Made by a program: the position numbers and the translations under genes
Shown: in pieces, positions 1 through 64,000 of the stretch
Numbering within the stretch: position 1 is the first letter of the stretch
How the letters are laid out: the number at the start of each line of letters is the position of its first letter
NCBI RefSeq assembly: GCF_900066015.1
Contig: NZ_LN890655.1
Span: forward strand, 868,001-932,000
Length of the DNA stretch: 64,000 nt
Source: Candidatus Promineifilum breve
GTDB taxonomy: Bacteria > Chloroflexota > Anaerolineae > Promineifilales > Promineifilaceae
Reading direction: 5' to 3'
Notes under the pieces: model-generated
What the model was told of the DNA's origin: nothing
Database searches by the model: none
Seen by the model: only the letters and a program-made list of their open reading frames with translations

Positions 1-176
1 GCATGGCCCAAAATCGGGCGGCGCTGCTGGCCTTCATCGACACGCTGGAAGAAAAGGATTGGGCGAAGAAAGGCCGCCACGCCAGTCTGTATATCATGTC
101 GATCGAGGAAGTGTGCCACCTCATCGCCGACCACGAGGCGTTGCATCTGGGCAATATCCGCGAAGCAGTGGGATAG
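1..176 (+). CDS. DinB-like protein, C-terminal fragment
   Basis: The open frame enters from the left edge and ends at TAG 174-176. The visible 57 residues contain an alpha-helical stretch ending in DHEALHLGNIREAVG, where the spaced histidines and the H-x-x-x-I helix resemble the last helix of DinB/YfiT four-helix-bundle proteins, whose histidines bind a metal. An in-frame ATG at position 3 exists, but the family is usually about 150-170 residues, so the true start is probably outside the window. Assignment to DinB rests on this short piece only. Confidence 0.5.
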   Translation, partial: MAQNRAALLAFIDTLEEKDWAKKGRHASLYIMSIEEVCHLIADHEALHLGNIREAVG

Positions 177-181
177 GATGT

Positions 182-237
182 GGCGGGTGGCGAGTGGCGA
201 GTGTGCAGCGACTCGCCACCCGCCACTCGCCACCCGC
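182..237. repeat. Inverted array of GGCGAGT/GGCGGGT heptamers
   Basis: The left arm (182-202) is made of three 7-nt units of the type GGCGGGT/GGCGAGT, and the right arm (211-237) is the reverse complement with four units. The 8-nt centre is 203-210. The whole can fold as a long hairpin. It separates the DinB-like stop from the stop of the leftward PhyH gene, so it could also act as a bidirectional terminator, although there is no U-run. A close relative lies at 1305-1366. Confidence 0.85.
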
Positions 238-239
238 TC

Positions 240-1175
240 TTACATCTTCGGCGCTTCCACCGGCGTGTCGCGGCGGCGGTTGTAAAGGCTCTTCACGATG
301 CCCGACGGAACCCACGCCCCTTCCACGAAGTCGTAGGACGGCGTCTGCTCCGGATAGAGGTCGTGGCTGCGCAATAGTTCGGCGAAATCGGGATCGAAAT
401 CGCCGTAGCCCAACTCCGAGCGCACGTTGCGGTAGTAGTTATAGTGGTTGAAGAAGTGCTTGTTCTCCACACCGTAGGCCACGAAGACCGAGTACTTGGG
501 GCCGGTGATGTAGCTGCCGGAGTGGATGGTGCGCGGGTCGAAGATGACCGCATCGCCCGGCTCGGTGGGAATCCAGTCGGCGTTGGAGATCGCCATCTGA
601 ATCTTGGGCGAGAGATAATTGGCCGCGCCCAGCCACTTTAGCCGGCGTTCGCTGAACTTTCGCCCGCCGCTCACCGGCCCCTTGGGCGGTTTGTGGCTGC
701 CGGGGATGAAGCCCAGGCGCGAATTGCTCTCGGCGAATGTCTGTAAATAGATGCCGACGCGCACCAGCTTGTACGGCTCCTGCGATTCGTCCCAGTCCGG
801 CCCCACGCCATAGTCGCGGTTCACGCTGTCGCGATGCCAGGAGATGGCCGAAAAGCCGACGTGGATGTCGTCGTGCTGCATGAAACGCACGTTGGGATCG
901 ACGATATTGCGGACAATACCGACCAGCCGCTCGTTGACGGCAATGGGCCAGAAATCACGCGCCTTCACCACGCCGTCGGGCTTTGTCCACGATGAGCCGC
1001 CCGAGCCGCGGCCGGTGCCCTTCCATTGGTCGTTACCCTGCATCCCGGCGCGGGTGATGCCCGACAGGGCTTCCATGCGGCTGATGTAATAGTCCACCTC
1101 GTCGGGGGTCAACAGCCCGCGCACGATGGTATACCCCTGATCGTTCAACTCCTGTCGCATTTTTTGATAGTCCAT
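240..1175 (-). CDS. Phytanoyl-CoA dioxygenase (PhyH) family protein
   Basis: 311 residues, the size of PhyH-type Fe(II)/2-oxoglutarate oxygenases, which hydroxylate small carboxylates, lipids or natural products. The double-stranded beta-helix iron triad is readable: HRD in SWHRDSVNRD (about residue 122) and the distal His in RTIHSGSY (about 220), followed by a basic residue suited to 2-oxoglutarate. ATG 1175 is preceded by GGGAG at 8 nt; the TTG six bases upstream would sit too close to that site. It is the last gene of the leftward aromatic-catabolism block, though its own substrate cannot be read from sequence. Confidence 0.85.
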   Translation of the reverse strand: MDYQKMRQELNDQGYTIVRGLLTPDEVDYYISRMEALSGITRAGMQGNDQWKGTGRGSGGSSWTKPDGVVKARDFWPIAVNERLVGIVRNIVDPNVRFMQHDDIHVGFSAISWHRDSVNRDYGVGPDWDESQEPYKLVRVGIYLQTFAESNSRLGFIPGSHKPPKGPVSGGRKFSERRLKWLGAANYLSPKIQMAISNADWIPTEPGDAVIFDPRTIHSGSYITGPKYSVFVAYGVENKHFFNHYNYYRNVRSELGYGDFDPDFAELLRSHDLYPEQTPSYDFVEGAWVPSGIVKSLYNRRRDTPVEAPKM

Positions 1176-1304
1176 CGTCAATACTCCCTCTTTCTCCGAT
1201 TTCCTTCTCTCTTATTTGAAACGTACCCCGACGGCCGAATACCGCCCGCCGATAGCGGCGAAGTGTAGCTACGTTGGGCGGTTTATGCCAGTGAAAGGAG
1301 GAAC

Positions 1305-1366
1305 GTAGCGAGTAGCGGGTGGCGAGTAGCGGGTGGCGACCCGCTACCCACCACTCGCTACCCGCC
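1305..1366. repeat. Inverted array of GTAGCGRGT-type units
   Basis: Left arm 1305-1338 repeats short GAGTAGCGGGTGGC-like units; right arm 1339-1366 is their reverse complement with almost no loop. It is the same architecture as 182-237 with slightly different unit sequence. Its right arm runs into the 3' end of the GNAT gene (stop at 1344), so the last residues of that protein (RVASGG) are encoded by repeat sequence. Confidence 0.85.
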
Positions 1367-1883
1367 ATTCATCTTCAAGGATACTCATCAGGATCAGCGA
1401 CCAGTAGTGATCACCAGAGCGCCGGGAATCGCGCAGCAGTCCTTCACGCCGGAAGCCCACGCGCTCGTAGCAGGCGATGGCCGGGGCGTTGAAATCGAAC
1501 ACGCCCAGATCGACGCGGTGCATGCCCATCTCCTCGAACGCGATCCGTAGCGCGGCCCGCATTATCTGCCCGCCCGCGCCCCGCCCGCGCAATGCCGATG
1601 GCCCAACCAGAACGCGGCCGATGGTCAGCGAGCGGTTCGGCCGGTCGATGCTCAACAACTGAATGTGGCCAATCGTTTCGCCGGTAGCGGCGTCAATCGC
1701 CGCGAACGGCATATGCAACGGCTCCTCGCCCACCGTGTTCTCCAGGAACCTTGCCAGTTGCTCACGGGTCAGCGGAAATTGAAAGCGCGGCCCGGCGAAT
1801 TGGAGCAAAAATTCGGCCGACGGAACCCAGGCGATGAGTTGATCGATGTCGTCGGCCGTGAACGGGCGAAGTTCGACATTCAC
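1344..1883 (-). CDS. GNAT family N-acetyltransferase (RimJ/RimL-like)
   Basis: 179 residues from GTG 1883. The Acetyltransf_3 layout is clear: an N-terminal VELRPFTADDIDQLIAW segment, the acetyl-CoA loop as VLVGPSALRGRGAGGQIMRAAL (motif A, R/Q-x-x-G-x-G/A, near residue 100) and the C-terminal NAPAIACYERVGFRREG strand-helix. Substrate is not predictable. A longer open frame upstream is repeat-derived (SPTLSRGERE-type translation) and overlaps the previous gene, so I use the GTG just 4 nt after that gene's stop, which suggests translational coupling. The C-terminal tail comes from the repeat at 1305-1366. Confidence 0.8.
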   Translation of the reverse strand: MNVELRPFTADDIDQLIAWVPSAEFLLQFAGPRFQFPLTREQLARFLENTVGEEPLHMPFAAIDAATGETIGHIQLLSIDRPNRSLTIGRVLVGPSALRGRGAGGQIMRAALRIAFEEMGMHRVDLGVFDFNAPAIACYERVGFRREGLLRDSRRSGDHYWSLILMSILEDEWRVASGG

Positions 1884-1887
1884 AAGG

Positions 1888-2586
1888 CTAACCCCCACTC
1901 GGCACTCCCTCGCCCCCCGGGAGAGGGCTATGGAGAGGGGCCGCCGCTCCCTCTCCCCCCGGGAGAGGGTTGGGGAGAGGGGCCGCCGGTCGTCGCATAT
2001 GAAACACATCCGTCGCCCGCGTATAACCATCCCCCGCCAGCCGGCCAATTGGCCGCAACGCCGCCAGATCGATCCGGCCATTATCATAGACGTCATCGCG
2101 CACGTGGACGCACGTCACCCGGCCGAAGATAGCCGCGCCGCCGCCCGGCTGGTCGCTGATAACGACGATGCGCTCCAGCACGCACTCGAAAGCGATGGGC
2201 GCTTCGGCCACGCGCGGCACGCGGATCGTCTGGCTCGGCGCGGGGGTCACGCCGGCCCAGGCAAACTCCGACTGCCCGGCGGGCAGGACGACCGAGGTCT
2301 GATTCATCACCTCGGCCGTGTCCTCGTTGGTGATATTGATGACGAATTCCGGCACAGCTTCGATGTTGCGCCATGAATCCTTCTTGCGGCCGTCGCCGTG
2401 GACGCCGGGGCAGAAGACGAGAGTCATCGGCGACGGGCAGACGGCGTTGAAGTAGGAGAACGGGGCCAGGTTCAGCCGCCCGGCGGCGTCCATGGTGCTG
2501 ACCCAGGCGATCGGCCGCGGCACAATGGCGCCGATGACCAGCCGGTAGCGGTCGTGGTGGGTGATTTGGTCGACGTGGAGGATCAA
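1888..2586 (-). CDS. Flavin reductase family protein (FMN-binding split barrel)
   Basis: 232 residues. The flavin-reductase-like fold signature is visible: IGAIVPRPIAWVSTMDAAG near the N-terminus, NLAPFSYFNAVCPSPMTLVF for FMN binding, then DSWRNIEAVPEFVINI. Relatives bind FMN and serve as reductases or unknown oxidoreductases. I choose TTG 2586 because an AAAGGA site lies 8 nt upstream; an ATG about 30 codons earlier would translate the hairpin at 2610-2641. The last 30 or so residues (PLPNPLPGGEG repeats) are encoded by intergenic palindromic repeat DNA and are probably not part of the fold. Confidence 0.82.
   Translation of the reverse strand: MILHVDQITHHDRYRLVIGAIVPRPIAWVSTMDAAGRLNLAPFSYFNAVCPSPMTLVFCPGVHGDGRKKDSWRNIEAVPEFVINITNEDTAEVMNQTSVVLPAGQSEFAWAGVTPAPSQTIRVPRVAEAPIAFECVLERIVVISDQPGGGAAIFGRVTCVHVRDDVYDNGRIDLAALRPIGRLAGDGYTRATDVFHMRRPAAPLPNPLPGGEGAAAPLHSPLPGGEGVPSGG
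1908..1990. repeat. Two copies of the CCCTCTCCC-type palindromic repeat
   Basis: Two tandem copies of a C/G-rich hairpin unit (CCCCCCGGGAGAGGG and neighbours) occupy the 3' end of the flavin reductase gene. The unit is related to that of the 56-bp array at 5539-5830. Confidence 0.7.
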
Positions 2587-2609
2587 GGTGTGTTTCCTTT
2601 GGGTGCGTA

Positions 2610-2641
2610 GGTGCGACGCACTTCGGAAAGTGCGTCGCACC
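2610..2641. repeat. Perfect 14-bp hairpin in the hmgA-flavin reductase gap
   Basis: A 14-nt arm starting GGTGCGACGC (2610-2623) is followed by a CGGA loop (2624-2627) and the exact complementary arm (2628-2641). It lies in the 64-bp gap between two co-directional genes and has no U-run, so it is more likely an intercistronic REP-type or mRNA-stabilising hairpin than a terminator. Confidence 0.85.
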
Positions 2642-2650
2642 GGGGGAACG

Positions 2651-3808
2651 CTAAACCAGCCAGCTATAGGCGTAGCCATCATCTTCCATCGCCAGCGCGT
2701 GGCGCGTCAGGCGCAGGGGACGGAAGGTATCGACCATCACCGCCAATTCCTCGGTGCGCGTCTTGCCGATGGAACCCTCGTAGGTGCCGGGGTGCGGGCC
2801 GTGGGGGATGCCGTTGGGGTGGATGGTCAGCGACGCCCGCTCGATGCCCTTGCGCGACATGAAATCCCCCTCGACGTAGTAGAGCACCTCGTCGGAATCG
2901 ACGTTGGAGTGGTTATAGGGCGCGGGTATGGCCTGCGGGTGGTAGTCGAACAGGCGCGGCACGAAGGAGCACAGCACGTAGCCCGGCCCGTCGAACGTCT
3001 GGTGGACGGGCGGCGGCTGGTGGACGCGCCCGGTAATCGGCTCGAAGTCGGCGATGTTGAAGGCGAACGGCCACAGATGCCCGTCCCAACCCACCACGTC
3101 GAGCGGGTGATGGTCGTAGACGAAGCACGTCACCTGATTACGGGCCTTCACGCGCACCTCAAACTCACCCGCCTCATCGTGGGTGATCAGTTCGTCGGGC
3201 GGGCGGATGTCGCGCTCGCAAAAGGGCGAGTTCTCCAGGAATTGGCCGTAGTTGTTGATGTAGTGCTTGGGCGGGGTGACGTGGCCGTAGGACTCGACGA
3301 CGAGCATCCGCTGCTCGCTGTCGGGGTCGGGCAGCAGCCGCCACATGACGCCGGTGGGGATGACCAGGTAGTCGCCGGGGCCATAGCGCAGATGGCCGAA
3401 CTGGCTTTCCAGTACGCCGGTGCCGTCATGGATGAACAGTACGTCGTCGCCGTGGGCGAACTTGTACCAGTAGGTCATCGGCTCGGTCGGCCGGGCCAGG
3501 TAGAGGACGACGTCGTTGTTGCCCATGAGCGGCACGCGGCCGCTGATGGCGTCGCCGCCGGCCGGCAGCGGCGTGGAACGCAGGTGGCGCGGCCGGAGCG
3601 GGCCGCTGTCCTCGTAGACGATTGGCTCCGTGGGCACCAGGCCCAGCCGCCGCACGGCCGTCGGCGGGTAGAGGTGGTAGAGGATCGACTGGATACCGGC
3701 AAAGCCGTGGATGCCCATGACCTCTTCGTGGTGCAATGCGCCATTGGCCTGGCGAAACTGTGTGTGGCGCTTATGTGGGATCTGCCCCAATTTATAGTAA
3801 TAGGTCAT
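2651..3808 (-). CDS. hmgA: Homogentisate 1,2-dioxygenase
   Basis: 385 residues. It opens homogentisate to maleylacetoacetate in tyrosine/phenylalanine catabolism. The start region IPHKRHTQFR and the double cupin core are typical. The iron site appears as a His followed by acidic residues in YNHSNVDSDEVLYYVEG and the HPNGIPHGPHPG loop. It is shorter than the classical 430-445-residue enzymes and matches the short bacterial subgroup. ATG 3808 has a strong GAGGAG 6-8 nt upstream. The GxxExxY element ends only 18 bp before this start, between it and hppD, which encodes the preceding pathway step. Confidence 0.9.
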   Translation of the reverse strand: MTYYYKLGQIPHKRHTQFRQANGALHHEEVMGIHGFAGIQSILYHLYPPTAVRRLGLVPTEPIVYEDSGPLRPRHLRSTPLPAGGDAISGRVPLMGNNDVVLYLARPTEPMTYWYKFAHGDDVLFIHDGTGVLESQFGHLRYGPGDYLVIPTGVMWRLLPDPDSEQRMLVVESYGHVTPPKHYINNYGQFLENSPFCERDIRPPDELITHDEAGEFEVRVKARNQVTCFVYDHHPLDVVGWDGHLWPFAFNIADFEPITGRVHQPPPVHQTFDGPGYVLCSFVPRLFDYHPQAIPAPYNHSNVDSDEVLYYVEGDFMSRKGIERASLTIHPNGIPHGPHPGTYEGSIGKTRTEELAVMVDTFRPLRLTRHALAMEDDGYAYSWLV

Positions 3809-3825
3809 TTCACTCCTCACGGAAG

Positions 3826-3873
3826 AATTAAACACGGATAGGACACGGATAAAACGGATTTAACGGATTGAAT
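3826..3873. repeat. Left inverted arm of the GxxExxY element
   Basis: Array of ACACGGAT-type units beginning AATTAAACACGGAT and ending ACGGATTGAAT. It covers the last five codons of the GxxExxY gene. Confidence 0.9.
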
Positions 3874-4288
3874 TTGGGTCACGAGGGCTATTAGGCTGAA
3901 GCGGACTCAATGAGGTTTTACGATCATTGGTGAGTATCACTCGTTTGAAAGACGTTTGTCGCCCAAAGTTTAACAATAATCCAACCTCGATTGAAGTCGC
4001 CTTCAAATAGTTGGAGAGTTGTGCCAAATGCTCTGGATGAATGCGCTCAGCAGTCTTCAGTTCAACGATGACCTTATCCGCCACCAGCAGATCGGCGTAA
4101 TATTCACCGACAATGACGCCATGAAAGTGTACTTTAATAGGCGCTTGCTGGATAACCTGGAATCCTCGTAGATGCAAAAGATAAGCCAATGCATTCTCGT
4201 AAACTTTTTCCAGGAAGCCTGTTCCCAACGTGTTATGCACGTCGTAGAACGCTCCGATTATCGCCCCTGTAATATCTTCGTGAAGCAT
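3860..4288 (-). CDS. GxxExxY protein (PD-(D/E)XK nuclease-like)
   Basis: 142 residues. The family signature GxxExxY reads GFLEKVYENAL (residues 24-34). The putative nuclease core follows: an acidic residue in GEYYADLLV and E-x-K in VIVELKT (about residue 77), the PD-(D/E)XK arrangement. The family is abundant and often multicopy but has no established function that I know. Its coding DNA is clearly lower in G+C than neighbours by eye. The C-terminal residues (PNSIR) and stop are encoded inside the left inverted arm, so gene and repeat form one unit. It interrupts the hppD-hmgA pair. Confidence 0.88.
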   Translation of the reverse strand: MLHEDITGAIIGAFYDVHNTLGTGFLEKVYENALAYLLHLRGFQVIQQAPIKVHFHGVIVGEYYADLLVADKVIVELKTAERIHPEHLAQLSNYLKATSIEVGLLLNFGRQTSFKRVILTNDRKTSLSPLQPNSPRDPNSIR

Positions 4289-4304
4289 ATCACTCGCTGT
4301 TGGG

Positions 4305-4352
4305 ATTCAATCCGTAAAATCCGTAAAATCCGTGTCCCATCCGTGTTTAATT
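4305..4352. repeat. Right inverted arm of the GxxExxY element
   Basis: Reverse complement of the left arm, reading ATTCAATCCGTAAAATCC onward and ending CCGTGTTTAATT. It ends 3 nt before the hppD stop codon at 4356-4358. Confidence 0.9.
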
Positions 4353-4355
4353 TCT

Positions 4356-5474
4356 TTACAGATTGCCGCGCAAGGCCTGCTCGCGTTCGATCGACTCAAA
4401 GAGCGCCTTAAAGTTGCCCTTGCCGAAGCCGCGCGAGCCGTGGCGCTCGATGATCTCGAAGAAGACCGTCGGCCGATCTTCCACCGGCTTGGTGAAGATT
4501 TGCAAGAGATACCCCTCGTCGTCGCGGTCGACCAGGACGCCCAACTCGGCCAGCACATCCACCGGCTCGTTGATCTTGCCCACCCGGCTTTCCAGTTCCT
4601 GATAGTAGGTTGTCGGCACGCGCAGGAACTCGATGCCGCTATCCCGCAACTGCATCACCGTGCCGATGATGTCGCCCGTCGAGCAGGCGATATGCTGCAC
4701 GCCGGGGCCGTAGTAGTAGTCGAGGTACTCCTGAATCTGTGACTTCTTCTTGCCCTCGGCCGGCTCGTTGATCGGGAACTTGACCTTGCCCGTGCCGTCC
4801 TGCATCACCTTCGACATGAGGGCCGAGTACTCGGTGGAGATGTCCTGATCATCGAAGTGGACAAGCTGGCTGAACCCCATCGTCCGGGCGAAGAACTCCA
4901 CCCAGCGGTTCATGGCCCCTAGCTCGACGTTGCCGACCATGTGGTCGATGGCCGCCAGACCGACGCCCTTGTGCCAGACGCGGCCGTTATCCGCCTCCGG
5001 GCCATAGCCGTTGCGCGCCGTGTAGCCGGGAGCGAACGCGCCGTGGTAGTTGGAGCGGTCGACGAACTTGATGATCGTGTCGCCATAGGCGCGCACGGCC
5101 GAATAGCGCAACACCCCGCACTCGTCGGTTATCTCCGTCGGCGCAATGGCCCCCGACGCGCCGCGGGCCGTCGTCTCGCGATAGGCGGATTCGGCGTCGG
5201 GCACACCGAGGGCGATGACCGCCACGCCGTCACCGTGCAGGTAGGCGTGCCGGGCGATGGGATGATCCGGCCCCAGCGCCGAGGTCAGCACCAGGCGAAT
5301 CTTGCCCTGGGCCATGACGTAGGAGGCTGTCTGCCGGTTGCCCGTCTCCAGCCCGCTATAGGCCGCCTGGGCAAAGCCGAAGCCCGTCCGGTAGAAATGA
5401 GCCGCCTGCTTGGCGTTGCCGGCATAAATCTCCACATGGTCAATCGCTTTAATCGGTAAAAAATCTTCGCTCAT
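4356..5474 (-). CDS. hppD: 4-hydroxyphenylpyruvate dioxygenase
   Basis: 372 residues, the standard length. It converts 4-hydroxyphenylpyruvate to homogentisate with Fe(II) and O2. Two vicinal-oxygen-chelate domains are present; the C-terminal one carries the three iron ligands: His in AAIDHMVGNV (about 183), His in GPGVQHIACST (about 266) and Glu in FFEIIERHG (about 346). The C-terminal GNFKALFESIEREQ helix is also typical. ATG 5474 is preceded by AGAGGTGA. Its product is the substrate of hmgA immediately downstream, with only the GxxExxY element between. An aminotransferase that could supply 4-hydroxyphenylpyruvate lies upstream. Confidence 0.95.
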   Translation of the reverse strand: MSEDFLPIKAIDHVEIYAGNAKQAAHFYRTGFGFAQAAYSGLETGNRQTASYVMAQGKIRLVLTSALGPDHPIARHAYLHGDGVAVIALGVPDAESAYRETTARGASGAIAPTEITDECGVLRYSAVRAYGDTIIKFVDRSNYHGAFAPGYTARNGYGPEADNGRVWHKGVGLAAIDHMVGNVELGAMNRWVEFFARTMGFSQLVHFDDQDISTEYSALMSKVMQDGTGKVKFPINEPAEGKKKSQIQEYLDYYYGPGVQHIACSTGDIIGTVMQLRDSGIEFLRVPTTYYQELESRVGKINEPVDVLAELGVLVDRDDEGYLLQIFTKPVEDRPTVFFEIIERHGSRGFGKGNFKALFESIEREQALRGNL

Positions 5475-5538
5475 GTTGCATCACCTCTTATCTCCGATTT
5501 TTTTGCTTTCCGTAAATCACTGGCTCCCACCGCTCCTA

Positions 5539-5830
5539 CCCAGACCCTCTCCCTAACCCTCTCCCAGAGGGAGAGGGGACTAGAACCCTCTTCCCCCAGA
5601 CCCTCTCCCTAACCCTCTCCCAAAGGGAGAGGGGACTAGAACCCTCTTCCCCCAGACCATCTCTCTAACCCTCTCCCAGAGGGAGAGGAGACTAGAACCC
5701 TCTTCCCCCAGACCCTCTCTCTAACCCTCTCCCAGAGGGAGAGGAGACTAGAACCCTCTTCCCCCAGACCCTCTCCCTAACCCTCTCCCAGAGGGAGAGG
5801 GGACTAGAACCCTCTTCCCCCAGACCCTTT
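5539..5830. repeat. Five-copy 56-bp tandem array of hairpin units
   Basis: Units begin at 5539, 5595, 5651, 5707 and 5763, exactly 56 bp apart, with a partial sixth from 5819. Each contains the palindrome CCCTCTCCC-AGA-GGGAGAGGG. Copies differ at a few positions only. The array fills most of the 413-bp gap between the aminotransferase stop and the hppD start; I see no gene in that gap. There are no unique spacers, so it is not CRISPR. Confidence 0.95.
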
Positions 5831-5887
5831 CTCCCCTGCTCCCCTGCTCCCCCGCCCCCCTGCTCCCCTGCTCTGACCTTCCCCCCG

Positions 5888-7111
5888 CTACCCGCCACCC
5901 GCCACTTCCCCGATCACCCGCCCCAACCGCTCGATCCCCGCCTCAATATCGGCCAGGCAGCAATTGGAGAAGTTCAGCCGCATCGTATTGGCCGCGGCCG
6001 TGCCGGGCTGGGCGAAAGCCTGGCCGGGGATGAAGGCCACCCGCTCGCGCTCGATGGCCGTCTCCAGCAGCGCCCCCGCATCGACGTGTTCGGGCAGCGT
6101 GACCCAGATGAACATGCCGGCCCGCGGCGTCGTCCAGAAGACCCCCTCCGGGAAGTGGCGGGTCATGGCCGCCAGCATGGTATCGCGCCGGCAGCGGTAC
6201 TCCTCGTTCAGGCGGGCCAGATGCGCCGGCAAGTGGCCGCCGTCCAGATAGGCCGCCACCGCCCGCTGCGTCAGCGCCGACGACTCCAGATCGCCCGCTT
6301 CCTTGATGACCGTCAGCTTGGGCAGCAGCGCCTCGGGGGCGATGAGCCAGCCCAACCGCAAGGCAGGGGCCATGATCTTGGAGAAGGAGCCGACGTAGAA
6401 CACGTGGGAATCGTTGTGGGCACGCACCGGCGGCAGGCATTGGCCGTCGTAGCTCAGGAAGCCGTAGGGGTCGTCCTCCAGGATGGGCAGATTGTAGGCC
6501 ACGGCGACATCGGCCAGCCGGCGGCGCTTGGCCTGGCTCAGGCTGACGCCCAGCGGGTTGTGGGCGTCGGGGATGATGTAGAGAAAGGCCGGTCGCGCGC
6601 CCCCATCCAGGTAATCGATCACGTCCTCCACCTCGATGCCGGTCGCCAGATCGGTGCTTACCGGCAGCACGCGCGGGCGATAGGGGGCCACGACCTGCCG
6701 GATGCCGGTATAGACGATCTCCTCCAGCAACACCTGACCGCCATCGTCCAGCAACAGGCGGGTCAGCACGTCGAGCGCCTGCTGCGCGCCGGTGGTCAGA
6801 AAGACCTGCTCGGGCGCGCAATCGACGCCGCGCTCGGCCATCAGCCGCACGATGTGGGCCTTGAGCGGCGCGAAGGGCGGGCCGTATTGCAGCGCGCCGC
6901 GGTCGGTGGCTAACACCTGGGCCAGGGCGCGGCTATAGTCGGCCGTGGGAAACAGATCGGGCGCGGGCAGCCCCCCGGCAAATGACAGGATGCCGGGCCG
7001 CGACACGACGGCCAGCATCTGGCGCAGCACCGAGCGCTGCATGGTGTGGGTCCAATCGGCCAGTTCGATCGCCGGCGCGGCCACATTCAGGGCGGGCAAA
7101 GGGGAAACCAT
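5888..7111 (-). CDS. PLP-dependent aminotransferase, class I/II (LysN/ARO8-like)
   Basis: 407 residues. Fold-type I aminotransferase with ILSFAGGLPAPDLFP near the N-terminus (typical of 2-aminoadipate/aromatic transaminases), DDPYGFLSYDG and the PLP lysine in GSFSKIMAPALRLGW (about 235), and the carboxylate-binding Arg in NTMRLNFSN near the end. ATG 7111 has GGAG 11 nt upstream. It lies 8 nt after the Lrp-type regulator and upstream of hppD and hmgA, so transamination of tyrosine or phenylalanine is a sensible guess, though this family also acts on 2-aminoadipate and kynurenine. Confidence 0.85.
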   Translation of the reverse strand: MVSPLPALNVAAPAIELADWTHTMQRSVLRQMLAVVSRPGILSFAGGLPAPDLFPTADYSRALAQVLATDRGALQYGPPFAPLKAHIVRLMAERGVDCAPEQVFLTTGAQQALDVLTRLLLDDGGQVLLEEIVYTGIRQVVAPYRPRVLPVSTDLATGIEVEDVIDYLDGGARPAFLYIIPDAHNPLGVSLSQAKRRRLADVAVAYNLPILEDDPYGFLSYDGQCLPPVRAHNDSHVFYVGSFSKIMAPALRLGWLIAPEALLPKLTVIKEAGDLESSALTQRAVAAYLDGGHLPAHLARLNEEYRCRRDTMLAAMTRHFPEGVFWTTPRAGMFIWVTLPEHVDAGALLETAIERERVAFIPGQAFAQPGTAAANTMRLNFSNCCLADIEAGIERLGRVIGEVAGGG

Positions 7112-7119
7112 GATATCGA

Positions 7120-7611
7120 TCACTCCAGATAGGACGGCACGCTGACGGGGACGGCGGCCGATGATTTGATCTCGCTCAGGACGAGACTGGTGCGGATTTT
7201 GTCCATGCCGCGCACAGGCGTGAGGCGGTAGAGGATGAATTGCTCCAGATGCTTGCGGTTGTGGACGACGACCTTGAGGAGATAATCGAACTCGCCGGTC
7301 AGGTGGTGGCACTCCAGCACCTCGGCCATGGCCTGCACCTCGCGCCGGAAGTTGGCCACGGCGTCGGGTTCGTGCCGCTGCAGCGTCACCTGCACGAAGC
7401 AGAGCATGTCGAAGCCCAGCGCCTCGCGGTCGACCTGGGCCACGTAGCCGGTGATGATGCCCGCCTCTTCCAGCCGGCGCAGGCGCTTGTGCAGGCCGGT
7501 GGCCGACAGATCGACGCGACGCGCCAGTTCGGCGTTGCTCAGCCGGGCGTCTTCTTGCAGGTCACGCAGCAGGGTGCGGTCTAATTCGTCGAGAACAACC
7601 ATATTCGTCAT
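7120..7611 (-). CDS. Lrp/AsnC family transcriptional regulator
   Basis: 163 residues. N-terminal winged helix-turn-helix (LDELDRTLLRDLQEDARLSN, then ATGLHKRLRRLEEAGII) and C-terminal RAM ligand-binding domain with the HHLTGEFDYLLKVVV strand. Such regulators form octamers that sense amino acids. It probably controls the aminotransferase it is linked to, and perhaps hppD/hmgA beyond. A 7-bp inverted repeat upstream (7666-7693) may be its own operator. The start could also be the internal ATG three codons later. Confidence 0.92.
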   Translation of the reverse strand: MTNMVVLDELDRTLLRDLQEDARLSNAELARRVDLSATGLHKRLRRLEEAGIITGYVAQVDREALGFDMLCFVQVTLQRHEPDAVANFRREVQAMAEVLECHHLTGEFDYLLKVVVHNRKHLEQFILYRLTPVRGMDKIRTSLVLSEIKSSAAVPVSVPSYLE

Positions 7612-7665
7612 GGGTAAGCCTGTTGTTTTGAATCTACACGTATCATAGGTTACTTCTGCTTGTAA

Positions 7666-7693
7666 ATCAACCTATTTTATTGATTTGGTTGAT
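7666..7693. promoter_or_regulatory. Inverted repeat, candidate Lrp-type operator
   Basis: ATCAACC (7666-7672) and GGTTGAT (7687-7693) form a perfect 7-bp inverted repeat with an A+T-rich 14-bp spacer, in the A+T-rich 229-bp gap upstream of the Lrp-like gene. Size and composition suit an autoregulatory site; binding is inferred. Confidence 0.4.
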
Positions 7694-7840
7694 ATTCAAT
7701 CCATAAATGCCCAAAGTAGAGTTGAATGTAAATGAGGTGTAACGCGAGGCGTCATCGTGCATTGACATTATGTTAAGTTTTGCACATTAACGGTCAATTC
7801 ATTCTATTTGTAATACATTCCGCTATACTGGATATTGCTT

Positions 7841-9388
7841 ATGCGCCATCTACCGTTTCTCTTTCTCGTAACGTTATTACTCTTGATCGGCTGTGGGGAG
7901 CGCGGCGATGCGTCGCCGACACCCTTCCCGACGACCGGGGCCGCCACGACGCCGGTCGGTGCCAGGCCGGTGACGCTCACCATAACCGAGTTGATGGCCG
8001 CGCCCGGTCTCTATCAGGACGCGGTCGTCCAACTGACGGGCCGGCTGCGCAAACAACCGTTGGTCGTTTGTGACAGTGACCTCCACGCCTCGCCGGCCGG
8101 TTGGGGATTGGCCGAGGAAGGCGTATTGGCCCTGGCCGGCGGCTATGAGGAGCAGGTGCGCTCGCTGCTGCCCGGCGACTTGCAGATGAACATCGAGGGG
8201 CGCTGGCGGCGCTGGAGCGGTCTGGTCGGCTGCGGCAAGCAGGCCCAGCAGCAAGAGGTCTGGTACGTCGAGGTCAGCCGCATCCTGTCGCCCAGCCCAT
8301 TGACCCAGGTGACGCTGACGCCGGGCGGGGAGATCGCCATCTCGGCCGTCACCGCCGTGTCCACCGAGGCCAGCCTCACCACCCCGGAAGGTGTCATCGA
8401 GACGCCCGGCGTGGATGAAGCGACGCCCGAACTGCCCGACGTGACCGTGCCGCCGCAAGAGTACCCCGGCGATGGCGAGTCCCCTACGCCCGGCGGTATC
8501 CTGCCCACGCCCTCGTTGCCGGGCGGGCAAACCCCCACCTTTGGCCCAACGCCGGGGCCGGGGACGACGATGCCCCAGGCGACGACCGCGGCCACCACCG
8601 GCACACCGCCCGCCGGCACAGTGACCGGCACAGTGACCATCACACCACCGGCCGGCTCGCCCACGCCGACCGTCACCGGCACGCCGCCCACGCCCACCGC
8701 CACCGCGACCGGCGGCGCGCCGGGGCAAGTCGTGTCCAAGGGCAATCTGCTCGATGAGTTGCCGGGCGATTTTCTCGTGTCCAATCTGGCCGCGGGCAAA
8801 ATCGACAGTTGGGAACTGGATATTTTTGAGGATGAAGCCATCCGCCTGCAAGTCATCGCGCCCCCGCCGGCCGATATCATCGTATCGATCTTGCTGGATG
8901 GCGAGAAGATCGTGGATCGGCAGAACATCTCGCCGGCCGGGTCGGCCGAGGTCATCAACGACCCGACGATACCCGGCGAGGGTCTCTACGAGGTTCAGGT
9001 ATCGGTGAACGGTGGGGCAGCCACGGATTACGCCGTCGCCGTCTATACCGATCCCGAATTCCCCGTCGTCCTGCCCGGCATCCTCATCTCCGGCACGCCG
9101 CGTAGCGCCGTGCAACAGGCGGAGATGGCCTGGCATTACTGGTTCTTCGTCGGCAATTCGGGTGACGATATCAGGGTGCGGATTATGCCTTCCGGTAACG
9201 GCGACCCGGCCTTATATCTCTATGGTCCGGATGGCGTAGAAATCGATGAAGGCTGGGCCGATGAAAACGAAGCGGGCGAAGAGGAAATCATGGAGATAAC
9301 TTTGCCCGCCACCGGTTTCTTTTCCGTGGGGATCGACGAAATAGACGGCAACGCGTTCACCTACGATCTGGAATTTACGCTGCAATAG
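7841..9388 (+). CDS. Lipoprotein with Thr/Pro linker and PPC-like domains
   Basis: 515 residues. A signal peptide with lipobox LIGC (cysteine about residue 20) indicates an exported lipid-anchored protein. An N-terminal globular part (ELMAAPGLYQDAVVQLTGRL, OB-like by eye) is followed by a Thr/Pro/Gly-rich linker (about 190-290) and two C-terminal beta domains resembling bacterial pre-peptidase C-terminal (PPC) folds. I choose ATG 7841 over the TTG two codons upstream. No enzyme motif is visible; a surface structural or adhesion role is possible. Confidence 0.75.
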   Translation: MRHLPFLFLVTLLLLIGCGERGDASPTPFPTTGAATTPVGARPVTLTITELMAAPGLYQDAVVQLTGRLRKQPLVVCDSDLHASPAGWGLAEEGVLALAGGYEEQVRSLLPGDLQMNIEGRWRRWSGLVGCGKQAQQQEVWYVEVSRILSPSPLTQVTLTPGGEIAISAVTAVSTEASLTTPEGVIETPGVDEATPELPDVTVPPQEYPGDGESPTPGGILPTPSLPGGQTPTFGPTPGPGTTMPQATTAATTGTPPAGTVTGTVTITPPAGSPTPTVTGTPPTPTATATGGAPGQVVSKGNLLDELPGDFLVSNLAAGKIDSWELDIFEDEAIRLQVIAPPPADIIVSILLDGEKIVDRQNISPAGSAEVINDPTIPGEGLYEVQVSVNGGAATDYAVAVYTDPEFPVVLPGILISGTPRSAVQQAEMAWHYWFFVGNSGDDIRVRIMPSGNGDPALYLYGPDGVEIDEGWADENEAGEEEIMEITLPATGFFSVGIDEIDGNAFTYDLEFTLQ

Positions 9389-9483
9389 CCCTGGGCGCGC
9401 GGCGTGACCGGCCGCGTCACCCGCCCGACCAATTGCCCCCTCTCTAACCCTTCTCATAGGGTGGCGTGTTATTCTTGCCGCAT

Positions 9484-10116
9484 ATGGACGAACCCATCCC
9501 TCTCATCGTCCTGGCGGATGATCCGTTGGCGCGGGCCGGTCTGGCGGCGCTGCTGGCCCACCTGCCCGGCGTGGCGGTTGTGGCCCAGGCCGCCACGGAA
9601 CAACTGGGCGATGCCGCCGCCGGAGCAATGGACGTGACGGCGGCGCTCATCGTCTGGGACGTGGGCAGTGGCCGGGAGTGGCTATTGGCCCGCGAACCGG
9701 ACGAGAGCCTGGCCGGCGGCATCCCCGTGCTGGCCCTGGCCGCCGACGAGGACGCGGCCCGCTTCGCCTGGCGCGCCGGGTGTCGCGCTGTCTTGCTGCG
9801 CGACGCCAACGAGGAACGGCTGACGGCGGCCCTGGTGGCCGTGGCCGCCGGTTTGGTGGTCATCTCCCCATCACTGATCGGCGTGTTGGCCCGCGAGGAC
9901 GCGGCCGAGAGCGCCGCCATCGACCTGACCCCGCGTGAGGTGGAAGTGCTGTCGCTGCTGGCCGAGGGCTTGACCAACAAGGCCATCGCCCACCGCCTGA
10001 CCATCAGCGAGCATACCGTCAAGTTCCACGTCAACGCCATCATGGGCAAGCTCGACGCCCAAAGCCGCACCGACGCCGTAGTCCGGGCCACGCGGCAGGG
10101 CCTCATCGCCCTGTAG
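9484..10116 (+). CDS. LuxR/NarL-type response regulator
   Basis: 210 residues. An N-terminal receiver-like domain (PLIVLADDPLARAGLAALL) with the acidic pair DD and a candidate phosphoacceptor in ALIVWDVGSG is followed by a LuxR-type helix-turn-helix at the C-terminus (LTPREVEVLSLLAEGLTNKA, then SEHTVKFHVNAIMGKL). The receiver is compressed and lacks a clear conserved Lys, so phosphorylation is uncertain. No kinase gene is adjacent. ATG 9484 is preferred to an upstream in-frame ATG because the latter overlaps a TATTCT promoter-like hexamer. Confidence 0.85.
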   Translation: MDEPIPLIVLADDPLARAGLAALLAHLPGVAVVAQAATEQLGDAAAGAMDVTAALIVWDVGSGREWLLAREPDESLAGGIPVLALAADEDAARFAWRAGCRAVLLRDANEERLTAALVAVAAGLVVISPSLIGVLAREDAAESAAIDLTPREVEVLSLLAEGLTNKAIAHRLTISEHTVKFHVNAIMGKLDAQSRTDAVVRATRQGLIAL

Positions 10117-10213
10117 ACCTGCCCGTTCTTCCGGGTGGCCGCCCCGCCGTTTGGGTGATTCGTGGTTGGTCGGCGTCTAGTATGCTACTGGTCAATTGAT
10201 CGGATTAGTTTTA

Positions 10214-10245
10214 GAAACCGAGTTTTCAGGAAAAAACTCAGTTTC
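10214..10245. repeat. Hairpin of GAAACYGAGTTTT arms
   Basis: GAAACCGAGTTTT (10214-10226) pairs with AAAACTCAGTTTC (10233-10245, one mismatch). It lies 18-49 bp upstream of the HtrA-like gene and could influence its expression or terminate readthrough from the regulator. Confidence 0.7.
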
Positions 10246-10262
10246 AAACCAGGAGAAGACCA

Positions 10263-11159
10263 ATGACATCAGCGATACAAGAACTTTCCAATGGCCTGGC
10301 CGCGGCCGTGACCGTTGCGGGGCCATCGGTCGTGCGCGTCGAGGGGCGGCGGCGCTCGGCGGCCAGCGGCATCGTCTGGTCGGCCGACGGGCTGATCGCC
10401 ACCGCCAACCACGTGCTCCATCACGATGAGAACATCCAGGTGGCCGCGGCCGACGGCCAATCCGTGCCGGCCACGCTGGTCGGCCGTGATCCATCGACCG
10501 ATCTGGCCCTGTTGCAAATCGCATCCACCGGCCTCACCCCGCTGGAACAGGCCGAGGAAGCGGAGATGGGCGTCGGCCACATCGTGCTGGCTCTGGGCCG
10601 GCCGGGGCGCAGCGTGCAGGCCACGCTGGGCGTCGTCAGCGCGCTGGGCGAGGGCTGGCGCACACCGATGGGCGGGCAGATCGACCGCTATCTGCAAACA
10701 GATGTGATCATGTACCCCGGCTTTTCCGGCGGGCCGCTGGTGGGGGCCAATGGCCGGCTGCTGGGGCTGAATACGTCCGGGCTGGGCCAGGGGGTCAGTC
10801 TGGCTATCCCCACGGCCACCATCGGGCGGGTCATCGACGCCTTGCGCGCCCACGGCCGGGTGCGGCGCGGCTATCTGGGCGTCAGCACGCAGCGCGTCCG
10901 CCTGCCGGAAGAGACGGCGGCGGCGCTGGGGCAGAAGGCGGGTCTGCTCATCATCTCCGTCGAATCCGGCAGCCCGGCGGCCGAGGGCGGGCTATCCATG
11001 GGTGACACCATCGTGACCCTGGGCGGCCGGGCCGTCTCCCGGCACGAGGATTTGCTGGCGGCCCTCACCGGAGACGTGGTGGGGCAGAAGGAAGTGTTGA
11101 GCATTCTGCGCGGCGGCCAGATTCAGGAAATGACAATCAAGATCGGCGAGCGCGAATAA
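10263..11159 (+). CDS. HtrA-like serine protease with PDZ domain, no export signal
   Basis: 298 residues. Trypsin-like S1C catalytic domain with His50 (ATANHVLHH), Asp80 (PSTDLALLQ) and Ser155 (YPGFSGGPLVG), then a PDZ domain (RRGYLGVSTQRV onward, about 200-295). DegP/HtrA relatives normally have a signal peptide or membrane anchor; this one starts directly with a soluble helix, so it is predicted cytoplasmic. AGGAG stands 7 nt before ATG. A strong terminator follows. Confidence 0.9.
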   Translation: MTSAIQELSNGLAAAVTVAGPSVVRVEGRRRSAASGIVWSADGLIATANHVLHHDENIQVAAADGQSVPATLVGRDPSTDLALLQIASTGLTPLEQAEEAEMGVGHIVLALGRPGRSVQATLGVVSALGEGWRTPMGGQIDRYLQTDVIMYPGFSGGPLVGANGRLLGLNTSGLGQGVSLAIPTATIGRVIDALRAHGRVRRGYLGVSTQRVRLPEETAAALGQKAGLLIISVESGSPAAEGGLSMGDTIVTLGGRAVSRHEDLLAALTGDVVGQKEVLSILRGGQIQEMTIKIGERE

Positions 11160-11190
11160 GCGGCTGACAGGCAAACCAACCTAAAACGAA

Positions 11191-11228
11191 ACGGGGCCAC
11201 GGCGATGATGCCGTGGCCCCGTTTTTTG
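11191..11228 (+). terminator. Rho-independent terminator after the HtrA-like gene
   Basis: A 13-bp perfect stem (11191-11203 with 11210-11222, ACGGGGCCACGGC and complement) with a GATGAT loop is followed by a T-run at 11222-11227. Confidence 0.93.
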
Positions 11229-11280
11229 TTCGTAAAACCCGGCGGGTTCACGGTTTTTGACCAATTAATTCGGAGCCCCG

Positions 11281-11338
11281 TGTAGGTGGAACTTCCAGTT
11301 CCACCCGCTAGGGGAAGTGGAGCTGGAAGCTCCACCTA
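11281..11338. repeat. Imperfect palindrome of GTAGGTGGAACTTCCAG-type arms
   Basis: The left arm GTAGGTGGAACTTCCAGTT (from about 11282) and the right arm, which ends in CTCCACCTAC, are near-complementary around a 12-nt centre. It lies between two convergent genes in a 240-bp gap that otherwise holds only the terminator and the next hairpin. Confidence 0.8.
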
Positions 11339-11351
11339 CGAGCCTATATGC

Positions 11352-11379
11352 GGGTTCATTTGTCAAAACAAATGAACCC
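11352..11379. repeat. Perfect 12-bp hairpin
   Basis: GGGTTCATTTGT (11352-11363), loop CAAA, ACAAATGAACCC (11368-11379). It lies 20 bp beyond the stop of the leftward REC-GAF-PAS gene and may serve as its terminator, although no T-run is evident on that strand. Confidence 0.85.
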
Positions 11380-11399
11380 AGCACTACGAACAACGAGAT

Positions 11400-12638
11400 T
11401 TAACTGATGTCACGCAAGGTAATGAAGCGGCTGCCGCCCTCCACCAGCGTCACGCGGGCGCGGTAGAAGTGGCCGTTGGATAGGGGCATGTCTTGCTCGA
11501 CGCGGGCTTCGCCGTCCTGGCTGCTTGGCTCGGAAACCATGCGCACCAACCCCACGTGGTTGATCAGGTCCATGATCGGCCGGCCGATGACGTTATCGTC
11601 CGGCAGGGCGAAGAGCGCGCGGGCCGCGGCGTTCGACACCAACATGCGAAAGTCCTCATCGACGACCAGAACCGCATCGTCGATCTGCTCCACGACTTCG
11701 CTCAGTACGGTGCGCTCGCGGGCCATGGTGTGGTACATATTGGCATTGTTGATGGCGATTGTCGCATAGCCGCCCAGGGCCGAGAGCGCCCGCGTGTCGT
11801 TGCTGTCGAAGGACGAATCCTTGATCTGGTTGGTGACACCGAGCACGCCGATGGGCTTGTTTTGCAGGATGAGCGGTACGTAGATAAGCGACTTGACCAG
11901 CAGCGCCGTGTGGGTGCGCTTCAATTGCGAATCGGCCCCGATGGCGATGGCCCGTTTCGTCTGCAACACCCGCCCGGCCAGACTATCGGTGACGCGCTTG
12001 CGCATCGACCGCGCCTTGGAATCCATATTCTTGGAGGCGCGGATGTATAGCTCGCCGCGATCCTCGTCGAGCAGCATCAGCGAGCCTTCCTCGGCCCCCA
12101 CGACGTAGACGGCCGCCTCGACCACGCGCTGCAAGACCTCTTCCAGATCGAGCGAGGAGGAGACCGATTTGCCCACGCCATAGAGGACGTTTAGCTCCTG
12201 CGCCCGGCGCTGCAATTGGGAGTTGCTCTCCATCAATTGCTCAACGAGTTGGTCGCGCTCTTTTTGCAGCCGGCTCTCGCGCAGGGCCTTGTCGATGGAC
12301 GCGCTCAGCTCGTCGGCGTCGATGGGCTTGATAATGTAATCCTTGATGCCCAGGCGGAAGGCGCGCACGGCCGTATCCTCCGAACCTTCGCCGGTGACGA
12401 GGATGGCCGGGATGTCGATATTCCGCTCGCGCAGCTTCTGGAGGACTTGCAGGCCGGTGAGGCCGGGCATCTGCTGGTCGGTGATCATCAGGTCCGGCTC
12501 TTTGGCGATAGCCAACTCCAGCCCCATCATGCCGTCGGAAGCCGCCAGGACTTCAAAGCCCTTGGGCCGGAGGATATTCTCGACCAGGAAGTCCCGAATC
12601 TCAGGGGAATCGTCAATAACCAATACGCGTTCGTACAT
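11400..12638 (-). CDS. Response regulator with REC, GAF and PAS domains
   Basis: 412 residues. REC domain at 1-120 (VLVIDDSPEIRDFL; phosphoacceptor Asp in LMITDQQMPGLTG; Lys in DYIIKPIDADEL), a coiled-coil linker, a GAF domain at about 150-300 (LNVLYGVGKSVSSSLDLEEV onward) and a PAS domain at about 305-412 (VVEQIDDAVLVVDEDFRML). There is no DNA-binding or kinase output, so it probably acts through protein contacts, cyclic-nucleotide or redox sensing. ATG 12638 matches the canonical REC start; the longer open frame upstream overlaps the divergent gene's promoter region. Confidence 0.9.
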   Translation of the reverse strand: MYERVLVIDDSPEIRDFLVENILRPKGFEVLAASDGMMGLELAIAKEPDLMITDQQMPGLTGLQVLQKLRERNIDIPAILVTGEGSEDTAVRAFRLGIKDYIIKPIDADELSASIDKALRESRLQKERDQLVEQLMESNSQLQRRAQELNVLYGVGKSVSSSLDLEEVLQRVVEAAVYVVGAEEGSLMLLDEDRGELYIRASKNMDSKARSMRKRVTDSLAGRVLQTKRAIAIGADSQLKRTHTALLVKSLIYVPLILQNKPIGVLGVTNQIKDSSFDSNDTRALSALGGYATIAINNANMYHTMARERTVLSEVVEQIDDAVLVVDEDFRMLVSNAAARALFALPDDNVIGRPIMDLINHVGLVRMVSEPSSQDGEARVEQDMPLSNGHFYRARVTLVEGGSRFITLRDIS

Positions 12639-12765
12639 AGCGTGTTGCCGCCGCTCGACTGCGAGTCTCGGAGAGCGCTCTAATATTACTACTCGGATAA
12701 AGGAGACGCAACTGCCACACCTTTCACTTGTCGGCGCTTTCGGTCTGATATAGCATGAATCCGCC

Positions 12766-14673
12766 ATGCGCGATACACGGTTACCACTCATCAACAGCGG
12801 CCGGGTCGGGCGCTGCCGTCTGCTCCTCTGTCTTGGCGCGTTGTTCCTCTGCCTCGGGGCGGGGATCGGCTGCCGGCCCCAGGACGAAGCGGCTCTCCCG
12901 GCCGACGGCACACCACGGGCCACGCCCAGCAGCGTCCAGGCCATCGTCACCCGTATCGTGCAACAGATCACCGTCGTCACTCGCACCCCCGACCCGGCCG
13001 CCGCGGTGGCCGAGGAGCAGCCGCCGGTCGAACTGGACTTGAGCCTCAGCGGTCGGCTGCCCAATCTCGATCCCGGTCTGGCTGAGACCCAGGCCCAGCT
13101 CGATCTGACCCAGAATCTGTTCGCCGGGCTAACCAATTACAACCCCGACACCGCGGCCATCGAGCCGGAACTGGCGACGACCTGGTCGGTGGGTAGCGAC
13201 GGCCGCACCTGGACGTTTAACCTGCGCGATGACGTATTCTGGGTGCGCCCGCAAAGCCCACGGCCGGGCAGCGAAGACTTGTGGTCGGCCGAGGTGGTGC
13301 GCCCGGTGGTGGCCGATGACGTGGTGTTCGCCGTGCAGCGCCTGTGCGGTCGCGAGGTGGAGACGCCGCTGACCTTCTCCCTGTTCATCATCGACGGCTG
13401 CGAGGCGGTCTTCACCACGCTTGAACCGACGGCGGCCGATCTGGCGGCCATCGGCATCCGCGCCGTGGATGCCACCACCCTGGAGATTCGGTTGACGCAG
13501 CCGGCGGGCTACTTCCTCACCATCACCAGCATGGCCCTGTTCCAGCCCGTGCCGCGCGACCTCGTGACGGAGATGGGCGACGAATGGCTGGACGCGGCCG
13601 GCGAATATAGCACCGGCTGGCAGACGCCCGACAATCTGGTGACATCCGGGCCATACCTGCCCATCCCGACGGAGTTCACGTCGCAGCGCGTTGTCCTGCA
13701 TCATAATCCATTGTGGCCGCTGGATCGGCCGGGCAACGTCGATGTGGTCAACCTCACCTTTCTCGATGATGAGATGGACGCCTATGATCTGTGGCAGGAT
13801 CGGGCGCTCGACATCGCGCCGCTGCCCCTGACGGAGCGCGAAGCGTTTTTAGAGCGGTCGCCCACCAAGGCGCAAGTGATCCCGGATTTGATCCTCTTTT
13901 ACCTCAGCTTTGATTTCGGCAGCCAGGTTTTTCGCGAGCCGGAAATACGCCGCGCCTTCAGCGCGGCCATCGACCGCGAGCGGCTGATCGCCGAATTACA
14001 TGACGGGCGGGGCATTCCCATGCGCCACGCCTCATCGCCCGGTGTCGTCGCCGCCATCCCGTTCGGCGAGGTGGGCGTCGGCTATAGCCCCGACTACGCC
14101 CGGCAACAATTGGCCGCCAGCACCGTCCGCACTTGCCCGCTGCTGCCGCCCATCATCTTGCGCGTCAGTTCGGCCGACCTGTCGCTGCGCCAGGCCGAAC
14201 TGATCCGCGATATGTGGGTCGAGGAACTGGGTTGCCTCACGGAGAGCATCAGTATCGAACAGGTGCAATTCGGCGAACTGCTGGCGTCCACCCGCCAGGA
14301 TGCCACCGGCCGGCCGGACAGTTGGGAGTTGGCCTGGTCGCCCACTCTGCCCGATGCTCACAACATGCTCAACGATCTGCTCCATTGCCGCGACAGCGAA
14401 AACCGCCAGAATCGGCCATGTGACGATACCGACGCCTCGCTGAGCCGCGCCGGCGCGCTGATCGATCCGGCCGAGCGCGCCGCCCTCTATCGCCAGGCGG
14501 AATCCCAATTCTTCAACGAGAGCGGCACGTTTCCGATCATTCCTCTCTACATTCGCACCAGCGAAATCGTCCTTCAGGAGTGGATTACGTTCACGCCGGT
14601 CGTGTCCGGCGGCCAGCAATGGGATCGCATCCTGCTGCAAGCCGAACTCAAGGAACTGGAGAAGAGCCGTTAG
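12766..14673 (+). CDS. ABC transporter substrate-binding lipoprotein, family 5
   Basis: 635 residues. Signal peptide with lipobox GIGC (about residue 36) and a Ser/Pro-containing linker, then the SBP_bac_5 domain: EPELATTWSVGSDGRTWTF, RDDVFWVRP, ADDVVFAVQRLC, AGYFLTITSMALFQPVP and FDFGSQVFREPEIRRAFSAA. It would bind oligopeptides or related solutes outside the membrane. No permease or ATPase genes are adjacent, so it is an orphan binding protein here. It ends 1 nt before rsmG, suggesting cotranscription. Confidence 0.92.
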   Translation: MRDTRLPLINSGRVGRCRLLLCLGALFLCLGAGIGCRPQDEAALPADGTPRATPSSVQAIVTRIVQQITVVTRTPDPAAAVAEEQPPVELDLSLSGRLPNLDPGLAETQAQLDLTQNLFAGLTNYNPDTAAIEPELATTWSVGSDGRTWTFNLRDDVFWVRPQSPRPGSEDLWSAEVVRPVVADDVVFAVQRLCGREVETPLTFSLFIIDGCEAVFTTLEPTAADLAAIGIRAVDATTLEIRLTQPAGYFLTITSMALFQPVPRDLVTEMGDEWLDAAGEYSTGWQTPDNLVTSGPYLPIPTEFTSQRVVLHHNPLWPLDRPGNVDVVNLTFLDDEMDAYDLWQDRALDIAPLPLTEREAFLERSPTKAQVIPDLILFYLSFDFGSQVFREPEIRRAFSAAIDRERLIAELHDGRGIPMRHASSPGVVAAIPFGEVGVGYSPDYARQQLAASTVRTCPLLPPIILRVSSADLSLRQAELIRDMWVEELGCLTESISIEQVQFGELLASTRQDATGRPDSWELAWSPTLPDAHNMLNDLLHCRDSENRQNRPCDDTDASLSRAGALIDPAERAALYRQAESQFFNESGTFPIIPLYIRTSEIVLQEWITFTPVVSGGQQWDRILLQAELKELEKSR

Positions 14674-14674
14674 C

Positions 14675-15382
14675 ATGGAACAGTTAGCCGCGTGGGCTTC
14701 TGCTTTTGGTTTGTCACTGGACGCCAACCAGTTGGCGCAGTTCGCGGCCTATGAAGCACTGCTGTTGGCGTGGAACGAACGCATCTCCTTGACGGCCATC
14801 CGCGTCGGCCACGAGATTCGCATTCGCCACTTCCTGGACGCGCTGACCTGCGCCACCGTGACCGGCCCCCTCGACGGCCGCGCGCTCGTCGACGTGGGCA
14901 GCGGCGCGGGCTTCCCCGGCCTGCCGCTGAAGATCCTCTACCCCGATCTGCGGCTGACGCTGGTGGACAGCGTCGCCAAGAAGGCGCGCTTTCTGGAGCT
15001 GGTGGCCGGGGAGTTGGGGCTGCGCGACGTGACCGTGCTGGCCGAGCGCGCCGAGACGCTGGGGCAGGACGCCGCCTTTCGCGAACAGTTCGATTGGGCC
15101 ACCGGCCGGGCCGTGGCCGAGTTGCGCGTATTGGCCGAGCTGCTGCTGCCGCTGTGCCGGGTGGGCGGCCACGTGCTGGCCCAGAAAGGGGACAGCGCCC
15201 CGGCCGAAGTCGCCGCCGCCGGGCCGGCCATCGCCGCGTTGGGCGGCGGCCCGGCCACTGTCTCGACCATCCGGTTGCCGGAGACGGACAAAGCCCACTA
15301 CCTGGTGCTCATCCCCAAGATCGTGCCGACGGCTGGGCGTTATCCGCGCCGCGCCGGAATGCCCGCCAAGCGCCCGCTCTAG
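14675..15382 (+). CDS. rsmG: 16S rRNA (guanine527-N7)-methyltransferase RsmG
   Basis: 235 residues. It methylates G527 of 16S rRNA using S-adenosylmethionine. The GidB signature is clear: NERISLTAIRVGHEIRIRHF, the SAM loop LVDVGSGAGFPGLPLKI (about 72-88), and RAVAELRVLAELLLPL. ATG 14675 follows the preceding stop by a single base. The stop overlaps the recF stop on the other strand by 4 nt, so the two genes are tail-to-tail with no room for a separate terminator. Confidence 0.95.
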   Translation: MEQLAAWASAFGLSLDANQLAQFAAYEALLLAWNERISLTAIRVGHEIRIRHFLDALTCATVTGPLDGRALVDVGSGAGFPGLPLKILYPDLRLTLVDSVAKKARFLELVAGELGLRDVTVLAERAETLGQDAAFREQFDWATGRAVAELRVLAELLLPLCRVGGHVLAQKGDSAPAEVAAAGPAIAALGGGPATVSTIRLPETDKAHYLVLIPKIVPTAGRYPRRAGMPAKRPL

Positions 15383-16626
15383 CCGTCGGCCGACACCCGC
15401 CCGCCGGCCACGGTCAGGCTCGTCGCCTGGGCCAGGAAGTCGTCGGGGAACATGCCCGGGTCGGTGGCCGTCAGCAGCGCCTGGGCCATGCCCTTGCCGC
15501 GCACCTGGTCGGCCACGTAGGCCAGCAGCGCCGCGCGGCGGTGCAAATCCAGTTCGGCGATCACTTCGTCCAGCAGCAGGATGGGCACGTCGGCCGTGGT
15601 GGCCTTCATCCAGTTGATCTCGGCCAGCTTGAGGGCCAATATCGCCGTGCGCACCTGCCCGCGCGAGCCGAACTGCCCCAGATTCTTGCCGTTGACCAGG
15701 ATGGCCCAGTCGTCGCGGTGCGGCCCGACAGTGGAAGAGCCGCGGGCCAGGTCGGTGGCCCGCGCCGCGGCCAGTTCGGCGGCAAAGCGCTCGCCAATCA
15801 GCGCCGCGTCGCTGCTGGCTTGCAGCCAGTCGCCGTCGGCCAGTTGCCCGTCGGCGGTCTTGCGGCCGTTGCTGTGCCAGCCGGGCAGATAGCCCAGCCG
15901 CAACGACTCCTTGCCGCCGATCAACTCCTGGAAATAGATCTCCTGCGCCTGGTGGCCCATCTCGGTGATGAACCGCGCCCGCCGCTGCCAGACGCGGCTG
16001 CCCGGCTCGATCAGCTTGTCGGTCAGGATTTGCAGCACCTCGGCCGATTGGCGCGCCTGCCCCTCGGCCATGCGCCGCAACAGGGCATTGCGCTGCTCCA
16101 GCACCTTGTTATAGGCCGACAGGTCGCGGCAGTAGTCGGCGTCCACCTGGCACAGGGTCACGTTGAGGTAGCGGCGGCGGTTGGCCGGCGCGCCGGTCGC
16201 CAGTTCCACGTCTTCGGGCAGGAACAGCACCACGCGCAATTGGCCCAGCAGATCCATCAGCCGCACCTGGCGCCGGTTGATGAGCGCCTCCCGCCGGAAG
16301 CCGCTCGCGCCGTTGCCCGCCCAGGCCCCGCGATCCTCCACGATGAGGCGCATCTCCAGGTGGGCCGGCGTATCGGGCCGCGCCACGTCGGCCACCAGCC
16401 GGCCGACCACCACCGGCTCATCGGCCAGTAGCGCGTCCCAGTTAATGAGTTGCTGATCCTGGCTGGTGTGAGGGGAGCGTGTCGTCGCCAGAAAGTAGAT
16501 CGCCTCCAGCAGGTTCGTCTTGCCCTGGGCGTTGTCGCCATGCAGCAAGATGACCCCGCCGGGCAGGTCCAATTCCAGGCGGCTGTAATTGCGAAAGTTG
16601 GTCAGCGAAAGCCGGCGCACTTGCAT
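15379..16626 (-). CDS. recF: DNA replication and repair protein RecF
   Basis: 415 residues. RecF is an SMC-like ATPase that helps load RecA at gaps. Visible: RRLSLTNFRNYSRLELDLPGG at the start, Walker A HGDNAQGKTNLLEAI (about 31-45), GPHRDDWAILVNG, signature FGSRGQVRTAILALKLAE and Walker B/D-loop PILLLDEVIAELDLHRR. ATG 16626 is chosen over an in-frame ATG 12 codons upstream; a promoter whose -10 lies 7 nt before this ATG implies a leaderless mRNA. It is not next to dnaA/dnaN/gyrB here. Confidence 0.95.
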   Translation of the reverse strand: MQVRRLSLTNFRNYSRLELDLPGGVILLHGDNAQGKTNLLEAIYFLATTRSPHTSQDQQLINWDALLADEPVVVGRLVADVARPDTPAHLEMRLIVEDRGAWAGNGASGFRREALINRRQVRLMDLLGQLRVVLFLPEDVELATGAPANRRRYLNVTLCQVDADYCRDLSAYNKVLEQRNALLRRMAEGQARQSAEVLQILTDKLIEPGSRVWQRRARFITEMGHQAQEIYFQELIGGKESLRLGYLPGWHSNGRKTADGQLADGDWLQASSDAALIGERFAAELAAARATDLARGSSTVGPHRDDWAILVNGKNLGQFGSRGQVRTAILALKLAEINWMKATTADVPILLLDEVIAELDLHRRAALLAYVADQVRGKGMAQALLTATDPGMFPDDFLAQATSLTVAGGRVSADG

Positions 16627-16633
16627 GGCCCGA

Positions 16634-16662
16634 AAGATAGAGCCAATTGGCGCGATTGGCAA
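16634..16662 (-). promoter_or_regulatory. recF promoter, probably leaderless
   Basis: On the minus strand TTGCCA (16657-16662), a 17-bp spacer and TATCTT (16634-16639) stand 7 nt upstream of the recF ATG. Transcription would start about at the start codon. Confidence 0.55.
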
Positions 16663-16789
16663 ACAGCCGGCTGTTCATTGAGCGCCGCTTGAGAGGGTTT
16701 GCGACGGGCGGGCGACCATGTTATTCTTGCCCCGCAACGGGCGACGAGACGCCCCACCCTACGCGGGAGACGGCTCCCTGGAGATTGCG

Positions 16790-17674
16790 GTGATTGAGGA
16801 ACCAAATCGATCCAATCGCTCTTTTGGTCGCGTCGCGCTGCTGGCGCTGCTGGGCGGGCTGGTGGCGCTGGCCGTGGGCATCTTCCTGGCCGGGCGGCTC
16901 ATCCCCCGGCCGCAGGTGGGCATCATCCGCCTCAGCTACGAGATCGGCAGCCTGTCCACCTATGAGATCACCGAGCAATTGAAATACGCTCGCGAGAATC
17001 CGGCGGTCAAGGCCGTCGTCGTCGTGATGAACAGCCCCGGCGGCTCGGCGGCGTTCAGCGAAGAGCTGTTTCTCGACGTGTTGCAGACGCGCGAGCAGTT
17101 GCCCGTGGTCACCTCCATCGATCTGTTGGCGGCCAGCGGCGCCTATTACATGGCCGCCGCGACCGATGAGATCTACGCCAAGCCCACCTCCAATGTCGGC
17201 AGTGTCGGCGTCATCGCCTCGCTGCCCGGCGACGTCTACATCGAGGAGGATTTGCTGACGACCGGCCCCTATAAAGCCTTCGGTGGCACGCGCGACGGCA
17301 CCGTGCGCCAGATCGAGCGGGCCAAGTTCGCCTTCCTCGACGCGGTGCGCGTGGGGCGCGGCGAGCGCCTGACGATGGATCTGGCCAACCTGTCGCGGGC
17401 CGAAATCTATACCGGCATCCAGGCCCTCGATTACGGCCTGATCGACGGTCTGGGTTCGGGTGAGGAGGCCATCGAGCGCGCCGCCGCCTTGGCCGGCCTG
17501 CGCGAGTATGAGACGGTCGAACTCTATCCGGTCACCTTCGACACGGAGTTCATCCCCCTGCCCCTCTTCCGCTACCAACCTGAGCCGGTGGATGAGGCTC
17601 GCCTGTGGGCCGCGCCCAGCAATCTCGCGCCGGGCATCTACTACCGCCACATCGAGCCGGCCGGGATCCGCTAA
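16790..17674 (+). CDS. Signal peptide peptidase SppA-like (S49) membrane protease
   Basis: 294 residues from GTG 16790, which has GGAG 6 nt upstream; an upstream ATG would add a repeat-like, non-conserved tail. One N-terminal transmembrane helix (VALLALLGGLVALAVGIFLA) is followed by a single S49 domain: NSPGGSAAFSEEL, the nucleophile Ser in LLAASGAYYMAAA, and candidate general-base Lys in TGPYKAFGG. Length fits the short bacterial SppA that cleaves leftover signal peptides in the membrane. Lgt lies a few genes downstream. Confidence 0.88.
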   Translation: MIEEPNRSNRSFGRVALLALLGGLVALAVGIFLAGRLIPRPQVGIIRLSYEIGSLSTYEITEQLKYARENPAVKAVVVVMNSPGGSAAFSEELFLDVLQTREQLPVVTSIDLLAASGAYYMAAATDEIYAKPTSNVGSVGVIASLPGDVYIEEDLLTTGPYKAFGGTRDGTVRQIERAKFAFLDAVRVGRGERLTMDLANLSRAEIYTGIQALDYGLIDGLGSGEEAIERAAALAGLREYETVELYPVTFDTEFIPLPLFRYQPEPVDEARLWAAPSNLAPGIYYRHIEPAGIR

Positions 17675-17719
17675 GCGCATCCCACCACATCACCCACCGC
17701 TACGCCACGGACAAACGCC

Positions 17720-20311
17720 ATGCGCAAAGCCGCCATCCTCGTTGTCATCTTCCTGTTAATGCTGCTGGCCCCGTTGGCCGTGCGCTATCTGCAATTCTAC
17801 CGGCCGTTCAGCGCCTCGCGCGCCGCCCCGCCGGTCTATACCGGCGAGGGCATCCCGGCCGTGCCCACCCCGGCCACGAGCGCGTTTGTCGATGAGCCGG
17901 TGGCCCATCGCGGCGACGCCGACGGCACGGACGGCATCGTCGTGCTCGATCAGGCCCACGATAACCAGTTCGACCTGGCGGAAATCGCCCATTTCGATAG
18001 TTTGCTGGCCGGGCGCGGCTACCAGTTGGCCCCGTTCGCCGAGGGCGAGTTGGCCGACGCACTAGGGCCGGCCGACGCGCTCATCGTCATCGCCCCGCTG
18101 GGCGGCTACTCCCCGGCCGAGGTGCTGGCCGTGCGCGAATTCGCCGCCGGCGGCGGCCGCGTGCTGCTGGTGGGCGACCCGACGCGCTACAACGTCGAGT
18201 TTGACGAGGCCGACATCTTCGCCCCGCCCATCCTCCGCTCGGCCCAGGTGCCGCTCAACGATCTGGCGAACGCCTTCGACATCACCTTTCGCGGCGATTA
18301 TCTCTATAACACGGTTGAGAACGAGGGTAACTTTCGCAATATCCTGCTGGGCGAAGACGGTTTCGCGCCGGGCGAATTGACCGACGGGCTGGAGCGGCTG
18401 GCCTTCTATAGCAGCCACTCGCTGGAATTGGGGCCGTCGGCCGCGGCGCTGCTGTCGGGTGATGACGACACGTGGTCATCGGCCACCGACCGGCCGGGCG
18501 GTCTGACCCTGGCCGCCCTCAGCCCGGCCGGCGACGACGCCGCCGTGCTGGCCCTGGGAGACTTCCACTTCCTCATCGATCCGTACAACGCCGTCTACGA
18601 TAATGGCGAGTTTGCCGCCCGCGTGGCCGATTTCCTGACGGCCAACGGCGACGGCCCGGCGACGCTGGCCGCCTTCCCATATTTCCTGCGCGCGCCGGTC
18701 GATCTGACCTATAGCGGCGACCCTGAACTGGGGCCGGATGCCTTCGACGACATCATCGCCCTCCAAGCGGCCTTGCGCGGCGTCGGGCTGCCGCTGGCCC
18801 TGGCCGCCGACCCCGCGGCCGACCGCGATACACTCACCCTCGGCCTCTACAATCAGGCGGGCGACGTGGCCGACGCCCTGGAGCGGGCGGGCATCGAATT
18901 AACCATCCGCCCGGCCATCTCGCCGCCGGCCGACGACGACGAGGCAGACGAGGAGCCGGCGAACGGCCAGAGCGACGCGCCCGCGAACGGTGTGCGCGTC
19001 ATCGAGTCGAGCCTGGGCACGGTGCAGATGTCGGGCAGCGCCCTCATCCTGCTGGACACGACGGACGATCGGCGGCAGGTCATTGTCTTGGCCGCCAGCA
19101 ACGACGGCCTGGAGCGCGCCCTGGCCCGACTCCAGCCCACCGCGCCGGCGGCCGGGGCCGATTTCTCCGACTGCCTGCTGCAAGCCAACGTGGCGATTTG
19201 CCCCACGGGCGTCGCGAACGAGACGGTGGAGTACGAACTGGTCACCAGCGGCCCCGGCGAGGCGAGTGACGAACCGGCGGCCGAAAGCGACGAAGAGCCG
19301 GCGCCCCGGCCCGACGAAGAACCGAGCGCCCCGGCCGAAGCCGCCGACCAGGGCGCCATCGCGCTGGGCGAGACGAAGAGCGCCGAACTGGCCGCCGAAG
19401 AGGCCCACGCCTGGACGTTCAGCGACGGCCCGGCCACCATCGACATCGTGGTCGATGGCGCCGAGGACATGGACAGCGTGGTCGAACTCTACGATGCCAA
19501 CAACGATCTCATGGGCAACGTGGATTCGACCTTTGCCGGCGATGTCGAGGAGATGCGCGGCATCGAAATCCCCGACGATGGCGACTATACCATTCGCGTC
19601 CGCGACTTCTTCAACGATGGCGGCAGCTATGAGTTGAGCGTGACCGCGGGCGAGCCGGGCGACGATGACGGGGCGGGCGCGCCGGGCAACCGCGTCTTCA
19701 TCTTCGCCGACGACGACGGCGAGGCGCTGGGTGACGGTCTGACCAGCGCCGACGCCTTCGCCGAGGGGCTGGCCTCCGGCTACGAGGTCACCGTCTGGAC
19801 CAGCAGCACCGACGGCCCGCTGCCGGCCGATACCCTGGCCGATTATGACCTGGTGATCTGGGATTCAGGCACCTACCGCGACGAAGATGGCCTGTTCAGC
19901 CAGGACGCCGGGCGCATCATCGAGTATTTGGACGCCGGCGGCGATCTGCTCATCAACGGCTCGTCGCCCACGATCCTCGGCCCAGTCGAGTTGGCCCCGC
20001 TGGCGAACGTAACGATTGTGGCCGACGACCCGGTGCTGAGCGACGGCTTCGATGACGGCGATCTTCTGGAACTGGACGCCACCTATGAAGCGGCCATATC
20101 GGATAACACCAACACGGCCGCCAATGAGGTCATCTTTCTGGCCCGCGCGCCGGAAGAGGAAGGCGAGGGGGCGGTCGTCGCTCTGGCCGCCGACGCCATC
20201 AACCCCGGCGATCCGCAATCGATCATCCTGTTTGCGCCCTTTGTCGCCCTGCCGGCCGAGGCGCGCGCGCAACTATTAGCCAATATAATGGCTTGGTTTG
20301 GAATGGCATGA
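17720..20311 (+). CDS. Large membrane-anchored protein with DUF4350-like and PPC-like domains
   Basis: 863 residues. An N-terminal signal anchor (AILVVIFLLMLLAPLAVRYL) is followed by a DUF4350-like Rossmann segment (IVVLDQAHDNQFDLAEIAHF, ADALIVIAPLGGYSPAEVLAVREFAAGGGRVLLVGD cut in two blocks), Asp/Glu-rich linkers, a PPC-like beta domain (about 555-645, HAWTFSDGPATIDIVVDGA) and a C-terminal second Rossmann-like region resembling ThuA/GATase-like domains (DYDLVIWDSGTYRDEDGLF). No catalytic residues are recognised. Its stop overlaps the start of the sulfatase gene (ATGA), so the two are probably coupled. Confidence 0.75.
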   Translation: MRKAAILVVIFLLMLLAPLAVRYLQFYRPFSASRAAPPVYTGEGIPAVPTPATSAFVDEPVAHRGDADGTDGIVVLDQAHDNQFDLAEIAHFDSLLAGRGYQLAPFAEGELADALGPADALIVIAPLGGYSPAEVLAVREFAAGGGRVLLVGDPTRYNVEFDEADIFAPPILRSAQVPLNDLANAFDITFRGDYLYNTVENEGNFRNILLGEDGFAPGELTDGLERLAFYSSHSLELGPSAAALLSGDDDTWSSATDRPGGLTLAALSPAGDDAAVLALGDFHFLIDPYNAVYDNGEFAARVADFLTANGDGPATLAAFPYFLRAPVDLTYSGDPELGPDAFDDIIALQAALRGVGLPLALAADPAADRDTLTLGLYNQAGDVADALERAGIELTIRPAISPPADDDEADEEPANGQSDAPANGVRVIESSLGTVQMSGSALILLDTTDDRRQVIVLAASNDGLERALARLQPTAPAAGADFSDCLLQANVAICPTGVANETVEYELVTSGPGEASDEPAAESDEEPAPRPDEEPSAPAEAADQGAIALGETKSAELAAEEAHAWTFSDGPATIDIVVDGAEDMDSVVELYDANNDLMGNVDSTFAGDVEEMRGIEIPDDGDYTIRVRDFFNDGGSYELSVTAGEPGDDDGAGAPGNRVFIFADDDGEALGDGLTSADAFAEGLASGYEVTVWTSSTDGPLPADTLADYDLVIWDSGTYRDEDGLFSQDAGRIIEYLDAGGDLLINGSSPTILGPVELAPLANVTIVADDPVLSDGFDDGDLLELDATYEAAISDNTNTAANEVIFLARAPEEEGEGAVVALAADAINPGDPQSIILFAPFVALPAEARAQLLANIMAWFGMA

Positions 20312-21918
20312 CTTCACCTGACGTAATTTTCATCGTCCTGGATACGCAGCGGGCCGACCGGCTGGGCTGCTACGGCCACACGCGGCCGACCAGCCCCAAT
20401 CTGGATCGCTTTGCCGCCGAGGGCGCGCTGTTCGAGCGCGCCGTCTCGCCCGCGCAATGGACGATCCCCAGCCACGCCTCGCTCTTCACCGGCCTGTATC
20501 CCACGGCCCACGGCGTGACGCAGTCGTCGCAAAGCCTCAGCGCCAACCGGCCGCATCTGGCCGAGGTGATGCGCCGTCTGGGGTATGAGACCATCGGCTT
20601 CTGCAACAACCCGCTGGTGGGGGTGCTGAACAACGGCTTCAAGCGCGGCTTCCAGACCTTCTACAATTACGGCGGGGCCTTTCCCAGTGTGCCCGACAGC
20701 TCCAACCCGTGGCCCTGGCCGGTCAGCCGCCTGGCCGAGAGCTACACCCAGTTCCTGCGGCGCATCTCCTACCCCATCCAGAACTTCGTCGGCCGCTCCG
20801 ACCTGGCCTTCCGCATCTCGCTCCACGCCTGGCTGACGCCGCTGTGGTCTAAGATCGCCAATTTCAAGGGGCAGAACGAGCGCTCGACGCAGGACGTCGT
20901 CCAGTTTCTACAGGATCGTGAAGAGAACACGTCCGACCAGCCGTTGTTCCTCTTTATGAACCTGATGGAAACCCATCTGCCGTTCTGGGCGCCGGCCGAA
21001 TTCGTTGACCGCATCGCCCCCTATTTCCGCCACAGCAAGGAAGCGCGGGCGATCATGCGCACCTGGAACCGCGAGGCGTATCGCTGGGCCGCGCCGCTGG
21101 CCGAGCCGCTGGACGAACTGGAAGAGCGGGTGCTGAAGGATATGTACGACGCCGAGGTCGCCTATCAGGATTACTATCTGGGCGCGCTTTTTGAGACGCT
21201 GGCGCAACGCCGCCGCAACCGGGACACGCTGACCATCATCGTGGCCGATCATGGCGACGGCCTGGGCGACCACAACTTTTTCGGCCACGCCTTTGTGGCC
21301 TATGACGAGTTGGTGCGTGTGCCGCTGATCATGCATTGGCCGGGCAAGGTGGCCGCCGAGACCCGCGTCGCCGCGCCGGTCAGCACCCGCCGCGTCTTCC
21401 ACACCATCCTCGACGCCGCCGCGCCCACCGCCGAACAATCGCCCGCGCTCGATGAGGCGCTGGGCGACGACGCCGGCCACGCCCGCCGCCTCAGTCTGCG
21501 CCACACCCTGGCCGGGCGCGACCCGGAACAGGAAACGGCCTTCAGCGAAATCTACCCGCCGCTCAACTTCGTCAAGGCCATCGAATCGCGCCAGCCGGAA
21601 TTGCTGGCCCGCTATCGCTGCCTGTCGCCCCGGCGGGCCGTCGTCCGCCCGGCGCGCGAGGACGCGGGCGCGCCGCTCAAACTCATCACCGTCGATGACA
21701 CGCCGGAGGAACTCTACAATCTGGCCGCCGACCCGCCGGAAATGGATAACCGGCTGGCCGCCGACCCTCTCGTGGCCGCGGCGTTGGCCCTGGCCCTCGA
21801 CCAGATGGCCCAACGCGCCGCGCGCGAACACGAGGCGCAACCGGCCGGCGCAACCGTCGAGCTGGACGGCGACGAATTGCTGCGGCAGCGGTTGCGCGGA
21901 CTGGGCTATCTGGAATAA
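20308..21918 (+). CDS. Sulfatase/alkaline-phosphatase superfamily protein lacking the Cys/Ser
   Basis: 536 residues. The superfamily metal site is visible: VIFIVLDTQRADRLGCYG at the N-terminus, and VADHGDGLGDHNFFGHA (about 313). In true sulfatases the C/S-x-P-S-R motif provides formylglycine; here the equivalent is T52-I-P-S-H, so formylglycine cannot form. Such Thr variants occur in phosphonate/phosphoglycerol-type hydrolases, so a phosphodiester substrate is more likely than a sulfate ester. No signal peptide is evident. ATG 20308 overlaps the previous TGA, which fixes the start. Confidence 0.85.
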   Translation: MTSPDVIFIVLDTQRADRLGCYGHTRPTSPNLDRFAAEGALFERAVSPAQWTIPSHASLFTGLYPTAHGVTQSSQSLSANRPHLAEVMRRLGYETIGFCNNPLVGVLNNGFKRGFQTFYNYGGAFPSVPDSSNPWPWPVSRLAESYTQFLRRISYPIQNFVGRSDLAFRISLHAWLTPLWSKIANFKGQNERSTQDVVQFLQDREENTSDQPLFLFMNLMETHLPFWAPAEFVDRIAPYFRHSKEARAIMRTWNREAYRWAAPLAEPLDELEERVLKDMYDAEVAYQDYYLGALFETLAQRRRNRDTLTIIVADHGDGLGDHNFFGHAFVAYDELVRVPLIMHWPGKVAAETRVAAPVSTRRVFHTILDAAAPTAEQSPALDEALGDDAGHARRLSLRHTLAGRDPEQETAFSEIYPPLNFVKAIESRQPELLARYRCLSPRRAVVRPAREDAGAPLKLITVDDTPEELYNLAADPPEMDNRLAADPLVAAALALALDQMAQRAAREHEAQPAGATVELDGDELLRQRLRGLGYLE

Positions 21919-21987
21919 TAAAGCCGCCGCCGGTCAGGGCCATGCAGCCCGCCACGCGGCATATCTTATCTTTGTAACGGGTGAAAC

Positions 21988-22878
21988 ATGCTGGACGGAA
22001 TCAAAATCGACCCTATCGCCTTCACGATCCCCATCGGCGACGGGTTCCCCATCTATTGGTATGGCATCATCGTCACGATAGGCATCGCCATCGGCGTCCT
22101 GTGGGGCGCGCGCGAGATCGCCAAACGCAACCAGAACGTCGATGAGTTCTTCAACGGGCTGATTGTCGTCATCTTCAGCGGCTATCTCTTCGCTCGCCTG
22201 ACCTACGTGCTGCTGGAGGTCTTCGCCGGGCGCGGCGCCCAATTCGAGACCTTTCTGGACGTAATCAACATTCGCTCGGGCGGCATCAACATCCTGGGCG
22301 GCTTCATCGGCGCGGCCATCGTTGGTTGGCTGTACCTTCGCTGGCGGCGGCTAAACTTCTGGCATTATGCCGACGTGGCCGGGCCGGCGGTGCTCATTGC
22401 CCAGGGCATCGGCCGCTGGGGCAACTTCATCAATCAGGAGCTGTATGGCCCGCCGACGACGCGGCCGTGGGGCATCCTCATCGATGAGCCTTATCGCCTG
22501 CCGCAATATGCCGACCTGGTGCAATTCCCGCTGGAGACGACGCGCTTCCACCCCACCTTCCTGTATGAGTCCATCTGGCTCATCCTGGGCTTCGTCGTGC
22601 TGGTCGCCCTGAACAGCCGCTTCCGGGATCGCTGGCGGCCGGGCACGCTGTTCGGCATCTTCCTCATCTGGTGGGGCGCGGGCCGGGCCTTCCTGGAGTT
22701 CTTCCGCGCCGACCAGCCAACCATCGGCAGCTCACCCATCACCTACTCGTTCCTCATGGCGCTGGCGCTGGCGCTGGCCGGCGTGTGGGTCGTGCTGTCG
22801 CGCAATGACCGCATGCCGCAGATCTTCGGCCGCCGCCGCCAACGGGTCGTCAAGCCCAAGCCGCGGCGTCAGAACTGA
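21988..22878 (+). CDS. lgt: Prolipoprotein diacylglyceryl transferase
   Basis: 296 residues with about seven transmembrane helices. Lgt transfers diacylglyceryl from phosphatidylglycerol to the lipobox cysteine. The signature GRWGNFINQELYGPP (about 147) is intact, with RSGGINILGGFIGA and the C-terminal WGAGRAFLEFFR. The basic C-terminal tail (about 20 Arg/Lys-rich residues) follows the last helix. The many lipoproteins in this window would be its substrates. ATG is preceded by a weak GGGTGA site. Confidence 0.96.
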   Translation: MLDGIKIDPIAFTIPIGDGFPIYWYGIIVTIGIAIGVLWGAREIAKRNQNVDEFFNGLIVVIFSGYLFARLTYVLLEVFAGRGAQFETFLDVINIRSGGINILGGFIGAAIVGWLYLRWRRLNFWHYADVAGPAVLIAQGIGRWGNFINQELYGPPTTRPWGILIDEPYRLPQYADLVQFPLETTRFHPTFLYESIWLILGFVVLVALNSRFRDRWRPGTLFGIFLIWWGAGRAFLEFFRADQPTIGSSPITYSFLMALALALAGVWVVLSRNDRMPQIFGRRRQRVVKPKPRRQN

Positions 22879-22881
22879 TAA

Positions 22882-24417
<1,536 letters not shown>

Positions 24418-24556
24418 TTACGAATTAGGAATTACGAATTACGAATTCAGAGGGTGCTAGGTGCTAGGTGCTAGGGAAGAGGGTGCTTTATGACGAATCA
24501 CGAAGTCAGAGCGCGCTACCCTAGCACCTAGCACCTAGCACCTAGCACCTATCCCC
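24418..24556. repeat. Nested microrepeat arrays with inverted GTGCTAG arms
   Basis: An ATTACGA-type array (24418-24448) is followed by three GTGCTAGG octamers (24453-24477), a 38-nt centre, and the inverted array of CCTAGCAC octamers (24516-24550, about four units). It fills nearly all the 147-bp gap between guaB and rarD. Confidence 0.92.
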
Positions 24557-24564
24557 CTACTCTT

Positions 24565-25455
24565 ATGAATAAAGGCATGCTTTACGCGGCCGGGGCCTAC
24601 ATTGCTTGGGGTCTGATGCCGCTCTACTGGAAGTCGGTTCAGGTTGTGCCCGCCGGGCAAATCCTGGCCCATCGCATTGCCTGGTCGCTGTTCTTTGTCG
24701 TGCTGATACTGACCGCCCGCCGCCAATGGGGCTGGTTGCGCGGGGCGCTGCGCCGGCCGCGCGTTATTCTGCTCTTTACGCTGTCTGGTTTTTTGATTGG
24801 CCTCAACTGGTTCATCTACATCTGGGCCGTCAACGCCGGCCACATCGTCGAGACCAGCCTGGGCTACTTCATCAACCCGCTGGTCAACGTCTTGCTCGGT
24901 TATCTCGTCTTAAAAGAACGGCTGCGCCCGGCGCAATGGCTGGCCCTCAGTGTGGCGCTGGCCGGCGTGCTCTACCTGACCATCAGCTTCGGGGCGTTTC
25001 CGTGGATTGCCCTGACGCTGGCCTTCTCCTTCGGCACGTATGGCCTGATCCGCAAGACCGCCCCGCTGAATTCGGCCGAGGGGTTGTTCATTGAGACGGC
25101 CGTCCTCTTCCTGCCCGCGTTCGGCTTTCTGCTACTCATGGAGTCGCGCGGCGTGGGGGCCTTCGGCCATACCGGGCTGCCGGTGACGCTCCTTTTGATC
25201 GGCGCGGGCATCGTCACCAGCATCCCGTTGCTGCTCTTCGCCGCCGGGGCGCGCCGCATCCCGCTGACGACGCTCGGCCTGCTGCAATACATCGCCCCGA
25301 CGATGCAGTTTCTCATCGGTGTGTTGGTCTACAACGAAACCTTCGGCCTGACGCGCCTGATTGGGTTTGGGTTGGTGTGGTTGGCGTTGGTGCTCTATAC
25401 GATTGAAACGTTGATCGTCAATCGCCGGCGGGCGGTATTGCCGGCTGGGGTCTAA
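24565..25455 (+). CDS. rarD: RarD-type EamA/DMT family transporter
   Basis: 296 residues with about ten predicted helices in two EamA halves. The N-terminus GMLYAAGAYIAWGLMPLYWK, AHRIAWSLFFVV and NWFIYIWAVNAGHIVETSLGYF (shown in part) are RarD hallmarks. It is probably an inner-membrane metabolite exporter; family members are called chloramphenicol-sensitive, but the substrate is unsettled. ATG 24565 starts right after the microrepeat region, with no clear ribosome site. Confidence 0.9.
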   Translation: MNKGMLYAAGAYIAWGLMPLYWKSVQVVPAGQILAHRIAWSLFFVVLILTARRQWGWLRGALRRPRVILLFTLSGFLIGLNWFIYIWAVNAGHIVETSLGYFINPLVNVLLGYLVLKERLRPAQWLALSVALAGVLYLTISFGAFPWIALTLAFSFGTYGLIRKTAPLNSAEGLFIETAVLFLPAFGFLLLMESRGVGAFGHTGLPVTLLLIGAGIVTSIPLLLFAAGARRIPLTTLGLLQYIAPTMQFLIGVLVYNETFGLTRLIGFGLVWLALVLYTIETLIVNRRRAVLPAGV

Positions 25456-25486
25456 ATCCTATCGCGTTCGATTCCCGAATACCTGT

Positions 25487-25492
25487 TATAAT
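25487..25492 (+). promoter_or_regulatory. TATAAT -10 element six bases before DUF433 start
   Basis: Perfect TATAAT followed by GGCCGT and the ATG at 25499. No Shine-Dalgarno site is present, consistent with a leaderless transcript. The -35 is not convincing. Confidence 0.5.
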
Positions 25493-25498
25493 GGCCGT

Positions 25499-25801
25499 AT
25501 GGTCACCGTCGAATCCATCGATTTGATCACGATTGATCCTGATATGCGTGGCGGGCGTCCCTGTATCGCTGGAACAGGATTGCGCGTCATCGATATCACC
25601 ATGGCTACGATTTTCCACGATCGTACCCCCGGGGAGATCGCCTCGGATTTCGATGTCTCGCTGGCGGAGGTGTATGCCGCGTTGGCCTACTACTACCAGC
25701 ACAAAGCGCAGCTTGACCAGGATATCCGCGAACAGGTATCCATAGCCCAGCAATTCAAGCAGCAAAGCCTTGGCAGCCAACACGCTTCGCTTCTATCTTG
25801 A
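25499..25801 (+). CDS. DUF433 protein, putative antitoxin of a broken pair
   Basis: 100 residues. DUF433 signature: LITIDPDMRGGRPCIAGTGLRV, then ATIFHDRTPGEIASDFDVSLAEVYAALAYYY split across the HTH-like helices. DUF433 proteins are small HTH-like antitoxins commonly paired with a downstream DUF5615 PIN-like protein. Here the partner starts inside the end of this gene but is cut off after about 21 codons (25770-25832). The C-terminal tail after YYYQHKAQLDQDIREQ is family-typical. Confidence 0.88.
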   Translation: MVTVESIDLITIDPDMRGGRPCIAGTGLRVIDITMATIFHDRTPGEIASDFDVSLAEVYAALAYYYQHKAQLDQDIREQVSIAQQFKQQSLGSQHASLLS

Positions 25802-25843
25802 CGAGAATCTGCCCGTAGAGATCGCGCGTCAGTCCCCCTTCTC
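25770..25843 (+). pseudogene. Truncated DUF5615 PIN-like toxin remnant
   Basis: In the +2 frame relative to the DUF433 gene a TTG start (25770) would give M-A-A-N-T-LRFYLDENLPVEIARQ. RFYLDENLPVEIAR is the conserved N-terminus of DUF5615 (the first acidic residue of the PIN-like site). Similarity ends near 25832, and the frame runs directly into purB, whose ATG is at 25844. The remaining 90 or so residues of a normal toxin are missing. Compare the intact pair at 33102-33794. Confidence 0.7.
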
Positions 25844-27241
25844 ATGTCGGATTTTAACCATAATACATTTATCTCCCCCTTCACCTGGCGCTACGGCAGC
25901 CAGGAGATGCGCTATCTCTGGTCGGAACTGCACAAGCGGCGGCTGATGCGCCGGGTATGGGTGGCGCTGGCCGCGGCCCAGCACGTGGCCGGGCTGGTAT
26001 CGGCCGAGCAACTGGCCGACCTGGAGCGCCACGTTGACGACATCGACATCGCGCGCGCCCTGCAAATCGAACGGGAAACCCGCCACGACGTGATGGCCGA
26101 AATCCGCGCCTACGCCGAACAATGCCCGGTCGGTGGCGGCGTCATCCATTGGGGGGCCACCAGCGCCGACATCACCGACAACGTCGACGCCCTGCGCCAG
26201 CGCGAAGCGGCGCGGCTGCTCCTTGAGGGGCTGCAACGGCTGCTGATCGCCTTCGCCCGGCGCATTGACGAGACGGCCGACCTGCCGGTCATGGCCCACA
26301 CCCACATCCAACCGGCCGAGCCGACGACCCTCGGCTACCGCCTGGCGATGTATGCCCAGGACTTGCTGGAAGATTTCAGGCAACTACAGGCCGTCACGAC
26401 TGCCCTGCGCGGCAAGGGCTTCAAGGGCGCGGTGGGCACGCAAGCCACCTTTGTCGAGATGCTGGCCGGCACGGAGATGACCGCCGGGCAATTGGAAGAA
26501 TTGGCGATGGCCCGCCTCGACCTGCCCTGTTTCCCCATCGCCAGCCAGACCTACACCCGGCAACAGGATTTGCGGGTGCAGCAGGTCCTGACGGGCATCG
26601 CCTCAAGTTTACATAAATTCGCGCTTGACTTCCGGCTGTTGCAGTCGCCGCCTTTCGGCGAATGGGCCGAGCCGTTTGGCCGGCGGCAGGTCGGTTCGTC
26701 GGCCATGCCCTTCAAGCGCAATCCCATCAACGCCGAGAACATCTGCTCGCTGGCCCGCTACGTGGCGGCACAGACGGCCGTGGCCTGGGATAACGCCGGG
26801 CAGGCCATCCTGGAGCGCAGCCTGGACGACAGCGCCAATCGCCGCCTCTACCTGCCCGAAAGCTTCCTGGCCGTGGACGAAATGTTGCGCCGGGCGACGA
26901 CGCTGGTCGAAGGCATGACCATCGACCGCGAGCAGATCGGCCGCAATCTGGCCCGCTACGGCCCATTCGCGGCCACCGAGCGGGTGCTGGTGGCCGCCGT
27001 GCGCGCCGGGGCCGACCGGCAGGAAGTTCATGAATGGCTACGCGAAGTCAGTTTGCGCGCCTGGGAAGCCGTGCGGCGCGAAGAACCCAACCCACTGGCG
27101 GAACTGGTGGCCGGTGATGCCCGGCTGACGGCTTTCCTGCCGGCCGATGAACTGCGCGGGTTGATGGACGCCGGCGGCTACGTGGGCACGGCCGCCGACC
27201 GGGCCAGAGCGCTGGCCGCCGCAATCAGGGCGGCGACGTAA
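25844..27241 (+). CDS. purB: Adenylosuccinate lyase (PurB-like)
   Basis: 465 residues. It cleaves adenylosuccinate and SAICAR with loss of fumarate. Fumarase/aspartase superfamily features: ETRHDVMAEIRAYAE, HWGATSADITDNVDAL (the TS-D-x-x-D loop, about 101), AHTHIQPAEPTTLGYRLA and the signature GSSAMPFKRNPINAENICS (about 286). The N-terminus (ISPFTWRYGSQEMRYLW) fits PurB better than other lyases. Its start abuts the toxin remnant. Confidence 0.93.
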   Translation: MSDFNHNTFISPFTWRYGSQEMRYLWSELHKRRLMRRVWVALAAAQHVAGLVSAEQLADLERHVDDIDIARALQIERETRHDVMAEIRAYAEQCPVGGGVIHWGATSADITDNVDALRQREAARLLLEGLQRLLIAFARRIDETADLPVMAHTHIQPAEPTTLGYRLAMYAQDLLEDFRQLQAVTTALRGKGFKGAVGTQATFVEMLAGTEMTAGQLEELAMARLDLPCFPIASQTYTRQQDLRVQQVLTGIASSLHKFALDFRLLQSPPFGEWAEPFGRRQVGSSAMPFKRNPINAENICSLARYVAAQTAVAWDNAGQAILERSLDDSANRRLYLPESFLAVDEMLRRATTLVEGMTIDREQIGRNLARYGPFAATERVLVAAVRAGADRQEVHEWLREVSLRAWEAVRREEPNPLAELVAGDARLTAFLPADELRGLMDAGGYVGTAADRARALAAAIRAAT

Positions 27242-27262
27242 ACGTCAACCCAATCCAGCCCC

Positions 27263-27300
27263 GGCGGCCGAGGCCAATGACGCCTCGGCCGCCCCCTTTT
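27263..27300 (+). terminator. Rho-independent terminator after purB
   Basis: GGCGGCCGAGGC (27263-27274) pairs with GCCTCGGCCGCC (27282-27293) around CAATGAC and is followed by CCC and a run of Ts. Confidence 0.9.
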
Positions 27301-27307
27301 TCCTACC

Positions 27308-28744
27308 TTATCCGGTAGAGCCTGTTTCTTCACTTAGTTGGTAGACGCTCGGAACCTTGGGCGCTTGCCGCGATGCGATCATGTCGGACAATGTATCGCG
27401 GGCACTGATCAGGCTGCTCAACGAGAGTTGATCGATTACCGGGCCGCGTTCGCCGCGGTTGACCGTTTGTAGAGTCACCACGTCGGCCAAATGAGCCATC
27501 ACTCTAATCAATGGCGAGTGCGGCGGAACGGGCACAAAGCCCCGCCCCGGCACAAAAACCAACCCGCCACCACCCTCGATCACGCCGCCAAACGGAATGC
27601 CCGAAGGCCCTTCGTACACCTGCGGCGCGCGCACGTAAATATCAACCCAGGCTTCCTGGGTCTCGCGATTGATTTCGCGGACCGTGATAGTCGCGTAATG
27701 GCCGAAAATGTCGAGGACGTTGCCGATCTCGAATGTTTCGCCGGCGCGCAGGTCGGCTCGCGCCCCCCTCAGCGCGTTGGGTTGGGCAACCAATACCTCC
27801 GAGCAGGGCTGGCCGTCCTGGGGGTGGATTGACTCCTGGTGCAGAAGAATGCACGGGGCGGCAAAGGCCATGTCCCAGCCGGCATCCATGCGAAACTCAA
27901 GGTAGATCGGCCTTGAGCCAATCATCAACTTGGCCGCCAGCCAACCGGGAAGATCGCGGCGGTGAAGAGGACGGAGGTGCAGTTGGGTATGATAAGTCTT
28001 CGAACCGCTGCTGATGTTGAATACGCGACTTTGGTCGAGCCAACCGGCCAACTCCATATTGACCGCATTAAGGCCCGGCCCATAGGTGAAATAAGTGGAA
28101 CCGGGGGGGACAGGCCCGCCGGATTGATCGAAGTGCCGAACATTATAGGCGCTCATAATGTCCCATTTGTCGCCATACTCGGCGGCCGAGCCATCCATAC
28201 GCGAGTGGTTCAACCCCAGGGCGTGGCCTACTTCGTGGGCAACGCCGGTCAAATCGACCGAGAAGCAGCCCAGATCGGCCGCGTTCCAGTTGAGGACGGC
28301 TCGTCCGGGGCTGCCGAAATAATCAGCCGACTGATTGAAGACGCAGATGATCACGTCATCAGTAGCGATGGTGATGCCATTTTGGGCCGCCGCGTCGCGG
28401 GCCCATTCCACTATCTTGCCCCGGCTCACCGCATTGGCATATTCGCCGGATTGCTGTTCAGCCGTGGCCTCCTCGACCTTGGCGTTCAGAAGTTCCTGCT
28501 TCTTTTCGCGCTTGGCCTTGGCCCATTCGTCCAGGATGTCCTGTTTGGTATGTCCGTAATTGATCCAGTCATAGACGCGGCTGCCGCTCAGGTCGAGCCG
28601 CCCATGGGACATTTCGTCGTAATAGTCGAGTAAATTGCCGGTTCCCCGTCCGGCGGCCGTAAAGAGCTGCGTCGCGTAATCCAACGTCGGCATGTCGGGC
28701 GAGCCTTCCATCCGTAGAAGCAATACCGCCAAATTTTTCTGCAT
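27308..28744 (-). CDS. Metzincin-like metalloprotease without signal peptide
   Basis: 478 residues. Zinc motif H170-E-x-x-H174-x5-H180 in GVAHEVGHALGLNHSRMD and a Met-turn-like DIMSAYNVRHF about 15 residues later place it with metzincins. The N-terminal LLRMEGSPDMPTLDYATQLF and YYDEMSHGRLDLSG resemble M6/gametolysin-like proteases. The C-terminal beta-rich half (about 250-420) is unassigned. ATG 28744 has AAGGAG 6 nt upstream; no export signal follows, so it may act inside the cell or leave by a non-Sec route. Confidence 0.82.
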   Translation of the reverse strand: MQKNLAVLLLRMEGSPDMPTLDYATQLFTAAGRGTGNLLDYYDEMSHGRLDLSGSRVYDWINYGHTKQDILDEWAKAKREKKQELLNAKVEEATAEQQSGEYANAVSRGKIVEWARDAAAQNGITIATDDVIICVFNQSADYFGSPGRAVLNWNAADLGCFSVDLTGVAHEVGHALGLNHSRMDGSAAEYGDKWDIMSAYNVRHFDQSGGPVPPGSTYFTYGPGLNAVNMELAGWLDQSRVFNISSGSKTYHTQLHLRPLHRRDLPGWLAAKLMIGSRPIYLEFRMDAGWDMAFAAPCILLHQESIHPQDGQPCSEVLVAQPNALRGARADLRAGETFEIGNVLDIFGHYATITVREINRETQEAWVDIYVRAPQVYEGPSGIPFGGVIEGGGGLVFVPGRGFVPVPPHSPLIRVMAHLADVVTLQTVNRGERGPVIDQLSLSSLISARDTLSDMIASRQAPKVPSVYQLSEETGSTG

Positions 28745-28923
28745 CCGTAACTCCTTCATCCATCGCGGGGTGGTTAGCATGACACACTGTGTCCTGCATG
28801 AATGAGGATAGTGCGCGACCGTCAACGAATCGTCAACAAGGACGCAGGAAAGCGAGGCCAATTATCACGAAAACCCCGCCCGGCCCATGAGGGCACCAAT
28901 CGCTAAAGATCGTCGCCGATTGC

Positions 28924-29553
28924 CTACGAATGGTATTTTTGTAGCGCCACCGTGATATTGGCCCGCGCTTGCTTCTCCCAGCGATCAAAGAAAAAGGGGG
29001 TCTGGTAGATGCGCGGGCGCTCCAAAAAGCCGGCCAGCACCCGCGCCCGCTCCCTGCGGTATATGACTTCGGGAACCCACTCGTATTCGTGCCGGATGGC
29101 CGCGTCGTAGCGCTCAAATCGCTGCGGCGCGGCCCCCAGGATGGCGAGATCGATGTCACAGAGGACGGCCGCATCACCCGCCAGGTCGTCCCGCGTGTGC
29201 GCCGTCAGCCGGATTAATTCGGCCACGCGCGCCGTCACCTCAGCAGCGACCCGTGCCGCCGATAGTTGAGCGGCAACCAGCAGCGCCGACTGCTCCTCGT
29301 TATCATGGCGCTGCGGGTCGTAGATGGCGTCGTGGAACCAGATCGCCAGTTCGACCTCGTTCGGCCGCGCCAACAGATGCCGGGCCGCGTCGAGATGGGT
29401 CAGGCAGTCGCCGATGTGGTCGAGATTGTGATAGGCGCGGTGCGGCTCCGCGTAACGGGCAATGAGGTCGAGGATAACGGCATCGCCATCGGCCGCCGTA
29501 GTCAAGCGCCATACGGTACGCCAGCGGCCTAATAACACGTTGGGGTCGATCAT
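28924..29553 (-). CDS. HD-domain phosphohydrolase-like protein
   Basis: 209 residues. The predicted metal site H...HD...D is readable as RAYHNLDHIGDCLTHLD (about 45) and ELAIWFHDAIYDPQRHDNEEQSA (read in two parts, about 75), with a later CDIDLAILG. This matches the family of small metal-dependent HD phosphohydrolases of unknown substrate. The ATG overlaps the stop of the M20 gene as ATGA, so the two are translationally coupled. Confidence 0.85.
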   Translation of the reverse strand: MIDPNVLLGRWRTVWRLTTAADGDAVILDLIARYAEPHRAYHNLDHIGDCLTHLDAARHLLARPNEVELAIWFHDAIYDPQRHDNEEQSALLVAAQLSAARVAAEVTARVAELIRLTAHTRDDLAGDAAVLCDIDLAILGAAPQRFERYDAAIRHEYEWVPEVIYRRERARVLAGFLERPRIYQTPFFFDRWEKQARANITVALQKYHS

Positions 29554-30683
29554 CGACAAAAGGCTTTCGCCGTCGCCAGATAGACCTCGGCGCAGGCGTG
29601 CACACTCGCCAGATCGACCCACTCCTCGGCGGCATGCGCCCCCGCGCCCAGCGGACCGAACAGCACCGCCGGGATGCCCGCCTCGGCCAGTGTGGCCGCG
29701 TCGGTCCAGAAGGACAGGCCGGCCGGCGGGCAGGGGCGGGCCAACACGCCTTCGGCGGCGCGTCGCACAGTTGCGACGATGGGCGCGCTCTCCGGCGTCT
29801 CCAACGGCGAGCGCACCAGCCCGCGCCGCACGCCGGCTTGAAAGGTGGTGTCATCCCGGCCGAGCCAACCTACGATGGCCTGTAGCTCCGCTTCGGCCGC
29901 CTCGCCCGTCTCGCCCGGCAGCGTGCGCCGCTCGACCGTCAGGAGGCAGCGTTCGGGATAGCTCGATAGCTCCTGACCGCCCTGGATCAGCGAGGCGTGG
30001 ACGGAGGCGTGGCCCAGCAAGGGATGCGGCGCGCGGTGGGCCAGGTCTTGGCCCAGCAGCTGCAATTCGACCAGCACACCGCCCATCTTGGCGATGGCGT
30101 CCACGCCCAGATGCGGCCGCGACCCGTGGGCGGCCACGCCGATGGTCTCCACTTCCAGCCACACAAAGCCCTTGTGGGCCGTCACCAGTTGCAATTCGGT
30201 CGATTCGGCCACGATGGCCGCGTCGGCGCGCACCCGTTGGGCTATCGCCAGCGTGCCCAGCCCGGCGTGCTCCTCGTCCATGACGGCGGTCACGATCACG
30301 TCGCCGCGCAGGTTGTGGTGTTGGGCCTCGGCCGCGGCGACCATACACGCCGCCAGCCCGGCCTTCATGTCATACGCGCCACGACCATAGAGGCGACCTT
30401 CGCGCACATGGGGAACGAACGGCTCGGCCATCCCCGTCACGCTCACGGTATCTATGTGGCCGTTGAGCAAGAGCGATCGGCCGCCGCCCGCGCCGTGAGC
30501 GATGCCGACGACGTTGGGCCGGCCAGGCCGCACTTCCTCGACGTGGACTTCCAGCCCGGCCTGCTCCAGCCAGCCGGCGATGAAGTGGGCGATCTCGCCT
30601 TCGCCGGCCGCGCCGGGAACCAGGTCAGGGTTGATGGAGTCAATGGCGACCAGGTCGCCTAACAGTTGTTCCAGCATTTGCAT
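29550..30683 (-). CDS. M20 family metallopeptidase (ArgE/DapE-like)
   Basis: 377 residues. Two-zinc M20 site: HIDTVSVTG (about 78-86), YGRGAYDMKAG, and the catalytic-base/ligand pair DEEHAGLGT; dimerisation-domain His in HGSRPHLGVDAI; C-terminal zinc ligand His likely in GPLGAGAHAAEEWV. It would hydrolyse an N-acyl amino acid or dipeptide; the exact substrate (N-acetylornithine, succinyl-diaminopimelate, other) cannot be told. GAGGAGG sits 7 nt before ATG 30683. Confidence 0.92.
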   Translation of the reverse strand: MQMLEQLLGDLVAIDSINPDLVPGAAGEGEIAHFIAGWLEQAGLEVHVEEVRPGRPNVVGIAHGAGGGRSLLLNGHIDTVSVTGMAEPFVPHVREGRLYGRGAYDMKAGLAACMVAAAEAQHHNLRGDVIVTAVMDEEHAGLGTLAIAQRVRADAAIVAESTELQLVTAHKGFVWLEVETIGVAAHGSRPHLGVDAIAKMGGVLVELQLLGQDLAHRAPHPLLGHASVHASLIQGGQELSSYPERCLLTVERRTLPGETGEAAEAELQAIVGWLGRDDTTFQAGVRRGLVRSPLETPESAPIVATVRRAAEGVLARPCPPAGLSFWTDAATLAEAGIPAVLFGPLGAGAHAAEEWVDLASVHACAEVYLATAKAFCR

Positions 30684-30704
30684 ATCGCGCCCTCCTCACG
30701 ATCT

Positions 30705-31736
30705 TCACCATCTAAATTGATGAGCGCCCTTGTAATCGATATAAGGCACAGTCATAGATTGCGGCGCGGCGACCGCGTCTAATCGCGCGTGATCCTCTTC
30801 GGTCAGCATGATCTCTCGCGCCGTGACCGAATCAACTAGTTGCTCCACCGTTCGCGGGCCGATGATCGGACTGGTCACGCCGGGGCGAGATAGACACCAG
30901 GCTAAGGCAACCGCATACCCGGAAAATCCTTTCTCCTTGGCCAGAGCGAGAACAGCCTCTTGTACGTCGAATACCCGGCTCTGGCTAAAATCATTCTGGT
31001 AAAAACCTCGCCAAAAAGCCTCATAGCGCGAGCCTACCGGCGGCGGGTTGTCACGCGTGTACCGCTCCGAGAAGAAGCCGCCGGCGCTTGGCGCCCATGG
31101 TAAAATAGCCAGGCCATAGGTCTGGGCCATGGGAATCAGTTCGCGCTCGATCCGGCGATCCAACAAATTGTAAGGCGATTGTTCGCTCACAAACCGGTTG
31201 AGACGGTACTCCTTGGCCGCCCATAGGGCCTCCATAACTTCCCAAGCCGCAAATCCACTCGCGCCGATGTAGCGGATCTTGCCGGCTCGCACAAGATCAT
31301 CCAGCGCGCGCAGGGCCTCATCGATGGGGATGTCGTCATTTGTGCCATGCAACTGGTACAGGTCGATCCAATCGGTATTCAGCCGTTTGAGCGAGGCTTC
31401 GCACTGTTCGATGATGTGGCGGCGTGTGTTGTTCTGCGCGTTGAGGTCGTCGCTCATGCGGTAATGGACTTTGGTCGCCAGGATAACGCGCTCCCGCCGA
31501 CCGTCGCCAAGCGCCTTGCCGACGATTTGCTCACTTCGCCCGGCCCCGGTAGGAAAATCAAGCGGTTCGTGGCCGTACACGTTGGCCGTATCGATAAAAT
31601 TGATCCCGCTATCCAACGCCTGATGAATAATGCGGATGGACTCTTGCTCCTCCTGCCGCCCCCCAAAATTCATGCAGCCCAGACACAGTTGGCTGACTTT
31701 AATGCCCGTTCGACCCAGGTTTCTATATTCCATCAT
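30705..31736 (-). CDS. Aldo/keto reductase
   Basis: 343 residues. NADPH-dependent (alpha/beta)8 barrel. The catalytic tetrad appears as Asp and Tyr in FIDTANVYGHEP (about 49-57), Lys in ILATKVHYR and His in LYQLHGTND. C-terminal cofactor loop SPIIGPRTVEQLVDSV. It resembles the YajO/general stress AKR group. The gene is somewhat less G+C-rich than its flanks by eye. The start could be either of two adjacent ATGs. Confidence 0.93.
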   Translation of the reverse strand: MMEYRNLGRTGIKVSQLCLGCMNFGGRQEEQESIRIIHQALDSGINFIDTANVYGHEPLDFPTGAGRSEQIVGKALGDGRRERVILATKVHYRMSDDLNAQNNTRRHIIEQCEASLKRLNTDWIDLYQLHGTNDDIPIDEALRALDDLVRAGKIRYIGASGFAAWEVMEALWAAKEYRLNRFVSEQSPYNLLDRRIERELIPMAQTYGLAILPWAPSAGGFFSERYTRDNPPPVGSRYEAFWRGFYQNDFSQSRVFDVQEAVLALAKEKGFSGYAVALAWCLSRPGVTSPIIGPRTVEQLVDSVTAREIMLTEEDHARLDAVAAPQSMTVPYIDYKGAHQFRW

Positions 31737-31814
31737 TTGCTCTTGCTGCTATCGGTCGGACTAATGGATTCAACTTTTCCTTTATTGTCGGTGGGGCGAC
31801 GCGAGAGAGAGGCA

Positions 31815-32717
31815 TTACTCATTGAGAAGCTCTAATGAAGGTTGGAATCCCAGACGATCAATCCATTGGTTAAGCTCGGCGTCGGTCAACGGCTGCCCCT
31901 TGCCACTAATTGCTACCAACATCGCCTCCATCATATTCGTGCCAAACGAACGCCCTTCCAGCCGCGGCGTGGTGGTCACCAGATAGCGCGCGCCGGCGGC
32001 GCGGAAGGCGGCCACGTCGGCCGGGGTCGTGGTGTTGGTGCAGATGATTTTGCCGTCCAGCCGGGCGGGCATGAAGCGCTTGATGAAGTGGCAGTCGCCG
32101 GCGATGACCGTGGCCCAATCGTACCATTGGCCGTACTTGGGCGTGTTCTGCTCTTGCTTCTCGCCCGTGGGGTAGAGCCACTCGAACGGCAGGCGGCTGA
32201 CCACGGGCAGGATGAGCGCGGCGACGCGCTTGATGGCCGCCTCCGAGCGCAGCGGCAGCGGCAACCCCAGCCCAAACATGAGATCGCCGAAGACGCCTTC
32301 GTAGCCGTTCGCCATGAACGACATCGACATCCCCCAGCGATCCGCGCCGCTGGTCATCAGCACCCGCCGGGGTTGCAGCGCCGGGCCAATGTGGGCATCC
32401 ATGAAGGGCGCGACGCGGCGTTCGAGCGTGTTCTTCAGGCCGGAGCCATCGACCACCGGCGTCTGCTTCACGTGGCGGACGAGCGAGGCGACCGAGTGGA
32501 GCTTGTAATAGTTATCGCCCACGGTCAGGCCCAAGTCAGTGCCGCCAACGCCGAAGGCATCGACCTTACCGTCCAATTCGCCATAGAGCCGGGCGGCGCG
32601 CTCCATGTCGCCGTCAACGCCGATGCGCTCGATGCAGATGCGTTCGCCCAGCAACTCCAGCTCAACGGCCGAGTCCCGTTTCGATGATCCCAGACTGATG
32701 CTGACGGCTCGTTTCAT
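31815..32717 (-). CDS. Conserved protein of the type annotated quinate 5-dehydrogenase
   Basis: 300 residues. The start MKRAVSISLGSSKRD and the following GLY-rich VDAFGVGGTDLGLTVG match a Chloroflexota/Firmicutes family that databases often label quinate 5-dehydrogenase, though I know no biochemical proof. No classic NAD Rossmann GxGxxG at the N-terminus; the middle has LMTSGADRWGMSMSF and a CTNTTTPADVAAFRAAGARYLVTTTPRL-type strand (given in two blocks) that looks Rossmann-like. ATG 32717 has GAGG upstream. Confidence 0.6.
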   Translation of the reverse strand: MKRAVSISLGSSKRDSAVELELLGERICIERIGVDGDMERAARLYGELDGKVDAFGVGGTDLGLTVGDNYYKLHSVASLVRHVKQTPVVDGSGLKNTLERRVAPFMDAHIGPALQPRRVLMTSGADRWGMSMSFMANGYEGVFGDLMFGLGLPLPLRSEAAIKRVAALILPVVSRLPFEWLYPTGEKQEQNTPKYGQWYDWATVIAGDCHFIKRFMPARLDGKIICTNTTTPADVAAFRAAGARYLVTTTPRLEGRSFGTNMMEAMLVAISGKGQPLTDAELNQWIDRLGFQPSLELLNE

Positions 32718-32734
32718 ATGCTCGCTTTCCTCGT

Positions 32735-33094
32735 CTAGGCCGCTTCGCTCCACGCTTCGCGCAGCCAGGCAACAACTTCCTGATCGATCTCAGCGGCCGA
32801 GTATAGCGCAAGATGGTGCATAAAGCGCCCCGGAGCCGGTTCAACGATCTCTTTCCAGCGCGGCGATGGGTCGCGCCGCCGCAAGGCAATGGAGAGGACC
32901 AATGGGGCCACATGCCCGCGCAGGTAGCGAGCCGGAACCCAGACCCAGGCGAACGGTCGGCGATGACGGAAAGCTATTTGGCTTTTTGAAACCTGGAAGA
33001 CCAACGGGCCAAGAAGGTCGATTGTGGCCGATAGGGCATCGAAAATAACTTCCGATTCCTTGTACCCGGTGAAGAATTCTTGCACCGAACTCAT
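32735..33094 (-). CDS. DUF5655-like small protein
   Basis: 119 residues. The pattern FFTGYKESEVIFDALSATI, then KSQIAFRHRRPFAWVWVPAR and a C-terminal AEIDQEVVAWLREAWSEA resembles DUF5655/DUF1801-like domains, which often fold like small YdhG-type proteins. Function unknown. It starts directly at a TATAA stretch. It sits between the quinate-dehydrogenase-like gene and the DUF433/DUF5615 pair. Confidence 0.6.
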   Translation of the reverse strand: MSSVQEFFTGYKESEVIFDALSATIDLLGPLVFQVSKSQIAFRHRRPFAWVWVPARYLRGHVAPLVLSIALRRRDPSPRWKEIVEPAPGRFMHHLALYSAAEIDQEVVAWLREAWSEAA

Positions 33095-33101
33095 TTATAC
33101 C

Positions 33102-33449
33102 CTACAAGGGTAAATATTCTATTCGGCCAACCCAATCGTCTGCGGTGCTACACGTAGCGATGATGAGTAGATCGTCAATGACTCCCCCAATCGCTAACTC
33201 AGGGTCAACTACGATAACGCCGGTAAGTAGTTCCCCTTTATCAATTCGAGAAAGCGCGTAATACGGCATCGTCCGTTTGTCATGGGTAAGTAGAACCCGT
33301 TCTTCAGCCGCAGCCCAAGCTAGAACGGTCGGATCAGCAGCGGCGGCTATCGCGAGGTCTTGCACACGCACCAAGTCCAATGAGTCCATTCGCCGTAGCA
33401 AGCCACGAATGATGCGGTTATTGAAGTTCTCGTCGGCTAAGAACTTCAT
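33102..33449 (-). CDS. DUF5615 PIN-like putative toxin
   Basis: 115 residues, complete. PIN-like acidic residues: FLADENFNNRIIRGLL at the N-terminus, DPTVLAWAAAEERVLLTHDKR (D and T-H-D, about 38-58) and a later VVDPELAIGG. DUF5615 proteins are predicted Mut7-C-like RNases and pair with DUF433 antitoxins. It begins 3 nt after the DUF433 stop. Its N-terminus corresponds to the fragment left at 25770-25832. Confidence 0.85.
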   Translation of the reverse strand: MKFLADENFNNRIIRGLLRRMDSLDLVRVQDLAIAAAADPTVLAWAAAEERVLLTHDKRTMPYYALSRIDKGELLTGVIVVDPELAIGGVIDDLLIIATCSTADDWVGRIEYLPL

Positions 33450-33452
33450 TTT

Positions 33453-33794
33453 TTATTCAATCAACCCGGCCAGCTGAGCGCGAGCCAGAAGACGCTCGCG
33501 GAATTGGATTGAATCTGATCGCCTTTCAATCTCTTGTCGAATGTCCTCGGCTGCGCGCTGCTCTTCGGCCAGATAAATGGCGATTGAATCACGGTTGTTT
33601 AGGAGATAGGCAATAACCCCATAGACGTCAGCTAATTGGAGCATCGGAAAGTCGGTAACGATCTCCTCAGCCGTGTAACCCGCATCAAACGCGTGCACGA
33701 TGGTGGAAAGCGTGACACGCGAATTGCCGACACGAATGACCCCATCCTCATCCGTTCGTAGCGGTACTGCTTGAGCTTCAAATAGCATAGCCAT
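33453..33794 (-). CDS. DUF433 putative antitoxin
   Basis: 113 residues. DUF433: VPLRTDEDGVIRVGNSRVTL, TIVHAFDAGYTAEEIVTDFP and LQLADVYGVIAYLLNNR, an HTH-like antitoxin. It precedes the DUF5615 gene by 3 nt, so both are one toxin-antitoxin operon. TATAAT lies 26 nt upstream on the minus strand and GGAGG stands 7 nt before ATG 33794. The pair is A+T-richer than surrounding genes by eye, a sign of transfer. Confidence 0.88.
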   Translation of the reverse strand: MAMLFEAQAVPLRTDEDGVIRVGNSRVTLSTIVHAFDAGYTAEEIVTDFPMLQLADVYGVIAYLLNNRDSIAIYLAEEQRAAEDIRQEIERRSDSIQFRERLLARAQLAGLIE

Positions 33795-33815
33795 AGTTGT
33801 ACCTCCAAAACGGAA

Positions 33816-35231
33816 TTATAACATGGCCTGAGCTGCTTGGCTTGCCGTCGCCTCGGCCGCCGCCGCCATAGCCGCCTGCATCCGCCGCAGCCAACGGGCA
33901 AACCCCTCGCTAAACGGCCGCAGGTCTGTCTCCCCGGCCAGTAGCAGCCCCTTGTTGACCAGGATGCGCTGCTGACGCCCGCCGATGCCGTCGCCGGGCC
34001 GCGCGCCCCCCAGCGGATAATGCGCCTGGGCCAGCGGCGAGAGCGATTCCCACATCTCCAGCCAGAACGGCTCGGCCGCGGCCTCGAAGCGGCGCGTCAC
34101 CTCGGCCCGCGCATAGGTCGATTGGGCCACGCTGTCGAACAAGTAGAGACCGGCCAGTTGCAGGAAAAACGGGTGCGGCCCGGCCTGGGCCAACAGGTGC
34201 TCGACCGCGCCCTCTGGAATAGCCAGCCCGGCCCGCTGTAATGGGACTGTCAGGACATCGCGCGCCGCCGGCTCATCCAGCAAGCCCAGATCGAGCTGCC
34301 GGAACAGTTCATAAAACCGGGTCGCGAAGCCCTGCTGGGCCAGAAGATCGGCCGGCGACGTATGGCCGGTGAGGGCCAGGCCCAATAGCCCCTCGCGCCC
34401 CAACTCGTGCCAGGCGTCGAGCAGCGGGTCGTCGAACGTCGTCTTACGCCAGACAAGCTGCTCGAATTCATCCAGGAAGAGCAGCGGGCGATAGCCGGCC
34501 GCGTTCAGCTTGCGCACGGCGGTCACGAATTCAGCCAGCGTATAGACGGGCACGGGGTTTTCCGGCTTCACACGCCGCCACCATTGGCTCCAAATCGCGT
34601 TCAGCAAAGCCGGCGCGGTGTGGTGGGCCGGGTCCTTCATGTCGATGGTCGCCGCCAGTTGGCCGCCCGTGGCGTCGATTTCCTCGGCCGCGCGCTGGAG
34701 CAACGACGAGCCGCCAAAGCCGCGCCCGCCAATGATCGCCACGTGCGCGCCGTCGGCCAGCAGGCGGCGAATCTGCTCGCGCTCGACCGCCCGGCCAAAG
34801 AACATGGCCGCGTCGGTCACCCTCGCTCCTGGTGAATAGGGGTTCGTGGGGGCCACCGGCAGCGGCGGGTCGAGTTCCGGCGCGGGGGAGGCCGGCGCCG
34901 GCGTGGCTCCTGGCCAGCGCCAGGTCAGGCCGGAATCGAGCGGGCGACCTTCGCCGCCGGCGATCTGATCGAGCCAGGCCAGCTCTTGCTCTTTGCCTAC
35001 GTACAGTTGGGCCACGGCCGTGTTCAGGTCGGGTCGCAGCGCCACCGTGGCCTCGGCCAGGCCGGCCATGCGCCCCTGGCGGCGCACATAGCCCAGAAAT
35101 TCGCGTGTCCGGTCCCTTTTCGTGGCCCCGGGAAAGGCAGCAAAGGCCACACCAAACCGGCGACATAGTTCGCTCAATTCAGCTTCGGTTAGGGCGTCGT
35201 CTAGAATGTCGAGAAACTGCATTGGGTCCAT
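33816..35231 (-). CDS. STAND/AAA-like NTPase with effector-associated-type N-terminus and altered P-loop
   Basis: 471 residues. Residues 1-66 (ALTEAELSELCRRFGVAF, KRDRTREFLGYVRRQGRMAG, ALRPDL) look like an effector-associated (death-like) domain, which recruits effectors in bacterial conflict systems. A Pro-rich linker leads to an AAA-like NTPase starting at NPYSPGARVTDAAMFFGRAVE. The Walker A equivalent GGRGFGGSSL (168-177) has Gly where Lys is expected; Walker B LLFLDEFEQ (250-258) is intact. A winged-helix-like end follows. No effector with a matching domain is seen in the window. The DUF433/DUF5615 operon is 22 bp downstream. Confidence 0.7.
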   Translation of the reverse strand: MDPMQFLDILDDALTEAELSELCRRFGVAFAAFPGATKRDRTREFLGYVRRQGRMAGLAEATVALRPDLNTAVAQLYVGKEQELAWLDQIAGGEGRPLDSGLTWRWPGATPAPASPAPELDPPLPVAPTNPYSPGARVTDAAMFFGRAVEREQIRRLLADGAHVAIIGGRGFGGSSLLQRAAEEIDATGGQLAATIDMKDPAHHTAPALLNAIWSQWWRRVKPENPVPVYTLAEFVTAVRKLNAAGYRPLLFLDEFEQLVWRKTTFDDPLLDAWHELGREGLLGLALTGHTSPADLLAQQGFATRFYELFRQLDLGLLDEPAARDVLTVPLQRAGLAIPEGAVEHLLAQAGPHPFFLQLAGLYLFDSVAQSTYARAEVTRRFEAAAEPFWLEMWESLSPLAQAHYPLGGARPGDGIGGRQQRILVNKGLLLAGETDLRPFSEGFARWLRRMQAAMAAAAEATASQAAQAML

Positions 35232-35420
35232 AGGTATTTTTAACCGCGCTGCATTATACCGTCAATTGATTTATCTGTTCAACAGGTTGCCGTCCGGCGT
35301 GAATCGCGTAGGATCAAGCCGCATCCTCCACGAAGGGCGTTGGCGACGATCGGTTCATCGGAGCACGGATCAGCGCAACCCCTGGCAGTTGGGGAGCCAC
35401 TTTCACACAGGAGCAGTCGT

Positions 35421-36800
35421 ATGTCGGCTTTCATCTCTTTTCCCGATGATTTCATATGGGGCGCGGCGACCTCATCCTACCAAATTGAAGGCGCATGGAA
35501 CGAAGACGGCAAGGGCGAGTCCATCTGGGATCGCTACACCCATACGCCCGGCAACATTATCGACGGCAGCACGGGCGATGTGGCCTGCGACCATTACCAT
35601 CGCTGGCCGCAAGACGTGGCCATGATGAAGGCGTTGGGCTTGCAGGCTTATCGCTTTTCCATCGCCTGGCCGCGCATCTTGCCCGACGGCCGCGGCCGGG
35701 TCAATCCGGCCGGGTTGGATTTCTATAGCCGCCTGGTTGACGGCCTGCTCGAGGCCAACATCAAGCCGGTGGTCACGCTCTATCACTGGGATTTGCCGCA
35801 AGCGTTGCAAGATACCGGCGGCTGGCCGGAGCGGAGCACGGCCGAGGCATTCGCCGAATACGCCGACGTCGTCAGTCGCCGCCTGGGCGACCGGGTGAAG
35901 ACGTGGATCACCCACAACGAGATGTGGTGCGCCAGCGTCCTGAGCTACGAGTTGGGCGAGCATGCGCCGGGCTGGCGCGACACGGCCGCCGCCGTCCGCG
36001 CCGCCCATCACCTCTTACTCTCGCATGGCCTGGCCGTGCCCATCCTGCGGGCCAATAGCCCCGATAGCGAAGTCGGCGTCACCCTTAACTTTGAGATCAT
36101 GGAACCGGCCTCCGCCAGCGACGCCGACCGGCAGGCCACACGCACCATCGACGGCACGTACAACCGCTGGTTCGTCAGCGCCCTCTATGGCCGCCACTAC
36201 CCGGCCGACATCGTGGCCCATTACGAGCCGCATCTGCCCAACGGCTGGGATTTCGTCCAGCCGGGCGATTTCGACGTCATCGCCGCGCCCATCGACTTCC
36301 TGGGCGTGAACTACTACACCCGGCGCATCGTTCGCGACGAAGCCGCGCCCGACAACCTGCCGCAAACCCATTTCCCCGACCTGCCCAAGTGCGACATGCA
36401 CACCGGGGTGTGGGAGCCGGTCTATTGGGAGATTTACCCCGATGGCCTCTATCAGCTGCTGAACCGGCTGCATTTTGAGTATCAGCCGGGCAAAATATAC
36501 GTCACGGAGAACGGCACCAGCTTCGCCGACGGCCCGGACGGCAGCGGCCACGTGCCGGACGCGCGCCGCCGCCTCTATCTGCGCGACCACCTCAGCGCCT
36601 GCCGCCGGGCCATGGACAATGGCGTGCCGCTGGCCGGCTACTTCGCCTGGTCGCTGATGGATAATTTCGAGTGGGCCAAGGGCTACCAGCAGCGCTTCGG
36701 CATCGTCTGGGTCGATTACGACACCCAGCAACGCACCCCCAAGGAAAGCGCCCTCTGGTATCGTGACGCGATCGCCCACCATGGCTTTGCCCTCGATTGA
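35421..36800 (+). CDS. Beta-glucosidase, glycoside hydrolase family 1
   Basis: 459 residues, standard for GH1. Opening FPDDFIWGAATSSYQIEGAW; acid/base Glu in WITHNEMWCAS (the usual NEP is NEM here) and nucleophile Glu in IYVTENGTSFAD; C-terminal YFAWSLMDNFEWAKGYQQRFG. It cleaves beta-linked glucosides or galactosides in the cytoplasm, as no signal peptide is present. AGGAG stands 7 nt before ATG 35421, which begins the conserved domain; the longer upstream frame is noncoding. Confidence 0.95.
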   Translation: MSAFISFPDDFIWGAATSSYQIEGAWNEDGKGESIWDRYTHTPGNIIDGSTGDVACDHYHRWPQDVAMMKALGLQAYRFSIAWPRILPDGRGRVNPAGLDFYSRLVDGLLEANIKPVVTLYHWDLPQALQDTGGWPERSTAEAFAEYADVVSRRLGDRVKTWITHNEMWCASVLSYELGEHAPGWRDTAAAVRAAHHLLLSHGLAVPILRANSPDSEVGVTLNFEIMEPASASDADRQATRTIDGTYNRWFVSALYGRHYPADIVAHYEPHLPNGWDFVQPGDFDVIAAPIDFLGVNYYTRRIVRDEAAPDNLPQTHFPDLPKCDMHTGVWEPVYWEIYPDGLYQLLNRLHFEYQPGKIYVTENGTSFADGPDGSGHVPDARRRLYLRDHLSACRRAMDNGVPLAGYFAWSLMDNFEWAKGYQQRFGIVWVDYDTQQRTPKESALWYRDAIAHHGFALD

Positions 36801-36803
36801 CCG

Positions 36804-39218
36804 ATGATCGACGCCACGCCTCCACCACTCACGACCGCCCAGCGCCAGCCCGCCGGAGGCGGCATCGCGCTGGGCGGAATCGTCATCCTGGCCGCCGTGT
36901 TGATCGGGCTGGCCTGGGTGCTGTTTCCGGCCGTGTGGCTGACCGAGCAGTTCGCGCTGGCCGGCGGGCAGCCGTTCGGCCGCGGGGTATGGCTCGCCGC
37001 CGGCGCGGGGTATGCGGTCGTCGTCCTGCTGGTGTCGCTGCCGGCCGTAGCCCTGACGAGCGCGCCGCGTTATCGCGCCGTCTTGCGCGCCTGGATTGCA
37101 GCGGGGCTGTTCGCGCTGTTGCTCCTGCCCGTTCAGCTGATCCCTCCATCTCAGGCCCAATGGGCGGCCATCGCCCAGATCGTCGCTCTGGTCATCTATC
37201 TGACCATCCTCTACCTTCGACGCCGCACGACAAGCGCCCATTTCTCGCTTGTCGGCCGTCCCCTATGGCCGGCGTTCCTGGCCGCGGCGCTGGTCGTCTG
37301 GCCCTGGGTGCTGTGGGGCGCGCTGGGGTCGTGGCTCGACACGGCGCTCAACGTGACCGTGGCGCTGCTGTTCGGCCTGGCCGCCGCCCTGACCCTCGAT
37401 CACGTCCTACTGTCCGCGCCTGAAGAGGGCGACCCCGCTCCCCCGCTGCCCTATCCGGTGACCGGCCTGGTGGCCGGGACGGCGCTGCTGATCATGGGCG
37501 TGGCCCTGGGGCACAACGGCCAGCAAATGATCCTGCTGTTTCTGTTGCCGGCCCTGGGCTGGCTGACGGCCGGCGTGGCCCGCTGGGGCCGGGCGGCGCG
37601 GCCGGAGCAGGGCCGTTGGCGCGCCGCGCTGCTGATCGCTCTGGTCGTCGCCGCGCCGCTGGCCTTCGTCGATCCCGAAGAGCTGGCCCTCATCCTCAAC
37701 CTCGGCGCGCGCGACGTGGGCTATTACGCGCTACGGGCGACCTTGCTTTCGGCGGCCATCGCCTTTGTGTTGGGGCTGCTCGTCTGGCCGCTCAGCCGGC
37801 GCGCTGTCGGGCGGCCGCTCGTGCCGGCGACCCTCACTGCCGCCGTCTGGCTGGCCCTGGCCGCCGGTTACATCTATATCGGCCAACCGGGCTGGCATGG
37901 CGAGCGGCTATACGTCATCCTGACCGAGCAGGCCGACCTATCTCCGGCAGCGGCCATCGCCGACCCGCTGGAACGGCGCGCCTTCGTCTACGACTCCCTA
38001 ACGGGCCACGCCGGCGCGACACAGGCCGGGCTGCGGGCCGCGCTCGACATGGGCGGCATCGACTACACGCCCTACTATCTGGTCAACGCGCTGGAAGTGG
38101 ACGGCGGGCCACTCGTGGGCCAATGGTTGGCGGCGCGGCCGGAAGTGGCGCGCGTGCTCGATAGCCCGGTGCTGCGGCCGTTGCCCGCGCCGCTCGAGTC
38201 AGCCCGCGGCCCGGCCCCCGCGCCGACCCTGCCGCCGTGGAACCTGACCGCCATCGGCGCGCCACGGGTTTGGGAAGAGTTCGGCGTGCGCGGCGCGGGC
38301 ATCGTCATCGGCCAGAGCGACTCCGGCGTCGACGGGGCGCATCCCGAAGTGGGCGACCAGTATCGCGGCAACGGGCCGGGCGACCTGACGGGCAACGACT
38401 ATAACTGGCTGGACCCGTGGTACGCCACGCCGCAGCCCACCGACTGGGGCGGCCACGGCACGCATACGCTCGGCTCGGCGCTCGGCCGCTCCGTCGGCGT
38501 GGCCCCCGAGGCGACGTGGATCGGCTGTGTCAATCTGGCCCGCAATCTGGGCAACGCGCCCCGCTATCTCGATTGCCTCCAGTTCATGCTGGCCCCCTTC
38601 CCGCAAGACGGCGATCCGTGGCGCGACGCCCGGCCGGCGTGGGGGGCCAACGTCCTCAATAACTCCTGGGGCTGCCCGGAGATCGAAGGCTGCGACCCGG
38701 CGGCATTGTTGCCGGCGGTGCGGGCGCTGCGGGCGGCGGGGGTGTTCGTGGTCGCCTCGGCCGGCAACGAGGGGGACGCCTGCGGCACCATCAGCGCGCC
38801 GATCAGCCTCTATGACGAGGTGTTCACGGTCGGGGCGGTCGATGAGGCCGGGCAGGTAGCTCCCTTCAGCAGCCGCGGCCCGGTGACGGCCGACGGCAGC
38901 GGGCGCACCAAGCCCGACGTGGTGGCCCCCGGCGTGGGCGTTCTCTCGGCCTTCCCCGGCGGCACGTACTCTTACAGCGACGGCACATCGATGGCCGGGC
39001 CGCACGTGGCCGGCGTGGTGGCCCTGTTGTGGTCGGCCAACCCGGCGCTCATCGGCGACATCGACGCCACCGAGCGCATCCTCACCGAGACGGCGCAACC
39101 GATCATCGCCCCGCCGTCCGCCTGCGACGCCACGGCCGACCTGCCCAACAATACCACCGGCTACGGCCTGGTCGATGCCTACGCCGCCGTGGCCGCGGCG
39201 CTAAGAATGCAGAAATGA
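36804..39218 (+). CDS. Polytopic membrane subtilase (S8) with I9-like segment
   Basis: 804 residues. The first about 360 residues contain around eight to ten hydrophobic helices (e.g. IALGGIVILAAVLIGLAWVL, AALVVWPWVLWGALGSWL). A segment at about 390-470 (ERRAFVYDSLTGHAGATQAG, PEVARVLDSPVL) resembles an I9 propeptide. The S8 domain follows: Asp in IGQSDSGVDGAHPE (about 507), His in GGHGTHTLGSALG (about 551), Asn in VVASAGNEGD and Ser in DGTSMAGPHVAGVV (about 729). A membrane-embedded front half is unusual for subtilases. It starts 3 nt after the glucosidase stop. Confidence 0.88.
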   Translation: MIDATPPPLTTAQRQPAGGGIALGGIVILAAVLIGLAWVLFPAVWLTEQFALAGGQPFGRGVWLAAGAGYAVVVLLVSLPAVALTSAPRYRAVLRAWIAAGLFALLLLPVQLIPPSQAQWAAIAQIVALVIYLTILYLRRRTTSAHFSLVGRPLWPAFLAAALVVWPWVLWGALGSWLDTALNVTVALLFGLAAALTLDHVLLSAPEEGDPAPPLPYPVTGLVAGTALLIMGVALGHNGQQMILLFLLPALGWLTAGVARWGRAARPEQGRWRAALLIALVVAAPLAFVDPEELALILNLGARDVGYYALRATLLSAAIAFVLGLLVWPLSRRAVGRPLVPATLTAAVWLALAAGYIYIGQPGWHGERLYVILTEQADLSPAAAIADPLERRAFVYDSLTGHAGATQAGLRAALDMGGIDYTPYYLVNALEVDGGPLVGQWLAARPEVARVLDSPVLRPLPAPLESARGPAPAPTLPPWNLTAIGAPRVWEEFGVRGAGIVIGQSDSGVDGAHPEVGDQYRGNGPGDLTGNDYNWLDPWYATPQPTDWGGHGTHTLGSALGRSVGVAPEATWIGCVNLARNLGNAPRYLDCLQFMLAPFPQDGDPWRDARPAWGANVLNNSWGCPEIEGCDPAALLPAVRALRAAGVFVVASAGNEGDACGTISAPISLYDEVFTVGAVDEAGQVAPFSSRGPVTADGSGRTKPDVVAPGVGVLSAFPGGTYSYSDGTSMAGPHVAGVVALLWSANPALIGDIDATERILTETAQPIIAPPSACDATADLPNNTTGYGLVDAYAAVAAALRMQK

Positions 39219-39221
39219 AAC

Positions 39222-39257
39222 CACAGATTTCACAGATGATCTGACCGCGGTCGGTCG

Positions 39258-39275
<18 letters not shown>
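39222..39275. repeat. Short CACAGATTT and GGTCGGTGGTCAGT microrepeats
   Basis: ACCACAGATTTCACAGATGATCTGA-type sequence (from 39222, two units) is followed by GGTCGGT/GGTCAGT units to about 39275. It lies in the 39-bp gap between the convergent subtilase and thiolase genes and runs into the thiolase 3' end. It resembles one arm of the larger loci. Confidence 0.7.
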
Positions 39276-40535
<1,260 letters not shown>

Positions 40536-40657
40536 GTCAAACCTCACATGGAAAATGAACTTGAGCGGCCGGCGGCGACCGCTTTTCAGGTGCAGGCTCT
40601 CACCGTCCCGTCAGACGGCATTGTAGCCCAACGCGCGCCGCTGGGCCATCGGGCAAC

Positions 40658-40695
40658 AAAAAAGCCCCCCTGCGAGCCGGAGCCGGCAGGGGGGC
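40658..40695 (-). terminator. Rho-independent terminator of the secreted-protein gene
   Basis: On the minus strand GCCCCCCTGC (40695-40686) pairs with GCAGGGGGGC (40673-40664) and is followed by TTTTTT (40663-40658). It is 34 bp beyond the stop at 40729. Confidence 0.9.
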
Positions 40696-40728
40696 CAAAT
40701 TCCTCAACGCGAGGAAGCCCACGAAGCG

Positions 40729-41511
40729 CTAATTCTTGATCTTGAAGGACACCTCATCGATGAAGGCGCCATCGCTAACAACGATGTAGTCGCTGGAGAA
40801 CCCGAAGCCGACGTAGACGGAGGAATACCCCAGCATGCTGCCGAAACCGGGAATACTCTTCAGGTTGATCTTGCCGGTCTTCCACTTGCCGCCGGTCGAG
40901 CCGGTGTGGTACTTGCAATACCAGTTGACGTAATCAACCGAGGCGCACCAGTAGAAGTAGTCGTAGCCGTACTCGGAGTTGTTCCAGTAATTGAACTTGA
41001 CGTTCCCCGACTTGGCACCATAGGTGCTGAACAGGTAATCGGTCCAGGAAGCCATGTCGTTGGGGTAGTAATAGTACTGCGGATCGAGGCCATTGGTGCA
41101 GCCATTGGCCGCCCAGGCGCTCCAGTAGCCCTTCTTGTGCATGTAGTCGTCATCGTCCCAGCACACGTAGCCGCCGGTTGAGCCGTTCTGGTCATAGGTA
41201 ATCCAACCAGCATTCGGCCAGGCGCCCTCAAAGCCTTCCTTATAGTTCAACAGCGTGGCATCCGGGGCCAATCCCATTTTCTCGGCCTCGCTATCGGGCA
41301 GAACCTGCTCACCACCGCCCGGAACCATTTTGGCCGAATCCTGAACCGTGGCCTTGGCAATGCCGGCCGCCGCCAACGGGTTACCCGGAGCGTTACGATT
41401 GGTGATAACTACCCAGCCGGTCTTTTCCATGCTCCCGGCCGAAGCCAGCACTGGAATCAGCGCCATCAGGAGCAAAGCCAATACCACAACCAACATCTTG
41501 CTGCGTTTCAT
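40729..41511 (-). CDS. Small secreted protein, MAM/immune-inhibitor-A-like fold
   Basis: 260 residues. A clear signal peptide (MLVVVLALLLMALIPVLASA) is followed by about 60 variable residues and an aromatic-rich, Cys-containing beta domain (EGFEGAWPNAGWITYDQNGS, CVWDDDD-like YVCWDDDDYMHKKGYWSAW, YDYFYWCASVDYVNWYC). This layout resembles the MAM-like domains that follow M6 immune-inhibitor-A proteases, but no protease is present. Function unknown; a surface or matrix role is possible. GGAGG lies 6 nt before ATG, which overlaps the TGA of an upstream 40-codon ORF. A strong promoter is about 290 bp upstream. Confidence 0.78.
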   Translation of the reverse strand: MKRSKMLVVVLALLLMALIPVLASAGSMEKTGWVVITNRNAPGNPLAAAGIAKATVQDSAKMVPGGGEQVLPDSEAEKMGLAPDATLLNYKEGFEGAWPNAGWITYDQNGSTGGYVCWDDDDYMHKKGYWSAWAANGCTNGLDPQYYYYPNDMASWTDYLFSTYGAKSGNVKFNYWNNSEYGYDYFYWCASVDYVNWYCKYHTGSTGGKWKTGKINLKSIPGFGSMLGYSSVYVGFGFSSDYIVVSDGAFIDEVSFKIKN

Positions 41512-41630
41512 TTCGAACCTCCCTGAGTTCTAACCGCATTTTTTCCCACATCATACTGACACGATGAATGAGACGATCGGTGATCGCGGCGGGGCCGTGG
41601 CCCACGAGGACGTGGCCCCATGCTTGCCAT
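41508..41630 (-). CDS. Coupled 40-residue leader ORF (hypothetical)
   Basis: An AGGAGGT site 6 nt before ATG 41630 opens a 40-codon frame rich in Arg, Pro, Gly and Ser near its start (MASMGPRPRGPRPRRDHRSS) that ends in TGA overlapping the next gene's ATG as ATGA. The early codons lie in a strong GGGGCC/GGCCCC hairpin. No homologue is recognised. It may be a small protein or a leader peptide that controls translation of the secreted protein. Confidence 0.4.
   Translation of the reverse strand: MASMGPRPRGPRPRRDHRSSHSSCQYDVGKNAVRTQGGSK
41595..41619. promoter_or_regulatory. GC-rich hairpin in the long leader
   Basis: GGGGCC and GGCCCC flank about 17 nt within the leader of the secreted-protein gene and could form a 6-9 bp stem in the mRNA, just after the leader ORF start. 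There is no U-run. Confidence 0.4.
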
Positions 41631-41883
41631 CTGTTACCTCCTCAGCTATTCGCTACGGCAAACGCGACAATAAAATGATCAACCCCGTGCAAGGGATAGA
41701 TACCGGTGCTGAATGGGCTTAGCTAATTGGCTATGTAATACCGCCTGATATGGACGGCATATTTTCACAAGATAGTTGAATACGAAACAAACTGACTTTG
41801 AACATAATAATAGAGGATTTACGGGTTGTCAAGGGGTCAAAACACCCTTTTTCTCTCTGAACTGCACCAATCGGATGGCTGCC
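41631..41883. other. A+T-rich leader/promoter region between hutH and the secreted-protein gene
   Basis: About 253 bp without a further ORF I would defend. It holds the leader of the leftward secreted-protein gene and its promoter (41804-41832). A small GGGGT/ACACCC stem near 41831-41850 might end hutH transcription, but this is weak. Confidence 0.5.
41804..41832 (-). promoter_or_regulatory. Consensus sigma-70-type promoter, TTGACA-N17-TATTAT
   Basis: On the minus strand a perfect -35 TTGACA (41827-41832), 17-bp spacer and TATTAT (41804-41809). Transcription would start near 41797 and leave a 5' leader of about 285 nt before the secreted-protein ATG at 41511. Confidence 0.75.
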
Positions 41884-43437
41884 CTACGTCAAATTCAATC
41901 GCTTCTCCACCGCCTCTTTGATGACCCCCTCGGCCACCACCCGGCGCGCCGCCTCGATCAGCGGATAGAGGGCCACGTCCTCCGCCAGGAACGGAACCTG
42001 CTCACGCAGCAGCCGATAGGCGACGGCCGTGCCCTCCCCCAGCGCCGCCGGCGTCAACCCCATGGCGCGGCAGCGAAAGTCGACGCCCTGCGCCGCCAGC
42101 AATAATTCGATGCCGACGATGGTCTCGACGTGCTCCAGGATTTGCCCGGCGTGGCGCACGGCGGCGGCCCCCATGCTGACGTGATCCTCCACGTTGGCGC
42201 TGGTAGGGATGGTGTCGGCGCTGGACGGGTGGGCCAGCACCTTGTTCTCCGAGGCCAGGGCCGCGGCGCTGTAGTGGGCCATCATCAGGCCGCTCTGCAA
42301 GCCGCCCTGCTCGGTCAGGAACATAGGCAGCACGCCGCCGTTGCTGTCGGCGTCCACCAGCCGGGCGCAGCGCCGCTCGCTCATGTTGCCCAGCTCGGTC
42401 AGACCCAGCGCGGCGTAATCCATGGCCAGGGCCACCGGCTCGCCGTGGAAGTTGCCGGCCGAGATCACGTCAATCGTCCCGGCCTCATCGACAAATATGA
42501 TGGGGTTGTCGTTGACCGTGTTCAGTTCGATATCGATCACCCATTGGGCGTAGGCGATGGAGTCGCGCACCGCGCCATGCACCTGGGGCACACAGCGCAG
42601 GGTGTAAGCGTCCTGCACGTTGTTGGGGTCGTCGGCGCGCAGGAAGCGGCTGCCGGCCAGCCCGCGCCGCAGGAAGTCGGCGCAGTTGATCTGGCGGGGA
42701 TGGGGGCGCAGGGCGTGGACGCGGGCGTCGTAGGCGCGGTCGGTGCCATGCAGCGCCTCCAGCGACAGGCAGGCCACCACGTCGGCCGTCAGGGCCAGAT
42801 TGACGGCCCGCCGCACCAGCAGCGCCCCCATGCCGACCATCTGGGCCGTGCCGTTGAGCAGGGCCAACCCTTCCTTGGCCTCCAGGGCAATGGGCCGCAA
42901 GCCGGCCGCGGCCAGGGCCTCGCCGCCGGGCATCAGCCGGCCGTTCAGCCGCGCCTCGCCCTCGCCGATGACCACCAGCGCCAGATGGGCCAGCGGGGCC
43001 AGATCGCCGCTGGCGCCCAGTGACCCCTGGGCCGGGATGCGCGGCGTGAGGCCGGCATTGAGCATGTCGAGCAACAGGCGCACAATGGCCGGGCGCGCTC
43101 CGGAGTAGCCCAAAGCCAGCGTGTTGGCCCGCGCCAGCATCATGGCCCGCACCGCCGTCTCCGGCAAGTCCGGCCCCACGCCGACGGCATGGCTGCGCAC
43201 CAGATTGAGTTGCAATTGGCGCACCTCGTCGGGCGAAATGAGCCGATCCTTGAAGCGGCCGAAGCCGGTGGTGATGCCATAGACGACGCGCCCCTCGGCC
43301 ACCAGCCGCTCCACCGCGGCCCGCGAGCGTTCCATGCCCGGCAGCACGGCCGGGTCGAGGGCTACCGGGCGGCCGAAGGCCACGGCCACTACGTCATCCA
43401 CTTTTAGTTGATCGCCGGAGATGAGCAATGATTCCAT
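41884..43437 (-). CDS. hutH: Histidine ammonia-lyase
   Basis: 517 residues. It deaminates histidine to urocanate. The self-forming MIO cofactor triad Ala-Ser-Gly is in QGSLGASGDLAPLAH (about 143-145), with VYGITTGFGRFKDRLI and the NDNPIIFVDEAGTI and GNFHGEPVALAMDY motifs. ATG 43437 matches the family start; the longer frame upstream reads through the divergent holB gene. TATAAT lies 6 nt before the ATG. Other hut genes are absent from the window. Confidence 0.95.
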   Translation of the reverse strand: MESLLISGDQLKVDDVVAVAFGRPVALDPAVLPGMERSRAAVERLVAEGRVVYGITTGFGRFKDRLISPDEVRQLQLNLVRSHAVGVGPDLPETAVRAMMLARANTLALGYSGARPAIVRLLLDMLNAGLTPRIPAQGSLGASGDLAPLAHLALVVIGEGEARLNGRLMPGGEALAAAGLRPIALEAKEGLALLNGTAQMVGMGALLVRRAVNLALTADVVACLSLEALHGTDRAYDARVHALRPHPRQINCADFLRRGLAGSRFLRADDPNNVQDAYTLRCVPQVHGAVRDSIAYAQWVIDIELNTVNDNPIIFVDEAGTIDVISAGNFHGEPVALAMDYAALGLTELGNMSERRCARLVDADSNGGVLPMFLTEQGGLQSGLMMAHYSAAALASENKVLAHPSSADTIPTSANVEDHVSMGAAAVRHAGQILEHVETIVGIELLLAAQGVDFRCRAMGLTPAALGEGTAVAYRLLREQVPFLAEDVALYPLIEAARRVVAEGVIKEAVEKRLNLT

Positions 43438-43443
43438 GATCGG

Positions 43444-43449
43444 ATTATA
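43444..43449 (-). promoter_or_regulatory. hutH -10 element six bases before ATG
   Basis: TATAAT on the minus strand, then CCGATC and ATG 43437. No ribosome-binding site; probably leaderless. It shares a 60-bp gap with the divergent holB promoter. Confidence 0.5.
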
Positions 43450-43485
43450 ACAGAGGCGTTGTTTTCGTCTTGGCCTGGGCCGGGG

Positions 43486-43491
43486 TACAAT
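43486..43491 (+). promoter_or_regulatory. holB -10 element six bases before ATG
   Basis: TACAAT, then CCGGCT and ATG 43498. No ribosome-binding site; the spacing equals that at hutH and the DUF433 gene. Confidence 0.45.
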
Positions 43492-43497
43492 CCGGCT

Positions 43498-44517
43498 ATG
43501 ACTTCTCTCGCCCCCGGCTGGCAACAGATCGTCGGTCACGAGTGGGCCGTCCGCTTGCTGAGCAACGCCATCGCCCACGACCGCGCCGGCCACGCCTATC
43601 TCATCACCGGCCCCGATCACGTGGGCAAGATGACGCTGGCCCGCACCTTTGCCCAGGCGCTGAACTGCACCGCCGCGCCCGAAGCGCGCCCCTGCGGCCA
43701 ATGCCGGGCCTGCGGGCTGATCGCCGCCGACAAGCACCCCGACGTGCGCGCCATCACGCCGGATGTGAGCGAGCGCGGGGCACAGTCGATCAAGATTGAG
43801 AGCATCCGCCGCCTGCAACAAGACCTCAGCCTGACCGCCTACGAGGCGCGCTACAAGGTCGCCCTGCTGCGCCGTTTCGACACCGCCAACCCCAATGCGG
43901 CCAACGCTTTCCTCAAGACGCTGGAAGAGCCGCCCAACAATGTGATTTTGCTGCTGACGGCCAACGACGCCGACACACTGCTACCGACGATCAATTCGCG
44001 CTGCCGCACGGTGGGGCTGCGGCCGATCCCGACCGCGCTGATCGAGGAAACCTTGATGACCCACCACCACGCCAAGCCAGCCGAGGCCAATCTGCTGGCC
44101 CACCTGGCCGACGGCCGCCTCGGCTGGGCCATCCGCGCCCACCGCGAGCCGGCGCTGCTCCAGGAGCGGCAGACGCAACTGGAGGCGCTGCACAAGGTGT
44201 TGGGCGGCACGGTCGTGGCCCGCTTCGCCCAGGCCGAAGCGCTGGCCCGCAAGGCCGACGCGCTGCCGCCGCTGTTGCGCACCTGGCTGAGCTGGTGGCG
44301 CGACCTGGCGCTGCTGGCCTATGGCCGCCGCACGGCCGATAGCATCAGCAATATCGACGAGGTCGAGTTGTTGTACGAACTGGCCGGGCAATGGCCGCGC
44401 GGCGGCGTGCTGGCCGCGCTACGCCAGACCGAAGCCGCCCTGCGGCAACTGCGCCAGAACGCCAACGCCCGGCTGGTATTGGAAAACGTCATGCTGACTT
44501 ATCCGCGCCGGGCCTGA
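43498..44517 (+). CDS. holB: DNA polymerase III delta' subunit (HolB-like)
   Basis: 339 residues. Clamp-loader AAA+ protein. WQQIVGHEWAVRLLSNAIAH and Walker A-like GPDHVGKMTLARTF (about 38-51), zinc-binding cysteines in LNCTAAPEARPCGQCRACGL, sensor region NAFLKTLEEPPNNVILLLTA and INSRCRTVGLRPI. Bacterial delta' often lacks ATPase activity; here the P-loop is kept, as in DnaX-like relatives. It is followed at 23 nt by the membrane gene. Confidence 0.92.
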   Translation: MTSLAPGWQQIVGHEWAVRLLSNAIAHDRAGHAYLITGPDHVGKMTLARTFAQALNCTAAPEARPCGQCRACGLIAADKHPDVRAITPDVSERGAQSIKIESIRRLQQDLSLTAYEARYKVALLRRFDTANPNAANAFLKTLEEPPNNVILLLTANDADTLLPTINSRCRTVGLRPIPTALIEETLMTHHHAKPAEANLLAHLADGRLGWAIRAHREPALLQERQTQLEALHKVLGGTVVARFAQAEALARKADALPPLLRTWLSWWRDLALLAYGRRTADSISNIDEVELLYELAGQWPRGGVLAALRQTEAALRQLRQNANARLVLENVMLTYPRRA

Positions 44518-44540
44518 GCCGCGCGGGATAGGAGCCGCCA

Positions 44541-45104
44541 ATGAGCAAGCGCTATTCCCTGGGCAACGTCGATCACCTGGAAATCACCGCCGCGCCGTCG
44601 GCCGCCGCCGGTCTGGCGCTGCTGTGGGCGGCGCTGAGCCTGCTGGGGTGGAAACTCTTTCGCCTGAAGCCGGCGGCGGCGCTGACTGGCGGGCTGCTGG
44701 CCGCCGTGCTCCACTTCCTGTCCGAGCTATGGCATCAGGCCGGCCACGCCCGCGCCGCGCGCCAAACCGGTTACCCGATGACCGGCGTCCATCTGCTGGG
44801 CATCCTGGGCGCGTCGATCTATCCGCGCGATGAACCGCCGCTGCCGGATGAGATCCACGTCCAGCGCGCCCTGGGCGGGCCGCGGGCCAGCGCGCTGCTG
44901 GCCGTGGCCGGCGGTCTGCTGACGTTGGCGACGCGGCGGACGGGCGGCGTGCCCTTTATGCTGGCCGCGCTAATGGCGCTGGAGAACCTGTTTGTCTTCA
45001 CACTGGGCGCGTTCCTGCCCCTGCCGTTCATGGAGACCGACGGCGGCACGTTGCTGCGCCACCGCGACGGCCTGCGCCGGCGCATGATCGTCATTCAGGA
45101 GTAG
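44541..45104 (+). CDS. M50-like membrane protein with altered zinc motif
   Basis: 187 residues with three to four hydrophobic helices. ELWHQAGHARAARQTGYP (H65-Q-A-G-H69) followed at the C-terminal end by LPFMETDGGTLLRHRDG mimics the HExxH and NPDG-type motifs of site-2 (M50) proteases, but the catalytic Glu is Gln. Either an inactive relative or an unrelated membrane protein. AGGAG precedes ATG. It lies between holB and an inositol-phosphatase family gene (8 nt gap). Confidence 0.6.
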   Translation: MSKRYSLGNVDHLEITAAPSAAAGLALLWAALSLLGWKLFRLKPAAALTGGLLAAVLHFLSELWHQAGHARAARQTGYPMTGVHLLGILGASIYPRDEPPLPDEIHVQRALGGPRASALLAVAGGLLTLATRRTGGVPFMLAALMALENLFVFTLGAFLPLPFMETDGGTLLRHRDGLRRRMIVIQE

Positions 45105-45112
45105 TTGCCCTC

Positions 45113-45907
45113 ATGGCCCACTGTGAATCAATCGATGACCTCCTCGCCTTCGCCCTCGATGCCGTCTGGCGGGCCGGCCGTGTGACGCTGGCCCACTTCC
45201 AGACCGGGCTGGCCGCCGAGCGCAAGGCCGACAACACCCCGGTCACCATTGCCGACCGCGCCGCCGAACAACTGTTGCGCCAGTTGATCGGGCAGCGCTG
45301 GCCGGGCCACGCCCTCATCGGCGAGGAGTTCGGCCACAGCGGTAGCATCGATGACGGCGGCTACACCTGGATCATTGACCCCATCGACGGCACCAAATCG
45401 TTCGTCAGCGGCGTGCCGCTCTATGCCGTGTTGCTGGCGCTGGTGAAGGGCGAGGAACCAGTGCTGGGCGTGATGCACTTCCCCGGCCTCAACGACATGG
45501 TCTATGCCGCCCGCGGTCGGGGTTGCTACTGGAACGGCCGCCCGGCGCGGGTGTCGGCCGTCGCTTCGCTGGCCGACGCCGTGCTGCTGACCAGCGACAT
45601 CGATAACTTCGCCCGCCACGGCCGGGCGGCGGCCTTCCAGCGGCTGGTCGATGCCACCTACATCCAGCGCACCTGGGGCGACGCCTACGGCTACGCCCTC
45701 GTCGCCACCGGGCGGGCCGAGGTCATGCTCGACCCGGCCATGGCCCTGTGGGATTGCGGCCCGCTACAGGTCATCATGGAAGAGGCCGGCGGCACCTTCA
45801 CCGATTGGCAAGGGCGGCCGACCATCTTCGGCGGCGAGTCGATCGGCACCAACGGCGCGCTGTTCGAGCAGGTGATGGCCCTGGTGGGCGAGCGCGAGGC
45901 GCCATAA
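45113..45907 (+). CDS. Inositol monophosphatase family protein (HisN-like)
   Basis: 264 residues. Li-sensitive Mg-dependent phosphatase fold: GEEFG (about 71-75), the metal motif WIIDPIDGTKSFVSGVPLY (about 86) and the C-terminal WDCGPLQVIMEEAGGTFTDW. The sequence VTIADRAAEQLLRQLI and the length suit histidinol-phosphatase HisN as well as inositol monophosphatase; genome context here does not decide. Confidence 0.9.
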   Translation: MAHCESIDDLLAFALDAVWRAGRVTLAHFQTGLAAERKADNTPVTIADRAAEQLLRQLIGQRWPGHALIGEEFGHSGSIDDGGYTWIIDPIDGTKSFVSGVPLYAVLLALVKGEEPVLGVMHFPGLNDMVYAARGRGCYWNGRPARVSAVASLADAVLLTSDIDNFARHGRAAAFQRLVDATYIQRTWGDAYGYALVATGRAEVMLDPAMALWDCGPLQVIMEEAGGTFTDWQGRPTIFGGESIGTNGALFEQVMALVGEREAP

Positions 45908-46073
45908 CTGGCGGCGATTGAGCATTTATTACATTTACATGGGCGGTGTCGGCTATCGCGGGTCGCCCCGGTATAATGTCCTGGCTATCAAACACGTCAG
46001 CGGCGGCAAGGGCAGGCCGCCGGGCGACAGCACCTTCATCGCGCCTAGACAATGGAGGAGAGGAGAATAAGGA

Positions 46074-47876
46074 ATGATAAGAAATTCGATAAACAAGCCC
46101 ACATATGGCCGGCTAGGGCTGCTGCTTCTGTTGACCGGCGTTCTGGCCCTGCTGGTGGCCTGCGGCGGCGGCGCGGAGCCGGCGGCCACGCCGACGAGCG
46201 CCCCCACCGCCACGCCGACCATCGCCGGTTCCAACGAACCGACGCGCGGTCAGGCCGTCGTGAACGCGATCGACATACTCATCATGGAATCGTTCCCGGT
46301 TCAGGTGAGCGTCATGGCCCGCGGCGATCTGCCCGATTCGTGCACGCAGATCGATGAGATCATCACCCAACAGGCCGACAATACCTTCCGCGTGGCCGTC
46401 ACCACCCTGCGCCAGCCGGATCAGATTTGCACCCAGGCCCTCGTGCCGTTCGAGCAGTCCATATCGCTGGACGTGGCCGGGCTGCCCGCCGGAACCTACG
46501 ACGTTGTGGTCAACGGCGTGACCGGCTCCTTCACGCTCGAGGTGGACAATGTGCCGGTCGATGATACCACCGGGGCCGGGGCCGGCGGCGGCCCGCCCGG
46601 CATCAGCGGCTTCGTCTGGCACGATCTCTGCCCCCAGACGGGCACGGCTCCCGGCGACGCCGCGCCGGACGAAGGGTGCATCCCCTCGGCCGCCGGTGAC
46701 ACCCTCCAGGCCGACGGCGAGATGGCCGCCGGCGAGCCGGGCATCCCCGGCGTCACGGTGCGGCTGCTGGCCGGCGATTGCACGACGGCCGCCGAAGGGG
46801 ACGAACTGGCGGCCACGACCGATGAATCGGGCGCGTTCCGCTTCGAGGACATCTCGGCCGATACCTATTGTGTCTTCCTGGATACGGCCGACGCCGACAA
46901 CGCCGCCATCCTGGGCGAAGGCGTGCTCACCTTCCCCGTCAGCAACGGCGTCGCCACCAATAGCATCACCGTCACGCTGGACGAAGGCGCGGCCCTGACC
47001 GACGTCAACTTCGGCTTCGACTTCCGCTTCCTGCCCGTGCCGGAAACGGTCGAGAATTGCACCAACAGCTTTGAATTTGTCCAGGACCTGACCGTACCCG
47101 ACGACACCGTCTTCCCGCCGGGTGAGACGTTCGAGGCCGGCTGGCGGCTGCGCAACAACGGCACCTGCCCCTGGACCACCGACTACGCCGTGGCCTTCAT
47201 CGGCGGCGACGCGATGGGCATCACCACCACCGTACCCCTGGAAAGCGCCGTGACCCCCGGCCAGACCGAAGATGTGTCCATCTTCCTGACCGCGCCGGAG
47301 ACGCCCGGAACCTATCGCAGCAATTGGCAACTGGCCGACGCCGCGGGCACGGTTTTCGGTATCAACGGGGCCATCGAGGATGCCTTCTGGGTGCAGATCG
47401 TCGTCGAGGAAGGGGCCGCGCCGGTCGGCACGCCGTCGCCCGGTTCGGCGTCCATCGGCGGCGTGGTCTGGGAGGATCTCTGTTTCCTGACCAACGGCAC
47501 GGCCTCGCGCGGTTGCGTGGAGACAGAGGAGGGCAGCGGCTTCTATCGCGGCAACGGCGTGTTCGACGATAACGAGAGCGCGCTGGCCGGCATCACCCTG
47601 GTTCTGGGCCAGGGCGCGTGCCCGCCGGGCGGCATCATCGAGACGGCCAACCGTTTGGCGACAACCCTGTCGGGCGAAGACGGCCTCTATGTCTTCGAGG
47701 GTCTGGACGCGGGCATCTACTGCGTATCGATTGACGCCCTCAGCCCGGAGAACGTCGATCTGCTGATCCCCGGCAACTGGACGTGGCCCGCGCCGGGCAC
47801 CGGCCGGAGCGGCCTGCGTCTGGCCGCCGGGCAACAGCGGTTGGATGTCGATTTCGGCTGGGATTTCCAGGATTAA
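46074..47876 (+). CDS. Lipoprotein with SdrD-B-like and NBR1-Ig-like domains
   Basis: 600 residues. Signal peptide and lipobox LVAC (about residue 30), a Thr/Pro linker, then two prealbumin/SdrD-B-like domains (ISGFVWHDLCPQTGTAPGD at about 177; IGGVVWEDLCFLTNGTASRG at about 462) and between them an NBR1 four-tryptophan Ig-like domain (EAGWRLRNNGTCPWTTDYAV, about 360). It is surface-exposed. The two SdrD-B-like domains look like an internal duplication (GxVWxDLC). A perfect TATAAT lies about 97 bp upstream. Confidence 0.82.
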   Translation: MIRNSINKPTYGRLGLLLLLTGVLALLVACGGGAEPAATPTSAPTATPTIAGSNEPTRGQAVVNAIDILIMESFPVQVSVMARGDLPDSCTQIDEIITQQADNTFRVAVTTLRQPDQICTQALVPFEQSISLDVAGLPAGTYDVVVNGVTGSFTLEVDNVPVDDTTGAGAGGGPPGISGFVWHDLCPQTGTAPGDAAPDEGCIPSAAGDTLQADGEMAAGEPGIPGVTVRLLAGDCTTAAEGDELAATTDESGAFRFEDISADTYCVFLDTADADNAAILGEGVLTFPVSNGVATNSITVTLDEGAALTDVNFGFDFRFLPVPETVENCTNSFEFVQDLTVPDDTVFPPGETFEAGWRLRNNGTCPWTTDYAVAFIGGDAMGITTTVPLESAVTPGQTEDVSIFLTAPETPGTYRSNWQLADAAGTVFGINGAIEDAFWVQIVVEEGAAPVGTPSPGSASIGGVVWEDLCFLTNGTASRGCVETEEGSGFYRGNGVFDDNESALAGITLVLGQGACPPGGIIETANRLATTLSGEDGLYVFEGLDAGIYCVSIDALSPENVDLLIPGNWTWPAPGTGRSGLRLAAGQQRLDVDFGWDFQD

Positions 47877-47884
47877 GTGAGGTT

Positions 47885-47951
47885 CCGACCTGACAGGTTG
47901 GCCCACGTCGCGCTTGCAAGCCAGGCGCTCAGGGCCAATCTGTCAGGTCGG
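47885..47951. repeat. 20-bp inverted repeat of CCGACCTGACAGGTTGGCCC
   Basis: Left arm 47885-47904 and right arm 47932-47951 are reverse complements with one mismatch; the 27-nt centre contains a smaller GCGCTTGCAAGCCAGGCGCT palindrome-like sequence. It lies just after the lipoprotein stop and may terminate or be a REP element. Confidence 0.85.
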
Positions 47952-48018
47952 CTTTGAACGTTCAGAGTCGTTAGGGTTTATGGGTTAAGATTTGTCGTAA
48001 GGCGCACAGGCTACGATC

Positions 48019-48876
48019 ATGAGTGGTGGGATATTTCCGCGGGAGTCTGGAGTATTGAAAAAAATCGAACCCATTCCCTGGCGCGGTATTCGCGTCGTTG
48101 AAATAGTGATCGCGTTGGTGTTGTTTCTGGCGGCCTTGGCTGTGATGGCCCTGCCGTTCGTGGATGCGGTCATCGCGCGCCGCCTGGCCCGGATAACCGG
48201 CGGGACCAACGCCATGAGCTGGTTGATCAATGATCGCGGAACATGGATTGTCGGCGCGGCGCTGCTGGGTCTGTTGGTGGTTTTCCTGTTCCTGGTGCGC
48301 CGCCGCCTACTCAATAACAGAGCCTTGTGGTTCGGCGCCGGCTGCCCTGACTGCATGGAGCGCGAGCTGGTGCGTGTGTCGCGCAAGGGCAGTGACCGGG
48401 TATACAGCCTGATCGCGTTGCCGGCCTTTCGCTACGCCTGTCGCAACTGCACCTGGCGCGGGCTGCGCATCGCCCGACGCGAACAATCGCGCGAACGCGA
48501 CGCGGAACTGGAAGCAGCCCTGTTGCGCTTCGAGCCGGATGGCGAGGCTCCCCTCCTGTCGCCCGACGGGGACGAGTCGCAACGCGCGCAAATTGCCCTC
48601 GCCCCGGTGACGGGTTCCGGCTCGATGTTCCGCGACCCCGGCGACGTGGCCTTTCTGGATGAACCACGGCTTCAGGAGCGGTTCGACGATGACGACGACC
48701 ACGATGACGATCTGCACGAGGACGATCTGCTCGATGACGATCTGAACGATGACGGTTCGCACGATGACGAACTGCACGATGACGATCTGGGGGATGATTC
48801 CAACCACGAGGCCGAGGCCGAGGCCGAACCGATCCAGGAGATGGAGTGGCTATGGCCAAGCCCGCCCGAGGCTTGA
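48019..48876 (+). CDS. Membrane protein with zinc-ribbon-like Cys pairs and acidic repeat tail
   Basis: 285 residues. Two transmembrane helices (IVIALVLFLAALAVMALPFV; TWIVGAALLGLLVVFLFLV), then Cys pairs CPDCMERELV and CRNCTWRGL (about 113 and 150) that could bind zinc. The tail (about 220-265) is a run of Asp/His/Leu pentapeptide repeats (DDDLH, EDDLL, DDDLN) encoded by a roughly 15-nt tandem repeat. Acidic tails of this type can bind Ca2+ or basic proteins. Function unknown. It precedes the coiled-coil gene by 80 bp. Confidence 0.7.
   Translation: MSGGIFPRESGVLKKIEPIPWRGIRVVEIVIALVLFLAALAVMALPFVDAVIARRLARITGGTNAMSWLINDRGTWIVGAALLGLLVVFLFLVRRRLLNNRALWFGAGCPDCMERELVRVSRKGSDRVYSLIALPAFRYACRNCTWRGLRIARREQSRERDAELEAALLRFEPDGEAPLLSPDGDESQRAQIALAPVTGSGSMFRDPGDVAFLDEPRLQERFDDDDDHDDDLHEDDLLDDDLNDDGSHDDELHDDDLGDDSNHEAEAEAEPIQEMEWLWPSPPEA
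48690..48795 (+). repeat. 15-nt coding tandem repeat (acidic tail)
   Basis: About seven degenerate GACGATCTGCACGAT-type units inside the 3' end of the membrane-protein gene. Confidence 0.8.
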
Positions 48877-48956
48877 TTTCGGCCACGTTCATTATTGAAC
48901 GATGATCCTCCTGTTGCTATACTCAACATAGCTCGACGCACACACAGGAGGTTACA

Positions 48957-49538
48957 GTGGCTAAGAAGTCCGGAACAGATGCCGACGCCGGCCCGTTCCC
49001 CGCGGGATTCGGCAACACAGCGGGAGAGCTGGAAGTATTGCGCGATCTTATCTTCGGCAATCAGGCCCGCGATTTCACGCGCCGCCTGAGCGATCTCGAC
49101 ACGCGCCTGGAAACCGTCCGGCGCGAGTTGAAAGGGGAGCAGGAGACGCGCACCCAGACCGTAGCCAAGACGGCCGCCGATCAGACCCTCGCCCTGCGCA
49201 AGGAAGCCAACAGCCGGATGGATAAAGAAGTGCAGGTTATCGGTGAGCGCCTCGAACAGCTGACCATCGACCTGCGCGAGCACATCGACGGCACGCGCCG
49301 CGCCGTGGAGACGCGACTGGATCGGCTGCAAGACGACATGACCGAGCGCCTGCACCAGATGGAAGAGGAAACGCGCCAACGGGACGACGATCTGCGCAAC
49401 GAATTGCTGACCCTCAGCGCCTGGCTGGAAGACAAAAAGACGTCGCGCCATGATCTGGGCCAGATGCTGGAGGAGATCGGCCAACGCTTGCAAGCCAAGG
49501 CCCAATCCGGCGCGGCCGACGATAGCGACGAAGAGTGA
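48957..49538 (+). CDS. Coiled-coil protein, first gene of a coupled cassette
   Basis: 193 residues from GTG 48957 with AGGAGG 5 nt upstream. Nearly all helical: an LRDLIFGNQARDFTRRLSDL motif (about 27-46) leads into a long coiled coil to about 180 with heptad-like Leu/Ile. The motif resembles IRRILFAAEAERIELLEGE in the next protein, suggesting a shared docking element. No signal or TM. The stop overlaps the next GTG as GTGA, so the two products are made together. Confidence 0.78.
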   Translation: MAKKSGTDADAGPFPAGFGNTAGELEVLRDLIFGNQARDFTRRLSDLDTRLETVRRELKGEQETRTQTVAKTAADQTLALRKEANSRMDKEVQVIGERLEQLTIDLREHIDGTRRAVETRLDRLQDDMTERLHQMEEETRQRDDDLRNELLTLSAWLEDKKTSRHDLGQMLEEIGQRLQAKAQSGAADDSDEE

Positions 49539-51148
49539 CGGCGGCCCCGCTCATGGACGAATCGGCCGACCCCGGCCAACCCGGTTCACCACGGCTGCCG
49601 GCCGGCGGAGACGAACCCTCGCTCTCCTCGATTCGCCGCATCCTGTTCGCGGCCGAGGCCGAGCGGATCGAACTGCTGGAAGGGGAGAAGCAGCGGTTGG
49701 CGGCGGACATTGCCCTCTTGCAGGCGCGTCTGGCCGCCATGCAAACCGATCTGCTGGCCGCCGAGACGCGCCTGCGCCAGGAAACGGAAGCCCTGGCCGC
49801 CGAAATCGACGACGTGATCGCCCGCCGCGCCCAGATCGCGCCGGAAGAGATGGCCGAAGCCCTGGGGTCGGTGCTGGCCGGGGCCATCCGCGTCCAGGAG
49901 CGCCGGTCGCACGACGAACTGGTCGAAGCGGTCAGCCCCGTGCTGAGCGAGGCCATCGAGATCCAGATTCGCGATTCGCGCCAGACCTTTGTCGAGGCCC
50001 TCTTCCCCATCATCGGCGAAATGGCCCAGCGCTACATCGGCGAATTCTTTCGCGAATTGCAGCGCAATATCGACGCCCGGCTCAAATCGACGACCTCGCC
50101 AAGCACGATTGCCCGGCGCACCGGGGCGCGCTTAAGCGGCGTGCCCGTCAGCGATCTGGAGATGCGCGACGCGCTGCCCTTCAGCGTGCGCGAGATCTTC
50201 CTTATCCAGAGCGGCTCAGGATTGTTGCTGGCCCACGCCGGTAGCGACGCCGCCGTGGATTCGGACCTAATCAGCGGCATGCTGACCGCCGTGCGCGACT
50301 TCGTCCACGATTCCTTTACGCGCCAGGAAAGCCACGGCCCGCTGGATGAGATTCAATATGGCGAGCAGCGCATCGTCGTGCAGGACGGGCGACTGTGCTA
50401 TCTGGCGGTGGTCATTCGCGGCATCGAGCCGCCCGGCTTTCGCGCCGAATTGCGCCGCTATCTGACGCGCCTGCACAGCGACGAGCACCGGGTCTTGCAG
50501 GCGTTCGACGGCGATATGGCCGGGCTGGGCGGCGTCCCGGCCTCGGTCGATGGGCTGGCGGCCGAGTTGGGCCGCATGGTTCCACCCAGCGCCGGGCCGC
50601 AACCATTGCCGCGCAACCACAAGCTGTTTCTGGCCCTGGCCGGGCTGGGGGGGTTGTTGCTGCTGGCCGCGGCCTGTTTCTATCTCCAATTCACGGTGGC
50701 TCTGCTGCCGCTGGCCTTCGGCGACGACACGCCCACGCCGACGTGGACAGCGACGGCCACCGCCACGCCGACCCAGACCCCCACCGCCACCGCCACCGCC
50801 ACAGCGACCCCCACCGCCACGGCCACGGCCAGCCCCACCACCACGCCCACGCCGACGATGACGTCCACGACCCAGCCAACCCTGACACCATCGGCCACGT
50901 TCATCCCCTTTTCCATCGTCACCAATCGGCCGGTCTGGGCCTACGTTGAGCCGGATCTGGCCGCAGCGAGGATCGGGCCAATCGCCGAGAACACCCAATT
51001 GTCGCTTTTGACTTACGCCGCGCCCTGGCTTCTGGTAGAATGGCAGACGGTCGGTGGCCCACAACAAGGCTGGCTATCCTTGCCATGGGTCGATTTCGGC
51101 GGTACACCGCCACCGGATTTTCCGATCACAATCACGCCCGAATCCTGA
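49535..51148 (+). CDS. Roadblock/longin-like membrane protein with SH3-like tail
   Basis: 537 residues from GTG 49535. Coiled coil about 30-100; a domain at about 213-325 (REIFLIQSGSGLLLAHAG, DSDLISGMLTAVRDFVHDSF, YGEQRIVVQDGRLCYLAVVI) that resembles roadblock/longin folds seen in some OmpA-family proteins; one TM helix (FLALAGLGGLLLLAAACFYL, about 366); a Thr/Pro/Ala low-complexity linker (about 395-455) encoded by repetitive CCACCGCCA codons; and a C-terminal SH3-like part (RPVWAYVEPDLAAARIGPI). No OmpA domain or GTPase gene is present. The topology puts the roadblock-like domain in the cytoplasm and the SH3-like tail outside. Confidence 0.65.
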   Translation: MTAAPLMDESADPGQPGSPRLPAGGDEPSLSSIRRILFAAEAERIELLEGEKQRLAADIALLQARLAAMQTDLLAAETRLRQETEALAAEIDDVIARRAQIAPEEMAEALGSVLAGAIRVQERRSHDELVEAVSPVLSEAIEIQIRDSRQTFVEALFPIIGEMAQRYIGEFFRELQRNIDARLKSTTSPSTIARRTGARLSGVPVSDLEMRDALPFSVREIFLIQSGSGLLLAHAGSDAAVDSDLISGMLTAVRDFVHDSFTRQESHGPLDEIQYGEQRIVVQDGRLCYLAVVIRGIEPPGFRAELRRYLTRLHSDEHRVLQAFDGDMAGLGGVPASVDGLAAELGRMVPPSAGPQPLPRNHKLFLALAGLGGLLLLAAACFYLQFTVALLPLAFGDDTPTPTWTATATATPTQTPTATATATATPTATATASPTTTPTPTMTSTTQPTLTPSATFIPFSIVTNRPVWAYVEPDLAAARIGPIAENTQLSLLTYAAPWLLVEWQTVGGPQQGWLSLPWVDFGGTPPPDFPITITPES

Positions 51149-51192
51149 GTTTCGGCCTCGGTGCGACGAAACGAGAGACAATCAAACGAACA

Positions 51193-51951
51193 ATGAGCAA
51201 AACCATCTCGTCGGCGAAAAATACGACGCCCGAAACAACCTCGCGAATGGAACGACAACAGCAACGGCGGGTCAGCCTGGTGGCGATGGCCGCCCACGAT
51301 CTGCGCACACCGCTGGCGATCATCCAGGGCTATGCCCAACTACTGGCGACCGAGCCGGCCGTGGCCGCCAATCAGGACGTGGCCGAATATCTCGCCAACA
51401 TCGTTGTCCACGCCGACGCGTTGGGCATCATGTTGGAGAATCTCTTCACCCTCGACCAGTTGGCCCGGCACGAGTTGCACCTTTCCCTGACGCGGGCCGA
51501 TCTGACTGAACTCGTGGCCCAGGCCATCGCCCAAACCGAAGGGCTGGCGCGCGTAAAGGGCGTCGCTCTGGAACTCCAGCGGGGCGACGGGGCCGGCCCG
51601 TGGGTCAACGCCGACGCCGCCCAGATTGGGCGGGTGCTCTACAACCTGATCGGCCACACCATCAAATATGCCCGGCCCGACAGCCGGCTGGCCGTGGTGG
51701 TCGACCGCGACGGCGCGTATGGCCGGATGCAACTTTGTGATCCGCAGCGCGTCCTCCCGGCCGAGATACAGGCCCAATTATTCGATCCGATCGATACCAA
51801 TCAGAACGGCATCGCCTCGCTGCGTGGGATGGATATGGGGCTGGTGCTGGCCCGCCAGGTGGCCGAAGCCCATGACGGCGCGGCCGAAGCCGATTGTGAG
51901 TTGGGCCAGGGCGTCACCCTCTGCCTGCGCCTGCCGCTATCCGAGAGTTGA
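51193..51951 (+). CDS. Histidine-kinase-like protein with degenerate ATP site
   Basis: 252 residues from ATG 51193. HisKA dimerisation helix with phosphoacceptor His in AMAAHDLRTPLAIIQGYAQL (about 36) is intact. In the HATPase domain the N-box is NLIGHTIKYA (the metal-binding Asn replaced by His), the DxGxG G1 box is replaced by LCDPQRVLP, and only a GMDMGLVLARQVAEAHDG-like G2 remains. It probably cannot autophosphorylate. No sensor or TM segment. It lies 44 nt after the roadblock-like gene and next to the Trx-like gene. Confidence 0.8.
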   Translation: MSKTISSAKNTTPETTSRMERQQQRRVSLVAMAAHDLRTPLAIIQGYAQLLATEPAVAANQDVAEYLANIVVHADALGIMLENLFTLDQLARHELHLSLTRADLTELVAQAIAQTEGLARVKGVALELQRGDGAGPWVNADAAQIGRVLYNLIGHTIKYARPDSRLAVVVDRDGAYGRMQLCDPQRVLPAEIQAQLFDPIDTNQNGIASLRGMDMGLVLARQVAEAHDGAAEADCELGQGVTLCLRLPLSES

Positions 51952-51959
51952 ACGCGCCG

Positions 51960-52655
51960 ATGAGCGATTCCATCCCGCCCACCGACCCCATCCCCTTCGA
52001 TGACGACACCTGGCGGCAATTGCCCGACTTTCTGGGCAACCTGCCGGAGCCGGTCTGCCTCCACGTCTGGGGCGACACGGCGGGCAGCGCCGCCGAGGCC
52101 GAAGCGGCGCGGTTGGCCGGGCTGCTGGCCGAACGCTTTCCACAACAACTTTCCTTCCGCCTGCTGCCGCGCCGCGAAAACTACCCCTATTACCCGGTCA
52201 TCGGCGTCATGGGCGGCACGGCCGCCGAATCAACGGATTACGGTGTGCGCCTCATCGGCCTGCCCATCGGCTTGCAGATGACCTCGCTCATCGCCGCCAT
52301 CCAGGCCGTCGCCTTTCGCGGCCAGACGCTGGAGCCGCTGACCCGCCTGAAGCTGCGCCGGCTGCTGAGCGCGGCCGGGGAGGATGTCGCTATCGAGGTG
52401 CTGACGTCGGCCATCGACGAGGCCGGGGCCGTCGTCGCCAAGGCGGCCTTTGGCATGGCGGCCGCCGAGGGGCGGGTCAAGACCTATCTCATCGTCACCG
52501 ACTTCTTCCCGGAGGCGGCGCAGCGTTACTCGGCGGCCTATCTGCCCCACCTGGTCATCAACCGGCGGGTGCATTTCAACGGCTTGCTGGAGGAAGAGGA
52601 GTTGCTGCGCCAGATCGGCCTGGCCTTGGGTAGTCAACCGCCCGCGCCCGCCTAA
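51960..52655 (+). CDS. Cysteine-less thioredoxin-like protein
   Basis: 231 residues. Two halves resemble the tandem thioredoxin folds of AhpF N-termini/protein disulfide oxidoreductases: VCLHVWGDTAGSAAEAEAAR onward, and IVTDFFPEAAQRYSAAYLPHLVINRRVHFNG, given in two pieces, with a cis-Pro-like LPHLVIN. The CxxC sites are absent; no Cys occurs near either expected position. So it is likely a binding rather than a redox protein. ATG 51960 is used; a TTG at 51948 would overlap the preceding stop. The stop overlaps the convergent fabH stop. Confidence 0.6.
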   Translation: MSDSIPPTDPIPFDDDTWRQLPDFLGNLPEPVCLHVWGDTAGSAAEAEAARLAGLLAERFPQQLSFRLLPRRENYPYYPVIGVMGGTAAESTDYGVRLIGLPIGLQMTSLIAAIQAVAFRGQTLEPLTRLKLRRLLSAAGEDVAIEVLTSAIDEAGAVVAKAAFGMAAAEGRVKTYLIVTDFFPEAAQRYSAAYLPHLVINRRVHFNGLLEEEELLRQIGLALGSQPPAPA

Positions 52656-53800
52656 CGCTTTGGCCCCTGGCCGTTCTCGTCGGGGCGGGTCACGGCGGCC
52701 GAGACGCGCCGCTGCCAGCGCCGCAAGCGCGAGCGTCCGCGGGCCATGATGTAGCGCACCCGCCGCCATTCGTGGTCGATGAGTGGCACCTCGGGCGGCG
52801 TCACGTCCCATTTGACGACCGATGCCCCCCACGTCAGCCCGCCGCCAAAGCCCACGAAGACCACGTTGTCGTCGGGTTTCAGGCGGCCGTCGCGCACGGC
52901 ATCACACAGCGCCAACGGGATCGATGCCGCCGACGTGTTGCCGTTGTGCTCCACGTTCAGGTAGAACTTCTCCATCGGCAGCTTCAGCTTCTTGGCCGCC
53001 GTCTCGATGATGCGCGTATTGGCCTGATGGGGGATGATGAGGGCAATGTCATCGACGGTCAATTCGGCCTTCTTCAACACGTCCTGAATCGAGGTGGCGA
53101 TGACGTTGGTGGCAAAACGGTAGACCTGGCGGCCGTCCATATCGACGGTGTTCTTGTGGTGGCCGTTGGTCGAATACTCCGCGCCGCTGATGGGCACGCG
53201 GTTATGATAGAGAGCGGGCAGGCTGAGCAGGTCGGCCCCCGAGCCGTCGGAGCGCAGCGTCGTCGCCATGACGCCGCCGGGCACGCTGGAACCCTTCAGC
53301 ACCACCGCGCCCGCGCCGTCGCCGAAGAGCACACAGGTGCTGCGATCCTGCCAATCGAGGACGCGCGACATCGTCTCTGAGCCGATGACCACGGCATTGC
53401 GTACCGCGCCGGTGGCGATGGATTGGGACGCCATTTGCAGCGCGTAGACGAAGCCGGAGCAGGCCGCGCTCAGATCGAACGCCCCGGCATGGCTGGCCCC
53501 CAGATAATCCTGCACCTTGCAGGCCGTCGAGGGAAACATATACTCCGGCGTGGAGGTGGCGACGATGACCAGTTCGACCTGGGACGGATGGAGATCGGCC
53601 ACGTCGAGGGCGCGGGCCGCCGCTTCGAAGGCCAGCGTGGCCGTCGTCTCGTGGGGAGCGGCGATGTGGCGGGCGCGAATGCCCGTGCGTTGATAGATCC
53701 ACTCGTCGGTCGTATCGACGTAGCGCGACAGTTCGTCGTTGGTTACTCGACGATCGGGCAGGTAGCAGCCCCAACCGACGATGTGGGCATAACGCATCAT
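52652..53800 (-). CDS. fabH: 3-oxoacyl-ACP synthase III (FabH-like)
   Basis: 382 residues. It condenses acetyl- (or branched) CoA with malonyl-ACP. The triad is complete: Cys in FDLSAACSGFVYALQ (about 114), His in ALIIPHQANTRII (about 258) and Asn in VEHNGNTSAASIPLAL (about 290). N-terminus HIVGWGCYLPDRRVTNDEL is typical. A C-terminal extension of about 45 residues rich in Arg (YIMARGRSRLRRWQRR) goes beyond usual FabH. No other fab genes are adjacent. Confidence 0.93.
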   Translation of the reverse strand: MMRYAHIVGWGCYLPDRRVTNDELSRYVDTTDEWIYQRTGIRARHIAAPHETTATLAFEAAARALDVADLHPSQVELVIVATSTPEYMFPSTACKVQDYLGASHAGAFDLSAACSGFVYALQMASQSIATGAVRNAVVIGSETMSRVLDWQDRSTCVLFGDGAGAVVLKGSSVPGGVMATTLRSDGSGADLLSLPALYHNRVPISGAEYSTNGHHKNTVDMDGRQVYRFATNVIATSIQDVLKKAELTVDDIALIIPHQANTRIIETAAKKLKLPMEKFYLNVEHNGNTSAASIPLALCDAVRDGRLKPDDNVVFVGFGGGLTWGASVVKWDVTPPEVPLIDHEWRRVRYIMARGRSRLRRWQRRVSAAVTRPDENGQGPKR

Positions 53801-53924
53801 GTATTGGCCGTTGAACAGCTTCTCCGGTAAGTAACAACACTAGCCTTGGCTAATGGTTGCGCCGCCACTAATACACCTCGTGTTGCCTGGCCGATTCCCG
53901 CCCGGATACAATCGACCCGACACC

Positions 53925-55916
53925 ATGAAGGACGAATCATCCAGCCCTGACCGGCGCCGCCTGCTGGGCGGCTGCGCGTTGCTGTTGCTGTGCGGGGGGG
54001 TGGCCCTGCTGACCCTGACGACGTTGCGCGTGGCCTCACCGACCCCTCAGTCCGACGCCGGCCCGATTCCCGCCACCGCCGTTCCGGCCGGGCCAACGGC
54101 CGACCACGCCGCCGACGGCAAGTTGCCGCCACCGACCGAGACGGCCAATCCGGCGGCGATTCCCACCACCATCGCCCAGCAACCCGTTCCCGAGCGAGCA
54201 GTGGCCGATTTGGACCGCCTCTATACAACCATCCTGCCGCCGCACGATTACTTCGCCGCGGCCGAGGAGCTGGGGCGCGTTGAACTGGGCGAGCGCACCA
54301 CGCCGGCCCTCCCCGCGGCCGTCGGCGACCGGGCCACGTTCCACACCGCCGACGGCCCGCGCCAGGCGGAACTGGTCTATCTGGACGAGTTGGCCGCCTA
54401 CTGGGTTGAGACCGGCCTGACCCTCGACCGCGCGGCCATCGCCGCCGCGGCCGAGCGGCTGCGCGCCCACTACTACCCCATCCTGACCCGCGTCTTCGGC
54501 CAGGAGTGGCGGCCCGGCATCGACGGCGACCCACGCTTCACCGTGTTCCACGTCCTGGGCGCGAGCGATACCGTCGAACTGGGCTACTTCAGCGACGAAA
54601 ACGAGTACCCGCGCGCCCTCTTTGCCGATTCAAATGAGCGCGAGATGATCTATCTGAATATGGCGCGGCTGGAGGCGGGCACGCCACTCTACGACGGCAC
54701 ACTCGTCCACGAGGTGCAGCATCTCATCCAGTGGAATCTGGACGGCAACGAAGATCGCTGGCTCAACGAGGGCCTGTCGCAGGTGGCCGAGACGCTGCTG
54801 GGGCTGGCTACCGTCGATCCCCACCCCTTTCTGGAACAGACCCAGGTGCGGCTCGACCGTTGGGGCGGCGAATCAGAGGCGCTGATTCACTATGCGAATA
54901 GCTACCTGTTCGTGCTCTACCTGTGGGAGCAGTTGGGCGACGCGGCGCTGAGCGAACTGGCGCGCCATCCGGCCAATGGGCTGGCCGCCGTCCGCGCCGT
55001 GCTGGCCGGCCACCGGCCCGGCCTGCCGCTGGAGGAGTTTGCCGCCGATTGGGCCACGGCGCTCTATCTGGACGGCCGTTCGCCCGACCCGCGCTACACC
55101 ATCCAGCGCCACGAACTGGCCCCGCCCTTCCTGGCCGACCGGGCGCGGCAACTGCCCTATGAAACCGTGGCCGCGCTCGACCCCTTCGCCTTTGACGTGA
55201 TCGATCTCGATTTCAGCGGCCCGGCCACGATCACCTTCGCCGGGGATACAGTCGCGCCGCTGCTCGACCCGCCGCCCGATGGCGGGCCGGTCTGGTTCGC
55301 GCCGCCGGCCGACAGCAGCCGCGCCCAACTGACGGCGGCCGTCGATCTGTCGGGCGACGCGGCGGCTTCGTTCTCGTTTCTGGTGTGGCACGATCTGGAG
55401 CCGGGCTATGATTTTGCCTATCTCTCCCTCTCCACTGATGGCGGGCAGACGTGGCGGCTGCTGGCGCCGGAACAGGCGCAACTGGGCGCCTATGGCCCAG
55501 CGTGGGGCGGCCGTAGCGCCGAGATAGCCGGCCACGCCAACGGCTGGCTGCGCCAGAACATCGACCTATCGCCCTATCGCGGCCAACAAATTCAATTGCG
55601 CTTCGACGTGGTGACGGATTTCGAGCAGTTCGGCCGCGGGTTCGCCATCAGCGGGCCGGTCGTCACGGGGGCCAGCGCGCCACCGGTCTGGGAAGCCGAC
55701 GGCTTTGTGGAAACGGGGGCCAGCCTGCCGCAGCGGTGGGCGGTACGTCTCATCCGCGAGGGCCAGTCGCCGGAGGTCCTTCCGCTGGCCCTCGACGGCC
55801 AGAATCGGGGACAGATGGCCGTTGAGCTTGGCCCGGCGGGGGGCGCGCTGATCGTCATGCCCGTGACGCCCTATGGCGAGGGGGCGGCCGATTACCGGCT
55901 GGCCGTCAGTCGCTGA
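53925..55916 (+). CDS. Secreted gluzincin metalloprotease with immune-inhibitor-A-like C-terminus
   Basis: 663 residues. Signal-anchor/TM (LLGGCALLLLCGGVALLTL) with a Thr/Pro linker, then a zinc motif H262-E-V-Q-H266 in LVHEVQHLIQWNLDG and a downstream Glu in RWLNEGLSQVAE (about 283), the gluzincin arrangement of M30/hyicolysin-like peptidases. The C-terminal half has the immune-inhibitor-A MAM-like signature (FSFLVWHDLEPGYDFAYLSL, DGGQTWRLL). It is exported and probably cell-attached. TACAAT lies 12 nt before ATG 53925. Confidence 0.82.
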   Translation: MKDESSSPDRRRLLGGCALLLLCGGVALLTLTTLRVASPTPQSDAGPIPATAVPAGPTADHAADGKLPPPTETANPAAIPTTIAQQPVPERAVADLDRLYTTILPPHDYFAAAEELGRVELGERTTPALPAAVGDRATFHTADGPRQAELVYLDELAAYWVETGLTLDRAAIAAAAERLRAHYYPILTRVFGQEWRPGIDGDPRFTVFHVLGASDTVELGYFSDENEYPRALFADSNEREMIYLNMARLEAGTPLYDGTLVHEVQHLIQWNLDGNEDRWLNEGLSQVAETLLGLATVDPHPFLEQTQVRLDRWGGESEALIHYANSYLFVLYLWEQLGDAALSELARHPANGLAAVRAVLAGHRPGLPLEEFAADWATALYLDGRSPDPRYTIQRHELAPPFLADRARQLPYETVAALDPFAFDVIDLDFSGPATITFAGDTVAPLLDPPPDGGPVWFAPPADSSRAQLTAAVDLSGDAAASFSFLVWHDLEPGYDFAYLSLSTDGGQTWRLLAPEQAQLGAYGPAWGGRSAEIAGHANGWLRQNIDLSPYRGQQIQLRFDVVTDFEQFGRGFAISGPVVTGASAPPVWEADGFVETGASLPQRWAVRLIREGQSPEVLPLALDGQNRGQMAVELGPAGGALIVMPVTPYGEGAADYRLAVSR

Positions 55917-55939
55917 AAGCTGGGGTGGACGGCGGCGGA

Positions 55940-56149
55940 TCAGGATTGCTTGGCCGAGCGGTATTGCGCTTCCAGTTCCATCCGCCGCTCTTCCATCGCC
56001 AGCCGCGCCTCGGTTTTGGTCAGTTCCCAACGCTCTTCGGCGCTCTCGATCAACTCTTCGCCGGAAGCGGGGGTGAGCAACAGGGCGGCCACGGCCCCCA
56101 CCAGCGCCCCGCAAATTGCCCCGGTCATAAAACTCATGAGTTTGTGCAT
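55940..56149 (-). CDS. YtxH domain protein
   Basis: 69 residues. One N-terminal transmembrane helix (MTGAICGALVGAVAALLLTPASG) with the YtxH G-x3-G...LLxTPxSG pattern, then a charged helix (EERWELTKTEARLAMEERRM). YtxH proteins are small membrane proteins of unclear role, sometimes stress-induced. GGGAG stands about 9 nt before the ATG. Confidence 0.85.
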   Translation of the reverse strand: MHKLMSFMTGAICGALVGAVAALLLTPASGEELIESAEERWELTKTEARLAMEERRMELEAQYRSAKQS

Positions 56150-56264
56150 TCGACTTTCTCCCTGGCTAGGCGCGCCACATTGAGCGGCTTTTTGGTATCA
56201 TCCTCATGGATTATACGCGGTTGTATGCTGGGTGGGTAATGGCGCGGTTTCAATTACCAAAAGC

Positions 56265-56358
56265 GGACACGGAGTACACCGAGGAGTCACGGAGTGCACG
56301 GAGGAAGAACGACGCTTCCTCTGTGAATCTCTGTGAATTCTCTGTGTCCTCTGTGTAA
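56265..56358. repeat. Inverted arms of CACGGAG / CTCTGTG units
   Basis: Left arm 56265-56306 (units like ACACGGAGT, TCACGGAGT) and right arm 56315-56358 (CTCTGTGAATT, CTCTGTGTC) are reverse complements with mismatches around an 8-nt centre. It resembles the GxxExxY element arms but contains no gene. It fills most of the gap between YtxH and the Nfu_N-like gene. Confidence 0.85.
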
Positions 56359-56402
56359 CGATTGCGACTACTGAAAAGGGCTGGGGTAATGGAGGGTTCG
56401 TT

Positions 56403-56681
56403 ATGTCGGAGTACATCGAGATCGACGCCGAACTGAGCGACGACGGCGCGATCTGGCTGCATACCAATCTGAAGCTGACGGCCGCGGGCGACGAGGAAAC
56501 CTACACCTCGGCCGCGGCGATGGAAACCGGCTCACCAGTGGCCCAGGCGCTGGCCGTGGTGGCGGGCATCGAAAGCCTGATCATGCGCGACGGCGAAATC
56601 GCCCTCACGATTGCGAGCGATGCCGACTGGCACGCCGTCATCGCCGACGCCACGGCCGCGCTAAAGGAGTTTTTCCTCTAG
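56403..56681 (+). CDS. Nfu/NifU N-terminal domain-like protein
   Basis: 92 residues. The pattern AIWLHTNLKLTAAGDEETYT, then GSPVAQALAVVAGIESLIMR, and a closing DADWHAVIADATAALKEFFL match the Nfu_N scaffold domain, which in eukaryotes accompanies a C-terminal CxxC Fe-S domain. That catalytic domain is missing here, so any Fe-S role is uncertain. It is preceded by the repeat and followed at 20 nt by the convergent aspS stop. Confidence 0.6.
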   Translation: MSEYIEIDAELSDDGAIWLHTNLKLTAAGDEETYTSAAAMETGSPVAQALAVVAGIESLIMRDGEIALTIASDADWHAVIADATAALKEFFL

Positions 56682-56701
56682 CACGGCCGGTAGGGGGCGT
56701 G

Positions 56702-58486
56702 TCAGGCGGCCTTTTCGGGCTTGTCCTTGAGCGCCAGGTGCAAATCGTCCAATTGGCGCGACAGCACGTAGGACGGCGCGTCGGCCATCAAGTCGGTGGC
56801 CTGGGCCGTCTTGGGGAAGGCCATCACCTCGCGGATATTCGGCTCGCCGGCCATCAGGGCCACCAGCCGGTCGATGCCGGGGGCGATGCCACCGTGGGGG
56901 GGCGCGCCAAACTCGAACGCCTCCAGCAGGTGGCCGAACTGCTCGCGGGCCTGCTCCATCGAGAAGCCGATGAGTGACATGATCTTGGCCTGCAAGCCCT
57001 GGTCGTGGATTCGGATGCTGCCGCCGGCGACCTCGAAGCCATTGCACACCAGGTCGTATTGCTGGCTGAGCACCGCGCCGGGGTCGGTGTCGAGCAAGGG
57101 GATGTGCTCCGGCTTGGGCGCGGTGAACATATGATGACTGGGGGCGTAGTGCCCCTCTTCCATTTCCTCTTCAAAGAGCGGGAAATCGATGACCCAGGCA
57201 AAGGCCAGCACCTTGCGGTCGGCCAGCCCCAGGCGGCGGGCCAACTCCGTGCGCAAGGTATGCAGGACGTTGTGGACGACGCTCTTTTTGTCGCTGGAGA
57301 TCAGGATCAGGTCGCCGGGCTTGGCCTCCAGCCGTTCGGTGATGGCGATGAGCTGATCGACGGTGAAGAACTTGGCGATGGGGCCGCGCATCTCGCCCGT
57401 GTCGGGCTGGATAGCCAGCCAGGCCAGCGCCTTGGCCCCCTGCCCACGAGCCATCTCTTCCAGTTCATCCACTTCGCGGCGGCTGTAGGTGGCGCAGCCG
57501 GGGGCACAGATGGCCTTCACCGGCTTGCCGGCGGCCACGTTCTCGGTGAAGACGCGGAAGGCGCTGCTGGCGACGATGTCGCTGATGTCCTTCAGTTCCA
57601 GCCCGAAGCGCAGGTCGGGCCGGTCGGTGCCGAAGCGCCCGGTGGCCTCGGCATAGCTGAGGCGGGCGAAATGCGTGTCGGCCGGCGGCACGAGGCTGAC
57701 GGCCCCCACCATGCCGAGGATCAATTCCTCGATCAGGTTCAACACGTCATCGCGCTCGACGAAGCTCATCTCCATGTCAAGTTGGGTGAACTCCGGTTGG
57801 CGGTCGGCGCGCAAATCTTCGTCGCGGAAGCAGCGGGCGATCTGGAAGTAGCGCTCGTAGCCGGCCACCATGAGCAACTGCTTGAGTTGTTGCGGGCTTT
57901 GCGGCAGGGCGTAGAACTTGCCGGGATGGACGCGGCTGGGAACCAGATAGTCGCGCGCGCCTTCGGGCGTCGATTTGAACAGGATGGGCGTCTCCACCTC
58001 GATGAAGTCGCGGGCGCACAGAAAGTCGCGGATGAACTTGACCGCGTTGTGGCGCAGGATCAGGTTGCGCTGCATCCGCTCGCGGCGCAAGTCGAGGTAA
58101 CGGTAGCGCAGGCGCGTCATTTCGTCCACGGCATCGTCGCGGTCGATGGGAAAGGGGATGGTCTTGGCGCTGTTGAGGATGACCACCTGATCCACCAGTA
58201 CCTCGATCTCGCCCGTGGGCAGGTTGGCGTTCGCCTGGCCGGCCGGCCGCGCGGCCACGACGCCGGTCAGTTGGACGACGAACTCACCGCGCACGCCCTC
58301 GGCCGCGGCGAACCCGGCCGGCGTGCGCCCGGCATCGACCACGGCCTGCGTCTTGCCCGCCCGGTCGCGCAAATCGATGAAGATCACGCCGCCCATGTCG
58401 CGCCGCCGGTTGACCCAGCCGGCCAGGGTGACGGTTTGGCCTATGTGTTCGCGGCGCAATTGGCCGCAGCTATGCGTTTTCAGCAT
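56702..58486 (-). CDS. aspS: Aspartyl-tRNA synthetase
   Basis: 594 residues. Bacterial-type class II enzyme. N-terminal OB anticodon-binding domain (GQTVTLAGWVNRRRDMGGVI, FIDLRDRAGKTQAV), motif 2 in CFRDEDLRADRQPEFTQLD (about 215), the bacterial GAD insertion (about 300-415) and motif 3 in GGIAPGIDRLVALM. ATG 58486 has AAGGA 5 nt upstream; the extra upstream codons are noncoding. TATAAT on the minus strand about 65 nt upstream (58549-58554) is a probable -10. Confidence 0.97.
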   Translation of the reverse strand: MLKTHSCGQLRREHIGQTVTLAGWVNRRRDMGGVIFIDLRDRAGKTQAVVDAGRTPAGFAAAEGVRGEFVVQLTGVVAARPAGQANANLPTGEIEVLVDQVVILNSAKTIPFPIDRDDAVDEMTRLRYRYLDLRRERMQRNLILRHNAVKFIRDFLCARDFIEVETPILFKSTPEGARDYLVPSRVHPGKFYALPQSPQQLKQLLMVAGYERYFQIARCFRDEDLRADRQPEFTQLDMEMSFVERDDVLNLIEELILGMVGAVSLVPPADTHFARLSYAEATGRFGTDRPDLRFGLELKDISDIVASSAFRVFTENVAAGKPVKAICAPGCATYSRREVDELEEMARGQGAKALAWLAIQPDTGEMRGPIAKFFTVDQLIAITERLEAKPGDLILISSDKKSVVHNVLHTLRTELARRLGLADRKVLAFAWVIDFPLFEEEMEEGHYAPSHHMFTAPKPEHIPLLDTDPGAVLSQQYDLVCNGFEVAGGSIRIHDQGLQAKIMSLIGFSMEQAREQFGHLLEAFEFGAPPHGGIAPGIDRLVALMAGEPNIREVMAFPKTAQATDLMADAPSYVLSRQLDDLHLALKDKPEKAA

Positions 58487-58615
58487 ATGAATCCTTCCTG
58501 GAATGATATGGAATAATGACCCGCCCGCATACGGCACGGAGCAATCCAAAATTATAGCATGACGGGGCGGGAGTTACCATACCTGGTTCAAACTTCACAG
58601 GTTTTGCGCGATCGA

Positions 58616-58644
58616 TTGGCTTTTTACCGGACAAGCGGTATGCT
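58616..58644 (+). promoter_or_regulatory. Promoter of the UvrA-like gene
   Basis: TTGGCT (58616-58621), 17-bp spacer, TATGCT (58639-58644), about 64 bp before ATG 58708. Good sigma-70 spacing. Confidence 0.55.
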
Positions 58645-58707
58645 TATTGATTCGCTAGAACATATGTGCATGTGGCTGCCGGTTTTTGATTACGAATGGA
58701 GAACAAC

Positions 58708-60972
58708 ATGGCTCAAGAATTCATTGAATTGCATGGCGCGCGCGAGAACAACCTCAAAAATGTCTCGTTGCGGATTCCGAAACGCAAGATCACGATTTTC
58801 ACCGGCGTGTCCGGTTCGGGTAAATCCTCCATTGTCTTCGACACGATTGCCTCCGAGGCGCAACGTCAACTGTATGAAAATTTCAGCATGTTCGTGCGCA
58901 ACTTCCTGCCCCGCTATGCCCAGCCGGACGCCGATTCAATTGAAAATCTGAGTATGCCGATTGTCGTCGACCAAAAACGGTTGGGCGGCGGCTCACACTC
59001 GACCGTCGGCACCATCACCGACATCTACACCGTCTTGCGTCTGCTCTTCTCGAAGATCGGCCGGCCCGCCGTCGGGCATTACAACGTCTTCTCATTCAAT
59101 GACCCGCAGGGCATGTGCCCGGAATGCAACGGGATCGGGCGCAAACTAGGGGTCGATCTGGACAAATTTCTCGACACTTCTAAATCAATCAATGAGGGAG
59201 CGATATTGTTCGCCGCCTATGCCGTGAATAGTTGGGATTGGAGCTTACTGACCCAAGGCGGTTTGTTCGACGCGGACAAAAAACTGGCCGAATACAGCGA
59301 GGAAGAGTTGGAACGCCTGCTGTATAGCCCGCCTTATAAAGTGCAATCGGACTTCCGCGGCCGACCGATCAATATCACCCTGGAAGGCATCATCAGCAAA
59401 TTTACGCGCAAATATATTACCAGCGACCTCAAAGCGTATTCCGAGCGCACCCAAAAACAGGTCGAACCCTACATCACCACCGGCCCTTGCCGTACCTGCA
59501 AGGGGGCGCGCCTGAACCAAACCATCCTCAGCTGCCAGATCAACGGCGCCAACATCGCCGAAATGGCGGCGATGGAAGTGGGCGACCTGGTTCACATCGT
59601 CCGCGCCATTGACGATCCGGCGGCCCAATCGATGGTGGCGCTATTGGGCGAACGGCTACAACACCTGGTTGACATCGGCCTGGAATATCTCAGCCTGAAC
59701 CGCGAGACCGATACCCTGTCCGGCGGCGAATCGCAACGGGTCAAGATCGTCAAGCACCTCAGCAGCAGCCTGAGTGATGTGATGTATATCTTCGATGAAC
59801 CGAGCGTCGGCTTGCATCCGCGGGACGTCCACCGGCTCAATGAACTGCTGCAAAAATTGCGCGACAAGGGCAACACGGTCATCGTGGTTGAGCACGACCC
59901 CCAGGTCATCACCGTGGCCGACCACATCGTGGACGTTGGCCCGCTGGCCGGCACGCATGGCGGCACCATCGTCTACGAAGGGGCCGTCGCTGGGCTGCTG
60001 CACGCCGATACGATTACCGGCCGGCACATGCAACATGGGATGCATCTCAAGGATACCTTCCGCACACCGAGCGGCCGCCTCGCCATCAGAAACGCCAAAG
60101 TCAACAACCTGCAAAATCTGAACGTCGCTATTCCCACCGGCGTGCTCACTGTCGTCACCGGCGTCGCCGGGTCGGGCAAAAGCTCGCTGATCAACGAAAC
60201 CTTCCTGCGCCAACATCCCGGCGCGATTGTGATCGACCAATCGGAGGTGGGGGCCAATAGCCGCTCCACCCCGGCCACCTACACCGGGGTCATGGACGAA
60301 ATCCGCAAAGAGTTCGCCAAAGCCAACAATGTCAGCAACTCTCTCTTCAGCTTCAACTCGCAGGGCGCGTGTGAGAATTGCCACGGCCTGGGCGTGGTCT
60401 ACATCTCGCTGGCCTTTCTGGACGAGGCCAAAACCCAATGTGAGGTCTGCGAAGGCCGGCGCTTTAAGGATGAGGTATTGGAATACAAGCTCAATGGCCG
60501 GTCGATCGCCGACGTGCTGCGCATGACCGTCGAAGAGGCGCTGCAATACTTCACCAACCGCAAGATCGTCCACACCCTCCAGGCGATGAGCGACGTGGGG
60601 CTGGATTATCTCTCGCTGGGGCAACCGCTCAGCACGTTGTCGGGCGGTGAATGCCAACGCATCAAGTTAGCCGGGGAATTGCACAAAGGCGGCACGGTCT
60701 ACGTCATGGATGAGCCGACGACGGGCTTGCATATGTCCGACATCGGTCACCTGCTGGCGGTCATCAACCGCATTGTTGACAACGGCAATACGGTGATCGT
60801 CATCGAGCACAATCTGGACATCATCAAGAATGCCGATTGGATCATCGACATGGGGCCGGAGGGTGGTCACAAGGGTGGGTTAATCCTGTTTGAAGGCCCA
60901 CCCCAGGAGCTGCTGAACGTCGAAACGTCGTATACGGCGCAATATCTCCGCCGCGAACAGCAACCGGCATAG
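58708..60972 (+). CDS. UvrA-like ABC ATPase (short UvrA paralogue)
   Basis: 754 residues against about 940-970 for canonical UvrA. Two ABC modules: Walker A GVSGSGKSSIVFD (about 36) and GVAGSGKSSLINE (about 486); signatures TLSGGESQRVKI and TLSGGECQRIKLA; zinc-type Cys sets CPECNGIGRK, CRTCKGARL and CENCHGLGVV, CEVCEGRRF. The UvrB-binding insertion appears to be missing. Such short paralogues (UvrA2/DrrC-type) are linked to drug tolerance or self-protection. The start at 58708 has GGAG 6 nt upstream. It is somewhat less G+C-rich than neighbours, suggesting transfer. Confidence 0.88.
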   Translation: MAQEFIELHGARENNLKNVSLRIPKRKITIFTGVSGSGKSSIVFDTIASEAQRQLYENFSMFVRNFLPRYAQPDADSIENLSMPIVVDQKRLGGGSHSTVGTITDIYTVLRLLFSKIGRPAVGHYNVFSFNDPQGMCPECNGIGRKLGVDLDKFLDTSKSINEGAILFAAYAVNSWDWSLLTQGGLFDADKKLAEYSEEELERLLYSPPYKVQSDFRGRPINITLEGIISKFTRKYITSDLKAYSERTQKQVEPYITTGPCRTCKGARLNQTILSCQINGANIAEMAAMEVGDLVHIVRAIDDPAAQSMVALLGERLQHLVDIGLEYLSLNRETDTLSGGESQRVKIVKHLSSSLSDVMYIFDEPSVGLHPRDVHRLNELLQKLRDKGNTVIVVEHDPQVITVADHIVDVGPLAGTHGGTIVYEGAVAGLLHADTITGRHMQHGMHLKDTFRTPSGRLAIRNAKVNNLQNLNVAIPTGVLTVVTGVAGSGKSSLINETFLRQHPGAIVIDQSEVGANSRSTPATYTGVMDEIRKEFAKANNVSNSLFSFNSQGACENCHGLGVVYISLAFLDEAKTQCEVCEGRRFKDEVLEYKLNGRSIADVLRMTVEEALQYFTNRKIVHTLQAMSDVGLDYLSLGQPLSTLSGGECQRIKLAGELHKGGTVYVMDEPTTGLHMSDIGHLLAVINRIVDNGNTVIVIEHNLDIIKNADWIIDMGPEGGHKGGLILFEGPPQELLNVETSYTAQYLRREQQPA

Positions 60973-60988
60973 TAGGAGTTGGGCAAGT

Positions 60989-61030
60989 TTCTTAACCGGC
61001 GGGCTTCGCGTCGCGCTCGCTGGTTAAGAA
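60989..61030. repeat. Stem of TTCTTAACC/GGTTAAGAA between convergent genes
   Basis: TTCTTAACC (60989-60997) and GGTTAAGAA (61022-61030) flank a 24-nt GC-rich centre that can also pair in part. Lies between the ends of the UvrA-like gene and mutS; a bidirectional terminator is possible. Confidence 0.6.
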
Positions 61031-61037
61031 TCCTGCG

Positions 61038-63632
61038 TTACATTTCTTTGCTGGTGTAGCGCTGCTTCCACTCGTACAGCTTATTGATGGCCTGCAACGG
61101 CGTCAGGGCGTTGACATCCAGCGCGGCCAACTCGTCAAGGATGGGGCTGGATTCGGGGAAGAGGGCGATCTGCTGGCCGGTCGACAGGCGGCTCGGCTCG
61201 ACGGCCGCCGTTGGCGCGTGGCGCTCCAGGTCCTTCAAGATTTCGTTGGCCCGCAGGATCACGTCGCGCGGCAGCCCGGCCAACTGGGCGACGTGGATGC
61301 CGTAGCTGCGATCCGCCCCGCCGGGCACGATGCGGTGCAAAAAGGTCACCTCGCCCCCCTCCTCGGCGACATCGACGTTGTAGTTGGCGACGTTGGGCAG
61401 CAGGTCGGCCAGGCCGATCAACTCGTGGTAGTGGGTGGCGAAGAGCGTGCGCGGATTGAGGCGCGGGTGATTGTGCAGGAATTCGACGATGGCCCAGGCC
61501 AGCGACATGCCGTCATAGGTGCTGGTGCCGCGGCCGATCTCATCGAGGATGAGCAGCGACCGGTGGGTGGCGTGGTGGAGTATTTCGGCCGTCTCCACCA
61601 TCTCGACCATGAACGTCGAGCGCCCGGCGTGGAGTTCGTCGTGCGCCCCGATGCGGGTGAAGATGCGGTCGACCAGGCCGATGGTGGCCGACGAGGCGGG
61701 GACGAAGCTGCCGATCTGGGCCATCAGGGCGATGAGCGCCACCTGTCGCAAATAGGTGGATTTACCGCTCATGTTGGGGCCAGTGATGATCTGGATCAGC
61801 GAGGCGTCGTCGAAGTGAGCATCGTTGGGCACGAAGCGCGCCCCACGCGGCGCGCCGGCCACCCCGCCGCGGCCGAGCGCGCCTTCGACCACGGGATGCC
61901 GCCCGTTCTCGATATGCAGGCCGATGCCGTCGGTCAACACGGGGCGGACGTAGGCGTTCAAGGCCGCCACCTCGGCCAGCGCCGCGGCCACGTCCAGCTC
62001 GGCCAGCGCCGCGGCCGTGGCCAGGACGCGCTCGCCGAAGCCGCCAACGAACTGGGTCAATTCGGCGAACAGCCGCCGCTCGATTTGCAGGATGCGCTCC
62101 TCGGCGTTGAGGATGAGCGTCTCGTACTCCTTCAGTTCGGGCGTGATGTAGCGCTCGGCGTTGGTCAGCGTTTGCTTGCGGATGAAATCGCCGGGCACGA
62201 GCTTGGTGTTGGCGTGGGTCACTTCCAGGTAGTAGCCGAAAACCTTGTTGAAGCCGACCTTGAGCGACGGGATGCCCGTCCGCTCCCGTTCGCGCGGCTC
62301 CAGTTCGGCCACCCATTCGCGGGCGTGGGCCGAGGTGTTGACCACGCCATCTAGTTCGGCTGAAAAACCGGGACGAATGAAGCCGCTGCGGTTCACGTTG
62401 GCCGGGGGATCGTCGCGCAGCGCCCGGCCAATCGTCGCCACGACCTCGGCGCACGGGTCGAGGCGGGCCTCGGCCGCGCTGAGGGCCGGGACATCGGTAA
62501 TAAGACCACGGACGCGGCCGACAGCCGCCAGCCCCAAACCGATCTGTTCCACGTCGCGCGGCGTGGCCCGGCCGCCCAGCACGCGGTTGATCAGCCGCTC
62601 CAGGTCGGGCAAGCCCTTCAGCGCCGCCCGCAACTCGGCCCGCAGCCGGGCGTTGCCGGCCAACGTCTCTACCTGATCGAGCCGCCGGTCGATCGCATCA
62701 CGATTCAATAGGGGTTGCGTCAGGCGTTGGCGTAGCAGCCGCGCGCCCATCGCCGTCACCGTCTTGTTCAGGATGGACAGCAGCGTCCCGTCGCGGCCGT
62801 TGGTGTCGCTCTCGGTCAGTTCCAGGTTGCGCCGCGTGGCCTCGCTGAGGGCCATGTAGCCGTCGGTGGTGTAGGTCGTCAGCCGTTGCATCTGGCCCAC
62901 GCTGCCGCGTTGCGTCTCTTGCAGGTAGTGGAGCATGGCCCCGGCGGCGCGGGTCGCCAGCGGCTTGTGCTCGATGCCGAAGGCGTCGAGTGTGGTCACG
63001 CCGAAGTGGCGCAGCAGCGTCTGGCGGGCCAGCCCCAGGTCGAAGCGGCGGGCGGGCAGCCGGCTGATGGTCTTGACGGCGGCAAAATCGACGGCCATTT
63101 CCTCGGCCACCAATAGCTCGACCGGGGCCAGGCGGGCCAATTCGCCGGCCAGGGCGCGCAGATCGGGCAGTTGGCCGGCGGCAAATTCGCCGGTGGTGAT
63201 GTCGGCGTAGGCCAGCCCGGCGCGGCCGTCGTCCAGCACGACGGCGGCCAGATAGTTGTTGCGCCCGGCCTCCAGCATCCCGGCCTCGACCACCGTGCCG
63301 GCGGTGAAGACGCGCACCACTTCGCGCGGCATCAGGCCGTTGACCAACTGGGTGCTGACCTGCTCGCACAGGGCGATCTTGTACCCCTTGGCGATGAGGC
63401 GGGCGATGTAGTTTTCGGCGGCGTGGTGGGGCACGCCGGCCATGGGCACGCGGTTTTCCTTGCCCATCGGCCGGCTGGTCAGCACCAGATCAAGCTCGCG
63501 GGCCACGGTGGCGGCGTCGTCGTCGAACGTCTCGTAGAAGTCGCCCATGCGAAAGAAGACGATGGCGTCCGGGTGCTGGGCGCGCACATCGAGGTATTGC
63601 TGGCGGCTAGGGGTGACGTGTTCGGCCGACAT
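61038..63632 (-). CDS. mutS: DNA mismatch repair protein MutS
   Basis: 864 residues. Mismatch-binding Phe-x-Glu in FFRMGDFYETFDDDA (about 32-38), full connector, core and clamp regions, Walker A GPNMSGKSTYLRQ (about 618), Walker B LLILDEIGRGTSTYDGMSLA, and the short helix-turn-helix C-terminus (LQAINKLYEWKQRY). It recognises mispairs with MutL. The start ATG 63632 lies next to the microrepeat locus. Confidence 0.97.
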   Translation of the reverse strand: MSAEHVTPSRQQYLDVRAQHPDAIVFFRMGDFYETFDDDAATVARELDLVLTSRPMGKENRVPMAGVPHHAAENYIARLIAKGYKIALCEQVSTQLVNGLMPREVVRVFTAGTVVEAGMLEAGRNNYLAAVVLDDGRAGLAYADITTGEFAAGQLPDLRALAGELARLAPVELLVAEEMAVDFAAVKTISRLPARRFDLGLARQTLLRHFGVTTLDAFGIEHKPLATRAAGAMLHYLQETQRGSVGQMQRLTTYTTDGYMALSEATRRNLELTESDTNGRDGTLLSILNKTVTAMGARLLRQRLTQPLLNRDAIDRRLDQVETLAGNARLRAELRAALKGLPDLERLINRVLGGRATPRDVEQIGLGLAAVGRVRGLITDVPALSAAEARLDPCAEVVATIGRALRDDPPANVNRSGFIRPGFSAELDGVVNTSAHAREWVAELEPRERERTGIPSLKVGFNKVFGYYLEVTHANTKLVPGDFIRKQTLTNAERYITPELKEYETLILNAEERILQIERRLFAELTQFVGGFGERVLATAAALAELDVAAALAEVAALNAYVRPVLTDGIGLHIENGRHPVVEGALGRGGVAGAPRGARFVPNDAHFDDASLIQIITGPNMSGKSTYLRQVALIALMAQIGSFVPASSATIGLVDRIFTRIGAHDELHAGRSTFMVEMVETAEILHHATHRSLLILDEIGRGTSTYDGMSLAWAIVEFLHNHPRLNPRTLFATHYHELIGLADLLPNVANYNVDVAEEGGEVTFLHRIVPGGADRSYGIHVAQLAGLPRDVILRANEILKDLERHAPTAAVEPSRLSTGQQIALFPESSPILDELAALDVNALTPLQAINKLYEWKQRYTSKEM

Positions 63633-63643
63633 AGTAAGAGAAG

Positions 63644-63793
63644 AGAATCCACAGATTACACAGATTACACAGATTTCACAGATTGATAAGAGGTATTATC
63701 CGCGGATTGGGCAGATTGGGCAGATTTCTTTTTATGCCGAACGCGGGGAGAATTTTTATCTGTGAAATCTGTGTAATCTGTGGATTTCTTATT
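63644..63793. repeat. Gene-less inverted microrepeat locus of CACAGATT units
   Basis: Left arm about 63644-63685 (four CACAGATTA/T units) and right arm about 63750-63793 (TCTGTGAAATCTGTGTAATC and following, three units) are inverted. Between them is a second array of GGGCAGATT units (63698-63729). It fills the 162-bp gap between mutS and the next leftward gene; there is no ORF inside. Confidence 0.92.
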
Positions 63794-63794
63794 C

Positions 63795-64000
63795 TTAAAC
63801 TGAGAGGTTATAGACCTCGTGAAGTGTTCGCTTAACAGCTTCCCAGGTGGGGGCCACGGGCGGCAGGGTCGGCGCGGGCAAGCCCTGATCCTTGAAGCCG
63901 GAGGAAGTCATCAGGCAGACCACCGGGCCATCGAAGCGCAGACCGGCCGCGGCCGCCTGGCGCAAGCCCGCTGCCCCGGCCGCGCCGGAGAATTCGGCCC
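63795..64000 (-). CDS. Threonine synthase-like PLP enzyme, C-terminal end
   Basis: The leftward frame enters from the right edge and stops at TAA (63797-63795). About 67 residues are visible: AEFSGAAGAAGLRQAAAAGL, GPVVCLMTSSGFKDQGLP and the tail WEAVKRTLHEVYNLSV. The S/G-AA-x-GLR helix and VVCLMTSSGFKD strand-loop are typical of the C-terminal part of threonine synthase and related fold-type II PLP enzymes. The catalytic lysine is outside the window. Confidence 0.65.
   Translation of the reverse strand, partial: AEFSGAAGAAGLRQAAAAGLRFDGPVVCLMTSSGFKDQGLPAPTLPPVAPTWEAVKRTLHEVYNLSV

Follow-up and report, generated by a model that had tools for sequence, protein, structure and literature searches.

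A GxxExxY gene lies between inverted microrepeat arms

The DNA analysed here (the window) is a 64-kb stretch (G000:C1:868001-932000) of a 5.03 Mb genome assembled in three contigs. Between hppD and an hmgA-like gene it carries a small gene of the GxxExxY family, bounded by two inverted arms (Table 1). The initial annotation had described these arms, and an inverted-repeat search recovered them as reported: they are 48 nt each, 90% complementary and separated by 431 nt, and the whole window has no longer inverted repeat within 1.5 kb. Arm 1 is composed of four degenerate ACACGGAT units, all pointing inward. GxxExxY is indeed the only gene between the arms, its stop codon (3860-3862) lies inside arm 1, and 3 nt separate the right arm end from the hppD stop codon. 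Two details had to be revised. The distance from the arm to the hmgA start, given as 18 bp, is 17 nt, the start being the ATG at 3806-3808 by homology. The hmgA label stands as to family, but the gene is a distant member, scoring 61 bits against an HmgA equivalog cut-off of 511. The interior had been called A+T-rich; its GC content is 0.46 compared to 0.63-0.65 in the flanking genes, and that of the arms is 0.35-0.38. As a single strand, the GxxExxY unit folds at z = -7.8 relative to shuffled sequences; with this value and a second one of z = -11.1, the stems are very stable.

Table 1. Positions of the genes, arms and gene-less hairpins of the window considered in the text
Feature	Position	Strand	Remarks
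hmgA-like gene, distant homogentisate dioxygenase family	2651..3808	-	flanking host gene
Arm 1 of GxxExxY element (hmgA side)	3826..3873	+	AATTAAACACGGATAGGACACGGATAAAACGGATTTAACGGATTGAAT
GxxExxY gene, 142 aa	3860..4288	-	PD-(D/E)XK fold (predicted); invariant E27, Y30, D66, E76, K78
Arm 2 of GxxExxY element (hppD side)	4305..4352	-	inverted copy of arm 1, 43/48
hppD, 4-hydroxyphenylpyruvate dioxygenase	4356..5474	-	flanking host gene
Gene-less hairpin, CACGGAG/CACAGAG units	56268..56355	.	same type as window arms
Gene-less hairpin, CACAGAT units	63635..63797	.	same type as window arms; absent at site in six congeners

GxxExxY is a predicted nuclease of the PD-(D/E)XK class

The protein matches TIGR04256 (135.6 bits, cut-off 35, E = 9.5e-40) and PF13366 (PDDEXK_3; 139.4 bits, cut-off 22, E = 8.4e-41). 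The motif residues G24, E27 and Y30 and the catalytic residues D66, E76 and K78 are invariant in 78 sequences. An AlphaFold model obtained from the single sequence was discarded (pLDDT 39), and an AlphaFold2 model from the 78-sequence alignment reached a pLDDT of 91.5 and a pTM of 0.83. The best solved structures retrieved with it by Foldseek were lambda-type exonucleases, SSO0001, which we take to be a Cas4 protein, and archaeal Hjc resolvases. VIA-align gave Z = 9.8 for SSO0001 and Z = 7.1 for Hjc. Because Z values near 7 are common background, we limit the claim to the class: from the model, GxxExxY is predicted to be a PD-(D/E)XK nuclease with a resolvase/exonuclease-like fold. The predicted fold and the D-(D/E)-K active site are common to Hjc-type resolvases, lambda-type exonucleases, Cas4 and GxxExxY, whereas at the sequence level a PDB search with the family profile retrieved nothing at E 10. 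PADLOC and PHROGs searches gave weak matches only, Cas4-like (E about 0.003) and similar. The window unit encodes no HUH tyrosine (Y1) nuclease, its matches being PF13366 and TIGR04256 only, and no DDE, HUH or recombinase-type transposase is present in this gene-carrying copy, whose one gene is the PD-(D/E)XK gene.

Arms accompany GxxExxY genes in many phyla

The genome contains two GxxExxY genes (60% identity), both within matched inverted microrepeat arms. Arms were also found at nearly all of 30 GxxExxY genes examined in the same class and, in congeners, at every one of the eight full-length genes identified. The survey was extended to 80 GxxExxY genes from about 17 phyla, 76 of them with usable flanks, and 209 other ORFs from the GxxExxY loci themselves served as control. 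An inverted-repeat score of at least 15 was obtained for 54 of the 76 genes (71%) and for 3% of the control ORFs. When loci from the Chloroflexota class and from the about 17 phyla were pooled, 112 out of 154 carried at least two inward C-R-C-R-R-A-K units on each side. Of the 17 phyla examined, 13 show one and the same unit consensus, CRCRRAK, and the family itself is distributed over many bacterial phyla and also archaea. As a further control we used Uma2, a multicopy PD-(D/E)XK-like family of the same class: none of 27 genes had units on both sides and only one had a high inverted-repeat score. The expectation that most GxxExxY genes have arms, and that these do not occur at random relative to the genes, is thus borne out. 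About 30% of GxxExxY genes are without recognisable arms, most often in Bacteroidota (arms in 7 of 17).

Among the genomes sampled, the best within-genome pair of GxxExxY genes is 78% identical, the copies being diverged and low in number. GxxExxY was found in 0 of 50,697 phage records and in 8 of 72,556 plasmid records; carriage by phages or plasmids is therefore not the main route.

Gene-less hairpins are dispersed in the same genome

A pattern of three successive units gave 574 array matches in the genome, compared to none for the reversed pattern. In 864 kb of it we counted 50 inward unit pairs and no outward ones. The same 864 kb contain 48 hairpins that lack a GxxExxY gene; these usually measure about 50-150 bp and have short loops. 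Their placement is mostly intergenic: 36 of the 48 have less than 20% ORF overlap, as opposed to 5.7% of random positions. Some share their ends with the resident genes. Ends of the gene 1 type, AATTAAACACGGAT(G/A)GGACACGGAT, are also present on gene-less hairpins L017 and L028, and those of the gene 2 type, GGAACGCGGATGACACGGAT, on L014. Two hairpins located 290 kb apart are 99% identical over 102 bp and have unrelated flanks. In the sample, 18 of 48 hairpins are G-ending, the 99%-identical CACAGAG subfamily included, whereas the arms of both resident genes are T-ending; only in a congener did we find a gene whose arms resemble one of the G-ending types (CGCAAAG). This is the weakest point of our interpretation: no gene in the genome under study matches CACAGAG, the subfamily whose copies resemble each other most; gene loss, cross-recognition or another mobiliser may account for this.

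The outer ends of the hairpins read AATTAAACACGG, GAATCCACAG, GGAACGCGG and GCGGACACAG, with no GTAG/CGTC tag at the repeat foot. No convincing direct-repeat excess, as expected of a target-site duplication, was observed at any offset in the 48 hairpins, a 2-nt signal at offset 1 of the ends corresponding to palindromic element sequence. A literature search for the repeat sequences gave no match.

Intergenic hairpins, often close to the 3′ end of a gene, could be ordinary host structures such as terminators, arisen by slippage and flanking a GxxExxY gene by chance. This explanation has next to no chance of being correct in our opinion: the same unit consensus occurs in the 13 phyla mentioned above, Uma2 genes and control ORFs are without arms, 13 of the 48 hairpins lie between divergent genes, and hairpins are missing in congeners, as detailed below.

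The element is present or absent at the same site in relatives

An empty hppD-hmgA site, which the initial annotation had proposed to look for in close relatives, was found in L035 (same genus) and L036, where 16-18 bp separate the two genes. L037, L039 and L040 carry at this junction a GxxExxY gene with different arms, so that gene-carrying relatives have arms too, and the hairpin of L041 has no gene and is built of units of a different type. In L034 (same genus), both arms are present and the gene is reduced to its C-terminal codons (FKRVILTNERK vs FKRVILTNDRK); from its sequence, this junction is best described as an internal-deletion derivative of a gene-carrying unit. The distant HmgA-family gene remains beside hppD in most relatives compared.

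Pairwise identities among the four junction GxxExxY copies are 61-65%, those with the paralogue L002 (gene 2) 60-63% and those for hppD 80-85%. A single ancient insertion inherited vertically is unlikely, since the junction copies are no closer to one another than to L002. Independent, repeated insertion at the junction is favoured by these identities, the deep tree being weakly resolved.

The gene 2 element is also present in G005 and is absent from five of six congeners, namely G002, G003, G004, G006 and G007 (L306, L308, L309, L310 and L312), which have other genes there. In G004 the site is occupied by a Uma2-family gene, and in G003 one arm-like stretch is left, GGAACGCGGGTGAAGCG.

Five gene-less hairpins, including that at 63635-63797, were followed in the same way, and none was present at the orthologous site in relatives (24 comparisons), the gene content of the spacer differing as well in some of them. 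Congeners differ too much in their intergenic DNA for insertion boundaries to be read exactly. The 63635-63797 hairpin matches almost perfectly the arms of a GxxExxY gene of G007. The CACAGAT subfamily has many matches in G005 and G007 and is rare in most other congeners, a distribution that we read as a lineage-specific burst.

Four-helix-bundle genes have arms of their own type

Of 32 genes for four-helix-bundle proteins (TIGR02436), 28 are likewise bounded by inverted microrepeat arms, among them all four in the genome under study (loci L162-L165 and, elsewhere, L196-L224). Their arms are mostly made of heptamer units, very varied and unlike CRCRRAK in sequence, and none of the 32 genes has CRCRRAK arms on both sides. 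From this double dissociation we argue that the two protein families go with separate sets of arrays. Intergenic heptamer arrays have been described before without a mechanism (PMC4679880), and relatives of the four-helix-bundle proteins are known from stem-forming 23S rRNA intervening sequence (IVS) elements (PMC4990558).

Such relatives suggest another possibility, movement at the RNA level, where the transcript would fold by means of its arms like a 23S rRNA IVS, a reverse transcriptase would act in trans and the GxxExxY or four-helix-bundle protein would be accessory. The architecture common to both gene families is in line with it, as are the very stable stems and the failure to find a target duplication. 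The unit is nevertheless without a reverse transcriptase, and a protein that has the fold of a DNA nuclease and retains its D-E-K residues is better suited to processing DNA, which makes the RNA route improbable.

Inverted or direct arrays (GTGGCGA, CTCCCCTG, AATTACG, GGTGCTA) are also seen in the window at 180-237, 1305-1365, 5831-5905 and 24416-24558. GTGGCGA and GCAGGGGA units form the arms of the four-helix-bundle genes L162-L165 elsewhere in the genome. GTGGCGA/GTGGTCA arrays, which are of the four-helix-bundle type, are nested in the loops of CRCRRAK hairpins at C1:992049, 1516629, 1605495 and 1698542 (L268, L294, L298 and L303), as if one element type had inserted into the other. At 5539-5828, the window further contains five tandem 56-bp copies (96% matching), each with an inverted CCCTCTCCC / GGGAGAGGG pair.

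Arrays follow the gene, and unit type follows the protein clade

We compared array matches in 150 genomes of the class. The median is 36 in genomes with a GxxExxY gene versus 1 in those without (Mann-Whitney p ~2.5e-14), and the odds ratio for six or more matches is 16 for gene-carrying genomes versus the rest; these statistics treat genomes as independent, except for the comparison within families, where gene-carrying genomes were higher in 14 of the 17 families having both states. Exceptions exist in both directions, some assemblies being incomplete: at least six matches were obtained in 10 of the 52 genomes where no gene was detected, and fewer than six in 20 of the 98 where one was. Array count also rises with the number of GxxExxY genes (Spearman 0.68).

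This last correlation bears on the possibility that the nuclease is a host-domesticated guard, which would restrain or trim hairpins in defence or maintenance, while other host factors mobilise the elements. The few, diverged gene copies within a genome (best pair 78%), reminiscent of domesticated RAYTs, and the weak similarity to Cas4 profiles (E about 0.003) would be compatible with such a role. Arrays increase, and do not decrease, with gene number, however; the gene mostly resides inside a hairpin, and its presence varies among congeners. A guard is therefore very improbable.

Units and proteins were then compared directly. Across 112 elements, the units tend to be more alike the more identical the proteins are (Mantel r = 0.48, 0 of 2000 permutations), also within genomes (r = 0.43, 6 of 2000). 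The left and right arms of one element agree much better with each other (0.29) than with the arms of other elements in that genome (1.70; 0 of 2000). On the protein tree, a tree of few columns with many open forks, the final base of the unit (T or G) requires 4 changes versus 23.7 in shuffles and the fourth and fifth bases 31 versus 57, and the main split separates nearly all T-type from G-type proteins with support 99/94. Judging from these sequence comparisons, the type of unit goes with the clade of the protein, also among the genes of a single genome. As arms and gene are linked, the match may result from co-inheritance; it establishes stable units, from which we infer recognition.

The match between clade and unit would also be expected if the gene were a homing-type passenger, i.e. 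if hairpins spread by other means and the nuclease gene entered the loops of those it recognises, gene-less hairpins being empty targets. In gene-carrying copies the gene indeed takes the place of the loop in an otherwise identical hairpin, and some genomes are hairpin-rich without a detected gene. We nonetheless consider this scheme unlikely. Gene-free genomes are usually nearly array-free (median 1), congeners have no hairpin at all at the hppD-hmgA junction, and L034 has lost the gene from a gene-carrying unit. Moreover, no other hairpin-moving family was found, the four-helix-bundle genes using other units (0 of 32). The mobile or selfish unit proposed in the initial annotation, perhaps homing-type or REP/RAYT-like, keeps its REP/RAYT-like core, well supported by absence in relatives, gene-less copies and co-distribution. 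The dispersed gene-less copies, the common CRCRRAK unit and the parallel four-helix-bundle system go beyond what that annotation had noticed. Its homing-type variant is not supported: the sites are varied intergenic spacers, congeners are without the whole hairpin, and neither a conserved gene nor a conserved homing site was found as insertion target.

A model for the spread of GxxExxY hairpins

Taken together, the data are best read as a selfish pair of the REPIN/RAYT kind built on an unrelated nuclease, which we regard as probable; the window element would then probably belong, as the member that carries the gene, to a family of small selfish hairpins. It is very likely that arms and nuclease constitute a mobile unit, mobilisation being what we infer. 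Co-distribution and clade-unit matching suggest, with reasonable likelihood, that GxxExxY acts on the arms. That it does so by cutting folded DNA at the hairpin base is a tentative proposal, and a rather doubtful one.

In this model, GxxExxY would recognise the arrays whose units belong to its clade, probably when these are folded into a hairpin or cruciform; the folded form is the likeliest one for nuclease action because the stems are very stable. The enzyme would cut at the base of the arrays, and hairpin DNA would spread to other intergenic sites via host repair or replication, without target-site duplication. We know of no strand-transfer chemistry for a PD-(D/E)XK nuclease alone. Gene-less hairpins would be non-autonomous copies mobilised in trans, some of them arising by internal deletion. 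The GxxExxY gene itself would seldom move and would evolve as a diverged low-copy locus, as do RAYT genes with REPINs. No transposition, excision or cleavage event was seen.

In a broader sense, GxxExxY could be the mobiliser of a new pan-prokaryotic class of hairpin elements, with the four-helix-bundle (S23/Avd-type) proteins representing a parallel heptamer class, a generalisation for which we see the chances as evenly balanced. Such elements would require only a PD-(D/E)XK nuclease and arrays of short units co-evolving with the protein. GxxExxY, a multicopy family that is widespread but has no role assigned to it, would thereby gain a concrete job, and dispersed short-repeat arrays without known mechanism a candidate enzyme. 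If true, mobile DNA is possible around a stand-alone PD-(D/E)XK nuclease, without DDE, HUH or recombinase chemistry, and two abundant orphan gene families would be explained, together with much of the short-repeat filler of environmental bacteria. The protein clades and their matched units (e.g. GAT-type vs GAG-type) would offer a ready-made recognition code.

Comparison with known systems

In the mainly non-subscription literature searched, GxxExxY receives passing mentions only, and no description of its genes in hairpin arms, or of such repeats, was found. The closest system is REPIN/RAYT (PMC3116915), where RAYT genes are diverged and low-copy while REPINs are amplified. Both systems comprise many intergenic gene-less hairpins and a small number of nuclease genes that are diverged, low in copy number and flanked by repeats of the matching type. 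In both, the repeats come in several flavours that correspond to individual protein clades, and no cargo is evident. In the genome studied here, two diverged GxxExxY genes stand against 574 array matches, and dispersed intergenic inward-pair hairpins share ends with both genes. The enzymes differ, an HUH tyrosine nuclease in one case and a PD-(D/E)XK protein in the other, as do the repeats, a single REP palindrome as opposed to arms that are arrays of 8-10 nt CRCRRAK units. Unlike in REPIN/RAYT, the gene is inside the hairpin and the system extends over many phyla, archaea included.

The 23S rRNA IVS with S23 ORF (PMC4990558) likewise consists of one small ORF in an inverted-repeat stem loop and is considered selfish. 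It is however located in 23S rRNA and excised by RNase III, whereas GxxExxY units lie between protein genes, and its S23 four-helix-bundle protein is unrelated to the PD-(D/E)XK protein. MITEs and their parent IS also display terminal inverted repeats on gene-carrying and gene-less copies and internal-deletion derivatives (here L034). GxxExxY elements differ from them in having no DDE or other known transposase, no detected target-site duplication and internally repetitive inverted repeats. The heptamer repeats of Beggiatoaceae, Cyanobacteria and Bacteroidetes (TAACTGA; PMC4679880) are similarly short intergenic units of distant phyla with no mechanism known; they are mostly direct repeats, nearer to the four-helix-bundle-type arrays than to CRCRRAK.

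Since an HUH nuclease, a GTAG tag, a known transposase and a target duplication are all missing, we call the GxxExxY hairpin a categorically new kind of element. Its autonomous/non-autonomous logic is already familiar.

Follow-up and report, generated by a model that had tools for sequence, protein, structure and literature searches.

The region between guaB and rarD of Candidatus Promineifilum breve holds tandem copies of a short unit that face their own inverted copies, raising the question of how the two arms of such a structure come to match and what it may do behind a gene. A preliminary description of the sequence had suggested that inverted arms are built from whatever short unit is present. 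The analysis given here covers a window of 64,000 nucleotides (the whole stretch of DNA that was analysed), further stretches of the same genome (G000) and related genomes, and leads to the reading, held at a probability of about one half, that the site is a nested example of a hairpin class whose members are dispersed between genes, take the form (unit)n-core-(inverted unit)m, lie behind stop codons and have a putative role at RNA 3' ends.

Anatomy and abundance of the hairpins

Both guaB and rarD lie on the plus strand, with three heptamer arrays between them (Table 1). Tandem GGTGCTA units do face inverted CCTAGCA units, as first described, and a second array, of AATTACG, lies on the left side. 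The units had been taken for octamers present in equal number in both arms; their period is seven, the apparent octamers sharing one base, and the arms hold 3.3 and 4.6 copies. The GGTGCTA and CCTAGCA arrays pair into a perfect 24-bp stem with a 42-nt loop, and the region 24412-24564 has a fold value of -72.5, where its shuffles average -38.1 (z -9.1). The AATTACG array has its first bases in the guaB stop codon, and at the site where this genome has AATTCAGAG the congener G007 has AATTCAGAGCGC. Comparison of the sequence with that of G007 suggests that an AATTACG hairpin on the stop codon was opened at its core (AATTCAGAG) by a GGTGCTA hairpin, after which the right arm of the outer element would have been lost; the GGTGCTA hairpin itself appears to carry an ATGACGA-like remnant in its loop.

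Table 1. Features of the guaB-rarD site and sibling arrays elsewhere in the window.
Feature	Position	Strand	Basis or remark
guaB (IMP dehydrogenase)	22915..24417	+	TIGR01302 over cut-off
guaB stop codon TAA	24415-24417	+	overlaps first bases of AATTACG array
AATTACG heptamer array, 4.6 copies, one AATTAGG variant	24416..24447	+	
AATTCAGAG, putative left core half of outer element	24444..24452	+	sequence and G007 comparison
GGTGCTA array, 3.3 copies, left arm of inner hairpin	24453..24475	+	perfect 24-bp stem
GGGAAGAG, left half of the GGGAAGAGCGCTCTTCCC core common to sibling elements	24474..24481	+	
ATGACGAATCACGA, putative remnant resembling the ATGACGA heptamer family, inside loop	24490..24503	+	sequence and family comparison
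AGAGCGCGCTACCC, probable diverged right core half	24508..24521	+	sequence comparison
CCTAGCA array (minus-strand GGTGCTA), 4.6 copies, right arm of inner hairpin	24520..24551	-	
CTCTT, possible leftover of outer-core right half	24560..24564	+	just 5' of rarD start
rarD (EamA family transporter)	24565..25455	+	TIGR00688 over cut-off
Sibling: inverted GTGGCGR heptamer arrays	180..237		
Sibling: inverted GTRGCGR heptamer arrays	1305..1368		
Sibling: inverted CACAGATTW nonamer arrays	63650..63782		other material in loop

The guaB-rarD site is one copy of a large dispersed hairpin class. A sample of 464 kb, made up of the window and 20 chromosome stretches of 20 kb (taken every 200 kb along the main chromosome, with an interruption at the window and the last pair closer together), was searched for gapless inverted repeats scoring at least 13, with genes called by a home-made GC-frame model and intergenic regions above 1500 nt dropped. 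The 239 intergenic regions yielded 74 inverted repeats, against none in one dinucleotide shuffle per region. Arms were strongly periodic in 24 of the 74, with a period of 9 in ten repeats, 7 in eight, 8 in four, and 10 and 11 in one each, and their units are unrelated (GGTGCTA, GTRGCGR, CAGTGGT, GCAGGGGA, CGCAGATTW, CACAGATTW and others). Exact matches to GGTGCTAGGTGCTAGG number 60 in the 5.03-Mb genome and fall at 23 places, which include ten inverted pairs at exact-match strictness, every one plus-then-minus; AATTACGAATTACGAA has 118 matches, and the reversed controls of both strings have none. That one design is used with unrelated units, as had been noticed at the outset, thus holds many times over in this genome, and also in stretches sampled from four further genera of the family (G008, G028, G030 and G034). 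Chance or an assembly artefact is a negligible prospect given the empty shuffle, the absence of control matches in this genome, the 3.99-Mb length of the contig that carries the site, and the array that G007 has at the same position.

The GGTGCTA places are unevenly spread, 15 lying on the 1.0-Mb contig C2, from which stretches were picked for containing them, and 8 on the 3.99-Mb contig C1, a density about seven times higher on C2. Elsewhere in the window, positions 5539-5905 hold a 56-bp tandem repeat of the CCCTCTCCC type, beside CTCCCCTG 8-mers, between two minus-strand genes.

Polarity, core and dispersal

The arrays follow a constant polarity. When arrays were defined by motif, regardless of pairing, all 73 neighbouring opposite pairs ran in one order, with the complement following the unit strand, the family expressions overlapping (ATKACGA with AATTASG) and the 73 pairs not all being distinct elements; looser motifs gave the same polarity in 83 of 83 pairs. 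The left arms of the 74 repeats have more G than C in 52 cases, less in 12 and equal amounts in 10. A typical GGTKCTA element reads (GGTKCTA)n-GGGAAGAGCGCTCTTCCC-(TAGMACC)m, and an AAGA-N(2-8)-TCTT core is found in 12 of 14 GGTKCTA pairs and 5 of 8 CGCAGATT pairs. A core of this kind for all families was rejected, as it is rare elsewhere (3 of 51 pairs across the remaining six families) and frequent only in those two.

The core string GGAAGANNNNTCTTCC occurs at 21 sites here, 37 in G002 and 39 in G007, and at none in the five other genus members, with a reversed control of 0 in every genus genome except G004, which has 1; a scan of 298 genomes from the class gave 0 to 2 matches in each, G000 and G002 excepted. 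The units that most commonly flank it are GTGCTAG and GTTCTAG here, GGGCTAG and GGATTAG in G002, and GGGCCAG and GTTCCAG in G007 (read at 21 of 21, 37 of 37 and 17 of 39 sites, respectively), and an AGGNNNN frame recurs in the flanking units of all three species. The reversed core control CCTTCTNNNNAGAAGG was found 74 times in G658, a member of the same class, and at most 3 times in the other listed genomes; it is probably another dispersed palindrome family.

Nesting is seen beyond the guaB-rarD site. The G002 element at the orthologous locus D holds an inner hairpin within an AATTAGG/AATGAAGAG...CTCTT element, and the loop exceeds 35 nt in 10 of 13 CACAGATT pairs, 4 of these 10 having an inner hairpin under a strict test. 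By eye, the loop centres of CACAGATT hairpins carry CAGTGG-type sequence and often a second inverted array (stretch and position: L078 11598, L087 12767, L088 2677, L089 7111, L090 11548, L095 4953 and 16644, L099 10371).

These regularities bear directly on the idea that arms are assembled from any unit at hand. In its full form, local slippage and fold-back template switching would build inverted arms de novo at each site with no dispersal, which would account for many unrelated units in one design and for the mirrored unit order seen in G000 and G007 (see below), and template switching has been proposed to create and repair hairpin stems (PMC8794818). Such local building is nevertheless very unlikely, as it sits poorly with a polarity kept in 73 of 73 pairs, with one core that has 0 or 1 control match per genome, with identical units at tens of unlinked sites, and with vocabularies that differ genome-wide between species. 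The single polarity, the common GGTKCTA core and the families at tens of sites suggest that the elements mostly spread ready-made within lineages. The preliminary idea was half right: the arms are partly homogenised, and the fixed polarity and the core oppose construction from any local unit.

Spread of whole elements within a lineage could suggest non-autonomous REP- or MITE-like elements moved by a transposase, with nesting as insertion into a hairpin centre and any function incidental. We regard this as unlikely, even though dispersal, nesting, the occurrence of the core in 3 of the 8 genus members and the concentration of GGTGCTA places on C2 all accord with it. The candidate transposase Y1_Tnp (PF01797) was rejected as driver because 7 of the 8 genus members have it regardless of the core, including ones in which the core is absent, and the one gene examined of the three in this genome has non-tandem palindromes beside it and none of five array motifs near. 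No mobilising enzyme was found, Y1_Tnp genes failing to track the core across the eight genus members. The Y1_Tnp gene at C2:284376-284717 (L086 13900-14970) has runs of several short palindromes on both sides (CGTGGGATGAATCCCACG, AACCGGCTGAAGCCGGTT, GGCGGGTTTGAACCCGCC), which look like a second, independent REP-like system of this genome.

REPs and REPINs with their RAYT transposases resemble the elements described here in being dispersed palindromes behind genes and between convergent genes, and differ in size, REP palindromes measuring 20-40 bp, whereas the arms here are tandem arrays spanning about 100 bp (PMC3733652; PMC3116915). A consistent GTAG or CGTC tag, as at REP ends, was not found at the site or at sibling arm ends. 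The site itself has GTAG on the minus strand, in the loop (24516) and 6 nt past the right arm (24557), with none at the left; within 12 nt outside sibling arm ends it occurs at 2 of 42 in G000, 10 of 74 in G002 and 2 of 34 in G007, and CGTC at 0, 1 and 1, respectively. Loss of the hairpin nuclease SbcCD was also considered and was rejected on SbcD, which is present in all eight genus members.

Turnover and arm homogenisation among relatives

Fixation of the same loci across species, which the preliminary description had set against its own idea, was not found: guaB-rarD and 13 further probe loci vary among relatives. Among six same-genus relatives compared at guaB-rarD (G002, whose guaB is split over contigs, being left out), only G007 has an array, made of inverted AATTAGG/AATTACG units; G001, G004 and G005 have other hairpins, and G003 and G006 none at a score of 11. 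The 13 probe loci were picked because G000 has a hairpin there, and the 65 readable relative sites comprised 8 periodic arrays, 38 with nothing scoring at least 11, and 19 other inverted repeats, some of the latter lying inside the next gene and some being arrays under threshold. Since 38 of 65 orthologous sites lack a scoring repeat, a hairpin is not required there.

Relatives that have a hairpin may spell it differently. At locus C, the same stop codon has GGTKCTA units in this genome and GGTTCCA/GGGGCCA units in G007, and locus M has six CGCAGATT units here and six CACAGATT units in G007, the forms in G005 and G006 being read as decayed. Locus D has a hairpin in all eight genus members, of which three are arrays (G000, G002 and G007) and five plain GC stems, the ACGGATT hairpin of G000 counting as an array by eye and as non-periodic by script. 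Such calls of array or plain hairpin depend on threshold, the G002 repeat at locus E being non-periodic in one scoring and of period 7 in another. Hairpin turnover is fast, with relatives using other words for their hairpins or lacking them.

The units themselves are patchily distributed. The two units of the site are rare in the phylum, occurring in 3 and 10 of 400 genomes, and G004, of the same genus, has 97 AATTACG matches and no core site. A survey of 40 genomes of the phylum, one stretch each (534 kb, many short), found periodic inverted repeats in 4, two of which were stretches picked for known arrays. The phylum relative G122 has 178 matches to GGATCGTGGATCGTGG, a reversed-control string, and dense GGATCGT arrays of its own, with up to about 15 units, and stretch L383 has an inverted pair with GGGTCGT units near position 1500. 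The octamer arrays had also been expected to be sought in other phyla, and the string does recur there, the inverted design accompanying it at some of the places: GGTGCTAGGTGCTAGG matched at least 118 stretches, and among the 80 listed, 12 have an inverted repeat near the first match, within the roughly 200 bases around it that were checked. Ten of these 12 are heptamer-like, in Thiohalocapsa, Gemmatimonas and several Bacteroidota.

Concerted change of the two arms, the other element of the preliminary description, holds in part. Units were tokenised and counted outward from the core, and the order of one arm was compared with the mirrored order of the other, the count stopping at the first misfit unit, so that short arms drop out. 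In this genome 44 of 85 positions agreed (permuted mean 0.33; 0 of 5000 permutations), and in G007, where 17 of 39 elements were read, 26 of 46 did (0.32; 2 of 5000); mirror order was not detected by this test in G002 (15 of 85; 0.20; 3865 of 5000). Among elements with at least three units per arm, the first three units are exactly mirrored in 5 of 21 here, 4 of 11 in G007 and 0 of 20 in G002, and restriction to rare units left 1 of 26 positions here (1938 of 5000), 2 of 12 in G007 (10) and 2 of 29 in G002 (220). Without correction, a fixed-register test gave 1194 of 5000 here, 0 in G007 and 3532 in G002. Because the register of the two arms frequently differs by one base at the core, a gapped test was used as well, and this gave 33, 0 and 609 of 5000, in the same order, with 30-nt arms and 396, 0 and 1652 with 60-nt arms; arms of 44 nt gave 225 here, the signal weakening as the arms lengthen. 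In G007 the two arms of an element score 17.6 against each other and 12.7-12.8 against those of different elements, so the G007 set does not consist of plain copies of a single master.

Purity of the arms points the same way, as 16 of 23 C[GA]CAGATT elements (CGCAGATT/CACAGATT) are pure for one form where 1.8 would be expected. Tests restricted by motif in this genome fell below 5% only for CGCAGATT (74 of 5000), GGTKCTA giving 276, ATKACGA 287 and CACAGATT 563, and were not significant for GTRGCGR (1628), AATTASG (1851) or GCRGGGG (2158). An initial significance for GTRGCGR (p.0008) was discarded, its expression having mixed two subfamilies, and restriction removed it. Mirror order as a general law was likewise rejected, as it fails in G002 and in several families, and some G002 elements have different units in their two arms. 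Arms that are reverse-complement copies of each other beyond family likeness were sought as the mark of template switching, with a mixed outcome: G000 and G007 show the pattern and G002 does not.

These observations lead to the suggestion that unit number changes through slippage and that arms are partly re-copied from each other through DNA template switching. The published examples of template-switch mutation likewise involve DNA-level copying of one hairpin arm from the other; as described there they concern RNA genes rather than tandem arrays, and the support here comes from unit-order statistics only (PMC8794818). In its widest form, the suggestion would be that a DNA-level arm-copying drive and lineage-specific dispersal together keep the 3'-end hairpins of the genome self-complementary while species-specific heptamer words replace their sequence, a combination we consider decidedly unlikely as a whole. 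Were such a drive to operate, pairing would be kept by mutation and not by selection, and new hairpins would favour the centres of old ones.

Position at gene ends and relation to known repeats

The hairpins are placed with respect to the ends of genes. Of the intergenic regions, 17 of 39 convergent, 45 of 148 codirectional and 8 of 52 divergent ones contain inverted repeats; the median distance to a gene 3' end is 10 nt (84 distances) and that to a 5' end 40.5 nt (64). A Rho-independent terminator was rejected, as the combination of GC stem and U-tract was not found: TTTT stands at the right edge of 7 of the 74 repeats, and a consensus search for terminator-like sites at guaB-rarD returned 0. 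A search of Rfam at the site gave eight matches up to an E of 1, all miRNA models far under their gathering scores, which were read as an effect of any long hairpin, and identity with an Rfam family was rejected. Sense-strand mismatches in the 46 codirectional repeats comprise 17 G-U and 21 A-C, so there is no wobble excess of the kind that long selection at the RNA level would leave. The most likely role of the elements is nonetheless that of RNA hairpins at the 3' ends of transcripts, putatively in 3'-end definition, RNA protection or termination lacking a U-tract, and their arms would thus have to pair while their sequence stays free.

Alternatively, each array might offer an RNA- or DNA-binding protein several copies of its target site, the arrays being paired to raise avidity and the unit changing in step with its binder. 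The recurrent AGGNNNN frame around the core in three species and the genome-wide shift of units between species fit such a view, and binding sites have been proposed for the TAACTGA repeats of Beggiatoaceae (PMC4679880). Many unrelated units in one genome would call for many proteins, however, and divergent regions, where promoters lie, have the fewest repeats, making this explanation highly improbable.

Inverted heptamer arrays as a kind are already known. Paired convergent (GGGAATC)n arrays lie close together in Xanthomonas, with 70 cases in Xcc and 75 in Xac, mostly intergenic and nearer the 5' neighbouring gene (average 28 nt), with few between divergent genes; they differ in length and sequence between the two species and were described with no function assigned, and (GGGGAYT)n arrays are described for Nostoc (PMC4692102). 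The arrangement is shared here, tandem heptamers being followed by a convergent inverted copy, and so is the location in intergenic regions, close behind a gene and seldom between divergent genes, a comparison that covers all 74 repeats, 24 of them periodic. For Xanthomonas and Nostoc that report treats one unit family of G-quadruplex type per organism (PMC4692102). The present elements differ from those of Xanthomonas in their many unit families and unit lengths, in the core that some of the families share, in nesting, in using units at orthologous sites that are particular to the species, and in a mirror order that is partial. Neither GGTGCTA nor AATTACG contains three consecutive G, and by sequence neither fits the quadruplex pattern GGGANTN, so the site is not filed in the Xanthomonas quadruplex-type family.

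Two further systems show partial likeness. The P6b stem of the Nostoc trnL(UAA) intron consists of heptamer repeats of Class I (TDNGATT) or Class II (NNTGAGT), and resembles the present elements in its heptamer-built stem, its changes in unit number and the replacement of unit class at one locus; as there described it is a single locus inside an intron, while the elements here are dispersed, intergenic and built from many units (PMC4476775). The TAACTGA repeats are also intergenic heptamer arrays, patchy across distant phyla, but they are direct repeats of one unit, mostly just upstream of start codons, whereas the arrays here are inverted (PMC4679880). The six unit strings had no occurrence in the literature text searched, and many unit families per genome, a core, nesting, vocabularies at orthologous sites and mirror-order statistics were not found in the literature searched either.

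Matching hairpin arms are usually taken as a sign of selection on RNA structure. The elements described here offer tens of hairpins per genome and sister species that use different words on one core. For such hairpins, what selection predicts in G-U wobble, in mirrored unit order and in strain-level changes differs from what mutational arm copying predicts. Should arm copying prove real, covariation of the arms alone would be no proof of RNA function. The elements also illustrate that gene-end hairpins can differ wholesale inside one genus.
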